Assembly: GCA_956465555.1 (NCBI GenBank)
Contig: OY101120.1
Span: 1,978,001-2,042,000 of the forward strand
Reading direction: 5' to 3'
Length of the DNA stretch: 64,000 bases
Source: Nitzschia sp. pyKryTriq1
Taxonomy: Eukaryota; Bacillariophyta; Bacillariophyceae; Bacillariales; Bacillariaceae
In this document: positions 1 through 64,000 of the stretch, in pieces
Layout: each line of letters starts with the position of its first letter
How positions within the stretch are numbered: the stretch's first letter is position 1
The notes under the pieces: generated by a model
The model's database searches: none
What the model was told of the DNA's origin: nothing
Seen by the model: the letters and a program-made list of their open reading frames with translations, nothing else
Translations under genes and position numbers: made by a program

Positions 1-815
1 ACGTTGAGCTAATTGAGGTAATTGGCTTTTTCTACAAGGGGGAAAGGTTCGACTCGGCTAGAGAAGTCAGAGAGTTTGGAGAGGACGAGGGTGACGTCGA
101 ATTGACACGATATCTTGACCTTCTCATGTTCCTGAAGCAACAGGGGACATCCTTAGAGGGCATTCGAAAAAAGATCTTGAAGTCGTTTGTGCCCCATGGC
201 GGTTGCATTGCGGATTACGATGGAACTATCATGGCTACAGTCCACAAGTCCAAGGGTCTGGAATTTGACCGGGTACTTCTTTATGATGACTTCATCTTAG
301 CTGTAATGTCTGTCGAAGACATTGCCAAGGAGAGATGTGAAGATGAGATAAATGCTCTGTACGTTGCAATAACGCGGAGCAAGAAACATGTCTACCTTGG
401 TCCCAAAATACAGTCATTCATGAATCGCCTTGCTGCAAAATTTACTGATTCTCCATCCATAAGTGTGGTCAAGACAATTTCACAACAAGACCTCAGAGAG
501 AACTGGGGGGACAAGTGGAGGATTTTCACGCAGGACCATCGATCAATATACTCGGTCGAGGATATCCCGTGGCCAGCATCGAGTGACGAGCATCATGATA
601 TGTCACTTTTGCTCGACAGGAAAATGACAGAAATGGAACAGCGTCAGCACCTGCGCAAGCTCGTCTTAAGATATCATCCTGATAAGTTTATGCCCAAGTT
701 TGCGGGTCGAATCAAGGGTGAAATACTCAAGGAGTCTGTGAAGGGGCGACTTGAGGAACTGTATCGAAAGAGCTGGGATGCACTGCGAGCGCTTGGGAAC
801 AGAGGGGAAGACTAA
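1..815 (+). CDS. UvrD/Rep-type helicase C-terminal part fused to a J-like domain (5' truncated by window)
   Basis: The frame is open from base 3, so the gene begins upstream of the window and only about the last 270 residues are seen. The segment TVHKSKGLEFDRVLLYDD matches helicase motif V of superfamily 1 UvrD/Rep/PcrA proteins, and EINALYVAITRSKKHVYLG matches motif VI with its arginine finger. These mark the C-terminal RecA-like domain of an ATP-driven 3'-5' DNA helicase. After about 100 residues without a known domain, the protein ends in a helical segment with RKLVLRYHPDKF. This HPD signature resembles the J-like end of NFKBIL1-type proteins, which usually have W-HPDKF followed by long helices. 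The gene stops 349 bp before the convergent Hsp90 gene. The helicase call is firm; the J-like label is by motif only. Confidence 0.85.
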   Translation, partial: VELIEVIGFFYKGERFDSAREVREFGEDEGDVELTRYLDLLMFLKQQGTSLEGIRKKILKSFVPHGGCIADYDGTIMATVHKSKGLEFDRVLLYDDFILAVMSVEDIAKERCEDEINALYVAITRSKKHVYLGPKIQSFMNRLAAKFTDSPSISVVKTISQQDLRENWGDKWRIFTQDHRSIYSVEDIPWPASSDEHHDMSLLLDRKMTEMEQRQHLRKLVLRYHPDKFMPKFAGRIKGEILKESVKGRLEELYRKSWDALRALGNRGED

Positions 816-1164
816 ATTTGCATTCTGCGACTACGTGTACTATGCTTTAATATATTCATTTACCCTTGCTTAGACTACTCGTACTGGTAACGGTACAGTA
901 AGTACGAGTATTTTCATTTGATCGTAACATATGGCAAAGGTAGAATTTGCTGCGCTGTAAGTGTGGTAATCCTCAAAATGGCAGGCAGAGAGGTCATCCA
1001 GTAGTACGGAGTCGACGAATAGATCTACTAAAGAGAGCGAGCGTCCGTGAGAGAGGACTGCAGCTACTAGTTTACGAGTAAGGACAATTCGAACCACTTG
1101 CCTGTATTCCAAATCTACTCTTGATCTATAACATTTAACAGTGCAGCTGTTCGTCGTATTATCC
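816..1164. other. Convergent intergenic spacer
   Basis: This 349-bp stretch separates the 3' ends of the helicase and plastid Hsp90 genes. It holds a few GTAC/GGTAC strings (about 878-905). I see no gene in it. Confidence 0.5.
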
Positions 1165-3528
1165 TTACTCCACAACTTCCACCTCGGCCGTCTGGATCTC
1201 GTCTTCGCCGTCACCACTCGGTGCCTCCACCTTCTCTTCTTTTGAGCTAGCTTTCACTTCCGAAGACATGAGACTCATCACTCGCTTAGCAAATCCAGAC
1301 ATATCTTCAACGTCATAGCCGGATGTCATTCCTGCAACATCAAACAAGAGGCGAGCATAGTCTGCGGTATCTTTGTTTTCCTTGTCCTCCTTCACAAGTT
1401 TGTCCAATTCTTTTACAATCGGGTGCTTGGGGTTGATTTCCATGCAGACCTTGTTCATGTCGTCAATGCCACCAATATCACTCCCCGTGGACACAGCTTG
1501 CGCCTTCATGTAGCGCTGCATGCTGGGACTCATACCGTAGGCGCCTTGAACCAAAGCAGCGGGCGAGTCGACAAGAAGATCCGAAACCGTGACTTTTTGA
1601 ACCTTTCCGGAAAGCAGAGTCTCGAGGTAGCCAATTACATCCACATACTCTCGGTTGAGTGCTTCCTTTTTCTTCTTGGATTCTTCGTCATCGTCGTCGA
1701 GCTTCAACGTATCCTTGGCGGCGTCAACAATATTCTTGTCCTTGTAGCCTCGGAGCGACTCAAACATGATTTCATCCAAAGGCTCAGTTGCAAACAAGAC
1801 ATCGTATCCCCGAGACTTGAGCTTTTCAATGACGGGGGACATGGCAGCCTTTGCCTTTCCTTCGCCTGTCACGTAGTAGATATCCTTTTGGTTTTCGGGC
1901 ATGTTCTCGATGTACTTGTCGAGAGAAGTGTACTCTTCGCCCGAAGCTGAGCTAAAGAATCGAAGGTACGAGGCGATTTCGTCCCGATTTCTGTCATCTT
2001 CAATGATCCCGACCTTCAAGTACTTGCCAAAGTTGTTCCAGAACAAGATAAATTGACCATCTTCCGTCTCGGAAAGATCCTTGATCATGTCGAGCGACTT
2101 GCGGACTAGACGCTTATTGATAATGTTAAGCACCTTGGACTTTTGCAAGATTTCACGACTGACGTTCAATGGAAGATCGTCACTATCGACGACACCCTTG
2201 ACAAACTTGAGCCAGCGAGGAAGGAGGTCATCGAACTGATCGTTGATGAAGACACGTTTGACGTAAAGGCGAATATTGCGAGCGTTCTCATCAAACATGT
2301 CCTTGCTCAACTCAAATGGAAGCATACCGGGAATGTACAAAACAGCTTTGCATTCCACTTGTCCTTCAAGAACAAAGTGTGTGTATTTCATCGGGATATC
2401 GTAGGTCCCTCGGAAGGCAGACTTGTAGAAATCTTGGTATTCTTCCTCAGTTACATCTTTCGGGGGTCGAAGCCAGATGGGCTTTTGATTGTTGACAGTC
2501 TCATATCCTTCGGTGGTCTCGGGGACGGTTTTCATCTTGGGCTCCTCACCCTCTGCCAAATCTTTGTTTGCCTCCTCGTCCAGAACTTGCTTGTAATCGG
2601 TAGTCTCCTTCCAGATCGAAATAGGAAATTCAATGAATTCGGAGTATCGCTGAAGCAGCTCTTCAATTTTCGAAGCTTCAAGGTATGTGGAAGCGTCGTC
2701 CTTCAAATGCAAAATCAACTTGGTTCCAGATTCCCCTGAAATTTCATCCTGGGACGCTTCTGTGATGGTGTAAGATGAGTCCGCCTCCGACTCCCACTTG
2801 TAGGCCTTACTGCCGCTTTGCATGGATTTTGTGATGACGGTCACCTTGTCGGCCACAAGATAGGCCGAATAAAATCCAACACCGAATTGACCGATAAGAT
2901 TCACATCGGCTTTTCCTTCTCCCAAGGCCTGTACAAAGGCTCGGGTCCCCGACTGCGCAATCTTTCCCAAGTTGTTGATAATCTCATCCCTAGTCATACC
3001 AACACCGCTATCTTCAATGGAAAGAGTATTGTCGACAGAGTTGGCTCGGATCTTGATTTCGGGCTTTTCCTTTTCGGATTCTTCTGTCAAGGATAGGAAT
3101 CGCTTCTTGTCACAAGCATCGGCGGCATTCGACACAAGCTCACGAAGGAAAATATCTCGGTCCGAATACAGCGAGTTGATAATTAGGTCCATCACACGTC
3201 CAACGTCACTCGTGAATCTACAGACGAAGGAGCAAAAACACAGCGTGGGGTGAGATTCTTCGATTCGTCGGTTCGTACAAAAAGTATTAATAGCTTTTCA
3301 GGCGTTTTCGGAAGAATCAATCTTTGATTTATTCACTTACTCGAAAGTTTCAGCCTCGGCTGTTGTAGACTGAAGAGAGCTAGTCGACCCTGGGATCGAC
3401 AACGCAGATGCCGGCTTGGTGATTCCAAACGGCTTTTTCGGTGCAGTGCCGACGAGCGACGACGGGATAAAGGCACTCGTTGCAACGACCGAGGCCAAAG
3501 CTACGAGAGAGGCAGTCGAGAACTTCAT
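1165..3528 (-). CDS. HSP90C: Plastid-targeted Hsp90 chaperone
   Basis: Two exons on the minus strand: 3528-3341 and 3217-1165, with a 123-nt GT-AG intron (3340-3218). The product is 746 aa. Residues 1-19 are a signal peptide and TSA-FIP at 17-22 is the diatom ASAFAP-type cleavage site with Phe20 at +1, so import across the secondary plastid membranes is expected. The mature protein has the full GHKL ATPase set: NAADACDK (the conserved Asn that helps bind Mg-ATP), DSGVGM and GQFGVGFYSAYL. The middle domain has LPLNVSREILQ. The C-terminus ends EVEVVE and lacks the cytosolic MEEVD tail, as expected for an organelle form. Skipping the intron would leave the protein without its presequence. It shares a 721-bp divergent promoter with ISCA2. 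Role: ATP-dependent folding of client proteins in the stroma. Confidence 0.95.
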
Positions 3529-4249
3529 TGTGGACTTTTCAATTAACTGTGGAGGGGGAGAAAAGGTGGTTTTATGGAAACGCAGCTCTTTCGAAAAAAT
3601 AGGAATGAATGTCTGATGACGACGACAGAATGTTGTTGTTGTACGGCAACTCTCTCCACCGACCACGCGTCTTCAGTCAGTCTTCTCACATTTTTTCCTC
3701 CAAGAAAATCCTTTGGTCGGTGGATATTGATCGATGGCCATCATCGCTCTCCATCCATCATCGCGTTTCTTCGCTTTGGCGCATCCAGATCCAATCGTTT
3801 TTCCTGACGTCTGACGTACGTCCCTTTCATGGTACTACCTCCACGTAGACTTCAACGTGTGACGTAGCAGGCCAACGGTCTCCACGTGGAAGTTTTTTTA
3901 CGAAGTTTTAGTCAAAGTTGTCGGACTTTGGGTTTGGGTTTGGGCGATTATGACGACAGCGAGCGCCGCAAAGAGCAAAGAAAAAGATGAGAGAAGAAGA
4001 AACAAGGCCGCTACCACGCCCGGTACCAGGTACCGAGCAACGAAGATACGTCCCAGGTACACGTACGTGTACGGTGCAGTAAACAAAACGTAACGCTTTC
4101 CCGCTTGTTGCACGATTGACACAGATTCAACTACTTGGAGATCACAAGCATAGATTAGGAACACATCCTCACTCTCTCACCATCGAAACACCCTCCACAA
4201 CGCACAAGCTTTCCGCAGACAGGATAGTGCTTTGAAAGAGAACAAGGCC
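3529..4249. promoter_or_regulatory. Divergent promoter with three TGACGT boxes and a CCACGTGG palindrome
   Basis: This spacer lies head-to-head between HSP90C and ISCA2. TGACGT occurs at 3805-3810, 3812-3817 and 3860-3865, all on the plus strand within 61 bp. TCCACGTGGA, a G-box/E-box palindrome, lies at 3881-3890. TGACGT is the core bZIP/CRE element, and in Phaeodactylum it is the CO2/cAMP-responsive element of carbonic anhydrase promoters. That these copies are functional is my inference. Confidence 0.45.
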
Positions 4250-4960
4250 ATGGCATCAACACGAACCGTTGGGCGCACCTTTTCTCGCTCCGTTCCTGCA
4301 TTTCAGTCTTTATTTGTATCAGCAGGCAGCCTCGTTCGCCACACGAACTATGCGAGAAGATCGTTGTCCTCCATAATGACGATTCAACCGCAAGCTTCTT
4401 CAAAAAGCCAATTTTCCCTCTCGGCAGTGTGTGGGCAGCAGCAGCAACAACGACGAACTATGGTTATGGTCACAAAGACCAAATCATCCGAACTTCCAAC
4501 CCAAGAAATGGAACAGTCGTCCTCTCCGAAAAAGTCATCATCGTTATTTGATCCCTCTGATTATAAAGTTTTATCGGAGGACTTGATTATTACTCCCAGC
4601 TGTCTAGCTCGGGTGGAGAAACTAATTCAACAACGAAAGGCGAAAGATGGCGAAAGCACTTTTCTACGAGTCTTTGTGGATGCTGGAGGATGTTCTGGGT
4701 TTCAATACCAATTTGAGTTGGACAAGGAATTCATCCCCGACGAAGATGTTATTTTAGTCGCTTCCGCATCGGAGGGCACGCCACGTGTTGTAGTAGACGA
4801 GACTTCGCTTGGATTTCTCAAGGGGTCTACCCTGGATTTTGTTCAAGAAATGATCAAGAGTTCTTTTGTTGTGGCAGATAACCCCCAGTCGGAATCGGCT
4901 TGTGGTTGCGGCTCCTCGTTTGCCATGAAGAACTTTTCCGCCAACCCAGCCTTGGATTGA
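4250..4960 (+). CDS. ISCA2: Iron-sulfur cluster assembly A-type carrier, ISCA2-like
   Basis: A 236-aa protein. The ATG at 4250 is chosen; a TTG 18 nt upstream is in frame but not needed. Residues 1 to about 105 are basic and Ser/Arg/Gln-rich, which suits a mitochondrial presequence. The A-type core begins near ITPSCLARVEKLI and carries the three metal-binding cysteines: GGCSGFQY (C148) and CGCGSSF (C218 and C220). Spacing and sequence fit ISCA2 better than ISCA1. Role: late mitochondrial Fe-S assembly, helping to build [4Fe-4S] clusters for targets such as aconitase and lipoate synthase. It is divergent from HSP90C and convergent with the small gene at 5048-5491. Confidence 0.9.
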   Translation: MASTRTVGRTFSRSVPAFQSLFVSAGSLVRHTNYARRSLSSIMTIQPQASSKSQFSLSAVCGQQQQQRRTMVMVTKTKSSELPTQEMEQSSSPKKSSSLFDPSDYKVLSEDLIITPSCLARVEKLIQQRKAKDGESTFLRVFVDAGGCSGFQYQFELDKEFIPDEDVILVASASEGTPRVVVDETSLGFLKGSTLDFVQEMIKSSFVVADNPQSESACGCGSSFAMKNFSANPALD

Positions 4961-5047
4961 AATATTTCCATTTAGAAATTGGCATTTCACACAATCATTA
5001 TAGTCTCTCGTAGTGCTCGTACATTGATTCATTCAACACTGTCTTCT

Positions 5048-5491
5048 CTACTTTTTGTTTTCTTGCCGTTGCACCATAGCTGCCTTTGACTTCTCCAGCA
5101 ATCGTTCTTGTTCTGCCTCCATTTCTGCGGTGACCTGCTTTTTGGCTCGTTTCGGTTTGGGGCGAGCCATAGTAGAAGCTCTGTCCTCTGAGGAGGATGC
5201 TTCTTTCTTCAAAAGTGCCATACTCTCCTCGGTCCACCTACGAAACTCGGACGACGAATTATTTTCCAAGCTGCAGGCCTTGGCTACTAAACCATCGTTA
5301 TCGTTGATCTTGTCATGCTCAACAAGACTGGATGCTACTTCCCTCAAGTACGAGAAATATGCCGTACGGAGAACATCCACCGACGCCGCCGTAAACTTGT
5401 GGTGGGGTGTCAGTTGCTTCAAAATTTGATGGAACTCATCGATGGTTGGCTTGTCGTTGCCGCCTTTTCGTTTTCTGTTCGTCGTATCCAT
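5048..5491 (-). CDS. Small lysine-rich protein, possible histone fold
   Basis: A 147-aa intronless protein with an ATG at 5491. The N-terminus is basic (TNRKRKGG). Residues 15-70 are predicted mostly helical, with a short-long-short pattern of hydrophobic residues (DEFHQILKQL, AASVDVLRTAYFSYLREV) that resembles the histone-fold subunits of transcription or kinetochore complexes. The C-terminal third is Lys/Arg/Glu-rich with the nuclear-signal-like PKPKRAKKQ. I do not recognise a named family, and the histone-fold idea rests on the helix pattern alone. Its stop lies 87 bp from the ISCA2 stop. Confidence 0.55.
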   Translation of the reverse strand: MDTTNRKRKGGNDKPTIDEFHQILKQLTPHHKFTAASVDVLRTAYFSYLREVASSLVEHDKINDNDGLVAKACSLENNSSSEFRRWTEESMALLKKEASSSEDRASTMARPKPKRAKKQVTAEMEAEQERLLEKSKAAMVQRQENKK

Positions 5492-6576
5492 GGTTCATCG
5501 CTAAGCAAGCTAAGGCTGTCTCAGGAGAAAAAATGGTCGGTATGGGATACTCGTACAAGTAAATGAGGGTTCTTGTACTGTACTCGTATGGTCTACAGTA
5601 CATGCAGATTACCGGGAAAAGGCAACATTATTGTCATTGTCGTGAGGGTCGGGGCACGTCGCACGTCGGTTGTCGTCGTCCCCTACCGCCGACCGACGCC
5701 GTTCCAAGCATGGTACTCGTATTGATCCATGGTTCCAAGAATGCAGAATCGATCGAATGAGTCGTCATTTTGCCAGCTTTCTGCGCGGGCTCGATGCCCA
5801 AACACGTACAGTACTGGTACCGGTATGCATGGTCTCGAGCTTCCTCAAAAAGCTGACGTTGCCGCGGTGGCTGAAGCTAGACATACATACTGTACTCGTA
5901 ATCTCTGCTCTACTACTGGTACCAGTACTACCGTTGAGCCATGCGTTGATCATGGTTGTTTTTCTTTGTCGTCCGCAACAAATAATCTTGAAGCTACTAA
6001 ATCGCACTGAAATCAAGGAGTATGAGTTAGATGGCCTCCACTACCGGTAGTACATCTCCACTACTCTAGTACTCTCTAGTAGAGAAAGACTTTGATAGTA
6101 CTACCGGTATAGTGCTACCAAAGGACATGTTTCCAAAGAATGCATCTGCGGTTCCACGTCGTGATGCAATTCTCTCTACCGTAGAGATAGCAGTAGCGAG
6201 TAAAGGCAGATGTCCAATGCGTTGCGCTCTGAATGAATGAATCTTTCATTCGAGCGAGTTTTCGTCATCAGTTGGATGGCGAATTTTTGGTTTTCGCCAT
6301 GATGTCAAACAACAACAGCTGCTTGAAGGAAAAAACGCACGTGTTATCGGGAATAGGATTCGATGATTGGCCACCCGGCTCGCGCTTGCACTTACGTCAC
6401 AGGATTTGCAGGGATGGCGCGTGGTTTTCGCGCTGAACGAATGAATCTTTCGCCACGCACCACGGTTTGCCAAAAAGAACACAAACAAACGTTTTTGGAT
6501 CCCATCCCGTCGTCGTTGGTCTTCGCCCTCATAAAGTTTGGTCTTCGACAAAAGTTATACGACAAACCAAATCAAA
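5492..6576. other. Intergenic, palindrome-rich
   Basis: No gene is seen. The stretch contains scattered GTACTGGTACCGGTA strings (about 5810-5835) and CTACTCTAGTAG / CTACCGGTAG strings (6040-6110). Open frames here are short and have biased, non-protein-like composition. Confidence 0.5.
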
Positions 6577-9500
6577 ATGCCTTCCTTCGATTCTGTCAAG
6601 GTAAGTAACGGATCCCAGCGCTATCATCTACCGTGGAACCAGCACGATGAGAGTCGGTGTAAACGACGCCGAAAGACCATTTTGATTTGGTCCTAATTTG
6701 GTCGTAAACACAGGTTCTCATCCACAATATCTTCTTTTGTCGTGTAGGCCAAAATGGAGGCCGAGGGCATTGCCGCCTCGGCAATTTCCGCTTTCGAGTC
6801 CACATTCAAATCTCTTGTCTCTGGTGACACTGGAATGATCCCTGAGTCAACAATTTCGCCGGCTCCAGATCTAGCCAACGCGGAAGAATTTTCCAAGGAT
6901 GCTGACACGTCGCTCTTGGCGAAGACCGTCGTTCTGAAGTTGAACGGAGGCCTTGGTACCGGTATGGGATTGGATAAAGCCAAGTCGTTGCTTCAAGTGA
7001 AAGGCGATGATACTTTCCTTGATCTTACTGCAAAGCAGATCACGTCGATGCGCAAGGAATTTGGAATGAAAGTCAAGTTCATGCTTATGAATTCCTTTTC
7101 TACCAGTGAAGATACCCTTGCATTTCTGAAGGAGAAATACCCTGCGCTTGCGTCCGAGGTCGGACTTGAGATGATGCAAAACAAGGTTCCCAAGCTCGAT
7201 GCCACGACGTATGAGGTAAGTATTTTTCTTTGTTTTCCTAAAGTGGCAGCGACGACACGACGTCAAACACGAAAATTAACATTTTCTTCGCCTTCTCTTC
7301 TGTTTCGATGCTGCTAAACCTCACAGCCCGCCACTTGCGAGTCTGATTCCTCTAACGAGTGGTGCCCTCCTGGACACGGTGATCTCTACGCCGCCCTTGA
7401 AGGATCGGGATGTCTCGACGCCTTGCTCAAGGATGGATACAAATACATGTTCGTATCCAACTCCGACAACCTGGGAGCGTCCCTCGATTTGTCGATCCTC
7501 ACCTACTTTGCCAAGTCAGATGCTCCGTTCATGATGGAATGCTGCGAGCGTACAGTCAACGACAAGAAGGGAGGACATTTGGCCGTGCGCAACTCCGACA
7601 AGCAATTGGTGCTTCGTGAGTCTGCCATGTGCCTTGACGAAGATGAGGATGCCTTCCAAGATATCACCAAACACCGTTTTTTCAACACGAATAATCTTTG
7701 GATCCGTTTGGATATCCTGAAGGAAATCATCAATGCCAATGGTGGCTTCATCCCTCTTCCTATGATCATGAACAAAAAGACGGTGGATCCTAAGGATGAT
7801 TCGTCACAGAAGGTGGTTCAATTGGAGACAGCCATGGGAGCTGCGATCGAATGCTTCAAGGGAGCTACCGCTATTGTTGTACCCCGTACTCGTTTTGCTC
7901 CTGTGAAGAAGTGCAGCGACTTGTTGTTGTTGCGCAGTGACGCATATTCGCTGGTGGACAACAAGCCGGTATTGAACCCCGCTTGTGGGGGTTCGGCTCC
8001 TGAAATGTCGTTGGACAGCAAAAAGTATAAGTTGGTGGGTGCATTGGAGGAAGCTATTACCGGGGGTATCCCATCGCTCGTCAAATGCACGAAATTGAAG
8101 ATCTCTGGTTTGGTCCGAATGTCGAAGGGAACCAAATTCGTTGGGGACGTAGAAATTGTCAACAACAGCGACGAGGCCAAATTTGTACCAATTGGCATAG
8201 TAACAGGAAAACTGGACCTGACTGATACCATCGGTATGGGCGAGCTCAAGCCCACAGTTGTCGAATCTGCCCCCATCGCTGGGCAAAAGCCCGGTACTTC
8301 CGGACTTCGAAAGAAGACAAAGGAGTTCATGAGCGAACATTACCTTGAAAACTTTGTGCAATCTGCCTTCGACGCCATCGCAGAAAGCGGCACGAAGCTT
8401 TATGAAGGTACTCTGTTGATCGGAGGAGACGGTAGATATTTCAATGCTGAAGCCATCCAAACCATCATCAAAATTGGTACTGCAAACGGAGTGAAGCGTT
8501 TCTGGGTTGGAAAAGACGGATTGATGAGCACGCCGGCTGTTTCTGCAACTATCCGCGAAAGAGGACCAGTGTGGCAGAAGGCATTCGGTGCTTTCATTCT
8601 AACCGCAAGTCACAACCCAGGTGGTCCCGAGGAAGATTTTGGGTACGTTGTGAGAGTAATGGCGCGTTGTAGCATCTTTTATCTTGCGGCGTTTTCCTAA
8701 CGTTTTGCTCTTTGTTTTCAGCATCAAATATAATTGTGAGAATGGAGGTCCGGCGCCTGATTCGCTCACAGACGCTATTTACGCGAAAACAACTACAATC
8801 AAAAACTACAAGATCTGCAAGGATTTCCCTACGATTGATATTTCCACAATCGGAACCACGGCAGTGAAGGCCGCCGATGGAAGTGCTCAAGTCTTCGTTG
8901 AAGTGATTAGCACTACTGAATCCCATGTCTCACTTCTCAATAGTATCTTCGATTTCGGTGCGATCAAGGCTCTTTTGGATCGCCCCGACTTTACTATGGT
9001 GTATGATTGCATGCATGGAGTCAACGGTCCGTATGCAAAAGCAGTTTTTGTCGATGAATTCGGCCAACCTGAAGACGTCTGCATGAATGCTGTCCCAAAG
9101 GACGATTTCAATGGAGGCCATGCTGATCCCAACTTGACCTATGCCAAGGAGCTTGTTGCATTGATGGGATTGAATCGCAAGGGAGAAAAAATTGATGTCG
9201 GTGACAAGAAAATTCCCTCTTTTGGGGCCGCTGCCGATGGTGATGGTGACCGTAACATGATTCTCGGAAGTCAATTCTTTGTCAGTCCTTCAGATTCTTT
9301 GGCTGTCATTGCAGCGTATGCCGATGTTATCCCCTTTTTCAAGGCTCAAGGAGGCCTGAAAGGAGTCGCCAGATCGATGCCCACAAGTGGAGCAGTCGAC
9401 CTTGTGGCAAAGGACTTGAATTTCGATCTTTTCGAAACCCCAACTGGATGGAAATACTTTGGAAACTTGATGGATTCGAAGGCAATCTTCGGTGGTACTG

Positions 9501-10084
9501 ATTATACTCCTTTCATTTGTGGAGAGGAGAGTTTCGGTACTGGTTCCGACCACGTCCGAGAGAAGGACGGTATTTGGGCCGTCCTTGCATGGTTGTCGAT
9601 CCTTGCTTCGGTGAACCCCGACGCCTCCAAGCCTTTGGTCTCCGTGGAGGATATTGTGACCAAACACTGGTCAAAATACGGTCGAAACTACTACTGCCGC
9701 TACGACTATGAAGGAGTCGACAAATCCAAGGCGGAGGCAATGATGGACAAGATGCGAGGCGACTTTGAGACAAACACTGGAAAGACGGTAGGCAGATTCA
9801 AGATCGCTATTACCGATGATTTCACATACTGTGACCCCGTTGATGCATCCGTTGCAATGAAGCAGGGTATCCGTTTCTTGATGGAAGATGGATCGCGAAT
9901 CATCTTCCGCCTCTCCGGTACGGCTGGATCTGGAGCTACGATTCGTATGTACCTTGAACAGTACGAACCCGAAAAGATCAGCACTTTGGCTTCTGAGGCA
10001 CTCGCCGATTTGATCCGTGTCGCCCTGGATTTGAGCGACATAAAGACTTACATCGGAACCGAAGAGCCCACTGTCATCACCTAA
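6577..10084 (+). CDS. UGP/PGM: UDP-glucose pyrophosphorylase / phosphoglucomutase fusion
   Basis: Four exons: 6577-6600, 6748-7215, 7327-8642 and 8722-10084. The product is 1056 aa. The first exon encodes only eight residues (MPSFDSVK); the join restores frame exactly. The N-terminal half is a UGPase: LNGGLGTGMGLDKAKSLL is the UTP-binding loop, and VSNSDNLGASLD is the uridine/metal site. The C-terminal half is a phosphoglucomutase: LTASHNPGG carries the phosphoserine (about S592), ADGDGDRN is the Mg site (about 775-780), GEESFGTGSDH binds sugar and RLSGTAGSGATIR binds phosphate. The two steps convert glucose-6-P to glucose-1-P to UDP-glucose, which feeds chrysolaminarin and glycan synthesis. 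No targeting sequence is visible, so it is probably cytosolic. Such fusions are known in diatoms and other stramenopiles. Confidence 0.96.
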
Positions 10085-11173
10085 ATGTCTTTGTGAGCAG
10101 GTTCCGACTGCGCAAGACGGTGACTTGAACTCGCCCACGCATACCTCTACATGTATTAATTCGCACGAAGTATATCGGCTATCATTAGACACCTTCTACC
10201 GGTATATTATGTTCGTACGAACAAGAACGGACTTGATTCGATGGGGTCAAGGAAATATTTGCATTTGTACAGTAGTTGTCTATCAAAATAAATAATAATT
10301 CGTCGAGTGCAGCAGTAGGAGAGGAGGGAGTCTACACGTCTTGGGATGTGGACCATGTGAAGTAATACGAGTATTGTACCTAGTAGTCTGCTGCGGGACG
10401 ACGAACGAATTCATTGATCTCTACTACCGGTAGCTAGGGACCCACCGATAGATCCGTCTCCAGTCACTCCGGTCTATTTACAAGTTGTTGCTGCGGGCCG
10501 AGCCGGATCATCGATCGATTGATGAATCGATGATTCGATCGAATCGATCGAATCGATCGACCACATGTACGTACGTACTTGGGTACCGATGAAATTGTGA
10601 TATTTATGTTAGATACAAGAGAAAATATCCATACTTTAAAATGTATGTGACATGACACGAAAATGACATCATCGCGCCAGAAATTCGAAAAAAATAATAT
10701 GAAGAATTCAACGCATGATGATCAACGACCAGCGAGGATGCCTGCTTGAGAAGGCAAAATGTACTAACCCCTTTGTTGAAAATGATAATAAATCTAATCA
10801 ATTTCTACCAGACCAGAATCAGGGGTAAGGATGACGATTGTCTCAAATCAGTCTTGTTCGTATCGCTAAAAAGAAAACTGCCTTTTCGTCCTTGGTGTTC
10901 CTCATCATCTCTCTTTTACTGTACCGTACCGGTATGTTGTCACTCCCACCTCTCATCATCACATCATCACACAAGCAGTTGCAATACCCGTGGTCAGTTT
11001 GAACCACCACTACCAGCATACCAGGTAGTCCACAGGCATTTCAAAGGAACATTGAACCTTGTTCCAGCAGCTGCAATAAGTCGAGAAGCCCCATCGTCCA
11101 CAACAAGAACCAACGCGCCGTTCCCATTTTTATCAGCTATTGATTGACACGCACATTCACATCAACATCAACC
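10085..11173. other. Intergenic with ATCGAT palindrome cluster
   Basis: No gene is seen. Bases 10507-10560 are built almost entirely of overlapping ATCGAT/TCGA palindromes, followed by ACGTACGTAC. The stretch 10905-11173 is the likely promoter and 5' leader of the SANT gene. Confidence 0.5.
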
Positions 11174-11806
11174 ATGTCTGACAATAATTTCAATACAGGC
11201 GCTTGGACCGACGAAGAACATAACAAGTATTTGGCTGGCTACGAAAAGTTTGGCAGAGACTGGAAGTCTTTGGAAGCTTTTGTCGGGACCAGAAGTAAGC
11301 AGCAGATCAACACGCATCACAGGCATTTCACTTTGAAAACTACTGGCGCCCTCCCTGAACCTACCCGAAAGCGCAAGCAGAGCAGCGACGACGAGAGTGA
11401 AGAAGCCGTGACACCAAAGAAGACACCGAAGAAATTGAAAGAATCATCTTCCAAGCCGAAAGCTACCCCGATCAAATCCCCAGCCCCTGCGAAAAGCAGA
11501 GGGGCCGCTGCAAAAGCAACCCCGAACCCAACCAATTCGGCTGCTGCAAAAGCAACCCCGAAGAAGGTCGATGATATTCTGCCGCCCTCGAAAACATCCA
11601 CTCCTGCTAAAAAGCAAAAGAAGTCCTCGAAACCGGAAAAGGCTGACCCCGTCGCCGAGGAAACTTCGGCACCAATCATTGAAGAAGCCGCCGCTGGTAA
11701 AAAATCCCGGGCCCTCGAATTTTTAAGGCGCGAAGAAGTCCAAACAGTAGTCGCTGGAGTGATCGGCTTTGTAGCTGTTATCGTCATCAAGAAGCTCATG
11801 GGGTAG
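11174..11806 (+). CDS. SANT/Myb-domain protein with C-terminal membrane anchor
   Basis: A 210-aa protein; the ATG at 11174 is used. Residues 9-55 form one SANT/Myb repeat: WTDEEHNKYLAGYEKFG with W at the first position, then DWKSLEAFVGTRSKQQINTHH, a variant of the SHAQKY-class third helix (normally S-H-A-Q-K-Y). Residues about 65-180 are a basic Lys/Pro/Ala linker with short repeats of AAAKATP, likely disordered. Residues about 188-205 (TVVAGVIGFVAVIVI) are a single hydrophobic helix, followed only by KKLMG, so the protein is a tail-anchored candidate. It could be a membrane-held regulator released by proteolysis, or a chromatin tether at the nuclear envelope. The domain calls are firm and the role is inferred. 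Confidence 0.85.
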   Translation: MSDNNFNTGAWTDEEHNKYLAGYEKFGRDWKSLEAFVGTRSKQQINTHHRHFTLKTTGALPEPTRKRKQSSDDESEEAVTPKKTPKKLKESSSKPKATPIKSPAPAKSRGAAAKATPNPTNSAAAKATPKKVDDILPPSKTSTPAKKQKKSSKPEKADPVAEETSAPIIEEAAAGKKSRALEFLRREEVQTVVAGVIGFVAVIVIKKLMG

Positions 11807-12181
11807 ATTACGTGCCAGAGGTGTAAGGAATGGTACGTAATGCCGGGATACCCGGACTGCGATTCAGTATGGGGAGAAGCACATATGTGGCAATGTTTTT
11901 CATTTGAAGAATAATCATTGTAGAAGTGAGTAGTGGTTACGTCTTGTGTTATTGTAAGTTTAGTTTCCAAATGTCTTCTTCTAATACTCGTCTAGGTAGA
12001 GTGTTTAGCGTAGGAGCCAGCTCCTCTAGCGTGGAGGCCCAAATGTTTGAGTCAGGGACAGGGGTAGTAAAAGAGTCGATTGCTGTCGTTTTCTCAGTCT
12101 ATCATGGGGTCGACGAGTATTCGTCCAAGGCAAAGAATGCATCAATCGCCTCCATTCATGCAATGAATGTAGCTTATTTGA
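11807..12181. other. Convergent intergenic spacer
   Basis: This 375-bp stretch lies between the stops of the SANT gene and the NmrA-like gene. I see nothing recognisable in it. Confidence 0.5.
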
Positions 12182-14346
12182 CTACCGCAGCCCCAATTTT
12201 TCTCGAAATGACGGGTTGTCTCGGTTTTGCTCGACCCACCGTTTCAAATTACGCGCTGTTGGGACCAACTGTAGCGTCTTGGCAACAGAATGCCTTCCTG
12301 AGATGGCAGTGGAGTCACTGACGCCTGCGAACAATTGTCCTAGATCTTTCATGTAGGTGTCGGTCGCCTCGATCCAGTCCTTTGTGTCTACTGTCTCTGT
12401 TTCCAGGGTATGGTCCTTGAAGGCATCTTGGAATATTTCTTGAACTTCCGAAACGGTGACAAAGTCTGTTACCAGTCCAATTTCATGCCCCGCGAAGCAC
12501 TGGTAGGAATCAAAAATATTGGCCACGGCTGTTCCGAGCTCATCCACACTCATGCACATGATCTTGCGACCATTTTCCGAAGGCAATTTGAGGACGAGCC
12601 GCTCGTTCCCTTCTCCGTCATATCGCACGTCCATCATTTGGAAGAATGCTTCCGAGTAACAAGGCATCAGCACAAAAGTCACCGACATTTTCTTACTTCG
12701 AGCATAGGCTGCCATGCGAGCCTTGGGCGACAATTCCAATAGCTCTCGACGTGGAAGATCAGTGTCCACATTCTCACTTCCTTCCATGGTCGAAAAAACC
12801 AAGTGCTTGACATGGTGCTCACAAGCATCGATGATATTGCGCGCATGACGCTCCTCAATCTCTGGATCAATGTTTTCTGCAATTTTCGTTTCCTGCAAAT
12901 CCGCTACTAGAAAGGCTCCATCCATACCAGTGACTGCCGCCTTGCACGATGGCAAATCATCCCAATCTGCCTTGGCAAAGGAAACACGGTCGGGGTCCCA
13001 TCGAATGATTTCCTGCACCTCGGGACTGGTCAAATCGCGACGGGTAGTGCAACGAATCTGGTACGACTTTCGGGTGTCTGCCAAAAGCCCCTTGACGACA
13101 CTTTTACCCTGGGGTGAGAGTGCCCCAAAGACACAAATTTTGGTTAGTTCAGGAGTATCCAAGTCCAAACCAACTCGACTGAAAGCCGAAGCATCACTGT
13201 GGGTCAAGAGCCAGCTGGAAAACTTGACAGGAGCTCGTGGCGCCAGAATTTGTTCTGTCAACTCCACATTGTGCTCCAAATTCAGGGCTGTGGTTTTGGA
13301 TCCTAGAAATTGACACATCTGTGCCATGGCGGGGGCCGAGGCGAATTCTAGTTCGCCGAGTTCCTGTGGCAACAGAGGATTGTAAATGACATCCTTTCCA
13401 TACAGATCACTAAAGTTTCTGGCGATTTCTTCCATCGATATTCGCTCGGAAGCAATACGAAGATTTTGGCCATTGTACTGGTGGGAATTCTCCGAGACGT
13501 TGACGACCACCCGACCCAAATCAGAGACACTCATCATGTCGATTTTGGTCGATCCGTGACCAAAGGAAGCACACAACTCCCATTGTGTCTTTCCCTCGTT
13601 GGGCAGTGGTGCGAAAAAGGCCAAGAAATTGCTATAGAGAAAAGGCGTCGTCAGGAGGATGAGCTCTAGCTGTGGAATGTCTCGAAGTATCTCTTGTGCA
13701 GTTTCCCCTCCCTTTCCCTTGGCTGAATAGTACGAACGGCGATTATATTATAGATTTGTGAGATCATCTCAAAATGCTATAGCATTGTACGTGTACATCG
13801 TCAACACCTGTCATAAATATATACTGACTTTACCATGTGCGTACCTGAAAAGTGTGGGACGATACTTCCATCGTCGAGTGGTTCAATCCAAACCTCGCCC
13901 GTCTGCTCGTAGTGTTTACGGCACAGCTCTTGAACATTGTCTTGCGTGGAGAAGACCACTGTTCGCGAAAGACCATCTTCCAAGAAAACCTCCTTGAGAG
14001 TCTGGAAGAAATTGACAATGCAATCGTATTCTTCCTCTTGTGCTGCCACGTAACCGCCACCGATTTCCACCGGCATTTCTGTGGTGGTAGTGAGAAAGAT
14101 AGTTTGAGCCTTGGTGGAGAGCAAGGCTTTCTTGACATCGGCCGGATTTCCTAGTCTGCCCTCCAGAATCACACATTGTAAGGCGTCCGAAAGATACTGG
14201 TCCTGAACCGTGTCGTTGTTAGAGGTGAATCCGTAGACGGGTGAGTATCCGAAATCCACAAAGCCTTCCAGCACGGCTCGGCCCTGCTCTCCCGACGCTC
14301 CAAAGACCAAAGCTGGTTTTTTGAATGTCATGGTTGTTTCGTCCAT
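12182..14346 (-). CDS. Tandem NmrA-like NAD(P)-binding protein
   Basis: Two exons on the minus strand: 14346-13845 and 13722-12182, with a 122-nt GT-AG intron. The join gives PHFSAKGKGGETAQEILR, and the product is 680 aa. It has two Rossmann-type NmrA-like domains. The first begins with VFGASGEQG (about residues 14-22) and includes LYSNFLAFFAP, typical of the family near the substrate pocket. The second begins with CVFGALSPQG (about 364-373) and has its own HLVFSTMEGSENV and VLMPCYSEAFFQMM segments. NmrA-like proteins bind NAD(P) and often act as redox sensors or lack oxidoreductase activity because Tyr/Lys are lost. I cannot tell whether either half is catalytic. There is no targeting peptide. 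Confidence 0.88.
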
Positions 14347-14536
14347 TGAGATGATTGATTAATAATTGAATAAGCTTGTGTTGGTTTTTAGTGTTGTTAA
14401 TCTACTAGAGTTGTTGTGAGGTGTCTCTTCCCGGGATTTCGTTGATGTGTTGCCGTTTGACGTTTGTGTTCCCTGTTCCCTCCGCCGCCAGCGAGATGCG
14501 TTGTTTTGAGATCCGATGAGAACCCGCACGATTTAA

Positions 14537-14600
14537 GGTACCGGTATGTACAGTACCTGTATTACTGTACCAGGTACCTGTACCGGTACGGTACCGGTAG
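14537..14600. repeat. GTAC/ACCGGT palindrome cluster
   Basis: Overlapping copies of GGTACCGGTA, CAGGTACCTG and TACCGGTACGGTACCGGTAG fill this stretch. Similar clusters recur across the window between genes. Confidence 0.7.
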
Positions 14601-14647
14601 AATAGTACGTCCATCGTCATCGTTGTTGTTGCTGCGCGGCGTCTTGA

Positions 14648-14674
14648 ATCATCATCATCATCATCATCATCATC
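14648..14674 (+). repeat. (ATC)9 microsatellite
   Basis: Nine perfect ATC units are read directly, between genes. Confidence 0.95.
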
Positions 14675-15333
14675 CAAACTTCTTGCGTTGACGAGCGAGC
14701 GATGGGAGGGTTCGCATTCGGAGAGTGAGTCGATTTAGTCAAAGATCGGAGAAAAGCACAGCGTGGATGCGCGCCACAGCAGCGCTTCCTTTGAGTCAGT
14801 CCCGAGTGTGTACAAGTACTCATACCAGTACGTACGTAGTACGAACCTGGTACGGTACATACATACAAGTGTACATGATACCGTGTGCTGTTAGACCCGC
14901 CCCGCCGCGGCGTAGCGCGTTTTTTCGGGTCATTTCTCTCTCACTACAGTATTTGTATTTTGCGGTCATGATGTTCTTCACACTACAGTACTGAGTACTG
15001 TATTATGACTTGTGTCGAAGAAAAGAGTGAAAGGGCGGTTCGATCCCTTCCCCCTCCCGACTCCCGATGCCCGATTGAGATTGATTGATGATTTATTGTT
15101 GATTGCGATTGGATACCGCCAACCCCCAAATGTCTCGAATAATCCTTTCCTTTATTTCCTTTTCACCACACAAACCCCATTCCGCTTCGTCAATCAATCT
15201 GGAAAGAGGTTTTTGCTGTTACTTTTTAGTTTCCCATCATCTTTAGAGTGAGAGGAAGTTTGGGGCTTTTGGGACTTCATCTACCGGTTAGACTAGTAGC
15301 GTGGTGTTGTGTCTGGAAATAGGTGTTATAAAA

Positions 15334-17670
15334 ATGGACCGCAATAGAGCTCGCTGGCGAGACGATGTGGTGACCGCAGTGATTGAAATCCCTCGTGTCG
15401 ACGATGACATGAAACCATCCCTCTTTTACAACAAGATGGATTACCACGAATTTCAAGCGGCAGAACAACGACGATACGACAAAATGATGATGAAGCAAAT
15501 ACAAAAAATGGTGCAGGATGCCATGGCGCCTCAATTGCAAGAAGCTATAGATAGAGGGGCGACTGCCGAGGAGCTAGAGGCAATGATGCCCCAGACGACG
15601 GAAGCAATCTTTGCTCTTCTAGGGAGCATCCCGGCTCCTGCTATGCCAGCACCTCCCAAGGGCATTGAACAAGAGGTCATTCATCACAAAACTGCTCCAT
15701 CATTTACGTCAAATAATGAAGTATCACCGCCATGTCTGCCAGGGCCCGACAAACCTTTGACGCCCGCAGACACAATTATCAGTGATGATGATATCTATGC
15801 CTTGCTCGGCGTCGACGCTGGCCACGAGGAAACCGAGAAGAAAGAAGAATCATCCAGTCCAAGCTCTGATACTAACCCAGTAGTGGAACCTGATAATGAT
15901 GAATGGGGACCGAAGGAGTCGTCGGAATGCGATGCAGACGATGCGGATGAAGCCGTCGAGGGAAGTGAAGAGCAGCCAGATCCTACTAGCAGTTATAAAA
16001 GTCCACTGGAACTTAGAGCCGAGTCGCGTGAAGCAGAACATGATGACGACTCCTCTTCCTCCTCGTCATCATCATCATCGGACAGCTCTGCAGGCAATGT
16101 GGATGGTAGTGAGAGAAGCGAGGAGCAGCCGGATCCTACTGGCAGTTACAAAAGTCCACTGGAACTTAGAGCCGAGTTGCACGAAGCAGAAAATGATGAC
16201 TCCTCCTCCTCCTCTTCCGCCTCATCATCACAATCTTCGGACAGCTGTGTAGCCAATGTGGATGGTGGTGAGGGAAATGAAGAGCAGTCAGATCCTACTA
16301 GCAGTTACAAAAGTCCACTGGAACTTAGATCCGAGTCGTCGCATGAAGCAGAAAACGATGACTCCTCTTCTTCTTCGTCGAACAGCTCTGCAGATGATTC
16401 TGATGATGTCAAAGAATTGGATTCATCCCCGGAACCACCAACCGAAGCCAACATGAAATCGGACTCGAGCCTCTCCGTTGAGAAGGATATCGGAACCCAA
16501 CCATGCGATCCTGCTTCACACCCGTCCCTAGATGGGTCTATTCAGGACGAAATCAATGAAATGTTCGGGACTTCCATATCGTCTGACATTCATGTTCAGG
16601 ATTTGTTACCGAAATCGAACACCGAGCAAGACAGAAACGGAACAAATACTTCGAAGACACAACACCAGCTGGACAGATGGGAGAGCAGCGATGACGACGA
16701 CGAACCGTTGGAAAATGAGGCAGAAGTACTTTGTGCTAACGAAGAGGAGAAGAAATATTCAAATTTGGAGGAGAAACTTCGTGGATCTTTACCGAAGAGT
16801 TTTCTTTCGGGGCCCAGAAATACTAGGGACTCATTTGCAATATCCAAATTTAAAGAGGACGCCCACGACGAAACACCACAACCTGAGGTACCAACGCCAG
16901 AAGTGGCGGAAAGAAGAGCTCGGAACAAAGCAACACTACATTTAAACGACGAAAATACTCCAAAGGTAGAAAAGACGGCGACGTCTGCTGCTGAACAACT
17001 TTGGGGCAATGCGATGGCAAAAGAAATAAAAACCGATCGCACCAGTAATGTAGATTCAGATATTTCAGTGGAAAATGGTTTGGGACAAGAACAACACGGC
17101 AAGTCCCCAGTGACACGCCGCAAGCTTTTGAGAGCGAAGCTACAGGGACAGGTCGCACAGGTACCCAGCCCTTTGCCACCACCGAAGTCGGGCAGTGATG
17201 TACCCACAGAGACGGAATCGACACTTGACGCCCGAGCATCACCCAAATCACGCAGGAAAGTACCGTCGAAAAGTGCATCGGAATCTGGCCCGACGTCAGT
17301 AGCTAAGGTACGGCGACAGCCGCGATCTACAAGTGTAGACGGCAAAGGGGGGTTGCCAACTGATCGGGAAAGGAAGGCCGGCCGGAAACCCAACCCGCCA
17401 ATGCAGAGAAGTAGCTCCGATCAAAACTTAGCAAAAAGAAGCAACGACGAAGAGGATCGTAAGATCGTCATTGTCAATGGAAAACGATTGGGCCAGGATC
17501 CTGACAAAGCTCGTCGTAAGAGAGAGGCTGCCAAGAAGAAGGTCGTCCATCGAAAGGATTACGAAGTGCGAGGAGGCTGGGGGAATCCATTAGACTTCGG
17601 CGCAGGTCCGACTGGCCCCTCGCAGAAAGCAGGAAGGAAAACTTCCGCGAAAACGGAGACCAAGACCTAA
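15334..17670 (+). CDS. Acidic, serine-rich repeat protein of a diatom family
   Basis: A 778-aa protein; the ATG at 15334 is chosen (an in-frame GTG lies 33 nt upstream). The N-terminal 60 residues are ordered and charged: IEIPRVDDDMKPSLFYNKMD then YHEFQAAEQRRYDKMMM. This resembles a short diatom motif set in which an IPR-x-D segment is followed by an aromatic pair and a helical D/E-R segment. Residues 212-365 hold three tandem copies of a roughly 51-residue unit that begins at 212, 263 and 316 with EEQPDPTSSYKSPLELRAES and ends in an acidic Ser run. The C-terminal third is basic. A Ser-rich, highly charged composition suggests a disordered scaffold or phosphoprotein. I do not recognise a function. 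Confidence 0.8.
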   Translation: MDRNRARWRDDVVTAVIEIPRVDDDMKPSLFYNKMDYHEFQAAEQRRYDKMMMKQIQKMVQDAMAPQLQEAIDRGATAEELEAMMPQTTEAIFALLGSIPAPAMPAPPKGIEQEVIHHKTAPSFTSNNEVSPPCLPGPDKPLTPADTIISDDDIYALLGVDAGHEETEKKEESSSPSSDTNPVVEPDNDEWGPKESSECDADDADEAVEGSEEQPDPTSSYKSPLELRAESREAEHDDDSSSSSSSSSSDSSAGNVDGSERSEEQPDPTGSYKSPLELRAELHEAENDDSSSSSSASSSQSSDSCVANVDGGEGNEEQSDPTSSYKSPLELRSESSHEAENDDSSSSSSNSSADDSDDVKELDSSPEPPTEANMKSDSSLSVEKDIGTQPCDPASHPSLDGSIQDEINEMFGTSISSDIHVQDLLPKSNTEQDRNGTNTSKTQHQLDRWESSDDDDEPLENEAEVLCANEEEKKYSNLEEKLRGSLPKSFLSGPRNTRDSFAISKFKEDAHDETPQPEVPTPEVAERRARNKATLHLNDENTPKVEKTATSAAEQLWGNAMAKEIKTDRTSNVDSDISVENGLGQEQHGKSPVTRRKLLRAKLQGQVAQVPSPLPPPKSGSDVPTETESTLDARASPKSRRKVPSKSASESGPTSVAKVRRQPRSTSVDGKGGLPTDRERKAGRKPNPPMQRSSSDQNLAKRSNDEEDRKIVIVNGKRLGQDPDKARRKREAAKKKVVHRKDYEVRGGWGNPLDFGAGPTGPSQKAGRKTSAKTETKT

Positions 17671-17842
17671 AATCTAGCTCAAACGCGAGAAGGGGAATGT
17701 ACTGTAGTCCTGAGAGGGATGAGTTAATGATTCAGCTAACGACTAGAAGAAACAATCGCCCAAAGATTAGAATGCTAACTGGTGGTATAAGGTGGTAAAA
17801 GGCCCCAAGTTTGTAGAAGTCCTTACTTCTGGATTGCTGATC

Positions 17843-18481
17843 TTAATCAAATTCCGCTAAATCAAGTCCAGCTTCCTCCATGAAAGCCTCATATCGAAAG
17901 TTTGCGATTTCATCCGATGCCCAGAAGATTTCGGCGATTACAGAATTTCGCATCCGACTAATCTCGTTCAACTCATTTTCGTCTGCAAATCGCACGGCCT
18001 TCACCTTCTTGTCTTCGTTGACTTCTATTCTCGATATCGAAGTCTGCAGGGCACTCAAGTTTGACATACTGCCCTCACTCATCTCATCGTTTTCCCCGAC
18101 CCGCATAAGGTGAGACGACAGACTCTTTCGTTTTGTTCGGCTTCGAGGACTCAGAAACGTCCCCCCGGGACTCACAAGACCTCCTGGACTATGTGCTATT
18201 TTCTTTTGTATCGCTGGGCTTTTCGAGGGGTTTCTCGGTGTATTTGGGTCAGCCTTCCCTCGTAGTTTCGGAGGAGTCGGAGGACGACATTCTTCAGATG
18301 GAGGCGGCGGCGGTGGGAGAGGTGGGGTCGGATTGCTCGGTATATTCCTGGGTGCTTCATAGGACATGGAACCCGCCAGTTGGTCATCAAGGACAGAATC
18401 CTCTATTCTGGGAATAAACTCAATACCGACCCGCTCCGTAAAGGTGATAGGGTCAACTGTCCGTCGTGTTATTTTCATCAT
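17843..18481 (-). CDS. Diatom PRIED / YEAF-EEAG family protein
   Basis: A 212-aa protein from the ATG at 18481 (adjacent MM; a GTG 75 nt upstream is in frame, so an upstream exon is possible). It starts with ITRRTVDPITFTERVGIEF followed by IPRIED, continues through a proline-rich linker (PPLPPPPPPSEECRPPTPP) and basic Ser-rich stretches, and ends with FWASDEIANFRYEAFMEEAG and LDLAEFD. Both end motifs recur in the gene at 20548-21819. The stop lies 172 bp from the stop of the acidic repeat gene. The family function is unknown to me; the shared ends around variable disordered middles suggest that the two ends pair up. Confidence 0.75.
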   Translation of the reverse strand: MMKITRRTVDPITFTERVGIEFIPRIEDSVLDDQLAGSMSYEAPRNIPSNPTPPLPPPPPPSEECRPPTPPKLRGKADPNTPRNPSKSPAIQKKIAHSPGGLVSPGGTFLSPRSRTKRKSLSSHLMRVGENDEMSEGSMSNLSALQTSISRIEVNEDKKVKAVRFADENELNEISRMRNSVIAEIFWASDEIANFRYEAFMEEAGLDLAEFD

Positions 18482-20547
18482 GTTAACTTTGATTTTCTCC
18501 CCTCGATGAATTCCAGTAATCCTAGCGAAATCGGCCTCGAAATACAGGAGAACCACACTTTGATTTAATCTGCGCCTCCGAGATAAAGGTTTAAATCAAT
18601 CAAATTTAGATTTGCCGTGTTCGACGAGCTTTTGTGCCTTCATCAAACCCAGAAATCAGGTATTATTACAAGCCATAGTTCAGACTAAAAGTACCGGTAG
18701 TGTGAAGTGTGAGAAGTGGCATCAGTCATCACCAACCGGCAACCCGCAACCGGCCACCGGCCGCACACTACGGTACCAGTAGCCGCCGCAAGGCATCGCA
18801 TGTCGAAGTACTGTACCGGTACCGGTACAAACCGCAGTACAAGTAAGTACCACAGGTACTGTACACGTTGTACTGGTACCAGGGTACGGCGTACACAGTA
18901 CTGGTACCAGCAGGTACCCCAGTACCTGTCCCTCGGGACAAGCAAGTACCCATACAGTCGATTCACTCGACTGCTGTTTTGTGTTAGCCTGAAAAAGTGC
19001 GCGTACCTGGTTCGTACCGGTACGTGTACGCACAGTACATCTACTACTGTACACGTCATTCTGCGGCGAGTCCCGGCGATAGCACTACCGTACCAGACTA
19101 CCCCAGGGACTTGGGGGAAATGAGGTATTTTCAGGTTCGTGCACGAGTCCAGCAGTTGTGGTGCGCTGTACAGTGGAGTATCAGTACCGGTAGGTTTGGT
19201 ACCAGATGAGTAAGAATTGCACTGCAGTAGACGACGAGAAGTTAGATTTCAAAAGTAAATTTCAATTTACTTATTCATTATGTGCTCTACAAATATGGAA
19301 TACTATACTAGCACTACTGTAATTGTTGTGATGTGATTTCAACTGGGGGCACTGCTCGTTCTCTCTAGAACTCCACTCCGGCCCAACAGGTATCATCTCT
19401 TTAGGCCTACGAGCTGGCCAACTCGGCACGAAAAGGAGGACAACATGATTTGAAAAAATTACTAAATAAAATGGGGCTTATACAGGGGCACAAGTCGCAG
19501 ACAGTGCAAAATGCAGTTCAATTTCGTGCAACTGATGAAAAAACAGTTCAACAACTGTTGCACAAGCATGGACAATGGTTCGGTCACCGTATCCACCTTT
19601 CCAATGATCGGATCACCAAGGTAAGACCCGTTTTGGAAAGCTCAGATCAAGTACTCAAAGTTCACTAATTGAAATTATTGAATTTAATCGATTTTTGGAT
19701 GAGAAATCGCGAGTTCAAAATAGTAAAATAGCGAAATATTCGATTTTTGTAAAAGGTTCACTGCTCGTGAACTCTACGTAGACTTGACCAAACTTCACAA
19801 AGTAAATGGGTAACCACTAGTACTTTAGATGCTTTACAAGTTCATCACAGTGAACCTTGCCATTAGTGCTATAATCGTTGCGTGAGAGGGGACGGAAGAT
19901 CGGCCATGGTGGAAAATGTTGTTTTTTGGGTGCTGGTTCGGTCGAGTTCACAAGGTTCATGAACAGTTCAAATACAGTTCAAATGCAGTTCAATGAACTC
20001 CGAACCTATGCCCAGCGAACCTATGCCCCAAAATATTGATATGCCTTTCCATTCGAACAGACAAGCTAAACAAATCGCAAACCTTTCATTTGAATCTGAA
20101 ATCCCATCCTTTGGGAAATAGGCAAAGGCCTATTTCGCCACTCCGATTATGAAGAACACATGTCCTCTTCTCGAGAACAAGTGTGCTCTTCTCGTGTTCT
20201 CTGTTCTCCAGGGATAAAGAATCCCACTTGAAGGCATTTTGAGCCCTTTCAGTAGCGCACTCAATAGCGCCCGTCCTTCGCTCGTCCTACTTGTAGCGAC
20301 TGTACAGTTCCGCACTGCCGTGGTTTACTTTGCCAAAACTCGTCAACAGGTCAAAATACGTCATTTCCCCCAACGGTACCTAGTATTTTACAACTCAATC
20401 TTCTACTGTAGACTACTGTGATGCCGTTTTGAGATGCAAGCGGTAAAGAATATGGTTATTCGACCGGGGAGAAATCAAGGAAGACCTTTTTCCACAGATA
20501 GAAGTACAGTGGTTCATTGATTGAGATATGCAACTTATTCCATGTTT
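18482..20547. other. Long intergenic region with palindrome cluster and TTCA-rich segment
   Basis: No convincing gene is seen. Bases 18690-19200 are a dense GTAC/ACCGGT palindrome block. Bases 19490-20010 contain many short CAGTTCAA / GTTCA strings in direct and inverted order. A small open frame near 19470-19668 has no protein-like features. Confidence 0.5.
18690..19200. repeat. GTAC/ACCGGT palindrome cluster
   Basis: Many overlapping strings such as TGTACCGGTACCGGTACA, TACTGGTACCAG and GTACCGGTACGTGTAC are read directly. Predicted proteins here are only translations of the repeats. Confidence 0.75.
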
Positions 20548-21819
20548 TTACATATTCATGTATTCGTCCACGTCGAGACCGGCCTCTTCCAGAAATGCTT
20601 CGTATCGCATGTCCGCGAGCTCCTCCTCGCCATACCAAATATCGTCCCAGTCTCGGTAATAATCCTTATCATCGAGAGTTGGCATCTCCATCATATCGTG
20701 ACCATCCTTGATTTCCAGCTTTCGTCCCTTCTTAGCACTGCTTCCAGAAGAGCCGCCTTTCTTCAAGATCGACTTCAGCGGCATGCTCGATGACGGTTTC
20801 TTCTCCTTCTGCCTTTTCACAACAGCAGGCTCTTCTTGGACATCTCTTTTAATTTTATGTTCGTGGTTGGGTTTCGATGCCCTTGCAGATCTGAGTTTCT
20901 TCTCGTATTTCGAACGATCTGCGGTGCTCATGAGCGAGACCTTCGATCCGCTGCTCATTATAGATCTATTATCATCTTCCACTTTCATCGGCGATGCCAT
21001 TGTTTTGTCATTCAAAAAACTACCCAACGTACCTCCCTTATTTGGTGACGACGATGATGATGCTGATGATTCTTTCTTTTCGGGAAATTCGGACACACTT
21101 TGCTCGTCAATGGACAACATCTTGTTTTTTGCTCTCCGACTCTTCAATTTGTCTTCGGCTTTGGATCTCTCTGCATTACTTAGTTCCGATACCGATCTTG
21201 AATTCATACTTCGACTACTTAGTGACTGGTTGTCCATTTCCTGAACATTCGCCACCGAGGCTTTCGAAAAGAATGCGCCAAGTGACGCGACCTTGGGGGT
21301 GTCTCCACCACTTTTGGTGGGTTTCACCATGTTCTTGGACTGTTTCACCGGGATGCGAGTCGCTTGTTGTTTGGACGACGACGGACTTTTTGCGGAGGAC
21401 TTGACTGGTGACTTTAATGATTTGATTGGTGACTTGGTAGTGGAAGAAAAATCATGCGGGGTCCACGCAGCATCGTTGTTGTTATTGATATTGACATTGT
21501 TGTTTGTCAAAATTGGATTGCTGCTGCCAATTTTGGGTTTCCGCCCTGACGTATTATTAATCGGGGAAGCAAACGTATTTCCATTCGTCGTCGTTGTTGT
21601 TGCGGTTGTTGTCACGGTTTCTGGCCGTGGCTTCTCTCCAAATCGAGGATGCCCAATGGCAATATTGGTCGTCTCATAGGAGCAATCTTCAATGCGAGGA
21701 ACGAAGGTCACGTTGGCGCGACAAGAAAACGTAATAGGATCGACGATTCGTCTCGTCACCTTTTCCCACGAGGTAGAAGGGGGGTCGCCCGCATAGTAAT
21801 TCTCATAATCCGATATCAT
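20548..21819 (-). CDS. Diatom PRIED / YEAF-EEAG family protein, longer paralogue
   Basis: A 423-aa protein; the ATG at 21819 is chosen because the conserved block VTRRIVDPITF begins at residue 21, while the open frame upstream is low-quality sequence. PRIED is at 41-45. The last 33 residues contain IWYGEEELADMRYEAFLEEA followed by GLDVDEY, matching the end of the gene at 17843-18481. The middle is Ser/Lys-rich and holds two related blocks of about 55 residues: each begins with SLGAFF or TLGSFL and ends in ERSKAEDKLKSRRA or DRSKYEKKLRSARA. Basic RxxS sites suggest phosphorylation. Function unknown. Confidence 0.8.
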   Translation of the reverse strand: MISDYENYYAGDPPSTSWEKVTRRIVDPITFSCRANVTFVPRIEDCSYETTNIAIGHPRFGEKPRPETVTTTATTTTTNGNTFASPINNTSGRKPKIGSSNPILTNNNVNINNNNDAAWTPHDFSSTTKSPIKSLKSPVKSSAKSPSSSKQQATRIPVKQSKNMVKPTKSGGDTPKVASLGAFFSKASVANVQEMDNQSLSSRSMNSRSVSELSNAERSKAEDKLKSRRAKNKMLSIDEQSVSEFPEKKESSASSSSSPNKGGTLGSFLNDKTMASPMKVEDDNRSIMSSGSKVSLMSTADRSKYEKKLRSARASKPNHEHKIKRDVQEEPAVVKRQKEKKPSSSMPLKSILKKGGSSGSSAKKGRKLEIKDGHDMMEMPTLDDKDYYRDWDDIWYGEEELADMRYEAFLEEAGLDVDEYMNM

Positions 21820-22352
21820 CGTTCCTGTACTGTAGACAGTAATTGTAGTATGCCTATGGCAATTCTGGAGATGTATGCGAAGATAGGAAAGGTAAGAACT
21901 AACTTGACTTTTGGCCTTGGGTATCCTCGCTCCTCTCGCTTTGCGGAGGGGAGAGGAGTTCGTCGATTCTCTTCGTAGTCTACCGATGCATGGGATACGC
22001 ACCCGCCCCCCCCCCCCGCGGAGAGTGGGTCGTTCCCGAAACTGTCGTACATATGTACCCAGATCCGAGTCTGGGTACGCGCGCACCAGATCGTAGTCGG
22101 GGAACAAGGACGGAGGAGGGCCAGACCTTGGCAATTTTGAAAGCCGCCGCGCAAGTCGCTTCTCTCGGCCTCTCTCGAGCACACATAATTTGTTGTTTTG
22201 TTTCCTCGAACCAGCGGTTACGAGAAAACCAAAACCAGCGAGTTTTAGTTAACCCACCCGCCCACCCTCAGGCTAGGAACCGATCGAGTCATTCGACTCC
22301 TTCGGGGGCAAAGGTGCAGACTAGTAGTAAATACCTGCCCTTTTTGCCACTA

Positions 22353-22368
22353 CCCCCCCCCCCCCCCC
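22353..22368 (+). repeat. Poly-C run (16 nt)
   Basis: A homopolymer read directly. Such runs are prone to assembly error in length. Confidence 0.9.
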
Positions 22369-23227
22369 AGCTCTTTCAATGGTAGGCCATGACGTAGGAT
22401 GGTGAGCTGACGCAGCCGTTGTGAGACGTCTGGGTCTGGTCTGTTAGTCTGTCAGTAGTAGGGAATCTTCCTCTCCATCAGAGGCGAACTTGAGTTCTCA
22501 TCCCCCAAAAAACTGTCGAGCCAGTCGAGCCACAGCTCAACGGTCATCGGCGAGAGCCGATGAGACTGATCGAAAGACAAGTCCAAGAAAGTCAGACGAA
22601 GACAAGCTCAGATATCAACCAACCAGGTAGTTGACATCCCTACTAGCATCTAGCATACTACCATACTACGATTCAAAGCCATCTTTAGCCATGAGTTACT
22701 ACGATAGCCTAGTGAACAACAAGGGCGAGCAGGAAGCCATTGCTTTACGGACGCAAGAAAGTGGTTGCTGACGGAAACCCCCACATTAAAATTTTGGGAC
22801 TAACTTTCAAATCCCCCTTTCGCAGAACTGCATACAATTTCGCCATGCACTTTTGAACTTTATGCGACAGTGGGCTTATTTATTGATCCCTGGTGGGAAC
22901 GGGGGGGGGGCGGGGGCATGTTCTACAGATCCTGCCTATGTTGTGAGCATAATTGTTAAAAAAGTAAAATATGCCCATAACTCGTGATAGAAAGAAATCG
23001 TTAAGCAAAAAAGGTGATTTTGACTTATTGAAATTCAAGAATCATTTAATGGTGCTTCTCACTCATGGAAACAAGAACGGTTTCGAAAGCTTTTTTCAAT
23101 GGCCTTTGGTCGAAAACGACGGTATGCGGAATGCAGGCATAGCACCACCACGAACCGGTCGGTGTAGCGCTACCAGTACTCGTACGAAGTGACTGTAAAA
23201 CTGCAATAGCGCGGGCAAAGCTAAATA

Positions 23228-23325
23228 CTGATACTGTACACGTACAGTACTGGTACAGTTAGTACCAGGACTTGTACCGCCGGGGGTACAGTACGAGTAC
23301 TGTACCAGTATTGGTACCATACCGG
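23228..23325. repeat. GTAC palindrome cluster
   Basis: ACTGGTACAGTTAGTACC, GTACAGTACGAGTACTGTAC and TTGGTACCATACC strings follow each other just upstream of the gene at 23475. Confidence 0.7.
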
Positions 23326-23474
23326 GTAGCTGATAGGGCGCTCTGCTCCGGCATTTTCACCTTTCAACTGCATGCGACCCGAAGCAGGGAACAAGACTCC
23401 ATTCGAAACCACATTATCATACGTAAATAAGTACCGGCTATATCAAAAACAAACATTCCAGCAGACAATAAACG

Positions 23475-25646
23475 ATGTCAACTTTGAGCGCCTTAGCTCT
23501 ACATACAATGGCGAAGTCTGTTTCTATGGACGACGACGACGAAGATGGTGGCGACAGCAGCAGCAGCAGCAGCAGTAGTGACGACAGCTCCTGTGAAGTT
23601 GATGAACAATATTGTTCATCCGATGACGATGAAGTGAGTTTTGTTTCCTACTACTCGATGGACTGTCTTTCCGTGATTTTGGAAGAAACGGATGAAGACA
23701 TCTTCGAAGAAATGTCGAGACGAGGCTCCAGAAGAAGTCGGCATAGTACTAATCGTGGCAGTTCGATTGATGATTGTGACGATCTTCCACCGTCGCCGCC
23801 AGTGCGGACTCGAAGTCAGGAGTCCAAGTTGCCGGGGTTGTTGGACAGTGCTGGTACAAGCAGCAGCAGCAGTAGTAGTAGCAATACTAGCCCAGGAGTA
23901 GTACAGTCGCCCGCTTCGGTCCGATCATCGGGTTCTCGGAGCAAAAGTGCACGTTCAAATCCTGATTTGCGGCTTCCTCTCGATGCTGGTGGCGGATCCC
24001 TTCAAACCCCTCTCACCGATGACAACCACAACGGGGAGGAGGAAGAGGACGATGATGCCTTTTCTACTTACAGCTCTCCGCTGAATGATGTGGATCAAGA
24101 CTTCAATGTGGGTGGATCGCCTGGTCGGATGGAATGCACATTCAATAAATCATCATCGAAAGGTGTACCCATGATATCCCTTCAAACTGGAGAACAAATC
24201 TTTGCTTCTCAGTCGGATGACGAGTACACGTTTGTCTCGTGTACCACGGGAGACGACCTGTCGTTTGCATCCGACTTGGGGTCTAGTCACCACAACCGCA
24301 CCGTCTTTGATATGCAGGGATTTGAGGACTTGGAATCATCATCATCATCATCTCCTTTAAGTGACCACCAACAGAACAACGCGCTATCTGCAGCTGGGCC
24401 GTCCACCAAGAGGAGAGGCTCTGGGATTTCATTCGATGCTGGTGTGGACAACCTCTTGCCAATTCCTGAAGATGAGACGAGCTCTCAAGAAGAAGAACAA
24501 ATAATAAGTGCTACCATTTCTCATCAACCGCTCGACTACAAACGTGTACAAAAGAAGTTGGATTTGCAATTCGCCCAAAATCATTTGCTTTCTCTATCAC
24601 CCAACAACAAGAACAACAACCAGGAGGATGAAAGTGAAAAGTCGAATCGTCTGGTAGCGCTCAAACATAGACTCCGATTGGAGCGCTACGGCGGTGTCCG
24701 AAGTCGGAAATCCTTTGAGAGGTCCAAGAAACTGCTCGGAAGAAACTTTGGCAATGTCAAGACGAGGACGACTCCTCCTCAAGCCCGAACTCTCACCGAT
24801 CCCATGTCCAACGATGGTCACGACACTACTGCTCAGCCTCTACTACAAGAAACACTTGCTCGTTTCGGAGGCTTGACACGGCGGGAGAGCTTCAAGACCA
24901 GCAAGACCGAATTCCAAAAGAAATTTGACAAGCAAGTGAAGCCACTTGTGTTCCGTCGACGACGAAGCTTGTCCCCCGTCCGTCGTCAGAATCCATTCGA
25001 TCGAAGTGATTTCATGACACGCATGAGCAAGTCGGATGGACACTTGTTGTTCAACCCCGACAAGGATTTCCTCCTCGTAGGGGGTGATGATTCAGAGAAT
25101 GAAAAACAAGCTGCTGCGGATGATTTGGTGTTGGACCCCAAGTTCGAGGAAAAGTTCAAGAAACGGCAAGAACGTTTCAGTGGGCTTCGCCGTCGTAACA
25201 GTTTTAATCGCTCTCGTCGGGTCTTGACCAAGAGGTTTGACAGGATGCAGGTCCGATCCAAAGAAGAAAAGGAACGCTTCGGTGGTCTCCAGCGAATGAA
25301 CTCGTACAAGCAATCACGCGTGCTCTTCGAACAAGCCATATCCCTCTTTGAAGATGAGTCCGAACACAGCGAGAGAACGACAGAGGAAGTTAATCTGGCT
25401 TCTTCAGGACCAACAGCAGCACAACAAACAGGCAAAGCATCATCCCGATCCGGGACATCCACCAAATCAAAGTCTCGATCGGCTTGGAGCGACAATTTGA
25501 CACGAAGCCGGCTTCTTGCGAAAAAAGAACCGGAAGAATCATCATCACCTCTAAGCAAAAAGCTAGAGACGAGTCCAGATTTGCGACGAGCTCGGAAACA
25601 TTTGCAACATGCATTCAATACTCAACAGCAGTCGCCACGTCAATAG
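23475..25646 (+). CDS. Ser/acid-rich protein with four RFGGL-R-SF repeats
   Basis: A 723-aa intronless protein with an ATG at 23475. The N-terminal half is acidic and Ser-rich, with AGC/AGT runs coding poly-Ser and a short ordered piece, EVSFVSYYSMDCLSVILEET. The C-terminal half has four copies of a basic unit of about 27 residues: LERYGGVRSRKSFERSKKLL (about 403), ARFGGLTRRESFKTSKTEF (about 462), ERFSGLRRRNSFNRSRRVL (about 565) and ERFGGLQRMNSYKQSRVLF (about 600). The shared pattern is R-F-G-G-hydrophobic-x-R-x-x-S-F-x-x-S-K/R, followed by F-D/G. Each unit has RxxS-type sites for basophilic kinases. I recognise no named domain and the function is unknown. Confidence 0.85.
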   Translation: MSTLSALALHTMAKSVSMDDDDEDGGDSSSSSSSSDDSSCEVDEQYCSSDDDEVSFVSYYSMDCLSVILEETDEDIFEEMSRRGSRRSRHSTNRGSSIDDCDDLPPSPPVRTRSQESKLPGLLDSAGTSSSSSSSSNTSPGVVQSPASVRSSGSRSKSARSNPDLRLPLDAGGGSLQTPLTDDNHNGEEEEDDDAFSTYSSPLNDVDQDFNVGGSPGRMECTFNKSSSKGVPMISLQTGEQIFASQSDDEYTFVSCTTGDDLSFASDLGSSHHNRTVFDMQGFEDLESSSSSSPLSDHQQNNALSAAGPSTKRRGSGISFDAGVDNLLPIPEDETSSQEEEQIISATISHQPLDYKRVQKKLDLQFAQNHLLSLSPNNKNNNQEDESEKSNRLVALKHRLRLERYGGVRSRKSFERSKKLLGRNFGNVKTRTTPPQARTLTDPMSNDGHDTTAQPLLQETLARFGGLTRRESFKTSKTEFQKKFDKQVKPLVFRRRRSLSPVRRQNPFDRSDFMTRMSKSDGHLLFNPDKDFLLVGGDDSENEKQAAADDLVLDPKFEEKFKKRQERFSGLRRRNSFNRSRRVLTKRFDRMQVRSKEEKERFGGLQRMNSYKQSRVLFEQAISLFEDESEHSERTTEEVNLASSGPTAAQQTGKASSRSGTSTKSKSRSAWSDNLTRSRLLAKKEPEESSSPLSKKLETSPDLRRARKHLQHAFNTQQQSPRQ

Positions 25647-25760
25647 GGCATGCGTTGTTCCAGGATTTTCGTCTAGTAGTTCATTTCTATTGATACGAAG
25701 TATAGCAATTACTCTGCACAGAACTTTTATCTAAATAGTCAAGAAATACACTCCATCGCA

Positions 25761-28700
25761 CTAGATCATTGCAAGTTTCACTCGACCCTGCGTTGACGGT
25801 CGCTGCTGGTTGCTGCGTTGTGGATTTCCAGACATACCCCTTGCCGTTGGATAGCCAGGTCCTGACGTCCTTGGGACTGGTCTTCGCGGGTTCATCTCAG
25901 GACTCTGATCCGGATTCGCGACGGAAATAGGATAGGCTCTGCCTCCCAAGTCATTCGTTGCCAAACTACCTAGTTCGACATCGGGTCTTTTCGATACCCT
26001 TCCAGCCTCTTTCTCCAGTTTTGATACAGCATCGGTCGATTCTTTCATAAAGGTGTGTAAGTCGACCACCTTTCCACTGGATTTCATATCCCCATTGGTG
26101 CGAGGTGGCATCTTGGTAATGCTCTTTGGGGTCGGTTTGCTGCATCCGCACCATGGGGGATAGAAAGGCCACCCGAGAACATAGGGGTTCAAAATGATCG
26201 GGATGATAAATGCCATTAGCGCCATAAAGCAGGCAGGACCAGCAAAGAGAAGAGCATTCAGATGTTGATCATTTTTAAAGTCTGGCATCATCATGTAGTC
26301 CCAATCCGTAACTTCCATCCATACAGCATACGAAAGCAGGATAATGTAGATGGAAAGAAACCAGCTTCCACTGTTGAATCGAATCACGTCACCAAGTGCC
26401 GTGCAACGTCCAATGTTAATCGAGTCCTTGTTGGTAGCACCGACAATACTGGTCTTGGACATGAGATGGTCCATGGATCCAAGGAAGAAAAAGTTTCCCA
26501 TGACGGAGTAGAAGAGCACTTGAAAGAACATGCAGTATCGAATCATTTTGTAGACGAGGTACCATGCCCCATGATTGCGGTACTCGGGAAATAGCAAGTT
26601 CTTATTCGACCAGCGCATACGAATCATCGCAACGAGAAAGGTGAAGTATCCGATGACGTAGTATACCTGTAAAGGGATGGAAGATCGTGGGTAAGACGAT
26701 GCACCGTACGTACGCCCAGCCTTGCCCACACCATACATAATAGTATCTGACCTGGCCGCCAAGGTCTCATTTCACTTACCAAGATACTCAGAATCAACAC
26801 ACCGGCAGAGTTGAACGCTGAAAAGTAGCTGATTTCATCCTCCTTATCCACCAGCCTGGCAACCGCAGCGAGCGTAAACACAATAATGTAGGCTCCACCA
26901 CTGGTATAGGAAAACAGATAAGCCGTAAGGAAAATCTTGTAGTAACTCGGAATGTCACATTTCAAAAAGGTCCGAAACAGTGGGGTGAAGATGCCTTCTC
27001 CGAGCCAGTTGTTAAAGGGATTGAACATCAACTCGTGCGCTCCCAGCGAGAATTTACGATGACGACCCGCCTCTTCATCAAAGGTTCGAGTAATTCCTTC
27101 CTCAAATTCACAATCCGGGTACGCGATGTATCGTCCATTGAATCCAAGGTTGTACAAGTGAATCATGAGCTCGAAATCCTCCGAAACGTGACACTCCGAC
27201 CAGTACTCGGTACTAGCATTATTGTTCAAGTTCGCGAGACCCACTGTTGGCGGATGCGTTGTGAGTTGGTATTGAGCAATCAGTAAAATAGATGGGTGAG
27301 AAGGATGCGCCTACAGAATATACCGTATTGCAACACGAGACAATCAGCAACGGAGGAACGAGCGAACGCACCTTGGTCAATCGAAAGAAATGGCAATCCA
27401 ATATTGTTCAACCAACGCTGCGTCTTGCGAAGAGTGCGAATACGACCACACTGTTTGATCGCTTCACTGCGCATAAAGATGGAATGACCGACAAGAGGAG
27501 GATGACAACCAAGAATAGAACTCAATAGAAAGTGTCCCTGGTAGAGAGCATCAGTATAGGTCGCCAGCATGTTGATGTAGTACGACTCGCCACGCTGGTC
27601 ATCCAAGGTCTAAACAAAACAAACAAACCAATAAGGCGGACAGAGTGGGCGCGGGTAAGAAGAAATCGTCTCTCAAAACATAATATTCCATGACACACGC
27701 AGTATTGTAATCCATCGTACGTACCTTTGTGGCATGTTGAGTAAATCCGAGGAATCGATCATTCATGAATTCGGGCACCGTTTTGGTAATGACCGACTCT
27801 GCCATTCGAGCATCCGCATCGTTGATGATAATCAAATCTCCAAGTTGGACGGGTCCTCCAAACATGATGTATCGCGATCCATCCGAATTGTGAGACGATT
27901 GCACCAGAGCTTGTTCAAAGGTCATCTTCTCCGACTCGGCCACTTGCATGGCGCCCCACACCAGACGAAGGTGTGAATTCAAGTTGGAGGCTTTTTTAAA
28001 CTTTCCACGGCGATCATAGGTGGACCGGGCAACAAATCCAATATCATAATGGTAGTAGAAGAGCATTCGATGAAAGACTTCGTACACACTGCGGCTGGAG
28101 AGTCCCTTCAAGTGGCGGCGCGATGGTCGAGGGACCTTTTGCAGCAGCTGACTCAACTTGAAGACGCGGCCTTGGGTCGCCTCGATCGTCTCCCAGAGCA
28201 TTTCTGCAGCGGCAAAGTTGTTCTTAAGCATCGCCATCATGCCATCATCGCAGATACAAATATTGCACCGAGAGCCAGTGGTACGCTGGTAGTAGTTGCG
28301 GGACTCGATGCAGCTCTTGAGCGTCGGGATCATGACTTCTTGCAGGGACTCCTTGTAGACTGGAATCTGAATGGTACATTCCAGCCATTCTTCACCGGGC
28401 GGTTTCTGCTCGGGGATCATGGAGCAGTACTTGGTGTTGGTCCGAAAGGCCTTTGATGGAATGAAGCACTTGAAGATACTCGAGACGGTGAAGTACGAGT
28501 TCCAAAAGAGACCAAAGAAGGAAATGACGGCCAGCAGGATTTCCACAATGACGCGGCCGACTGAGGAGTAGTTCCAGACGGCCATGACAAAGAGGAACGC
28601 CACCCACCCTGCTGCCAACGCAAAGGCAATCGTCGAGGCCATGGAAGCAATCTGCAGCGGTTCGGAGGGGCGGCTGGATGGCTTGTTGGCGGGCTTCGCC

Positions 28701-29008
28701 CAGGGACTTCCGGGGATCTGGTGGACGCCTTCGTCGAGGACAGCCAACTCATGCTTTGGATCGTTGAAGACGCGGTTTTGGTTTTCAACGTCTTCGTCGT
28801 CGTAGTCGGCCCCATCAAAGAATTCTGTCAGGTCGTCCTTGACTTGGACATATGGGTCGAAGATTTCGTCCATGTTCAAATCCTTGGAGGGCTGTTGCTC
28901 GATCCCATTCGACGTTCTCTTCATGGAAGATACGTTAGATTGGCGTTGCTCCCTGAAAGGAACCTCGATGTTGTCGTTGTCCATGTTGAAATGGGCGCGG
29001 CCGGGCAT
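25761..29008 (-). CDS. Multi-pass family 2 glycosyltransferase
   Basis: Four exons on the minus strand: 29008-27725, 27609-27372, 27243-26780 and 26666-25761. All introns are GT-AG (115, 128 and 113 nt). The product is 963 aa. After a disordered N-terminus come two membrane helices, then a GT-A catalytic core: TIQIPVYKESLQEVMIP, CICDDG, INDADARM (the D-x-D that binds metal and nucleotide sugar), SEDFELMIHLYNLG (catalytic base region) and GRHRKFSLGAHELMF in place of the usual QxxRW. About five more membrane helices follow, then a Pro/Arg-rich tail. This is the layout of processive enzymes related to cellulose, chitin and hyaluronan synthases, but the acceptor motif differs, so the product is uncertain. 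It probably sits in the Golgi or plasma membrane. Confidence 0.88.
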
Positions 29009-29916
29009 GATGAAATGAGATCAGATCAGATCAGATCAAGACGTCAAATCCTTGCTTCGTGCCGACGACGGAGGAATAATCGATTTATAAGATTATTGGC
29101 GATGTCTTGCTGTTACCTATTGCAACTCTGATTCGTGCGCGAAGCCAAAAAATATGATTGAGTCGTTGTTTGTTGCCTGGGATAGAGAGGAGATACTGTA
29201 GGAGTAGAGGTTCCGTCCGTTGACAGGAATATTATTTTTGTGGTTGTCGTGGTGAAAGAACACTAAGAAGTAAGAAGCGGGAGTGCTTTCCTTGTTGATG
29301 ATGTTGCTGGTCAAGAAGAGAAGTTGTTGTTGTTACAGAACTGGTAGTCTTCCGGTAGTTGGGTAATTATTTTTCGATACCATGGATCCGGAGCACGACT
29401 GGCAGGCCATGATACACATGATGGGAGGCGTTTGAAATTACGGTTGATTTACGGCCAGCCGTTAATCAAAACCTGAAATATATATGCCATGCGATACGAA
29501 TATGACAAATGGTAAAACTCCGATTCCTTCGTGTATGTGCATGCGTGTTGTTGTCTTCTTGCGTGCTGTGCGCCAAGTAAGGGGGATCGAGATTCCCCCC
29601 GCGTGAAGGGGGATTTCCCCTTTCAGAATATTTCTTAGGTATGCACACAGGCTGAGCGCACTGAGCACCCTTCTGCAGCCATAATGATGATGGGATACCC
29701 GTGCTATGATAATCGCCTCTCGCCTCTACCGGTACGGTACCGGTACTGGTACCCCTGCAAGTACTTTTGGAGTTGACCTACCGGTAGTGCATCACCTCTC
29801 CCCTGTGGCAACAACAAAAAGAAAGTCCCAACTGATAAACTTTGGCAGCATCCTAGCCCGCCTCACGTATTCCTCGTCTTTCTGGGGTCTACGTGCATAC
29901 TTCAGATATAACTATC
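29009..29916. other. Divergent intergenic region
   Basis: No gene is seen. Two small inverted repeats, GGGGGATCGAGATTCCCCC and GAAGGGGGATTTCCCC, lie at about 29581-29621, and a TACCGGTACGGTACCGGTAC string at about 29727-29750. Confidence 0.5.
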
Positions 29917-31365
29917 ATGTTTAGTTTACTCACTGGAGTCTATGACAGTTACTTGGCTCCTTCGCAGCTAAACTTGCTCGTAGTCGGTGCACCGAGCGTT
30001 GGCAAAACGACGCTCTTGGAGCGTCTCAAGGTCACTCAGATCCCCAAACGACCGGGCAAGGCGGGTCCTCAAACGCCACCCTTGGCACTCACACAGGCTC
30101 TGCATGAGGCCTTTGCGAAGGGCGGTGCGGAAGCACCCGATATTACTTCTTGCGCCTTTTCGGAAACCACGGGCAGTGAAACTGATTCTACCAGCGTCGT
30201 CAAGGCAGTACCCGCGCCCACCAAACCCGCGCCCGCTCCGGTGGTAGTACAAAAACGAAGGTTCAAATTGTCGATTTGTCCGGCTCCTGAGCGGTACTCT
30301 CGATCCTCACAAGATCAAGAAGAGGACTTTATTATAGAGGAGCCGGAACCTGCTCAGCCGCCGCAACCGTCACCTCCCACCACTTCCGTTGTGCCCAGTG
30401 ACCATGTTGTCGAGGAAGACGATGACGATGACAATGATGAAGAAATGGTGCTTCCACTGGACACGCCAGTCACACCTGAAGCCCCTAGACGAGTGCGATG
30501 TCACTCGAAAGAATTTTCGGTTCAAGAGTTGGATATTCTGAACAGCGCACCGAAAAATAGCAACGAGGAAACCGATCCCCGGACCACGAGCATGGAAGAC
30601 ATACCTCTCGATGATATCCCAAAGCTCCCATCGCTACGCTCCCATCTCTCCATGCCATCGTCTCTGCTGCCAGAATCTTCCATGCCGTTACTACAAGATA
30701 CATTTGAAGAGATCCATGTCAAACCCAAGGCAAAGATGCTACCCATGTCCAAAATCCGTCCCACTAGTAAGTAGTTTCCAACCTGGGAGATGAATGATAA
30801 TGATTCCTACAACACCCCACTCTCTCCTTGCTAGATGCCAATGCTCACATGTTTTACCTACTGTTAACATCCACGAGTAGTCGGAACCAATCTGGGGAAA
30901 ATTGAAATGTACGGCGCCAAGTGTCACTTTTTCGATGTCGGTGGCCGGCTACAGGATTTGTGGGAACGATACTATGACGATTGCGATGCTGTAATTTTCT
31001 GTTGGAGATTGGGTGAGGATCCAGATGCATCGCCCAAAGAAGATGACGAAGACGAAGAACCCTTTGATGTTTCCAAACAGCAAGAAATTTTAAACCAGGT
31101 GCGCAAGTCCATCTCGGACGATGTTCCCTTTTTGGTGTTTGGTCACGTCTTTGGTAATGTCAATGTGGAGTTGGTAGATAAAATGTACGCAACGGACGCA
31201 GTACTGCCACGCTATCACAATAATTTGACAGGGATGTGTTGTGGCTCGGCCAAGACAGGTGCTGGGGTTCAGCATGCCATGGAATGGTTGATTCCGTTGG
31301 CCAAACGACAACAAAAAGAACGCATTGCAGCGCGAAAGAAATTGGAGGAAGAAAAGGAACTGTAG
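29917..31365 (+). CDS. Highly divergent ARFRP1-like small GTPase with large insertion
   Basis: Two exons: 29917-30766 and 30881-31365, with a 114-nt GT-AG intron. The product is 444 aa, against about 200 for ARF-family proteins. MFSLLTGVYDSYL resembles the ARFRP1 N-terminus and there is no Gly2 for myristoylation. The P-loop is GAPSVGKT (24-31). Switch I (PTIGTNLGKI) appears only at about residue 282, after roughly 250 residues of Pro/Glu/Asp-rich insertion; in ordinary ARFs this distance is about 20 residues. FFDVGGR (about 300-306) replaces the usual D-x-G-G-Q, so the catalytic Gln is Arg. NKxD is replaced by FGHVFGN, while CCGSAKTG resembles the last guanine motif. ARFRP1 normally works at the trans-Golgi. 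Guanine specificity and hydrolysis may be altered here. Confidence 0.8.
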
Positions 31366-31862
31366 GGAGCCTGGGGACAGGACAACTGGCATTGATGGAC
31401 TGTAGATTTGTGGGATTGTACTTGTACATTATTATTACACACCTTACACCATCGCATAGTAGGGTATCGCCATTTTACATTTTCAGTTAGCTTTTTTGGG
31501 GGGGGGGGGTGGGGGGCTCTATCTACCGGTATCTGTGGGTCTGTGCTTCTACTGCAATGGATATTTGAATTTTTCCTCCTGCGCGCCTCTCTCGCTGCGC
31601 GTCCATCATCCGGTGTGGATCTTCGACTGCTTCGACCTGACTCAGTCGCAGCGCGGGGGGCAAAGCATTGCAAAATCCGCCTCCATAGTCCATACTGTAG
31701 TTTCTTTCCTTTCTTTTTTTGTCCTCCTCGCTCCTTCCTCATGGTGTTATAAAAAAGATAGATAGTGGGTAGGAAGTACAGTAATTGTATACAAGAATAA
31801 CTGTCGCACCGTGGTGTCCCACCGTGGATACTCATCCCAATGCTGGTAAGGTGTTCTCAGCC
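31366..31862. other. Intergenic with poly-G run
   Basis: No gene is seen. Twelve G at 31498-31509 are followed by T and six more G. This is probably the promoter and leader of the photolyase gene. Confidence 0.5.
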
Positions 31863-33851
31863 ATGGATATTGTCTGGTTAAAGCGTGACGTTCGATTGCA
31901 TGATCACGGGCCCCTTGCAGAAGTTGCACGGTCGAAGAATCCTTTCGTTATCCTCTACCTCTATGAACCTGATCAACTGGAGGAACCAACGGTTCATGGA
32001 TCACATGTGAGGTTCATTCACGAAGGTTTGATTGATTTTGATCTACGATTGTCGTCGATCAATGATGATGGTGGAAAAGCGACTGCTGGCAGCTGCTTTC
32101 AATGCCTGACAGTGTGTCACGCCACCATGATATCGACGCTCGAGATCATCCACGAGAAATACCATCGTATCGGACGTCTTTTGGCACATCAAGAGACGGG
32201 TCATTGGAAATCATTCATGAGAGACAACGATGTTCGAAAATGGTGTCGAGAAAAGAAGATCCCGGTCGTCGAATTCAATCAAACGGGTGTCACCAGATGC
32301 TTGAAAAATCGCGACGATTACTTGAAGAAATTCAAAGAGTTTATGGCCAAACCGCGACATGCTACACCCAAAGCCGAGGATTTACGGAGCCGACTCTTAG
32401 TACTGCCGAAATTACCCGGGTACATGCCTCACTTTGACATCGACTTGGAGGTGTTCACGGAGATTCCAGAGGAACAACGAATGGATCGGCCTCAGCGGCA
32501 GCAACGAGGCGGCGAAACAAAGGCCTTGGCTACTCTGAATTCGTTTCTTCAAGAGAGGGGCTCAGGATTTGCTCAGGGAATATCGTCGCCGAACTCTTCT
32601 TGGACTTCATGCAGTCGGCTGTCACCTTATTTAACTTGGGGGCATGTTTCCCTCCGGCACGTCAGTCACGGTCTGCATAGCCGTCAGGAGCAGCTTCGAA
32701 AAATGAAGCAAGAAGGACGGAATATAGGAACATGGCTGCGATCCCTTCAAGCCTTTTCTTCTCGCCTGCATTGGCGTTCACATTTCATTCAAAAACTAGA
32801 GTCCGAACCAAAACTGGAAAAAATGGATTTGTGTCCGGCCTATCAACACCTACGGCGACAGGAGGGGGACTGGAACGAGAGTTTTTACAATGCATGGGCC
32901 ACAGGGAATACTGGATTTCCGTTTGTGGATGCATGTATGAGATGCCTTTTGGAGCACGGCTGGCTGAACTTTCGAATGCGAGCTATGTTGATTTCGTTTG
33001 CTACATACAACTTGTGGCTCGACTGGAAGCGCATAGCGCCTCATATGGCGCGTGTTTTCTTGGATTACGAACCTGGAATTCACTACCCACAACTACAGAT
33101 GCAATCAGGGACTACAGGGATAAATGCCATGCGGGTCTACAGTGTCACAAAGCAAGGGAAGGACCAAGATCCAGAAGGTCGTTTCGTTCGGAAGTTTGTT
33201 AAGGAGCTGGCCAGAGTTCCGAACCAATTCATTCACGAGCCATGGAAAATGCCTGTATCTGTGCAAGAAGAATGCCAGACTTTTATTGGGGCAAGTCCAA
33301 CAAATCTCGATTCCCACCGGTGGATGGCATATCCTTCTCGCATTGTTGATGAACAAGAAAGCGCAAAGACTGCCAAAGCAAAAGTTGCTGCCGTTCGAAA
33401 GAAGGATGAAACTAAGGCATTGGCGAAGAAAGTGTATCAAAACCACGGTAGCCGTAACCAACGGAGAGACGAGATGAACGGAAAAAAGCCAAAAGCATTA
33501 TCTTCAGTGGTAGAGAAGGAAAATCCGAATTCCCAACAGAAGCTAACTGCCTTGTTTGCTCGAAAGTCAAACACAGATGAATGTAAAAATGCCCATTGCG
33601 GCTCCAAGAGACAAGCTCCAAACACAAGTAAAGGGGACATTTCATTGACCACAATCGGAGTCGGGCCGGACTCCATGAGCAACAAACGGTCTTCCCTCAC
33701 TAGCTTTTTTCCAGAGGAAAGGAAGACGAAGCGAGCATCATTTTTCACAGCTCCCGCACCAACCAGCTGGAACTGCAAAGCATGCACATACCTAAACGAT
33801 AAGCCTTTGGGCTTGCTATGCAGCATGTGTGGAACTACCCGGCATGTTTGA
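31863..33851 (+). CDS. Cryptochrome/photolyase family protein with PIP-box-like and zinc-finger tail
   Basis: A 662-aa intronless protein; the ATG at 31863 gives MDIVWLKRDVRLHDHGPLAE, the classic photolyase start. The FAD-binding half is well kept: LSPYLTWGHVSLRHV, TGFPFVDACMRCLLEHGWLN, FRMRAMLISFATYNLWLDW, DYEPGIHYPQLQMQSGTTGI and NQFIHEPWKMP. These match a bacterial-type photolyase/cryptochrome group rather than plant cryptochromes. The tail from about residue 500 is basic and disordered, and contains SQQKLTALFARK (557-568) and KRSSLTSFFPEERKTKR (608-624), both like PCNA-interacting peptides. It ends in a C2-C2 finger, SWNCKACTYLN with C653-x2-C656 (635-656), of the RanBP2/NZF type. Light-driven pyrimidine dimer repair is likely, but a signalling role cannot be excluded. 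Confidence 0.92.
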   Translation: MDIVWLKRDVRLHDHGPLAEVARSKNPFVILYLYEPDQLEEPTVHGSHVRFIHEGLIDFDLRLSSINDDGGKATAGSCFQCLTVCHATMISTLEIIHEKYHRIGRLLAHQETGHWKSFMRDNDVRKWCREKKIPVVEFNQTGVTRCLKNRDDYLKKFKEFMAKPRHATPKAEDLRSRLLVLPKLPGYMPHFDIDLEVFTEIPEEQRMDRPQRQQRGGETKALATLNSFLQERGSGFAQGISSPNSSWTSCSRLSPYLTWGHVSLRHVSHGLHSRQEQLRKMKQEGRNIGTWLRSLQAFSSRLHWRSHFIQKLESEPKLEKMDLCPAYQHLRRQEGDWNESFYNAWATGNTGFPFVDACMRCLLEHGWLNFRMRAMLISFATYNLWLDWKRIAPHMARVFLDYEPGIHYPQLQMQSGTTGINAMRVYSVTKQGKDQDPEGRFVRKFVKELARVPNQFIHEPWKMPVSVQEECQTFIGASPTNLDSHRWMAYPSRIVDEQESAKTAKAKVAAVRKKDETKALAKKVYQNHGSRNQRRDEMNGKKPKALSSVVEKENPNSQQKLTALFARKSNTDECKNAHCGSKRQAPNTSKGDISLTTIGVGPDSMSNKRSSLTSFFPEERKTKRASFFTAPAPTSWNCKACTYLNDKPLGLLCSMCGTTRHV

Positions 33852-34275
33852 CATCTCGATCGACGTCTGTTATGAACTGCAATGTGCTGTCTAAAATTCC
33901 ATGCACGCCTAGACATACTATGTATCTATTGCTGAAGCTTCTGTGCAGTCCGAATCTAGGAAATTATTCGAGCAGTCTCCCTGGTTGTGAATTCACCTTT
34001 AAATTGGGGTCAATGTAAGCGGTGGTGATTTCCTTGGTACAGACAGTTCAAGAAGTCATGGGTCATGAGAGGTCAAACACTCTTCCATTGTCGGCCAGCC
34101 CTCGTAATTTGCATATTGTGATGGTGTGTCGCCCCAGTGCGAGGGCGTGAAATCGATCCAGCGTTGCCCTACGATTCATTGTTTGATGGCCGATTGTCTC
34201 GGACGTAAAGGCAGGCTACGTAGAAGTCAAGCTCTTGGAAGCCTTGACCCATAGACATTTTGTCTTTTTCCTTGT
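33852..34275. other. Convergent intergenic spacer
   Basis: This 424-bp stretch lies between the stops of the photolyase and the NTF2-like gene. I see nothing recognisable. Confidence 0.5.
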
Positions 34276-34989
34276 TCAAGTCGCTGATGACCATCGCGAC
34301 TCCTTCGGAATCGGTGTACCTTCTGTCCGATGTTCATGAATTATCTTGAGCTCGTCTCCCTGATATTCCATGATACAAGTGACGATTGCTCGATCTTGGT
34401 TCAAAATCCCTTTATAGATAAAGATCTGGTCGGTGGTGTAAAGCACAACAGCCCCTCGCCGTGACGCCATGATTGTGATAGCATCAATCGATACTAGGCT
34501 AATCGACAAACATTTAACATCCGTTGAAAACATCTTAGCCAGCCCCAAACTATCAATTGGATTGCCAGAAGGCCGAACGTGAACGTAGTTCGGGCTGAAA
34601 TACCGCTCGAAAAACAGGCACCAAGCCTCCAAACCGCTTTCTCCTGTCGATCCATAGTCCTCATAATAATCCGTCAAAAAGGCTCGTACCCCTGCCTCAG
34701 TCAAGATTCTACCAGAACTATTTGAATTCAGGGAGACGGCGTCTAGCTTGGATGCCAATTGTCTTTCGTTCATTGAGTTTTTGCTCGGGGCGCTGCGTGA
34801 TAAAGGTGACTCGATGCTGTTGGAAGGCGACCCAACTATCTCTCGGGAATTCAGCGGGTTTATCCGCCTTGTACGTGCAGTTCGTGGAGGCGACGGCGAC
34901 TGTTGATTTCCCGATGGCCCACTTGCATTATTGCTGAGTTGCGATCGTTTCCGTCGAGGCAGACTTGGGGGCTTTCTCTCGGAGGGCAT
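34276..34989 (-). CDS. NTF2-like fold protein, paralogue A
   Basis: A 237-aa intronless protein with an ATG at 34989. The N-terminus starts ERKPPSLPRRKRSQLSN, followed by a Ser/Pro-rich segment. From about residue 75 there is an alpha+beta domain beginning MNERQLASKLDAVSLN, with FLTDYYEDYG, WCLFFERYFSPNYVHVRPSG and strands SLVSIDAITIM, AVVLYTTDQIFIYKG and VTCIMEYQGDELKIIHEHRT. This strand order and the final IIHEHRT strand suit a SnoaL/DUF4440-like NTF2 fold. It is plainly homologous along its length to the gene at 36789-37517 on the other strand. Function unknown; such folds bind small ligands or dimerise. Confidence 0.82.
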   Translation of the reverse strand: MPSERKPPSLPRRKRSQLSNNASGPSGNQQSPSPPRTARTRRINPLNSREIVGSPSNSIESPLSRSAPSKNSMNERQLASKLDAVSLNSNSSGRILTEAGVRAFLTDYYEDYGSTGESGLEAWCLFFERYFSPNYVHVRPSGNPIDSLGLAKMFSTDVKCLSISLVSIDAITIMASRRGAVVLYTTDQIFIYKGILNQDRAIVTCIMEYQGDELKIIHEHRTEGTPIPKESRWSSAT

Positions 34990-36788
34990 TGTTGCATAAT
35001 TGTCCTTGCTCCTGCCACCTTGTTCATTGCCGAGGGCGCGGAAGGTCGAAGGTCAAATAAAGTCAATAGTATACGTACTCCGTATGTTTTTTAATGCAAT
35101 GAAGTAGTCGATGATGTGGAGAGTAACTGGTACTGTAGAGAGAGAGCGTGTGGTCAAAATAACTTGCCAGTTGAACGTCGGTTTTTCCGGGCGAGAGCGG
35201 TCATTTTATTCAATCATCTTCAATAACACTGTACCCGGTACAGTACCGTATTGGGTAACTGACTGTGTATTAGCTGTTAAATACCGGTCATTTTGACATT
35301 TCTCCTCCGGTCATCCTGAAGGTAACCCACACTACCAGCTAAAAATTCTACCCGTACAATAAGTACAGTACCGGTACCGGTAGTCTCTATGTACAGCAGT
35401 AGCACAATTATTAACACTTGAGACGGGGAATTTCCCCGCAAGTCTCGACTTTTAGATCGAGAAATCCGCGTTTAACCGTTTCCCACCGAGTAACTGATTC
35501 GTAACGGATTTTGACACCACTGTGCCCTGATCTGGACGAGGAATCCCAGGACACCGACGTCCCCGATGTCGTTGGTGACCAAGGACTCTGCCTTTTTGGT
35601 GAGGACGTCTGTCATGTCATTCTCTCTGGCGCCTCCAACAACAAGCTCATCTGTGGACACCCCCGGTCCGAGTGCTGGCACCTGCCTGAATTCACCTGCC
35701 GAATTCACCTGCCGAACCCACCTGCCTGAATTTGCGCAGAAAAATTCTCCAGACAAATTCTTCCTAAGAATTTGATGGGGCGTACTGCGGTAATTGGGAC
35801 CATTGCCCGGCGCCAAGTGGTAGCGAGGAAGAGGGGGGCATGATCCTTGAGACATGGACAGTCCCTAAGCAAAAGCGGTAATACATAGAGTAAAGGTGCA
35901 CCTGACAGAAGAAACTAGACATTATTTTGATACTGTACGAGTCGCATGCGCACCTGTAAAGCTTTCATCCACGTGAAGTCAGTCAAATATCAAGGCACCG
36001 TACTGTATCATTAGGACCGGTGCCTGACCACTCTTTTTCACGAAACCACTTTTTTCGCTGAACACAGTGATTTTATCGTGTCATAAATTTCGTTCACTAA
36101 ATTAATCCCTTCAAAGCCTCTTGGGTACAAGCATGGCGACTCACTCAGTGTTGACTAGAACATCGTGTATCTGCCATCATGTGTCCATGGCCGTCGGGTG
36201 GTGGTACCTATAAACCACCACTTCTTCTGTATCTTTTGTATGACCGATAACCGTACACCACCATCCATACGGTACATAAAAAATATTCACACCACAATTA
36301 TTAATACCAGTGCCGGATCAAGATAGCAATAATAAACCAAGGATAATAAACAACAATAAGGAACGGAAGCGAATTTTCTCTCTAAAATTTCTGCCGCAAG
36401 TTGGTAGTACAACGTACGGTACCAGTACACTTAGTACCAGGTACCGGTACAGTACCGGTAAAGTGTAGTGCATGCGGCACGAGATCGTCGTTCATACCCG
36501 TACCGGTAGGGTTCTGAACGCGTACGAATACTTCGTTCGTACTGACTGTACTGGTACTAGGACTGGTATACTATTGATACTGTACCGTGTCCAGTCGCAC
36601 CTTCCGAAATCCGTCATTCTCATCTTCAATCAAAGCTAGACTACCGGTACCAGGTACTGTATTGTGGTCTATGTACCTATATCTCCACTCCACTCCACTT
36701 TTCCTGTCACACCCTCCACTACTACTAGTAGCAGTGGTCTATCGTCTTTCGCATTGGCATTCATTGTTCCGAGTTATACGAAGTACAT
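34990..36788. other. Divergent intergenic region between NTF2-like paralogues
   Basis: No convincing gene is seen in 1.8 kb. It holds a CGGGGAATTTCCCCG palindrome (35424-35438), short tandem CACCTGCCGAATT units (about 35685-35730) and GTAC/ACCGGT clusters at 35230-35385 and 36410-36660. A minus-strand open frame at 35472-35855 has no recognisable family. Confidence 0.5.
36410..36660. repeat. GTAC/ACCGGT palindrome cluster
   Basis: GTACGGTACCAGTAC, CAGGTACCGGTACAGTACC and TACTGGTACTAG strings are repeated upstream of the gene at 36789. Confidence 0.7.
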
Positions 36789-37517
36789 ATGACAGAGAGA
36801 AAACCCCCCAGCGTGCCTCGACGGAAGCGATCGCAAGTCAGCAATGCAAGTGCGCAGTCAGGAGACCGAAGCAACCAAGAAGAAACTTATCATACGGAGG
36901 CGATGACTCCAAGTCCTCGTAGTTCGATAAGTCGTGGCCCGGCAACGCCGGCCAATTCCCGAAACCTGGGCGAGTCGTCACCTTGCGACAGCGCTCAGTC
37001 TTCACGCGCCTCCAACCTCAGCCACCCATTGAACGAACAGCAACTTGCATCAAAACTAGATGCGATCGCCCTGAATGCAAAAAACTGTTTGACCGAAGAA
37101 AAGGTCCGAGCCTTTTTGGAGGACTGCTTCGAGGACTATGATTCGATAGGGGACAGCGGTTTCGAGACTTGGGCTTTATTTTTTGAGCGGTATTATAGTC
37201 CGGACTACTTATTCATTCGGCCGTCTGGTAATCCGATTGATAGTGTTGGACTGGCTTTTCAGTTTTCAACAGACACAAAGGTTATGTCGAGTAAATTGGT
37301 CTCTATTGAATCCATCACAATCATGCAAACCGGGCGATCGGCTGTAGCCCTGTACACTGCAGACCAGGTTTTCGTCTACAAAGGAACCTTGAACGAAGAT
37401 CGAACAATCGTCACGTGTGTCATGGAATTCCGTGGAGACGAGATCAAGATAATTCATGAACACCGGACAAGCGGCAGGCCGATTCCAAAAGAGACAAGAT
37501 GGTCGTCAATAGAGTGA
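36789..37517 (+). CDS. NTF2-like fold protein, paralogue B
   Basis: A 242-aa intronless protein with an ATG at 36789. It starts MTERKPPSVPRRKRSQVSN and has the domain start LNEQQLASKLDAIALN. Core segments are FLEDCFEDYDSIGDSG, FFERYYSPDYLFIRPSGNPI and MEFRGDEIKIIHEHRTSG, ending IPKETRWSS. It aligns from end to end with paralogue A; the variable part is the Ser/Pro-rich stretch at about 30-75. The pair is divergently arranged with 1.8 kb between starts, which indicates an inverted duplication. Both copies look intact. Confidence 0.82.
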   Translation: MTERKPPSVPRRKRSQVSNASAQSGDRSNQEETYHTEAMTPSPRSSISRGPATPANSRNLGESSPCDSAQSSRASNLSHPLNEQQLASKLDAIALNAKNCLTEEKVRAFLEDCFEDYDSIGDSGFETWALFFERYYSPDYLFIRPSGNPIDSVGLAFQFSTDTKVMSSKLVSIESITIMQTGRSAVALYTADQVFVYKGTLNEDRTIVTCVMEFRGDEIKIIHEHRTSGRPIPKETRWSSIE

Positions 37518-37858
37518 GCATGCGACGACTCAAATACACCGGCAGGATACAATGGAGTTATCTCATAGAATGCCCGATGACACAGAAAAGTCTAAATTCG
37601 AGTAGAATGCAATTTCAGTAGCTTGCCGATGCAAGCTGCAAGCTATGGAAGATTACTCTTATTTGGAAAGAGTGCCGTAATCCCGTGGCATCGTCCAACT
37701 AGAAGGAAATCTGATGATATTTTTGGTCAAGCTCGTACGAAAGCATAACACACTAGCTAGCTCTACCGGCAGTTGAATACAAGAAAACAAAGCATAAAAA
37801 TCCCCTTGTTAACTGTCGAATTATTGTTTTTTAACAAGACCACATTTTGTATCGTAGC
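37518..37858. other. Convergent intergenic spacer
   Basis: This 341-bp stretch lies between the stops of paralogue B and the GRAM-like gene. I see nothing recognisable. Confidence 0.5.
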
Positions 37859-40648
37859 TCACACTGAAAGATGGTCTTCCGAGTAGCGAGAGTCGGACAA
37901 CCGGACTTCGCCACCCTCTTCTACGGCTCCCACATCATCCACTACTTGCGAAAATTCTGACGGTCGCTCTTCGTTCGTAAAGCTTTGAATAACCTTCAAG
38001 AACTTGTGCAAACGTGTCGGCGTTACGACTGGTCGAAAGCTGAAGACTACTTCATTTGAGCTGGTCAGCACAACATTCATTGTGTTCGGAAATGGATTCA
38101 GCAATGTAGCAGGGACGCTCTCATCCACTTTGAAGTCAATCAGTTCCAGATCGAATAAAAATGATCGATTTCCTCCTACCAATGGCATGTAACTGGTCAC
38201 AAATAGAATTTGAGATGCAGACACATAACATGTACCTGATGACGATGCTCCTTGTGACACTCGAAAGGTCAATAAAGGGACTTCGGGCTGGAGATCAGTT
38301 GGAAATCCAGGGCGTCCTTTATTGATTGCTTTTTGAGCACTTTTCAAAAAAACAGCCGCCTCGCGAGCCGCTTTCTCGCTATACACATGAGCGTCCCGAA
38401 GATTTTGAACCAATGCTCTCTGGTGTGACTGAAGCGCGGCCAATCTATCCATAATTTGAGCATTTTTGCGCCCTAATCGAGCTGCTTGCTCCTGGTCGTC
38501 CTGCCGGATGAAGGCGTCGAACACCATCTTGACTGCTGAAAGGACGTCAATTTCCCCCGTCGGTGTCTTTGCTGCCACCTGATTCAGTGCTTCCATGACG
38601 AGACTCCCCCAAGGAGGGCATGCGACTTGCGGCAGAGTGTAATCTAATGGATACTCCTGGAGAGTCTTGTTTGTCACGGGCAACTCCACAGGAGGGATAC
38701 CATAGCGGGCCAGCATGGGCGTCAGTAGAGTGATGCAAATGGCACAATTGTACTCGGCACCTTTGGCGTAGTCCTCTAGCTCCTTGGCGGATTTGAGCAA
38801 TTGATTGATCATCGATTCCCGACTTAGGCGTCGTAACTGAGAGCAATAGTGGACATCCAAGGTCGGCAGGGAAGGAAAACGACCAAATGGAAGCGTTGCA
38901 ATCGTATTGTAGGTGCAGTCTCGAGTATCCAGCTCATCCATGATACTGCTAGTCAAACTCCAGGAGACTTCCATCAACGCCCAGTCCTTTCCAGACAAGC
39001 TCGGCAATGTGAGTCGTCGAATAGTCGGCGTCGCCTTTTTGTTTTCTTCTCTCACAGAGGGACAAGATTTGAAGTTAGACTCCAAATGTGCCCCAACGAC
39101 GTTCTGCATTTGCTGCATAGTGGGAAATGCTGTGGGATCCCTCAACCCGAGCCAACTCGATTGCTGCTTCGGTTCCAGCATCTTTTTAGAGCCTTGTTGC
39201 TGGGCCGCCATGAGACGCTGGATCAAACTACACGATTGTTTAATGTGGCGATTAGCAATATTGCCGTCCTTTGGATCGTCGTCTTTCCCGGATGCTGGTT
39301 GAGTAGCAGCAGCAGCAGCTTCGGCCGCATTTTTTTGGTGGAGGGCTTGCCCTAGCTCCTGCATGGCCTCCGGGTCGTCTTGGACATGATAAAAACGCAC
39401 GAGCAATCGGCGCTCTAGTTCTTCGTTCTTTTGCGTACAAAGCTGAGTATCGACGACGTAGGCCAATGCTTTGTCGGCAATGTACACTGCCCCTCGCAAA
39501 TGACCACCTTGTCGCTTCAAGACGTGCCATGTGCAATTGTTTGGTAAAATCTCAAAGGCATGATGAATCGCGTCCATGACCGCGCCACACAAAACATCGG
39601 GGCGTATCCGGATGGCGACCGTTCTCACTGGTAGTGGCTCTTCGTGAGGCACAGGAGGAGGGGGAGGTGGGGGCGGTGGTGGAACCATCGATGGAGTGGC
39701 AGGGGTGGACGTTGTCGTCGATGGTTCACCTCTAGCAGCTGGCATTCTCAATGGGGTACCAGTATTAGACGCCATCGTCGAAGGTTCTGGTATTGGTTGG
39801 ACTTGCACCTTGGGGGCTGGCGATGCAAACATCTTTGCAGGTGTGGCTAGTGGTTCCTTGGCAGCCTGCTTCGCGGAGACTACCTGGTGATACATGATGC
39901 CACTGTAAAGCCGTTTGAGTTTCCGAAAGGGAATGGGCAGACAATAGTCTTTCACCAGATCCGAGGGAATGTTTTCCTTGTCCGCTAGATCCATGTATTG
40001 TGACATGTCACAATAGTACCAGCCTCCAGTTTTTTCCGTGTGCAGCTTCAAATAATCCGCGTGATCTTGCAAGGTGTAGGAAGGTGGCGGCTTGGTTTCT
40101 GTCGGCGGATCCGTGGCAGTGCGTGGTTGCTGCTGCTTGGTCGGAGTCACCATGATTGGATTGTAGTCCAATACTGGAATAGTAGTAGCTGGCGTGTTTT
40201 CTTCAGCAGCAGCATCTTCTTCATCCTTGGATGGCGACAACAGGGCGTTGATATCCAGCGCGAATTCCAACTCTTCCCTCAACGCTTGTTCGGACATGGC
40301 CAACTGCTGCAATTCGTCATCCATATCATCATCTTCTTCTCGCAAGGACCGTGAAGCATTCTCCGCGAGTTCCAAAGCATTGGATACGTCGTACTCCCCA
40401 TCCCCCGATGCTGCCGAAATTCCTTTGAGCATATCTTCCAGTTCGGACATTTGTGGGGCTAGAGCTTCGGCCATTCGTCGAATGTCCTCTTCACTGACTT
40501 GATCGATGTCGCCGCCATCGTCATTGTTGATGTGGTTGTTGTTGTTGTTGTTGGTGCCTGCTGCTACTAGGGGAAGAAAGTCAAATTCGTCACTGGCACT
40601 GGCGGCCAGTTGTAGGTCGTTGCTACTGCTGCTGGTCAAGTTCGGCAT
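37859..40648 (-). CDS. Large diatom protein with GRAM/PH-like C-terminal domain
   Basis: A 929-aa intronless protein; the ATG at 40648 is used. The N-terminus has poly-Asn and acidic low complexity. An ordered segment (about 230-290) includes GWYYCDMSQYMDLADKENIP and CLPIPFRKLKRLYSGIMYH. A proline run (PPPPPPPPPPVPHEEP) precedes a domain near VAIRIRPDVLCGAVMDAIHH. A later region has GKDWALMEVSWSLTSSIMDE and FGRFPSLPTLDVHYC. The last 120 residues (GTCYVSASQILFVTSYMPLV to LHKFLKVIQSF) look like a GRAM/PH-type beta domain that could bind lipid. The protein may act at membranes. I recognise it only as a diatom-type hypothetical. Confidence 0.75.
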   Translation of the reverse strand: MPNLTSSSSNDLQLAASASDEFDFLPLVAAGTNNNNNNHINNDDGGDIDQVSEEDIRRMAEALAPQMSELEDMLKGISAASGDGEYDVSNALELAENASRSLREEDDDMDDELQQLAMSEQALREELEFALDINALLSPSKDEEDAAAEENTPATTIPVLDYNPIMVTPTKQQQPRTATDPPTETKPPPSYTLQDHADYLKLHTEKTGGWYYCDMSQYMDLADKENIPSDLVKDYCLPIPFRKLKRLYSGIMYHQVVSAKQAAKEPLATPAKMFASPAPKVQVQPIPEPSTMASNTGTPLRMPAARGEPSTTTSTPATPSMVPPPPPPPPPPVPHEEPLPVRTVAIRIRPDVLCGAVMDAIHHAFEILPNNCTWHVLKRQGGHLRGAVYIADKALAYVVDTQLCTQKNEELERRLLVRFYHVQDDPEAMQELGQALHQKNAAEAAAAATQPASGKDDDPKDGNIANRHIKQSCSLIQRLMAAQQQGSKKMLEPKQQSSWLGLRDPTAFPTMQQMQNVVGAHLESNFKSCPSVREENKKATPTIRRLTLPSLSGKDWALMEVSWSLTSSIMDELDTRDCTYNTIATLPFGRFPSLPTLDVHYCSQLRRLSRESMINQLLKSAKELEDYAKGAEYNCAICITLLTPMLARYGIPPVELPVTNKTLQEYPLDYTLPQVACPPWGSLVMEALNQVAAKTPTGEIDVLSAVKMVFDAFIRQDDQEQAARLGRKNAQIMDRLAALQSHQRALVQNLRDAHVYSEKAAREAAVFLKSAQKAINKGRPGFPTDLQPEVPLLTFRVSQGASSSGTCYVSASQILFVTSYMPLVGGNRSFLFDLELIDFKVDESVPATLLNPFPNTMNVVLTSSNEVVFSFRPVVTPTRLHKFLKVIQSFTNEERPSEFSQVVDDVGAVEEGGEVRLSDSRYSEDHLSV

Positions 40649-43316
40649 TGGTTGTTTGTACCGGTACGTGTAGTGGGGCAAAACTCACTAAAAATGGGCA
40701 CACTTTGTACGAGTAGATAATGTAGGTGTGGTGTGGTGCCAAGTTCCAAAGTGTCAATAATCAAGCCCAATGCAAGACTCAAATCAATCGAGGATGGCCT
40801 TTTGTTGTTCGGCAAGAACAATCAATCTCAAATCACAGAAATACCACGCTGTAGATCGTATGTCAGAACACAAATAATACCGTACTGCACGCGGAGTTTT
40901 ATGTAGGGCTATGTATTGCGTTACTGCCTTCTTCTTGTAGTCGACTTGCATGTATGGGCCGCCTCTGTTCTCGTAACTATTAACACCAGCAGTGCCAGTG
41001 CTGTAGTCTGTGATGAGGATGATGCATTATTTTTTCCAAACTAGTAGACCATCGTCGTTCGTCGTCGTTCGTCGTCGCCGTCGCCGCCGTCTCGTCGAGA
41101 GAGAGACATGTACAATCAATCAGAATTTGTTTGGTGCGTGATTCGGCCCAGTACAAGTACATACTGTACAAGAGTTCCCATTCCAGTAATGCTCGGACTT
41201 TTGGGCGAGGAGTCTACAGTTCGCTAATCCCTATGTAATGGGGTCGCGAGCAGGCCATCCCTAAATAACCTTATGATAAATATACCGATTTGAATGCGTA
41301 ATTGTCGCACGCATCATTAACTAATATAAGTTTATGGATGCTTAAATGTCGCACTGCGTTAAATAGATCATGTGTGTCACATGAGAAAGATACCTTTATT
41401 AATAGTGCAAGCACATCGATGATGAATGATGGATGGAATGGAAGATATTTGAACCATGAAAACAGGTTTTGTTGCAACAGTACACCACCAGAAGTACATT
41501 TGCCGTCGACAATTCAAACAACAAGCGCAGTATGTATTGTTTTCACAAACCAATTCTACTAGTAATAGAAACTACTAGTCGGTACTGTACCGGTACCGTA
41601 CTGTACTCATACTGGTACAAAATGACCCGGAAATGAGTGGTATGGCATATGATCGTGATAGTCAAACCGCCCTTTGGTTGCAGTCGAGTAAATCCAGTCT
41701 CATCCGTTGAGACTTGAATGTAATAAACAGATACTTATATGAATATAAAAAGAACCTCTATTGATATATACATGTCTGAATAAAAATCCCGTTGATAGAG
41801 ATTAGCGAACTGTAGAGTCGTCGAAGGGAAAGGAGAGGGAGCATCCCCCGCGGAGCGGGGCAATCCGCACCGTTAGTTGCACCAGTACGTACGTACGAGT
41901 ATGATATGTACGTACCGGTACCTGGTACGCATTAGGGCAGGTTGAGCCATGTCCAGGAAAATGTCGCAGTTTAACGGTTTATTTTTGTCCACACCGACGG
42001 GCGCGCGATGTACACGCAGTACCAGGATAGGCGAACGCCATAGTGGAACGAGTGCACCAAACCATAGGAAATATGATCCGCACATTTCAAGTCCAAGACA
42101 TGGACGACGAAGACCCTCTAGCAGGAATCCTCAACGCAGTAGCCTTCGCAGTAAGAGCTACCGTCCACACCACAACTCAAGCAACCCCAATGCAACTCGT
42201 GTTCGGACGAGACGCTATTATGAACATCCAATTCGAAGCAAATTGGAAACTGATCAAGGATCGCAAACATTGTTATCCACAACACTCCCTGCGGCGGCCG
42301 AGTCTTCTTACCCCCCCAAAAGCCAACGTCGTCCGATGGGATGCCTGATACCATCGCGATGTCTTTCGACATGACCGAAGAGGAAGCGGCAATTTTTACT
42401 ATAGTAATCAGCATTCTTCTTCGGACCCTGCCCCGTATGTAGATATTGCGCTTTGTATGTTGCTTCTTCGTGCCGAATAAAGCTGTATGTTCGAACATGA
42501 GAGCTCTTTTTTATTGTTGGACCAAAAATGTCCAATCTACGTAAAAATCCGGATCCTCTCTGTACCGAGATTGCTGGATGCGGAGGGTAGTACCCGGTAC
42601 GTGTACTATTAGTACTTTTGGTGCAGTTGGTTGGTAGTCTACTCGTATCATCCAGGCAGGATCGCCTCCGCAGCCACCAACAGTAGGCGTCGTCCTCGTC
42701 GTCTCGCTGCTGCGGCTGTTCTTCTTCTTTATTGTCACTTCTTGATGAGAAAGAACTACTATTGTTCTTAGCTCTAGTAATAACTGGAATATACTCTACT
42801 AGCTAGAGTGGTCTTCGTCTTCGTTCATTAAATTAAATACATGTATTATTGCTATGATGGTGATGACATAGTAGACACACCAGCACCTCGTAAGGGTGGT
42901 GGTGCGACAACAAGATAACGATTCTTCGTGCTCGCCCAGCAGCAGACGACGCATCGGCTGCTGCTGGTACTACCTGTAGTAGTGGTGTTGTGTGTGTCGT
43001 TGCACCCTATCATGCATTATGACTACCCACCCGGTATTTCTGCTGTTCGTTCTTCTTGTTGTTGTTAAAATTCTCAAAATGCGTGTGTGCTGTTGTTGTG
43101 TCCGATCATCATTGCTTATGGGGCTGTCCACCACAAGTGAATGCCCTCGTGGTGCCGGTATAGTTATAATTTTTGGTCTTGATGCTGTCGTTCTTCCTAT
43201 TTCTCCTTTTGTTCAGTGTTGGCGGTGCCGCCGCTGCTCCTCTTGCCGCCGGTGGTTCCTGGTCGTGGTTATCCTCACAATACTCTTACTGCCGGCCTAT
43301 CGGTGGCACTCTTGAA
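40649..43316. other. Long intergenic region with a retroelement fossil
   Basis: No host gene is seen in 2.7 kb. The contents are a CGTCGTTCGTCGTCG stretch (about 41050-41095), a CCCCGCGGAGCGGGG hairpin (41846-41860), palindrome strings (41580-41625, 41885-41935) and the integrase fragment listed separately. Confidence 0.5.
41990..42350 (+). mobile_element. LTR-retrotransposon integrase fragment (fossil)
   Basis: About 100 residues of an integrase domain are readable on the plus strand, including ANAIVERVHQTIGNMIRTFQ and TTTQATPMQLVFGRDAI, which are typical of the C-terminal part of the catalytic core in LTR retrotransposons of stramenopile genomes (Ty3/Gypsy-like by motif; the family assignment is tentative). 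No gag, protease, reverse transcriptase or paired LTRs are seen nearby, so this is a short, broken remnant of moderate age. Confidence 0.75.
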
Positions 43317-45275
43317 CTACAACAATGATGCTGCTGACGTGGTAGTGGAAGAGGTGACAATAGAGGAGGCGCTAGTTCCGCCAATAAACGTATCAGAAGA
43401 AGGAGCAGGACGGTAGCGGAGTCTCCCAGACTTGGAATCGTCGGTCTCTTCTTCGTAGACCCCCATGCGACTAGCTGCTTGGCTCCAGTAATCCTTTCCT
43501 GATGTAGCCCGTCTCTTGTCTGTCCGCAGGAAGCTCAACAGGTCGCGATCTTTCTCAGGAATCATATTACAGGTACTGCATAGATGATTCTTAGCCATAT
43601 TCTGACTTGCTTGATACAACATGTCGAGTCGACCTATTGGTGGTAGTGTCGACGTGGCGAAAAAAGAGAAAAGAGATAAACCAAAGGATCAGAACGACTG
43701 ACGCATTGAACGGCAAAGAAAATGAATTATCGCTGCTGGAACATACCTGGATAGTATACAGCACCGTTGGCCCTTTCCCATTCGGCGCTTTTGGCACAGT
43801 GTCGGCATCGAAGACCCACTTGACCCAATACTATCCCCCTATTCATTCTTGACGCATTGTACTGAACATCGTCACTGGTCGCTTCAAATATCTCGACTTG
43901 CTGACGAAGAATACATTGGTACGGTGAAAGGTAGTCCGCGTCGTCTTCGAGAAAAAGTGTAGAAGGAAGTGAAAAGTTCGCTTCTTGTTTCCCTCGCATG
44001 ATGTCATCACCAGCGTTACCACGAACTATTTTTCGTGGACGGTCCTGCTTTGAAATGTTGGTACCGTTTCGCATGAAAGGCAGTAGTCCTCCTCCTTCCG
44101 TGGTCATTTCACCCCCTTCAGAGAGGATTCTGACTGCTTCCACGGATAATCCATGGCTTCGAAGACTGCTATGTAACTGATCAGATGAGCCTATTGGGCG
44201 GGAGGACGACGACAAAAATAGCAAAGCGGAATGGTGAGACGAGGAGGCAGACGAGGAAGAGATGATATCAGACTTATTCTGATATGACATGAAGGCAGGA
44301 GGAGAACAAGAAGCCGGCATATGGGAGTGCAGTAGTAGCACAAAAGAGAGAGTACTTACGTATTTGATGAGAACAAAATGACACGCGGTCTTCATCAAAT
44401 CGGGTGACCATGGACCACAGCCACTGTGCGATGTCTGCAAGCACTGGCGACTCGGGATTGTAGACAAGATGAAGCTTTACGATCCTCAATGGTGCGGCGT
44501 ATGCCAAGAACCTTGCCATTTCGGAGACAGTCTCAAGCTTGAGTTGTTGCTCCCGTGGATCATTGGTCCCGAAAGGTCCAGTGGGGGACATGCGAGGAAT
44601 AGTCCCGGTCAACTTGTTCCAGTCAGTGCATATCACGGCAGTGATGCCATTGACTTGTGCTTCTTCATCGTCAACAGCCATGACGTCGAAGAAGAAAAAG
44701 GTGGCTCGACGAACCTAGTAACCAGAAGGATGTGAGAAAAAGACGAAAGCGTCATGAGAAAGGTGAAAGCAAAAACTGGTGCAGAAGACCAAAGAAGAAC
44801 TAGGCTTCGTGGTAGTATTACTCACCGCTTCGAAATGGATAGCGTCCTCGGTGATGCTGGAGGAGCCGTCGTCGCTGGCGGGGGTTTCCCGACGACAGCA
44901 ATCATAGTACGCTATCTTGCGTCCATCGTTATCAGCGCAGTTCTTTAACAGCTGAATGTCGCCTCGCTTCAGAATTTCAAGATCGCGCTGTCTCAGATCT
45001 GACAACTCCAAAGACTTCCCGAGTAGGTCTTTACCAAACCAATGCAATTTGAATTCAAAATACTGACACATCCTATGAACTGCAAGACCAGTGTTATGCT
45101 TTTCAGCTCTCAAAAAAACTGTTTTCAGTGAGTCGCCGTTTGCATATGCAGGGTTTTGTCTGCGAGCCTCCAGATACGCCTCTTTCTCGTCGAAAGGGAT
45201 CCTAGATGCAATCGAATCCATCTCGTCTAGCATCGATCGCATAGAGTGCATATTGTCATCATTGTATCTTGCCAT
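43317..45275 (-). CDS. CRAL-TRIO-like protein fused to a Cys/His-rich diatom domain
   Basis: Four exons on the minus strand: 45275-44826, 44714-44360, 44190-43747 and 43633-43317, with GT-AG introns of 111, 169 and 113 nt. The product is 521 aa. The N-terminal half fits a diatom CRAL-TRIO/Sec14-like family: a helical cap (FLRAEKHNTGLAVHRMCQYF, LELSDLRQRDLEILKRGDIQ), then GITAVICTDWNK, LRIVKLHLVYNPES and LHSSLRSHGLSVEAVRIL. The C-terminal part has SPYQCILRQQVEIFEATSDD, VLGQVGLRCRHCA, RANGAVYYPG, LYQASQNMAKNHLCSTC and SGKDYWSQAASRMGVY, a conserved Cys/His block I know only from diatom hypotheticals. The Cx2C and Hx1Cx2C groups could bind zinc. The role may be lipid-linked signalling; the combination is unexplained. 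Confidence 0.8.
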
Positions 45276-46574
45276 GATGCTGTGCAATTTTTGGGAGTTT
45301 TGTAACACAAGTAAACCGCAATCCAAATATTGAATAAGAGGGCTTTCAACTTTGTGCTCAATAGTAGCGGTGTGCGGTGTGCGGCCGTGCGGTATTTTAT
45401 TTTTTGTGTGGGGCGCCGAGTGTGTGTTTTGCCACTTGCTCGTGTTTTTTAGCAGAGAAATTTTATTTGCCAGTAATAAATCGCACGATTTATGTACCGA
45501 AAATGCACGTGAAGCGCTGCGGGTGACCGAGCTTCCGGTACTGTACAGTAGAGTACGAGTGCAGTACAGTCCAGCACGCTACGAGGACAGTACTTGTACA
45601 GTACACTGGAGTACAGTAGACAGTACAGTACAGTACAGTACAGTAAACACTACCGTACCTGGTACGGTGCAGTGCAGTGCAGTGCAGTGCAGTACACTAC
45701 ACTACACTACACTACACTACACTACAAGTGCCGTACTTTAGTACGACGGTACGTACAGACATGCAGGCATAGGCTGGATGGTCGAAGGAAGTTCTGAAAG
45801 TGGTTGCATAAAAAGGAGAAAAAGGTCGTGCGTGTAGAAGATTGCTCTATTATTCGTAAAGGGGACGGAATATCGATATAAAAAGACAAGCCGACAACTA
45901 ATATTTATTACGATTAGTGAAACATTTATATATGCATCAACTTCAATGTAAAGCTTTTGTTGAAAGCTTGTTTTATGAGAAGAAGACATTCTACACTTTT
46001 ATTTATGCCTCTTTGATTTCTTCGCTACTTTGATTAAGCCTGGACCGTTATGTGGACTCTGTTCTGTTGGCCGGCTCGCTCGTCAGGTCCCGGTGGCCGG
46101 TGAGAGATTATAAGCCCGTTCTCACGGTCAAGAGCGCGACCAGCGATCGCGGCACATTTTACTTGTACTGCCGGTTTTAGTACAGTAGTTCAGATGCAGT
46201 CGTTGTCGGTACCGCCGGTACAGCACAGTGTACCGTATAAACATGTACAGGCATTAGCGCATCGCTCTCTAAGTATGTAATTCAAATTACCATCGCACCA
46301 TTCCCACCACAAACCATTTTTTTGTCGACTCCGTCCGCCTCGATCTCGGTTGTTGCCGCCATCATCGAAATTGGGGGGAAGAGGCGAAGCCGAGGGGGAG
46401 TTATCCAGCGAATCATCATCGTACACTCGTACAGGTAGCCCTCTACTACTACCGGTAGTACGGTAGAGAGTAGAGGTATGCTGCATGCATTCATGCATGC
46501 ATGGAGTAGTCTAAAAGTACGGTACCGGTACCGGTATCCTAACAAGATATTCAATATTTACATCAGCTTTCATC
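45276..46574. other. Intergenic with pentanucleotide arrays and palindromes
   Basis: No gene is seen. Three successive pentanucleotide tandem arrays occupy 45621-45726, and GTAC/ACCGGT strings lie at 46440-46460 and 46515-46545, just upstream of the next gene. Confidence 0.55.
45621..45726 (+). repeat. Three adjacent pentanucleotide arrays
   Basis: (CAGTA)5 at 45621-45645, (GTGCA)5 at 45667-45691 and (CTACA)6 at 45697-45726 are read directly. The units differ from one another by one or two bases after rotation. Confidence 0.92.
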
Positions 46575-47150
46575 ATGAAACTCGACAAGAAACTCCAAGC
46601 GCGCGTGGTGCCTCCGGTTCCTCTTGCCAACTCTATGGATGGGCCATCTGTGTCCTGGACCGTCGGTGACCTCTTCAAATTCAATAACAAGGTGTTCTTG
46701 ACATATCATTGTATGGGAAGTGGATACGACTTCTTGACACCGGTCGGTTGTTTGTTGGGGGCAACCATACTGCCCAGGATGTCTAAGTTTTCACATTTGA
46801 CCCCGTTGCAAGCCGCCGGTACTGGAGGTATCGTAGCCGGTGGCGCAGGGATGGGACTCGGCTTGCTAGCTCTGGTAGGGACAGCAACGAGCAAGAATCC
46901 CAAAATCCCTTGGACCAACGATGGAATCCAGATGCGTGTCGATGGGTTGTCTCACAATTATAAAGTTCGGGCATTGGATCTCGGCGTCTGGGTCGGGATC
47001 GCTGCCGCTGGCGGTGCGTTGCTTTATTCGGGCGGCTCGATGCAGAAGTTTGGCTTGTTGCCAGGCTTGCCTGGACAACTCCAAACAGTCGCTCTGGGAT
47101 CTGCTGCAGGCTCGATCGGGGCAACGATTCTGATTCAGCTTACGAAATAA
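46575..47150 (+). CDS. Small multi-pass membrane protein (possibly DUF1757-like)
   Basis: A 191-aa intronless protein with an ATG at 46575. A polar N-terminus of about 45 residues is followed by three to four hydrophobic glycine-rich helices: YDFLTPVGCLLGATILP, TGGIVAGGAGMGLGLLALV, LGVWVGIAAAGGALLYSGG and VALGSAAGSIGATILIQ. Between them is a soluble stretch (NDGIQMRVDGLSHNYKVRAL). The layout recalls the DUF1757 family and, more loosely, Tim17/complex I B14.7-type mitochondrial proteins. Function unknown. Confidence 0.72.
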   Translation: MKLDKKLQARVVPPVPLANSMDGPSVSWTVGDLFKFNNKVFLTYHCMGSGYDFLTPVGCLLGATILPRMSKFSHLTPLQAAGTGGIVAGGAGMGLGLLALVGTATSKNPKIPWTNDGIQMRVDGLSHNYKVRALDLGVWVGIAAAGGALLYSGGSMQKFGLLPGLPGQLQTVALGSAAGSIGATILIQLTK

Positions 47151-47389
47151 ATCCAGTGCTTTTGTAGCAGTGAATGTGGCACTGTAGAATTGTCGTCGGA
47201 TCATGTCTACGTGCTTTTCATGCCGAGGTTCGTTCAAGGACCATTTCCATTGCATAACGATGTTTGACTAAACTACCCTAAATTTTTATGCAAATACGTC
47301 TACGAAATTCAAGACCAAAAGATCTCGACTTTATTCCTAGCAAATAAGTCATTGTCTGTGTAGTTTTATATGTATATCAGTCGTATTAT

Positions 47390-49005
47390 TTATCCCAAAG
47401 ACGCAAGAGCCATTTTGGCACCTAGCAAGCCCATTCCGACACCCAACACAGCAGATCCCGCAGCGAACTTCACTTCTCTCTTTTGCCCAGCCGTAGCGTC
47501 GGCCTTGTTCTTGATGGCCTTGCGGAACATTAGGAATGGGAACACATATATCAGAGCATTTCCGAGTGTGGCGCCACCAAAAGCCAGGACGAAGCTGACA
47601 TCGGGAATCACCAGAGCTGCAAAAGTCACCAGAGACAACAAAGTCACCGTCAAGAAATTCTGGCTCTTGGGTGAAGCCTTCAACTTGAGCAAGTCGATGA
47701 CACCATCTCGAAGCCCCACAAACGCAAGAGGGTAGGAAAATACCAACGAGACTGCCACGGCAATGCGGGAGAGTGACATGAGAGAATCTTTGGTAGAGTA
47801 GTTGTTGAGAATGAGTCCGCTGGAAGCACTGCCAAATGTCAAGAATCCCATTGCAGCAATCAAAGCAAAGATGCAAATCGAGACGCCAAAGCTAGTCGAG
47901 ACGACTTTGTAGAAATTGGGCAAGGTTCTTTCTTTCAATTCATTGTAGAACTATAAACATCAATAAAGGAGCAAACGGTCGCGGGTTAGTGAATTCTCCT
48001 TCGGCGGCTGCTTGCCGAATGCCATGCATGATGAGATTGCACTGGTATTGTTAGAGAGCTTACTTTGGGGGCATTGAAATGGGCCATGTAGGCGGTGCTG
48101 AGCATTCCGACCAAAATAGCGGCGGAAGGAGTCATAATTCCTTCGACTCCTACCGATCCAAACGCAGGACGAAGGGCGGGAGCACAGTCGGCGGCAAACT
48201 TTCCAGCAGGTGCCACATAGGATTTGCCGAGGAAACGAATCAACATGGCTACGGCTGTGTAAATCATTCCAAGACTTCCCACCAACGAAAAGGGGGCCAA
48301 GCTTGAGAGGTTTTTCAACAAGCAAAGGGGCAAGAGGACGCCCGTCGTTAGCCCGACCAACGCGGGGACCTTGGCCACAGTGAGACCGGCAGTGGCGAAC
48401 AGGCTCACAAACGTGTCTCCCAAAATCATACTGTACGCCAAGATGGCAGCAAATGTTTTGAAAGTGACCGCAACCGCAGGAATCCAACTCGACGATTTTC
48501 CAACCGTGGCGCTCCAAGCATCCCGATACGACTTGGTGTTCGTGTATGCACAGCAACGTCCAATCAAGGAAAATCCATAACCAGAGAGTACGCCGATGGT
48601 AGCGATCAAAGCGATAGCAGGCACCACTGCCGATGGGGCGTTAGCAAATGCTGCAATACCAGCAGGAAGACTCAAGACTCCGGCTCCGACGATCGACTTG
48701 ACCAGATTGAAGCAGAGTTGGGTGACACTGGCACTTCCTGGAGGCACGGCACTTGCCTTTCCTTCATTGTCTCCACTGCTGCTGCTGCTGCCGCCGTCGC
48801 CTTCTGACACAGAAGCCGTCATGTACAAAGGTTTCTTAGCGTCCACTAGTGGTACCGAAGACGACATCATTGAACGAGCCGCCCGGGATCTGACAACGGT
48901 GGGAACCGACGTCACGAGAGGAGTCCATTGAGCTGTTTGCGTTGGCGCAAACGCCAGGGCAGTAGGCACGAGGGCCAGCAAGAAAATAAGGGATCCACGA
49001 AGCAT
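47390..49005 (-). CDS. Plastid-targeted amino-acid permease (AAAP type), paralogue 1
   Basis: Two exons on the minus strand: 49005-48064 and 47950-47390 (113-nt GT-AG intron). The product is 500 aa. Residues 1-18 are a signal peptide with ALA-FAP at 16-21, the diatom ASAFAP plastid signal with Phe19 at +1. The core of about 11 helices starts with LVKSIVGAGVLSLPAGIAAF, the unwound first helix of Aa_trans/AAAP carriers, and includes SGYGFSLIGRCCAYT, PLCLLKNLSSLAPFSLVG and STAYMAHFNAPK. It probably moves amino acids, perhaps aromatic ones, across a plastid envelope membrane; the substrate is unknown. It is head-to-head with paralogue 2, 636 bp apart. Confidence 0.9.
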
Positions 49006-49641
49006 GATCCGTCACTTCAAATGCGAGTACTTGTATTTATAATTGGTGAAGTGTCAGCTGAAAGTGGTTCTGTCGTCGTCGTCGTTGCGGTACAAGTAGT
49101 CGTCGATGTGCCCGATGCCCGATGCCGGAGGCCCGAGGCCCGAGACGACTCCTCGACAGAGGCGACGAGAGATCGAAGCAGGACCCAAAAGGGCGAAGGA
49201 CCGCCGTCCATCATCCGACAACAGATGATTTTCCCACGTCTTTGGATCTGCGGGTTCTCAAATCGGATCCTATCATCCCAAATTCCCTTTGGAATCTTTG
49301 GATCTTTGACTTTGGGAGTGTTTTCGATGACACGAGGGAATCCCAGTTATCGGAGGCTCTCATTTTTGTCCGTAGAGATTGAAAAAACTAGAAAATGCAC
49401 CGATCGCGTGCCGATCGCGTGCCGATCAGATCGCTCTGCGTTCCTCAACGAGGCGAAGCGCCCACTCCGCGAGATATATCCATCGATCGCATCGTCGCGA
49501 TGTTTTGGATTTGCAGGCCTTCGTGGTACGTGTACCGTACAAAAGCTAAAACCTACCGGTCCCGGTGTCATCAATCTAAAAAATCTCGACGGCAAGTCAA
49601 GTCATTTTATTTCTCCCTCCTTTCACCATTGGAATAAGACC
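49006..49641. other. Divergent spacer between permease paralogues
   Basis: A 636-bp head-to-head spacer, presumably a shared promoter region. It has repeated GATCGCGTGCCGATC strings at about 49398-49430 and no gene. Confidence 0.5.
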
Positions 49642-51302
49642 ATGAAGTTTCTTCGAGTTTGCCTCCTTCTACTGGCTTCGTTCCAAGTAACTTTGGCGTT
49701 GGTGACGCCAAAGTCTCACTTGGCCGTCAACAAGCCGAGCGCATCTTCCTCGGTCATCGGGCCCAAGACGAGATTGGGAGCGGACGCGGTGTCGGCTGAA
49801 GTCCCGAGAGGAGGAGAGGGCGGTGGAACTGCCTCCATTCCTAGTGAAGTCTTCAATCTTATCAAGTCAATCGTCGGAGCCGGAGTCTTGAGTCTTCCTG
49901 CAGGCAAGTAGTGGCTACGTATATTTATTATGTCTGGATATTGATTGATTGATTGATTGATTGATTTGAATTCTCAAACTTTTTTTGAAATTGTTATTCA
50001 TGTTATTGTTATTGTTATTTGCAGGTGTCGCCGCTTTTGGCAATGCACCGTCTGCAGTGATCCCTGCTGTCGCTTTGATTGCCCTCATGGGTACCATCTC
50101 TGCTTACACTTTTGGATTGATTGGCCGCGTCAATCGGGCCACAAATACGGCAAGTAGTGGCTACGTATATTTATTATTTCTGGATATTGATTGATTGATT
50201 GATTGATTTGGATTCTCAAACTTTTTTTGGAAATTGTTATCCATATTATTGTTATTGTTATTTGTAGGTGTCGTACTCGGATGCTTGGGATGAAACGGTC
50301 GGAAAGAAATCTTCCTTCATCATTGCATTTTCGTGCTTCATTGATTGCCTTTTCGGAAATCTCAGCTATTCCATGATCCTGGCGGATACCATGGTCAACC
50401 TCTTGGCCAGTGTGGGAGTAGGTGTCACCCGTACTCATTCCCTTCTTGGGGTAACCGGTATTGTGCTTCTGCCCCTTTGCCTTATGAAGAATTTGGCCAG
50501 TCTTGCCCCTTTTTCGTTGGTGGGGATAACTGGAATGTTGTACACCACATTTGCGATGGTCATGCGATACGTCAGTGGCTCTTACGCCGCTCCGGATGGA
50601 AGGTTCCTCGCTACAGCACTGACGGCCCCTGTCTTTGGTGTGGCTGGTGCCAAAGCTGTCATGAGCGCCAAGTCTCTCATCCTGACATGCATGCTCAGCA
50701 ATGCTTACATTGCCCACTTTAACGCTGGCAAATATTTGGCGGAACTCAAAGACAATACTTTGGGCCGTTTCAACCAGGTCATTGGATGGAGTTTTGGAGC
50801 AGCGATCCTTCTGTACTCGACCATCACTGCCGTTGGATTCTTGACCTTTGGTGCCGCCTCGAATGGTCTCATTTTGAACAATTACTCCAACCAAGATCTG
50901 TTGATGAGCTTCTCCCGCATCGCAGTGGCCATCAGTGTCACTGGATCGTACCCTCTTCTATTCGACGGAACGCGAGATGGCCTACTTGATTTGTTCAAAG
51001 TCTCCAAGGCCAAGCGTGACAATGCTCTGATCAACAAGTACACCTTTGGGATCCTCGCATTGACTACGTTTGTGGCCTCCAAACTCACTGATCTTGGTCT
51101 TGTGGCCAGTATCGGTGGAGCCACCTTTGGTACAGCATTGGTGTTCATCTACCCTACTCTCATGTTCTTGAAGGTTCAAGCCAAGAGGGGCAAGTCGGGT
51201 TCGTTCGAAAGTACTCTATGTAAGGTCATTGCCGCGTTGGGACTCGTCATGGGGGCTATTGGTACCAAGCTAGCATTCAATGACGCTTCTATGGGACATT
51301 AA
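49642..51302 (+). CDS. Amino-acid permease (AAAP type), paralogue 2, with twin GC-AG introns
   Basis: Three exons: 49642-49903, 50025-50149 and 50268-51302. The product is 473 aa. A signal peptide (MKFLRVCLLLLASFQVTLAL) ends in TLA-LVTP, where Leu replaces the Phe of paralogue 1, so plastid import is less certain. The core has IKSIVGAGVLSLPAG, VAAFGNAPSAVIPAVALI, DAWDETVGKKSSF, PLCLMKNLASLAPFSLVG and SNAYIAHFNAGKY. Both introns start with GC instead of GT. No GT site near either restores frame, and the chosen joins reproduce the paralogue sequence (LSLPAG-VAAF and NT-VSYSDAW, against NTKSYRDAW). The two introns are near-identical to each other and absent from the other two paralogues. Confidence 0.9.
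49904..50024 (+). repeat. Twin intron copy 1 (GC-AG, 121 nt)
   Basis: It starts GCAAGTAGTGGCTACG and ends TTATTTGCAG. A GATT microsatellite lies in the first half. It matches copy 2 at 50150-50267 except for five substitutions, a one-base indel and a four-base indel. The identity continues through the next six exon bases (GTGTCG). Confidence 0.95.
50150..50267 (+). repeat. Twin intron copy 2 (GC-AG, 118 nt)
   Basis: It starts GCAAGTAGTGGCTACG and ends TTATTTGTAG, one GATT unit shorter than copy 1. The polarity is the same as copy 1 and 125 bp of exon lies between them. Confidence 0.95.
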
Positions 51303-52031
51303 AGGTAATTGATAATGAAGTGGGATATAGACTGTTCAGCTAGAGCGCTTTGGGTGCTTACGAAATAGCATACCAAAAGCAGAGAAAGTAGGTTCCTGGT
51401 CTATCGTGTAAACACTACCTGTATTGCACTTTACCTTATGATAATACTGTGGGTTCGCAGTGTCTCTGCTCTCTCTCTCTCTCTCTAGAATAGATTTAGT
51501 AGTAGAGTAGAGTGAGTAGAGTAGAGAGGGAACACACTACCAGTAGTCTATGTAATGTACAATGTACCCCGGTGCCAGTCCTGTTAGAGATTACGAGTAT
51601 TCGTACAGACGAAACTCAGCAGAGATGACGACGACTGACTCCCTCGACTGACGTATTCGAGATCGCACGCACAGACCGCGCGCGTGACACAGGAGGAGGA
51701 GGACGGCGGAGTGCGGAGGATGAGGACCGCAGAGCGTACCAGTACCCGGTACCAGTAACCAGTACTCGTATGGTATGGTACTGTACCAGTATGGGAAAAG
51801 AAGATACTGCCTGCAGTCATTCTCAAGACTTGACATTCTATCCATCTACCCGAAACAATTCATACACAACTATCACCAAGAGTATCACGTACTGGCCGCC
51901 CCTCAAGACTTGCTACTTCAATTGGCAGTATTCGCATTTGCTCAGGAATAATCACGCAAGTGATGAATGAATCATCGATCATCTCAATCGATGAATTGAG
52001 AAACATTCGTCGACCCACCCACCAGTGAAGC
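51303..52031. other. Intergenic, palindrome-rich
   Basis: No gene is seen. (CT)n at 51468-51486, AGTAGAGTAG strings at 51498-51530 and GTACCAGTACCCGGTACC strings at about 51736-51790. Confidence 0.5.
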
Positions 52032-53294
52032 ATGGAATGCGTGAAAGACTTTTCGAGCTCGTACTTGGCCCCCTCTCGAAATGGATATGGGTGGGGCGTT
52101 TTTGCCTCGCGATCCTTCCAGGAAGGCGATATTGTCGATGTCACACCCATGTTTTTACGGGTTGATTTAGAAGGGAATCGCCTCAAAGTTTTGAAAGACA
52201 CGGCCCTGAATGATTATCACTACGAATATTGGGCCTGGGATGGTTTTCGTGCTAGATCAAGTCAATATTCCATGATTGCGTTTGGCATGACTTTGTACTA
52301 TAATCATCAGAGCACTCCCTCACCAGCGAACCAAACGGCATCGAATACTCCCGTGAAAGGAGTAGGTCCGAATATTGAACAACGAAAGATCGGCCAAGAG
52401 CCGGATATGGAATTCCCGGACCGGGCGGTGGCCATAGTCTATTACGCCCTCAGAGATATTAAAAGAGGCGAAGAGCTCCTGGTGGATTATGGTGGCTCTG
52501 TATGGTTCCAAGAACGGGGCATAGAAGAAATTGTTAGTTCCAACACCCACGGTGACACCACGGACGAACTTTTGACTCACCAGGAGTCGGTGCATCAGCA
52601 GAAAGTACATGACGCCATGCAGCAACTATCGGGGAAAATCTTCGCTGGCTACCACCAGCAAGCTTATTGTTGGGTAATGGAGTCCGTCGAAGATTATTCT
52701 TCCCTGGACAGTACCTCGCCCTATCGACTGGACACCATTCTCCCGTATCTTCCGAACGAAAAGGCTTGTTTCGGAAGTGTGACTGCAATGAAGCGAATAG
52801 AGAGAGGTGAAACTATTGAATACGTCCCCGCATTGCTGCTTCCATCAAAATTAATGCATTCCACTCTCTTGGAACCGTTGGTTTTTTCCTGGGACGACTT
52901 TGATGCTTTGGCACAGAACTCCGATAGTATCCTCCCACGCCCCGATTGGGTAAATGTACAATACCAGGACGATTCGTCGGAGTACTCGACGTCCTCGTCG
53001 AAGATTCGTATTCCAACAGAAGAATCGGTTGTATTTGTGTTGGCTGGTCGTATTAGCATGATGGCACGCACGTGCGACAAGGATCTTGGGCTACACAATG
53101 CTGTTCTTCACGTAGAAGAAGATCCCTACAACCAAGATGGGTACTGTGTCCGTGCTGTCGCCTCTAGAATGATTGAACGTGCAGAAAGGATAACATTGCG
53201 TGTCTCACGGCTGGAGCACAATACTGAGGCGCTTATCGAAGAACTATGCCTGACGGGACAACCATTTGAGCCTTCAAGTACCGAAACGTTGTAG
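52032..53294 (+). CDS. SET-domain protein
   Basis: A 420-aa intronless protein with an ATG at 52032. The N-terminal half has SET-domain landmarks in order: SRNGYGWGVFASRSFQEGD (start, AdoMet-binding loop), LYYNHQSTPSPANQ (the N-H pair of motif NHxxxPN in a relaxed form) and VYYALRDIKRGEELLVDYG followed by VWF (the GEEL-DYG end). The C-terminal half repeats the theme weakly (AMKRIERGETIEYVPALLL, ASRMIERAERITLRVS), as if a second degenerate copy were present. It is probably a protein-lysine methyltransferase or a catalytically weak relative. The classical post-SET cysteines are not seen and the substrate is unknown. Confidence 0.8.
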   Translation: MECVKDFSSSYLAPSRNGYGWGVFASRSFQEGDIVDVTPMFLRVDLEGNRLKVLKDTALNDYHYEYWAWDGFRARSSQYSMIAFGMTLYYNHQSTPSPANQTASNTPVKGVGPNIEQRKIGQEPDMEFPDRAVAIVYYALRDIKRGEELLVDYGGSVWFQERGIEEIVSSNTHGDTTDELLTHQESVHQQKVHDAMQQLSGKIFAGYHQQAYCWVMESVEDYSSLDSTSPYRLDTILPYLPNEKACFGSVTAMKRIERGETIEYVPALLLPSKLMHSTLLEPLVFSWDDFDALAQNSDSILPRPDWVNVQYQDDSSEYSTSSSKIRIPTEESVVFVLAGRISMMARTCDKDLGLHNAVLHVEEDPYNQDGYCVRAVASRMIERAERITLRVSRLEHNTEALIEELCLTGQPFEPSSTETL

Positions 53295-54030
53295 AGCTTA
53301 TTCTTGTTAGAAAGCAGCACGTCATACTTTCGTGATTTGATTATCAGTACACGACGTACCCCTATCTAGAGAAGAGAGCTATAAATCAAATGATATTTTG
53401 GTTTCCAATATGAATGTATCTCTAGTAGAGTAGGAGTCTGTCGGTAACGAAGTTTGTAGCCAGCTATCTACTACTAGCTCTAGTAGAGAGTAGAGAGAGA
53501 GTACCAGGGACCGCTCTGGTAGAGAAGACGAGTACTGGTACTGTACAAGTACTGTACCGGTACCTGGAACCGGTAGCTCAACAACAACTCCTCACTCAAT
53601 TACAGTACAGTACCACCGCGCGCGTGCCCGCCTCAATTTTAGGAATTCCGAAGAAGTCGCCTCGAAAAAGGGACGGGACATACAACATGATGATGTGATG
53701 ACGTGTTCCACAGCACAACGCACCCATTTTTATTCGTCTCTACCGTATTTTTCTACTGAAATTCCGTACCAGACGTGGATGCGTACTCGTAGAATTTGCC
53801 ACCGCATCATTGGAGTTTCTCGCGAATCTCGATCTGATGGGTGATGGTGGATCCCTATCTCTCTAGTACCGGTAGATGATAATAGTGATGTGGTTTGGAA
53901 ATCCAAGAAGAAGAAGACGACGACGACTTGCGTCCCGCAGATACTGCATCAACCTTCCATTTTTTCGAACAACAATTCAATCATCAGCCAAGTGTCGAGA
54001 ACCTATTCAAATCGGATTGATACAAGAACG
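53295..54030. other. Intergenic, palindrome-rich
   Basis: No gene is seen. CTAGTAGAGTAG strings lie at about 53421-53505 and TACTGTACCGGTACC near 53551-53568. The last 150 bp are the likely leader of the hydrolase gene. Confidence 0.5.
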
Positions 54031-56175
54031 ATGATGAAGTCTTTCTTCTTGCTTGCCTCGCTGCTTGTCGGCTCCTCCAGTGCCCAGGCTGTCGGAAATC
54101 CTGTCGAAGCCGATGTTACTCCCATTGAGTACATGGACGGAAACCACACTCTCATGGGACATTTGGCTGTTCCCGACGGCGATGACATGATGTTGCCTGC
54201 TGTTATCATCATTCCGTAAGTCCATCATTTTTTTCCAAATAGTGCCAACAATCTTTATTGGAACAATACAAAGATCTCGTCGTCGAACGCATACTCATGA
54301 AGATGTTCTACTTTTTCTCGTCATTTCGTATGTCTCTTCTTTTAGTGACTGGGATGGTGTCAACGAGTACGAACACGTCCGAGCCACCTTGGTCGCCCAG
54401 GAGTGGGGATATGTCGGGTTTGCAGCAGATATTTATGGAGCCGACTTGCAATTTGTTGAAAACACGACCTTGCGGGGTGAGTTGGCCACGTTTTACCGCT
54501 CCAATCCCGAGGTTTTTGGGAGCCGTATCCGCACTGCTATTGAATACGTCAAGGCCCACCCCAAGGTTGATCCTGAGAAGGTGGCTGTTTTTGGCTACTG
54601 CTTTGGAGGTACCGGTGTGTTGCAATACGGGCTTTATGGAAACGACGACGTGAATGCCCTTGTGTCCTTCCACGGTGGGCTTTCTTTTTTGCCCGAAGAG
54701 CCCCTTCCCTTCGGAACCAAGCTTCTTGTTCTATCGGGAGGAGAAGACGATGCCGTCACTGATATCATGGATCTTGAAATTACCTTGGATAGTGTTGACG
54801 CTCCTTGGGAAATCACTCGATACTCCAAAATTGAGCATGCTTTTACTGTTTTCGAGGATGGTACGAATAGTGAACGACCACAAATCGGAGGTATCATTGT
54901 GGGTCGTGATTTTCTGACATTATTTCGTGTTTTTTACTATCTCTGGTAGACCGCTACAGCCCGTGGGTGGACATGCGCTCCTGGGAGTCGGCCTACGAAT
55001 TCATTACCGAAAGTTTTGGTATGATGGAGTTTACTTCGGCCCGACCCGACTCCATCAATACTCTGGAGGTTGACTATGTTGACGAGACCGACGGTAAGGA
55101 GCTTCGGGGACACTTGAGCCTGCCTTCCGACAAGTGGGCTCGTCCTCTTCCAGCCATTGTTATTATGCCTGACTGGGATGGAGCCAACGAATACGAACGC
55201 GAACGAGCCACCGCGTTGGCCGAGTTGGGATACGTCGCAATGGTTGCTGACATCTATGGTGCTGACAAGCAGTTTGTTGAGAGTTTCGATGAGCGTGGTG
55301 CCCTAGTCGGAGAGTATGCCGGAAACCCTGAGCTATACATGTCTCGTATGCAAGCGGCTATCGATCAAGTCAAGGGATTGACCGGAGACGTGGATGCCAA
55401 CGAAGTTGGAATCATTGGATACTGCTTTGGAGGATCGGTAAGAATGACTAAATCAAATACGCAGTGCACCGGAGCCCATGTCACTCTGACTGATCTCTCA
55501 TCGTTTCCTCATTTTTGTATGTAGGGTGTCATCTTGTACAGTTTCTTCAGTGGTGCCGACGCGAAGGTTGCTGTTGCCTTCCACGGAAGCTTCTCGGCTC
55601 TGCCCCCCGTGATGGTGGACGAAATCTCACCTTACTTGTTGGTGTAAGTTGTTCTATCTCGTCTGGTTCCTTATGATTCCGTGTCGCTGCATTACATTGT
55701 CTCACCTCAAATCCATGTTTAGTCTTTCTGGTGGCGACGACGGTCTTCACGGAAACCAAACCATTATGGAAGATGCCTTCAACAGCGGTAATGCTGACTG
55801 GGAAATCACCCGCTATGCTGGTGTTGGTAAGTTGGCCCACCCTCGTATGATCTTTTTTGGACTGCGTCGACGCTTGATGCGTCCAGAATCGTGATTTTCT
55901 TCGTCTGACCAATCGCATCCCATTGCATCATTTTTATAGGTCATGGCTTTACTGCCTTTGAAAGCGACGCCTACAACTTGGTTGCAGATGCTCGTTCGTG
56001 GGAGAGCATGCTGACCTCCTTCCGCGAATTGCTACCCATTCCCCAAATGGTTGATGGAGAGATGGGGGCGTCAACTGGAGCCCCAACCATGGAGGACACT
56101 TCCTCGGGTGCCTCGAAGTGGTCGATTTCCATCGGTGGTGTCGTGGCCTTGGTTGCCACCGTCCTGGCCTTGTAA
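54031..56175 (+). CDS. Secreted tandem dienelactone hydrolase with GPI-like tail
   Basis: Six exons: 54031-54215, 54346-54860, 54950-55437, 55525-55643, 55723-55826 and 55940-56175; all introns are GT-AG and all joins are in phase. The product is 548 aa. Residues 1-18 are a signal peptide (MMKSFFLLASLLVGSSSAQA; a second Met follows the first). Two dienelactone-hydrolase-type alpha/beta-hydrolase domains follow. Each has P-DWDG-NEYE, ADIYGAD, the nucleophile elbow GYCFGG (Cys147 and Cys392), an Asp in LSGGEDD or LSGGDDG, and a His in EHAFTVF or GHGFTAF. Both triads look complete. The tail SSGASKWSISIGGVVALV has small residues then a hydrophobic end, which fits a GPI-attachment signal. It is probably a cell-surface esterase/lactonase; the substrate is unknown. 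Confidence 0.9.
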
Positions 56176-56823
56176 ATACAGAAAATTACATTCAAGTGGA
56201 AGGAAGATGTTTGATATACACGTACAGTACGAACTCGCAGATTGCCAAGCAATTTGCTTCTTTCTGCTCTAGTGCATGATAATACTCTAGATGCATATTT
56301 AAAAATTCGTATGATACTGTATGCTGTATGCGTGCTGAGTGGGTAGACTTTTTACATCCTTATCCTTGTACCAGGTCTACGGGTATGGTGTACCGTACGT
56401 ACTACTGTACCGGGTACCGCCCCCGCCGCGCTCCCCGCCCCCTGCTGTGTGTCCCGTCCCCCTCCAGCACGGTACGAACCGTAAGGAGTAGACAGACGGT
56501 ACGGCGTACCAGGTACGGGCCGGTAGTACTCGTACGGTACCGGTACCTGGTACCGGTACAGTACTGGGATGTACGTAACTTGATTGGTCTGGCCTGCGTC
56601 AGATCATCGAAAAGCGGATCCATCGCAGATCAACCCGGAACTTCCGATCGATAGTACGTGTACTGCTGCGCGATGACGACGACGACGACGCGGACGATGG
56701 AGATGCCGGACCTTTCGCCTTTTATTTGCACAACCATCACTTGTGGTGCATCGGTCGTTTTTGGCATTAGCACACAATCTTTGTTCCTTTTGTCTACCTC
56801 TAGGTCAACAGTTTTCAGCAGTG
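56176..56823. other. Intergenic with palindrome cluster
   Basis: No gene is seen. GTAC/ACCGGT strings run from about 56370 to 56570 (for example CGGTACCGGTACCTGGTACC). The last 100 bp lead into permease paralogue 3. Confidence 0.5.
56370..56570. repeat. GTAC/ACCGGT palindrome cluster
   Basis: Repeated GTACCGGTAC-type palindromes are read directly between the hydrolase and permease genes. Confidence 0.7.
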
Positions 56824-58521
56824 ATGAGAGTAGCACTTGCTCTGTTGGTGGCGGCGTTGTCGTCTCCGGCGATTACCGCCGAAAAGCCGAAGTCTTGGGC
56901 TGTGATTGGATACGAAAAGTTCAAAGACCCCCCAGCAAACCGTCGCAGGCTTCCAAAAAAGGCTAATGACGCCCAAGTCTCGGATGCTCCCGCCCCAAGT
57001 CCAGTTGGCAAGGCGCTTCTAGGAGTCAGTGCTGCCACTGCCGCGGCCTTCGTGGGAGCAAGTTTGCTCGGTGGTGACGAGCCCAGATCCGAGCGTGCTT
57101 TGGTCCAAGCATTCAGCAAGCAAGTGGTTGTGGTGAAGAAGAATGCTGAGGACCAGACAAATGAAGAGGGTGCTTCTATCCCCAGCGAAGTCTTTAATCT
57201 CGTAAAGGCAATTGTAGGCGTCGGTGTCCTTAGTCTCCCTGCTGGAGTAGCAGCTTTTGGCAGCGCTCCATCCGCGTTCATTCCAGCCGGAATCTTGATT
57301 ACCGTCATCGGAATCTTGTCTGGTTATGGCTTTGCCTTGATTGGACGAGTTTGTGCGTACACTGGCGCCAAGAGCTACCGTGAAGCTTGGAGCCGCACTG
57401 TGGGCGAAAATACCTCCTGGATCCCCGCTTGGTCGGCGACCTGCAAAACCTTCATGGCTTGTCTTGCTTTTTCCATGGTGTTGGCAGATACCTTCTCCAG
57501 TCTGTTGGAAACAGGAAGAAACGGAACTCTTCTCTCTGTGACGTTGCTGGTCTTGACCCCCCTTTGCTTGATGAAAGACCTAAAATCATTGGCCCCATTC
57601 TCTCTCTTGGGAGTAATGGGAATGACCTACACTGCAGTGGCGATGACTGTCAGGTGGCTCGATGGAAGCTACAGTATGGATGGCGAACAAGTGGGCACTT
57701 TGGCCGCAGAAGTAGCAAAGCATCTTCGACCCTCCTTTGGAAATTTGGGAGTTCAGAGCGTTTTCACGCCCAACGCTTTGATATTGGTGTGCATGCTGTC
57801 GACTGCTTACATGGTACGTGCGTCCGTTCGGAATGTCCGGGCCAACTATGCGAGTGACAGAGGAAAGGATGATCGTCGTCGTCGTCATCGTCGTCTCAAT
57901 TTCTATTTGTTTGTCTTTTTCTTGCTATTTCCACAGGCCCACTTCAATGCTCCTAAATTCTATTTAGAATTGAAGAACAACACTATCAAACGTTACAATG
58001 CCGTTGTTTCTTGGAGTTTCGGTCTTTCTATTTTCTTGATGGGATTCATTAGCATGGTTGGATTTTTGACCTTTGGTAAATCGTGCGATGGTTTGGTCCT
58101 CAACAACTATGCCGGAAGTGACATTTGGATGGGTTTCAGCCGCGTGGCTGTGGCTGTCTCGTTGGTCTTTTCCTATCCCTTGGCCTTTACTGGATGCCGC
58201 GATGGATTCATGGATTTGGCGCAAATTTCCATGGAGTCACGAACTTCGGGACTGATGAACCTAGTCACCATTTCCTTGCTGGGCGTAATCACCTTCATGG
58301 CCTGCTCGTTGACGGATGTCAGCTTTGTTTTGGCTTTTGGAGGAGCTACATTGGGTAATCTCTTGACTTATGTATATCCTGCTCTCATGTACCGTGCTGT
58401 TGTCCGTCAACAAGGACGTAAAGGTGAAGGCTTTGGAGTTGCTGTAGCTACAGGATCCGGAGTTCTTGGAGCAATCATGGGTACCATTGGCGCTGCCATG
58501 GCGTTGAAGAGTTTGGATTAA
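56824..58521 (+). CDS. Amino-acid permease (AAAP type), paralogue 3
   Basis: Two exons: 56824-57813 and 57937-58521. The product is 524 aa. The 123-nt GT-AG intron is in frame and free of stops, so a read-through product would also be open, but paralogues 1 and 2 run straight from STAYM/SNAYI into AHFNA, which supports splicing. The N-terminus is a signal peptide (MRVALALLVAALSSPAITA) with no Phe at the cleavage site. An extra hydrophilic and Ala-rich region of about 110 residues precedes the core, IPSEVFNLVKAIVGVGVLSL. The core has SGYGFALIGRVCAYTGAKSY, PLCLMKDLKSLAPFSLLGV and FGGATLGNLLTYVYPALMYR. Location may be an outer plastid or endomembrane; the substrate is unknown. Confidence 0.9.
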   Translation: MRVALALLVAALSSPAITAEKPKSWAVIGYEKFKDPPANRRRLPKKANDAQVSDAPAPSPVGKALLGVSAATAAAFVGASLLGGDEPRSERALVQAFSKQVVVVKKNAEDQTNEEGASIPSEVFNLVKAIVGVGVLSLPAGVAAFGSAPSAFIPAGILITVIGILSGYGFALIGRVCAYTGAKSYREAWSRTVGENTSWIPAWSATCKTFMACLAFSMVLADTFSSLLETGRNGTLLSVTLLVLTPLCLMKDLKSLAPFSLLGVMGMTYTAVAMTVRWLDGSYSMDGEQVGTLAAEVAKHLRPSFGNLGVQSVFTPNALILVCMLSTAYMVRASVRNVRANYASDRGKDDRRRRHRRLNFYLFVFFLLFPQAHFNAPKFYLELKNNTIKRYNAVVSWSFGLSIFLMGFISMVGFLTFGKSCDGLVLNNYAGSDIWMGFSRVAVAVSLVFSYPLAFTGCRDGFMDLAQISMESRTSGLMNLVTISLLGVITFMACSLTDVSFVLAFGGATLGNLLTYVYPALMYRAVVRQQGRKGEGFGVAVATGSGVLGAIMGTIGAAMALKSLD

Positions 58522-58714
58522 GAAAAGCGACATCTGATCGGTGGTCTTGGTCTTGTTACCTTGTTGGATTTGCGGTTACTGTTAAAGCTATATAAAATGA
58601 AATGGGGTACTTTAGTTGTTTTGCTGTCCATATCGGTCAATACTATACTAGCAACCGAATAAACAACGTCGTGTCCGGCCTAAAGGACGAAGTGAATTTC
58701 ATTGTTGATCCATT

Positions 58715-59317
58715 CTATTGCTGTTTGCGATCATCATCGTCATGCTGATTCTGCCCCAAGAGTTTGGCCTCCCCACTAAAAAAGTCTCTCCACATAGCGA
58801 CGGGCACTCCATGAGTCAAAGCGGCCGCCCAAGCACTTCCCCCACTGATCCAGAAGGACGCGGTGGCACCTCCCAAGACAATCGTCGCCAACAATAAGAA
58901 CCGAGGATCGTCAAAGACGTGGCGACCCCGAGGCCATACCGTTCGGGCTGCCAGGGGATGCGACAAGATGTTTATCACCAAGACCCCGCATGCCCAGCCG
59001 ATCCATGGAATATTCATGGTACTGGTAGCAGAAATTGCTTTCGCAGTATGAGATGGAGAAGGCAATAACGCTCCTCGCCAGAACACTTCTTCCAAGAGGG
59101 ATGGAAAGATCAAGGCCGAAAGTGGCTTGAAAAACGCAGGCGGTTTTGCTTCGGGAGGATCCCAGTCGTGCCATGGATCAATAAATTCCGTTCCAGCTGC
59201 CACAGCACCCGCAGTTGTGGTAGTCGCCAAAGTGATCCATACCACCTTGTACCAAGCCGTGGCGGATGGAAAGGTAGTCAACGACAAGACGGCGCGTTGT
59301 GCCAAGGGTAAAATCAT
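58715..59317 (-). CDS. CPBP-family intramembrane protease homologue
   Basis: A 200-aa intronless protein with an ATG at 59317. Several hydrophobic helices surround the family motifs: LLEEVFWRGALLP (EExxxR, with the metal-activated Glu pair), INILSHP (a variant of FxxxH) and ALTHGVPVAMWRD (third motif). This is the CAAX protease / bacteriocin-processing (CPBP, Abi) family, of which plant and cyanobacterial members work in plastid membranes. The length is short but covers the core. It is probably active as an intramembrane glutamate-type protease; the substrate is unknown. No clear plastid motif is seen. Confidence 0.82.
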   Translation of the reverse strand: MILPLAQRAVLSLTTFPSATAWYKVVWITLATTTTAGAVAAGTEFIDPWHDWDPPEAKPPAFFKPLSALIFPSLLEEVFWRGALLPSPSHTAKAISATSTMNIPWIGWACGVLVINILSHPLAARTVWPRGRHVFDDPRFLLLATIVLGGATASFWISGGSAWAAALTHGVPVAMWRDFFSGEAKLLGQNQHDDDDRKQQ

Positions 59318-59790
59318 TGTGATAGCAGTATACGTACACGGTATCTGGGTGTAGTTTTCTTCCAGCTCGCCGTCTCGATCTTACAGGACATAATATTCGC
59401 TCAGATTGAATCAATGAGAGCAAAGAGCGAGAAGACGATGAGGGAATGGTGATGATGGGCGGACACACACCAGACATCATCATGTCAACATCATGTGGTT
59501 TTTTCCTTCTTCTTTCCACCACCCAGCCACTACGCGTTCTCATTTTTGTCATTTATTTTTCATTTTTAGTAGGGCGTTCGTTTTCGCTCCGCACCCAAGG
59601 CCGTCCGTCAGTCGATCGAGATTCGGTTTCGTCGACTTACGCGCCGTTTTTGTTCGCAAGATAATTCCGTGATCCGAACACCGTGCATTCACATGGTGCA
59701 TGCGCCCGCTCGTATTTCAACTTACACCCCACCCGTCTTCTCACACTCCACCCATTGTCCATTATTGTTTTCTCTTTCCTCATTGACATC
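59318..59790. other. Divergent intergenic region
   Basis: A 473-bp head-to-head spacer between the CPBP gene and the ShKT gene. No gene is seen and no motif stands out. Confidence 0.5.
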
Positions 59791-60978
59791 ATGGCCATAC
59801 CGCTGGTAGCGTCGCTGCGAGTATTTCTTGTTTCCTTTCTGCTCTTTGATATTCTTCATCGTCCAGGATTCGTCGCTCGTGGTGAAGAACAAAGCCAAAG
59901 AAGTAGTAGCAGCCAGGACGAAATCAGTGAGCAGGAGGCCTCCCTTGAAGGCGAAGAAGAAGGGGAATATGACGATGAGTATCTGCGAAAATACACTTTG
60001 GATCTGGACGACTCGGAGAATGATTGTCGGGACATTACTGACACATTTATGAACTGTACCGAGTCTCGGGAACGAGGATTCTGTAACCCCAACAAGGCCA
60101 ATGAAGATTTGATGGATGTGCGAGAAGTGTGTCCTGCCACGTGTGGCACATGCGGAAAACCACCCACACGCACCAAGATTTGGGTCGACGTGGACTGTTA
60201 TGACCACGCGGAAGACATCCGCGTCTACTTTACCAACACGGATCCAGAACCGGACGATTTTGTTGCCTTATATCCGTCGTATGTCGATATTCGGAAGAAG
60301 AAGGAAGATACCGATCAAGCCGAAATGTGGCTCTATGCGTGTGGGAATGTATATGAAAAGTGTCGGTCGGCCAGTGGGGGTGTCATCTTTGGAAAACGAG
60401 GGATTGCCCCTGATTGGCCGTGGTTCTATTTTCCCCTATCGCCCGGCCAGTACAGGGCAGCACTCATGCGCTATGATGGCTCGTTCCTCGCGGAAAGTCA
60501 TGTTTTTACGGCAAAGACAAAAGATCATTCGTGTCTGTGGGACTGTAAAGATTCCGTCATTACCAATGCACCTTGTTATGAAAGCCACGAGACGATCCAT
60601 GTCACTTTTGAGAACTGTGCCGCCCGTAACGACGACCGTATTGCGATATATGCGCACCATATTGATGATTCTTCCGGAAAAATTCGAGGAGTAGACGAAG
60701 AGCCTCTCCTCTGGCTAGATTCGTGTAATACTCAGGATTGTATGGGGGATGTAAAGAGTGCCTTTGTCTCATTTGGCTCATCGGCATCACGCCATTTGCT
60801 GAAAGGACGAGAAGACTGGCCACTTCCGCCTGGAGAATATGTGGCATTGTTGAAACGAATAGGGGAAGGGGGTCCACACGGTAGAGATGTGGCACAAAGT
60901 GCAGTATTTGAGGTCCTGGAAGAAGGAGTTTCTTGTCCCAGCGAGGAAGAAGAAGAAGAGGAGGAGGAGGAGCTGTAA
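59791..60978 (+). CDS. Secreted ShKT-like protein with two beta-sandwich domains
   Basis: A 395-aa intronless protein; the ATG at 59791 is used, because the frame upstream opens only with GTG. MAIPLVASLRVFLVSFLLFD is a signal peptide. An acidic stretch is followed by a ShKT-like module (CRDITDTFMNC to VCPATCGTC). Then come two copies of a domain of about 110 residues. The first has VDCYDHAEDIRVYFTNTDPE, DDFVALYP, MWLYACGN and GQYRAALMRYDGSFLAESHV; the second has APCYESHETIHVTFENCAA, DDRIAIYAHH, LLWLDSCNTQDC and GEYVALLKR. Similar domains occur in secreted diatom and calcium-dependent enzymes. The protein ends in a GAA/GAG-coded Glu run. It is probably an extracellular or wall protein; the function is unknown. 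Confidence 0.8.
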   Translation: MAIPLVASLRVFLVSFLLFDILHRPGFVARGEEQSQRSSSSQDEISEQEASLEGEEEGEYDDEYLRKYTLDLDDSENDCRDITDTFMNCTESRERGFCNPNKANEDLMDVREVCPATCGTCGKPPTRTKIWVDVDCYDHAEDIRVYFTNTDPEPDDFVALYPSYVDIRKKKEDTDQAEMWLYACGNVYEKCRSASGGVIFGKRGIAPDWPWFYFPLSPGQYRAALMRYDGSFLAESHVFTAKTKDHSCLWDCKDSVITNAPCYESHETIHVTFENCAARNDDRIAIYAHHIDDSSGKIRGVDEEPLLWLDSCNTQDCMGDVKSAFVSFGSSASRHLLKGREDWPLPPGEYVALLKRIGEGGPHGRDVAQSAVFEVLEEGVSCPSEEEEEEEEEEL

Positions 60979-61004
60979 TAGATAAAACTTAATTATCATT
61001 ATTT

Positions 61005-62941
61005 CTACCTGCGTATTCCAAGACGGTGCATTACTTCCGCTTTGAAAACCAATGGGAGTGCGATACTCTGAACTCGCATGTTTGGGTACAAAGCAGACGC
61101 CAGCCCCTCCATGATCTCCACGGCCAATGCCGCATTAACAAAGGTTGACTCCAACTTTACATGATGTGTGCATGCCAAGTAGCAGATGTCCGAAATGTAA
61201 TCGCCCACTTTTTCAATGAAATTCTGCAAGAAAAAAGAGGATAGGTGTTGACACATTGTGAGTCAAGGGGTCTCTTTCAAATGCAGTAACTACATGCAAA
61301 TAGCATATACACACCTGATTGGCGTCCATGATACAGATTTGTTCGATTCCCTGAATAAACAGCTCTACATCACGAGGTTTCGCTTGTGACTCGGTATTCA
61401 TATCCACCATGAGCTGACCCGCCAATCTACCGTCCTTCTTAGTAAAGGCACCAAGTACCTTGACTAAATTCACGTGCTGTGCGGGCCCCATTTCCAAAAC
61501 AAGACCACAATCCAACAGCACCATTTTGAGCTTGGGATAGGTACCCGACACCAAAATATTACCAGGGTGGAGGTCACCATGTACAAAGCTGGTAGAATAA
61601 AATATGGAACGTTATCAGAGACGTCCCGACGTGAGATACAAATTGTTGTATACTGTACATACTGTAAAACGGCTCACTTCATCACTTACTCATTCAAGAA
61701 AATCATTTTCAGAGTCGTTTGCAATCCAATAATGGCCAACATTTCTCGTTCATTTGTTGGCGTTCCTTCTTTCGTATATTCCATCACGGGGGTTCCTTCG
61801 CAAAAGGTTTCAGTCAACACTTGTGTCGTCGTCAACTCATTCAATGGGCGCGGAAAAAGAACCGTGTCGTCGTTGGCAAAATCCTGATTGAATCGTCGCA
61901 AATGATCTGCCTCCAATGTCAAATCTAGTTGGGGGAGCATCACATCCCGGAACTGCCGGACTGTATCACTTAAACTGAGCATCTCCAGATTCAAGTACGG
62001 CAGGCCCTCAAACCATTTGGCAACTTTGTGAAGAATGTAAAAGTCGACACAAACCTGAAGCAAGCAAAAATCATGAGTCAACTCTTTCTCTTCCCAAATA
62101 GACAACAGTGAACGATTACAGGCAAATATGAATGGCTTACCTTGTGCCAGATTCCAGGATGCTGTACTTTGATGGCAACCTTGGTACCCTTGGGATAGGT
62201 AGGTGTAGGCTCTATCAATGTTCCTCGATATACTTGCGCCACACATCCGCTTCCAATTGGAACAGGATCTAATTCGAGGGCGTCCATGGCAGAGCCCAAT
62301 TCTTCTTTGAGGATCCTTTCTGTGTCCGCCCATGGATGCCCTTCCGTCTCATCTCTCAGCTTGCCAAAGTATTGACAGAACTCGGGCGAGAATAAATCTT
62401 GCCGTGTCGTCGCCCACTGTACCAGTTTGATCCAAGTCGGTCCAGCTTGCTCGATCCCCCACAAGGCGTACGACCAGGTAGCATCTTTTCCTCGTTCACT
62501 AACCAAAGAAAGAGGATACAGGAAGACCAACGGACTTGTCAAGAGGGCCAAATTGGCCAGTCGCGAAGCCGCCATCCAGACTCGTTTGAGCCGCGATCCC
62601 CCCACCGAGGACAGGGCCGTTTCATCCCAGTCCTTAGCTTGCCAGTTCTGCCACCGTTCCGGTTTTTCGATCACAGCCGCTTCTAATTGCGATCGGAACC
62701 GTTGCGTCGCAGCCGATGCCGCCGCCAATTCCAAAATGCGTCGGGCATACAAGCGAGAAAAATTTCGTTTCCAACGTGTCAGCACTTGAAAGTACAGAGT
62801 TGTCGCGTCTTTTTGCTGCCTCCAAGCTGACGGCCAAGCAGATAAAGTACCTCGTCTTAGGGCCGGTGCCATCAGGGGTGCCAATACGGAATTGGCCACG
62901 AACGACGTTCGGGATGCGAAGGCGGGGGATGCCGTCAACAT
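61005..62941 (-). CDS. ADCK2-like UbiB/ABC1 family kinase
   Basis: Four exons on the minus strand: 62941-62141, 62054-61690, 61588-61315 and 61223-61005, all GT-AG. The product is 552 aa. The N-terminus is Ala/Arg-rich (ASRTSFVANSVLAPLMAPAL), which suits mitochondrial import. Family motifs: GPTWIKLVQWATTRQDLFSP (170-186), PIGSGCVAQVYRG (the ADCK2 form of the Ala-rich loop), VAIKVQHPGI (Lys), DFVHGDLHPGNIL (catalytic loop, about 389-401) and VLLDCGL (DFG equivalent, about 412-418). The family signature K-x-G-Q reads KLVQ here, with Val for Gly. ADCK proteins support coenzyme Q synthesis in the inner membrane as atypical kinases/ATPases. The ADCK2 subgroup is my assignment. Confidence 0.92.
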
Positions 62942-63452
62942 GATGCCTCGGTGACTTTGACTGGACGCGACGCGACTGTCTATGAACTACAGCAGACTTC
63001 GTAGCTAGAGGAAACCGAGGCCTTTGACTGTGAAACGTACCCTTGCTGATTAAATGCTGTGTACGAGTACAAGGTCAATCTTTTCTCGTCGGTGTCAGAG
63101 GCGAAGAGGAAGTTATCGTATGATGATGCGTTTTTTGGGAATTTGGGATCGCGACTGACTCGCGACGGAACTTCGCGCGTGCGTTGGGCCGGCGGGCGGG
63201 GTTGCATCATCGTACGTACCGGTACCGGTACCGTACACCAGGTACTCTGTACATACCGGTACGTCGGATGAAGTAAAATTCCTGATTCCATGTTTCAACA
63301 CGATTGATTCATCGGACTACAACAGTCTAAATCACGAGTGGACGACGAGTAGTAGTATTTAGACTCTATACTACTTGCAATCGTGTCTTCTTCTCCTTCT
63401 TCTTCAGTTGGTTTACGAAGTAGTCCTCTTATTATCATAATGTTATGACCGG
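62942..63452. other. Intergenic with palindromes
   Basis: No gene is seen. ACGTACCGGTACCGGTACCG lies at about 63212-63235. This is the promoter side of the ADCK2-like gene and the 3' side of the EF-hand gene. Confidence 0.5.
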
Positions 63453-64000
63453 TCAATCATCTTTGTAGTTTTGAAGTCGTTGATCTTTGTCTGCATCCCC
63501 CAAGGAAAGATCCAAGATCAAATTGACAGAGTTCATGACTATGTTTCCCAATGTGGACACTAAAACAATGATCAAACCAGTCCTACAAAAAGCGGTCGAC
63601 GTAATAACTGGTAGTATCCTGTCGTGATAACGATTGGGTACCAACGCTGCAGCCAACTTGGGCAACCACTCTCTCCCGGTAAAGAAATTCATAAAGTAGG
63701 CGGCCAGGAGGGGAGCTCCCACCAAGGTCACCAACTTGTGCGCAATAACTCTGGAAATGGCCCGTCTCGCCAAAATATTGGCCAATCCTTTGAACTCTTC
63801 CCGATTCAATTTGTTGTTATGTGTGGTGTCTGCATTTAAGAACAATTGCAGTACTCGCTGCTTGCTGGGTGGGGGGATGGGAGCTTGCTGATTGATCGTG
63901 ATATAGATCTTCAACACGAGTTCATAAACTTCTCGAAAACTGACAGAACCATCGCGATTGGTATCGGCTTCATCAAAGATCTTGTTGACAATCCGTTCGC
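63453..64000 (-). CDS. EF-hand membrane protein (5' part beyond window)
   Basis: The frame is open to the window edge, so the N-terminus is missing; 182 residues are seen. IFDEADTNRDGSVSFREVYE is a canonical EF-hand loop (D-x-N-x-D-G-x-x-x-F-x-E). A second, weaker hand is LFLNADTTHNNKLNREEFKG. Two or three hydrophobic helices follow: VIAHKLVTLVGAPLLAAYFM and FCRTGLIIVLVSTLGNIVM. It may be a Ca-regulated membrane protein; an enzymatic or channel domain could lie outside the window. No intron is seen in this part. Confidence 0.75.
   Translation of the reverse strand, partial: ERIVNKIFDEADTNRDGSVSFREVYELVLKIYITINQQAPIPPPSKQRVLQLFLNADTTHNNKLNREEFKGLANILARRAISRVIAHKLVTLVGAPLLAAYFMNFFTGREWLPKLAAALVPNRYHDRILPVITSTAFCRTGLIIVLVSTLGNIVMNSVNLILDLSLGDADKDQRLQNYKDD

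What the first reader, a model, noticed from the sequence alone, without database searches (positions are those of the whole stretch)
49903..50273. Two consecutive near-identical GC-AG introns in one permease gene
Introns at 49904-50024 (121 nt) and 50150-50267 (118 nt) differ by only five substitutions and two indels, share the rare GC donor, and continue identical into the next six exon bases (GTGTCG). Neither position carries an intron in the two neighbouring paralogues, and their own introns are elsewhere. The residue after copy 2 is Val where a paralogue has Lys, so the insertion appears to have carried its downstream exon bases. This points to very recent intron gain, either by copying one intron into a new site or by an introner-like element that inserts as a ready-made intron.
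Basis: partly seen in the sequence, partly recalled or inferred. Interest (0 to 1): 0.88.

Follow-up and report, generated by a model that had tools for sequence, protein, structure and literature searches.

The report
Intron copied within one diatom gene
In a diatom gene for an amino-acid transporter, an old intron appears to have been copied to a new place 125 bases further on, at a short matching sequence, giving a rare clear view of how a new intron can arise.

Summary
Two GC-AG introns (121 and 118 nt; five substitutions, two indels) interrupt one PF01490 transporter gene; the 473-codon frame needs both removed. The interpretation changes in three ways. (1) Intron 1 is old: a paralogue on another contig has an intron at the same position and phase, and 12 relatives' frames begin to match at or within six residues of that point. 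(2) Only intron 2 is new: all 122 listed relatives covering its site are continuous there; the telling ones are 37 partial frames, five of them in the supported clade of 8 that holds the window gene. (3) All 7 other clade members already have Val at the site, so GTGTCG was probably there before the intron, not brought by it. One DNA search and three pattern searches find the sequence nowhere else in the 40.65-Mb genome, so this is not an introner family. Best reading: intron 1 was copied into a second G|GTGTCG site of its own gene (runs of 7 or more matching bases: 3 of 1361 other coding positions, this site included). It resembles the four same-gene near-identical intron pairs of Oikopleura. 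RNA or DNA route is undecided; splicing is inferred, and relatives' DNA was not seen.

The parts
49642..49903 (+). exon 1 of the transporter gene, ends ...CCT GCA G (phase 1)
   Evidence: spliced frame of 473 codons
49904..50024 (+). intron 1, 121 nt, GC-AG; old position, the likely template
   Evidence: same position and phase as the C5 paralogue intron; 12 relatives' frames start matching at residues 82-88
50025..50149 (+). exon 2, 125 nt, starts GTGTCG, ends ...AAT ACG (phase 0)
50025..50030 (+). GTGTCG after intron 1 (with the preceding exon G: GGTGTCG)
50150..50267 (+). intron 2, 118 nt, GC-AG; the new copy
   Evidence: protein continuous at this site in 122 of 122 listed relatives that cover it
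50268..50273 (+). GTGTCG after intron 2, encodes Val130-Ser131; probably older than the intron
   Evidence: Val at this place in the 7 other members of the clade
50268..51302 (+). exon 3 with stop codon
49788..49794 (+). third GGTGTCG in the coding sequence, without an intron
   Evidence: CDS position 147

Best explanation
Intron 2 is a recent copy of the old, resident intron 1 of the same gene, gained on the terminal branch that leads to this diatom. Shown: near-identity; no other copy found in the genome; an intron at site 1 in a paralogue; protein continuity at site 2 in relatives, including partial frames that look unspliced. Inferred: the copying was guided by a short homology, GGTGTCG (intron after its first G), present at both places before the event. 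A nascent strand (repair DNA or cDNA) that had copied GTGTCG at site 2 re-paired with GTGTCG at site 1, copied intron 1 to its 5' end, and was rejoined to exon 2 at the G. Because intron 1 brought its own donor, branch point and acceptor, the new copy could be spliced at once and the protein stayed the same length. Separate odds: gain by copying of intron 1, about 0.9; homology-guided copying, about 0.6; DNA repair versus reverse transcription, undecided.
For: Two copies only: DNA search with intron 1 and its flank, and 5' end, 3' end and middle patterns with up to 3 mismatches, 2 places each; the reversed-pattern control gave 1, 0 and 0 hits. Site 1 old: the C5 paralogue has an intron after CCT GCA G, same phase; of 16 listed frames whose match begins at residues 71-88, 12 begin at 82-88 after a non-matching stretch of 2-19 residues; six of these 12 are in the tree, spread over it, P0007 inside the window gene's clade and P0056 on the far side of the midpoint root. 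Site 2 new: 122 of 122 listed proteins covering it are continuous; 37 of them are partial frames starting at residue 71 or later, as expected of frames called on unspliced DNA, 23 of the 37 from clusters whose longest contig exceeds 4 kb (counted). The window gene sits in a clade of 8 (support 98/96); 7 of 7 others have Val130, 5 of them partial frames. Target homology: other than site 1 itself, runs of 7 or more bases matching the intron-1 junction occur at 3 of 1361 coding positions, runs of 6 downstream at 2, site 2 being one of them in both counts.
Against: No DNA of relatives could be read, so Val130 = GTG and Ser131 = TCG before the insertion are inferences from protein; that the partial frames are unspliced is inferred from their starts and contig lengths. 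Two clade members (P0001, P0002) are full-length on contigs of about 1.5 kb, probably transcripts, and say nothing about introns. Intron 1 is not universal: the neighbours and the C11 paralogue read through site 1, and some full-length relatives on long contigs (for example P0033, P0063, P0068, P0073) may lack it, so repeated gain at site 1 is not excluded. The 7-base match was noticed first and then counted, so about 0.002 is rough. The exact 5' edge at the donor is not explained by DNA copying without selection. No RNA reads, no read coverage.
Confidence: 0.6

Rival explanations
1. Intron transposition by reverse splicing: excised intron 1 inserted into its own mRNA at a site like its own exon junction, the RNA was reverse transcribed, and the cDNA recombined with the 3' part of the gene, leaving intron 1 in place.
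For: Both edges fall exactly at splice sites and no residue was gained or lost relative to listed relatives; site 2 has G before and G after the intron; same-gene near-identical pairs in Oikopleura were explained this way (passages of PMC3879977).
Against: The match runs six bases into the downstream exon, further than the spliceosome is known (recalled) to read; the upstream exon shares one base only.
Confidence: 0.3
2. Introner-like mobile element that inserts as a ready-made intron.
For: Near-identical introns with GC donors, a trait of some introners (PMC9860276 passages; PMC3879977 passages).
Against: Two copies in one gene only; site 1 is an intron position shared with a paralogue and relatives; no inverted repeats of 20 nt or more nearby; no direct repeat of more than 1 nt at the edges of copy 2. 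Copy 1 does show a 5-nt match.
Confidence: 0.03
3. Two old introns made alike by gene conversion.
For: Near-identity of neighbouring introns can arise this way.
Against: No sign of an intron at site 2 in any of 122 listed relatives that cover it, five partial frames of its own clade included.
Confidence: 0.04
4. Assembly artefact: one copy is a misassembled duplicate.
For: Coverage cannot be seen here.
Against: Seven differences between the copies, different exon sequence on both sides of each, and both must be removed for an intact frame.
Confidence: 0.03

Closest known systems
Near-identical intron pairs of Oikopleura dioica (Denoeud et al. 2010, known here only from passages of PMC3879977)
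   Same: both members of a pair in one gene and nearly identical; non-canonical splice sites noted especially among its new introns
   Different: diatom; one member sits at an old position here, so the direction is known; a 7-base target match is visible (not compared with the Oikopleura pairs)
Intron transposition in Mycosphaerella (Torriani et al. 2011, known here from passages of PMC3443670 and PMC3488318)
   Same: an existing intron copied to a new place
   Different: there among unrelated genes and with large families of similar introns; here one copy within one gene
Introners (PMC9860276 passages) and Micromonas introner elements (PMC3879977 passages)
   Same: near-identical introns; GC donors frequent in some families
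   Different: families of 5 to over 2000 copies, and 59.2% of 130 assessed families with end repeats; here two copies and no such repeats at the new one
Daphnia intron gain by break repair (PMC4202315 passages)
   Same: recent gain in one lineage; repair-based copying is possible here too
   Different: 33 repeats of exon ends of 4-12 bp recorded there, and gains independent of each other (PMC3879977 passage); here a copy of a resident intron with 1 nt at the edges

Membership tests
near-identical intron pair by within-gene intron copying (Oikopleura type) | two nearly identical introns in one gene | tested here: met
near-identical intron pair by within-gene intron copying (Oikopleura type) | one site newly occupied | tested here: met
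   122 of 122 listed relatives continuous at site 2 on protein level, 37 of them partial frames; clade; no relatives' DNA seen
near-identical intron pair by within-gene intron copying (Oikopleura type) | RNA intermediate (reverse splicing) | not testable with these tools
   no RNA or experimental data
introner | family of several similar introns (at least four in PMC9860276) | tested here: not met
   two places only
introner | target-site duplication or terminal inverted repeats (59.2% of assessed families) | tested here: not met
   no inverted repeats of 20 nt or more in 49500-50700 (shorter ones not tested); copy 2 edge match 1 nt; copy 1 has a 5-nt TGCAG match, but its exon half is also in the C5 paralogue
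intron from tandem genomic duplication | adjacent duplicated exon segment with AGGT | tested here: not met
   copies 125 nt apart, exon 2 not duplicated, no residue gained
intron gain by staggered-break repair | direct repeat of exon end at the far edge | tested here: not met
   1 nt at copy 2
spliceosomal intron | spliced in RNA | not testable with these tools
   frame and homology only

The most novel reading that the evidence does not exclude
The exact 5' edge at the donor together with the six-base match downstream is the footprint of reverse transcription on a splicing intermediate: the cDNA jumped by GTGTCG homology onto an intron-1 lariat still joined to exon 2, ran off at the intron's 5' end, and returned to the mRNA. 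If so, short exon motifs repeated in a transcript would predict where new introns land.
Probability: 0.15. Interest if true: 0.8.

Novelty: new member of a known kind. Interest (0 to 1): 0.52.

Why it matters
Recent intron gains with a known source, a known direction and an intact target context are few: a 2012 review counted 14 unambiguous transposition events, in Mycosphaerella and Oikopleura, counting only EST-supported gains with novel splice sites (PMC3443670, table seen in passages). This case adds a diatom; widespread gain in the diatom Thalassiosira was inferred by Roy and Penny 2007 (title seen in the reference list of PMC3488318). It yields a testable rule: new intron copies land where the exon repeats the bases next to the old intron.

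Tried and rejected
Introner family: rejected by genome searches. Carried-in Val: rejected by relatives, with the reserve that codons are unseen. Other near-identical intron pairs: looked for only in the window (self-BLAST, E 1e-8, within 4 kb) and in 24 of 39 held loci, 88,257 bases with overlaps counted (the 15 dropped lie in the window's own region). The other repeats that turned up were not examined as introns; this says little about the genome. P0091 starts at the residue of site 2 and cannot tell whether an intron lies there; 14 further hits start after the site; these 15 of 137 were left out of the site-2 count. The homologue lists are capped: 120 shown of 990 and 120 of 749.

Full report
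The observation. They differ by five substitutions and two indels and share one base before and six after. In the whole window, self-BLAST for pairs within 4 kb finds this pair at E 2.5e-46 and two other repeated regions, not examined further. Neither intron can stay without breaking the frame. That they are spliced in life is inferred.

Copy number. A DNA search with intron 1 and its flank finds two places. Patterns for the 5' end, the 3' end and the middle, each with up to three mismatches, find the same two places; the reversed-pattern controls found 1, 0 and 0. The tool skips simple repeats and very common words and calls its counts lower bounds, but a family with intact ends should have shown.

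Intron 1 is old. Of the gene's relatives in this genome, the one on contig C5 has an intron at the same position and phase, after CCT GCA G, with a GT donor. Outside this genome, 16 of 137 listed proteins begin to match at residues 71-88; in 12 of the 16 the match begins at 82-88 after a non-matching stretch of 2-19 residues, as a translated intron end would look. The other four are unclear (two start at 73 after a stretch, two have no stretch). Six of the 12 are in the tree and are spread over it, one of them (P0007) inside the window gene's clade. Against this: the intron is not universal. The two neighbouring genes and the C11 paralogue read through site 1, and some full-length relatives on contigs of 9 kb and more (P0033, P0063, P0068, P0073) may lack it too. 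Repeated gain at this place is not excluded, but loss in some lines is the simpler reading. The neighbours' introns lie further on, seven codons apart from each other (by eye). The seven paralogue donors read by eye are all GT (C5; two in C2; two in C11; the two neighbours).

Intron 2 is new. Of 137 proteins listed in two capped searches (120 of 990, 120 of 749), 122 cover the site, and all 122 are continuous across residues 123-138. The 37 that start at residue 71 or later are the telling ones: they look like frames called on unspliced DNA, and 23 of the 37 belong to clusters whose longest contig exceeds 4 kb (counted). One protein (P0091) starts at the site and 14 after it; they were not counted. 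In a tree of the window gene and 25 of the 137 proteins, chosen by me, the window gene falls in a clade of 8 with support 98/96. Its nearest rows are P0003 and P0006 (that fork 90/90). Five of the other seven (P0003, P0006, P0007, P0008, P0012) are partial frames through the site; P0001 and P0002 are full-length and probably transcripts.

The exon bases. At that residue 13 of 122 relatives have Val, among them all seven other members of the clade; the commonest residues elsewhere are Met (34 of 122) and Thr (23), and Lys is in 2. Val therefore most likely came before the intron. With Met as ATG, Val as GTG is one step away (inference). So GGTGTCG most likely stood at both places beforehand. 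It occurs three times in the coding sequence; the third, at 49788, has no intron. Apart from site 1 itself, runs of 7 or more bases matching the intron-1 junction occur at 3 of 1361 positions, site 2 included. This was noticed first and counted afterwards.

Mechanism. Copying guided by the shared bases explains the choice of site. The exact left edge fits reverse splicing, or run-off at the 5' end of a splicing intermediate, or selection among DNA events. Break repair with staggered ends predicts a repeat at the edges; copy 2 has one base, copy 1 five. I put homology-guided copying first, reverse splicing second.

Comparison. Papers were seen as passages only or as search listings. Oikopleura's four same-gene pairs, out of about 75,000 introns, are the nearest match (PMC3879977). 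In the library searched, 'diatom' with 'identical introns' gave two papers, with 'introner' ten, with 'GC-AG' and 'intron' five, and with 'intron gain' 80 of which 20 were listed; none listed points to such a pair in a diatom by title and abstract start. 'Intron gain' with 'template switching' and 'microhomology' gave two papers, neither about this by title and abstract start. Most subscription papers are not in that library.

Noticed in passing
42031-42348 (+): Frame resembling a retrotransposon integrase/polyprotein fragment (recognised from memory, no search made).
   Followed up: no
15919-16379: Direct repeats about 156 bases apart, 81% alike.
   Followed up: no
54346-54459 and 55170-55280: Two neighbouring stretches 75% alike within open frames, probably tandem hydrolase genes (name from memory).
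   Followed up: no
G000:C1:2959675-2960421 (L037): RuBisCO large-subunit match (PF00016, 84.7 bits) in a 1170-aa open frame, probably a RuBisCO-like protein rather than plastid rbcL.
   Followed up: no
47390-49011 (-) and 56677-58521 (+): The flanking paralogues each show one intron around the AHFNAPK motif, at two positions seven codons apart, where the window gene has none (by eye).
   Followed up: partly
L010:3126-3758: Imperfect repeats of 66-152 bases near a distant paralogue on contig C2.
   Followed up: no
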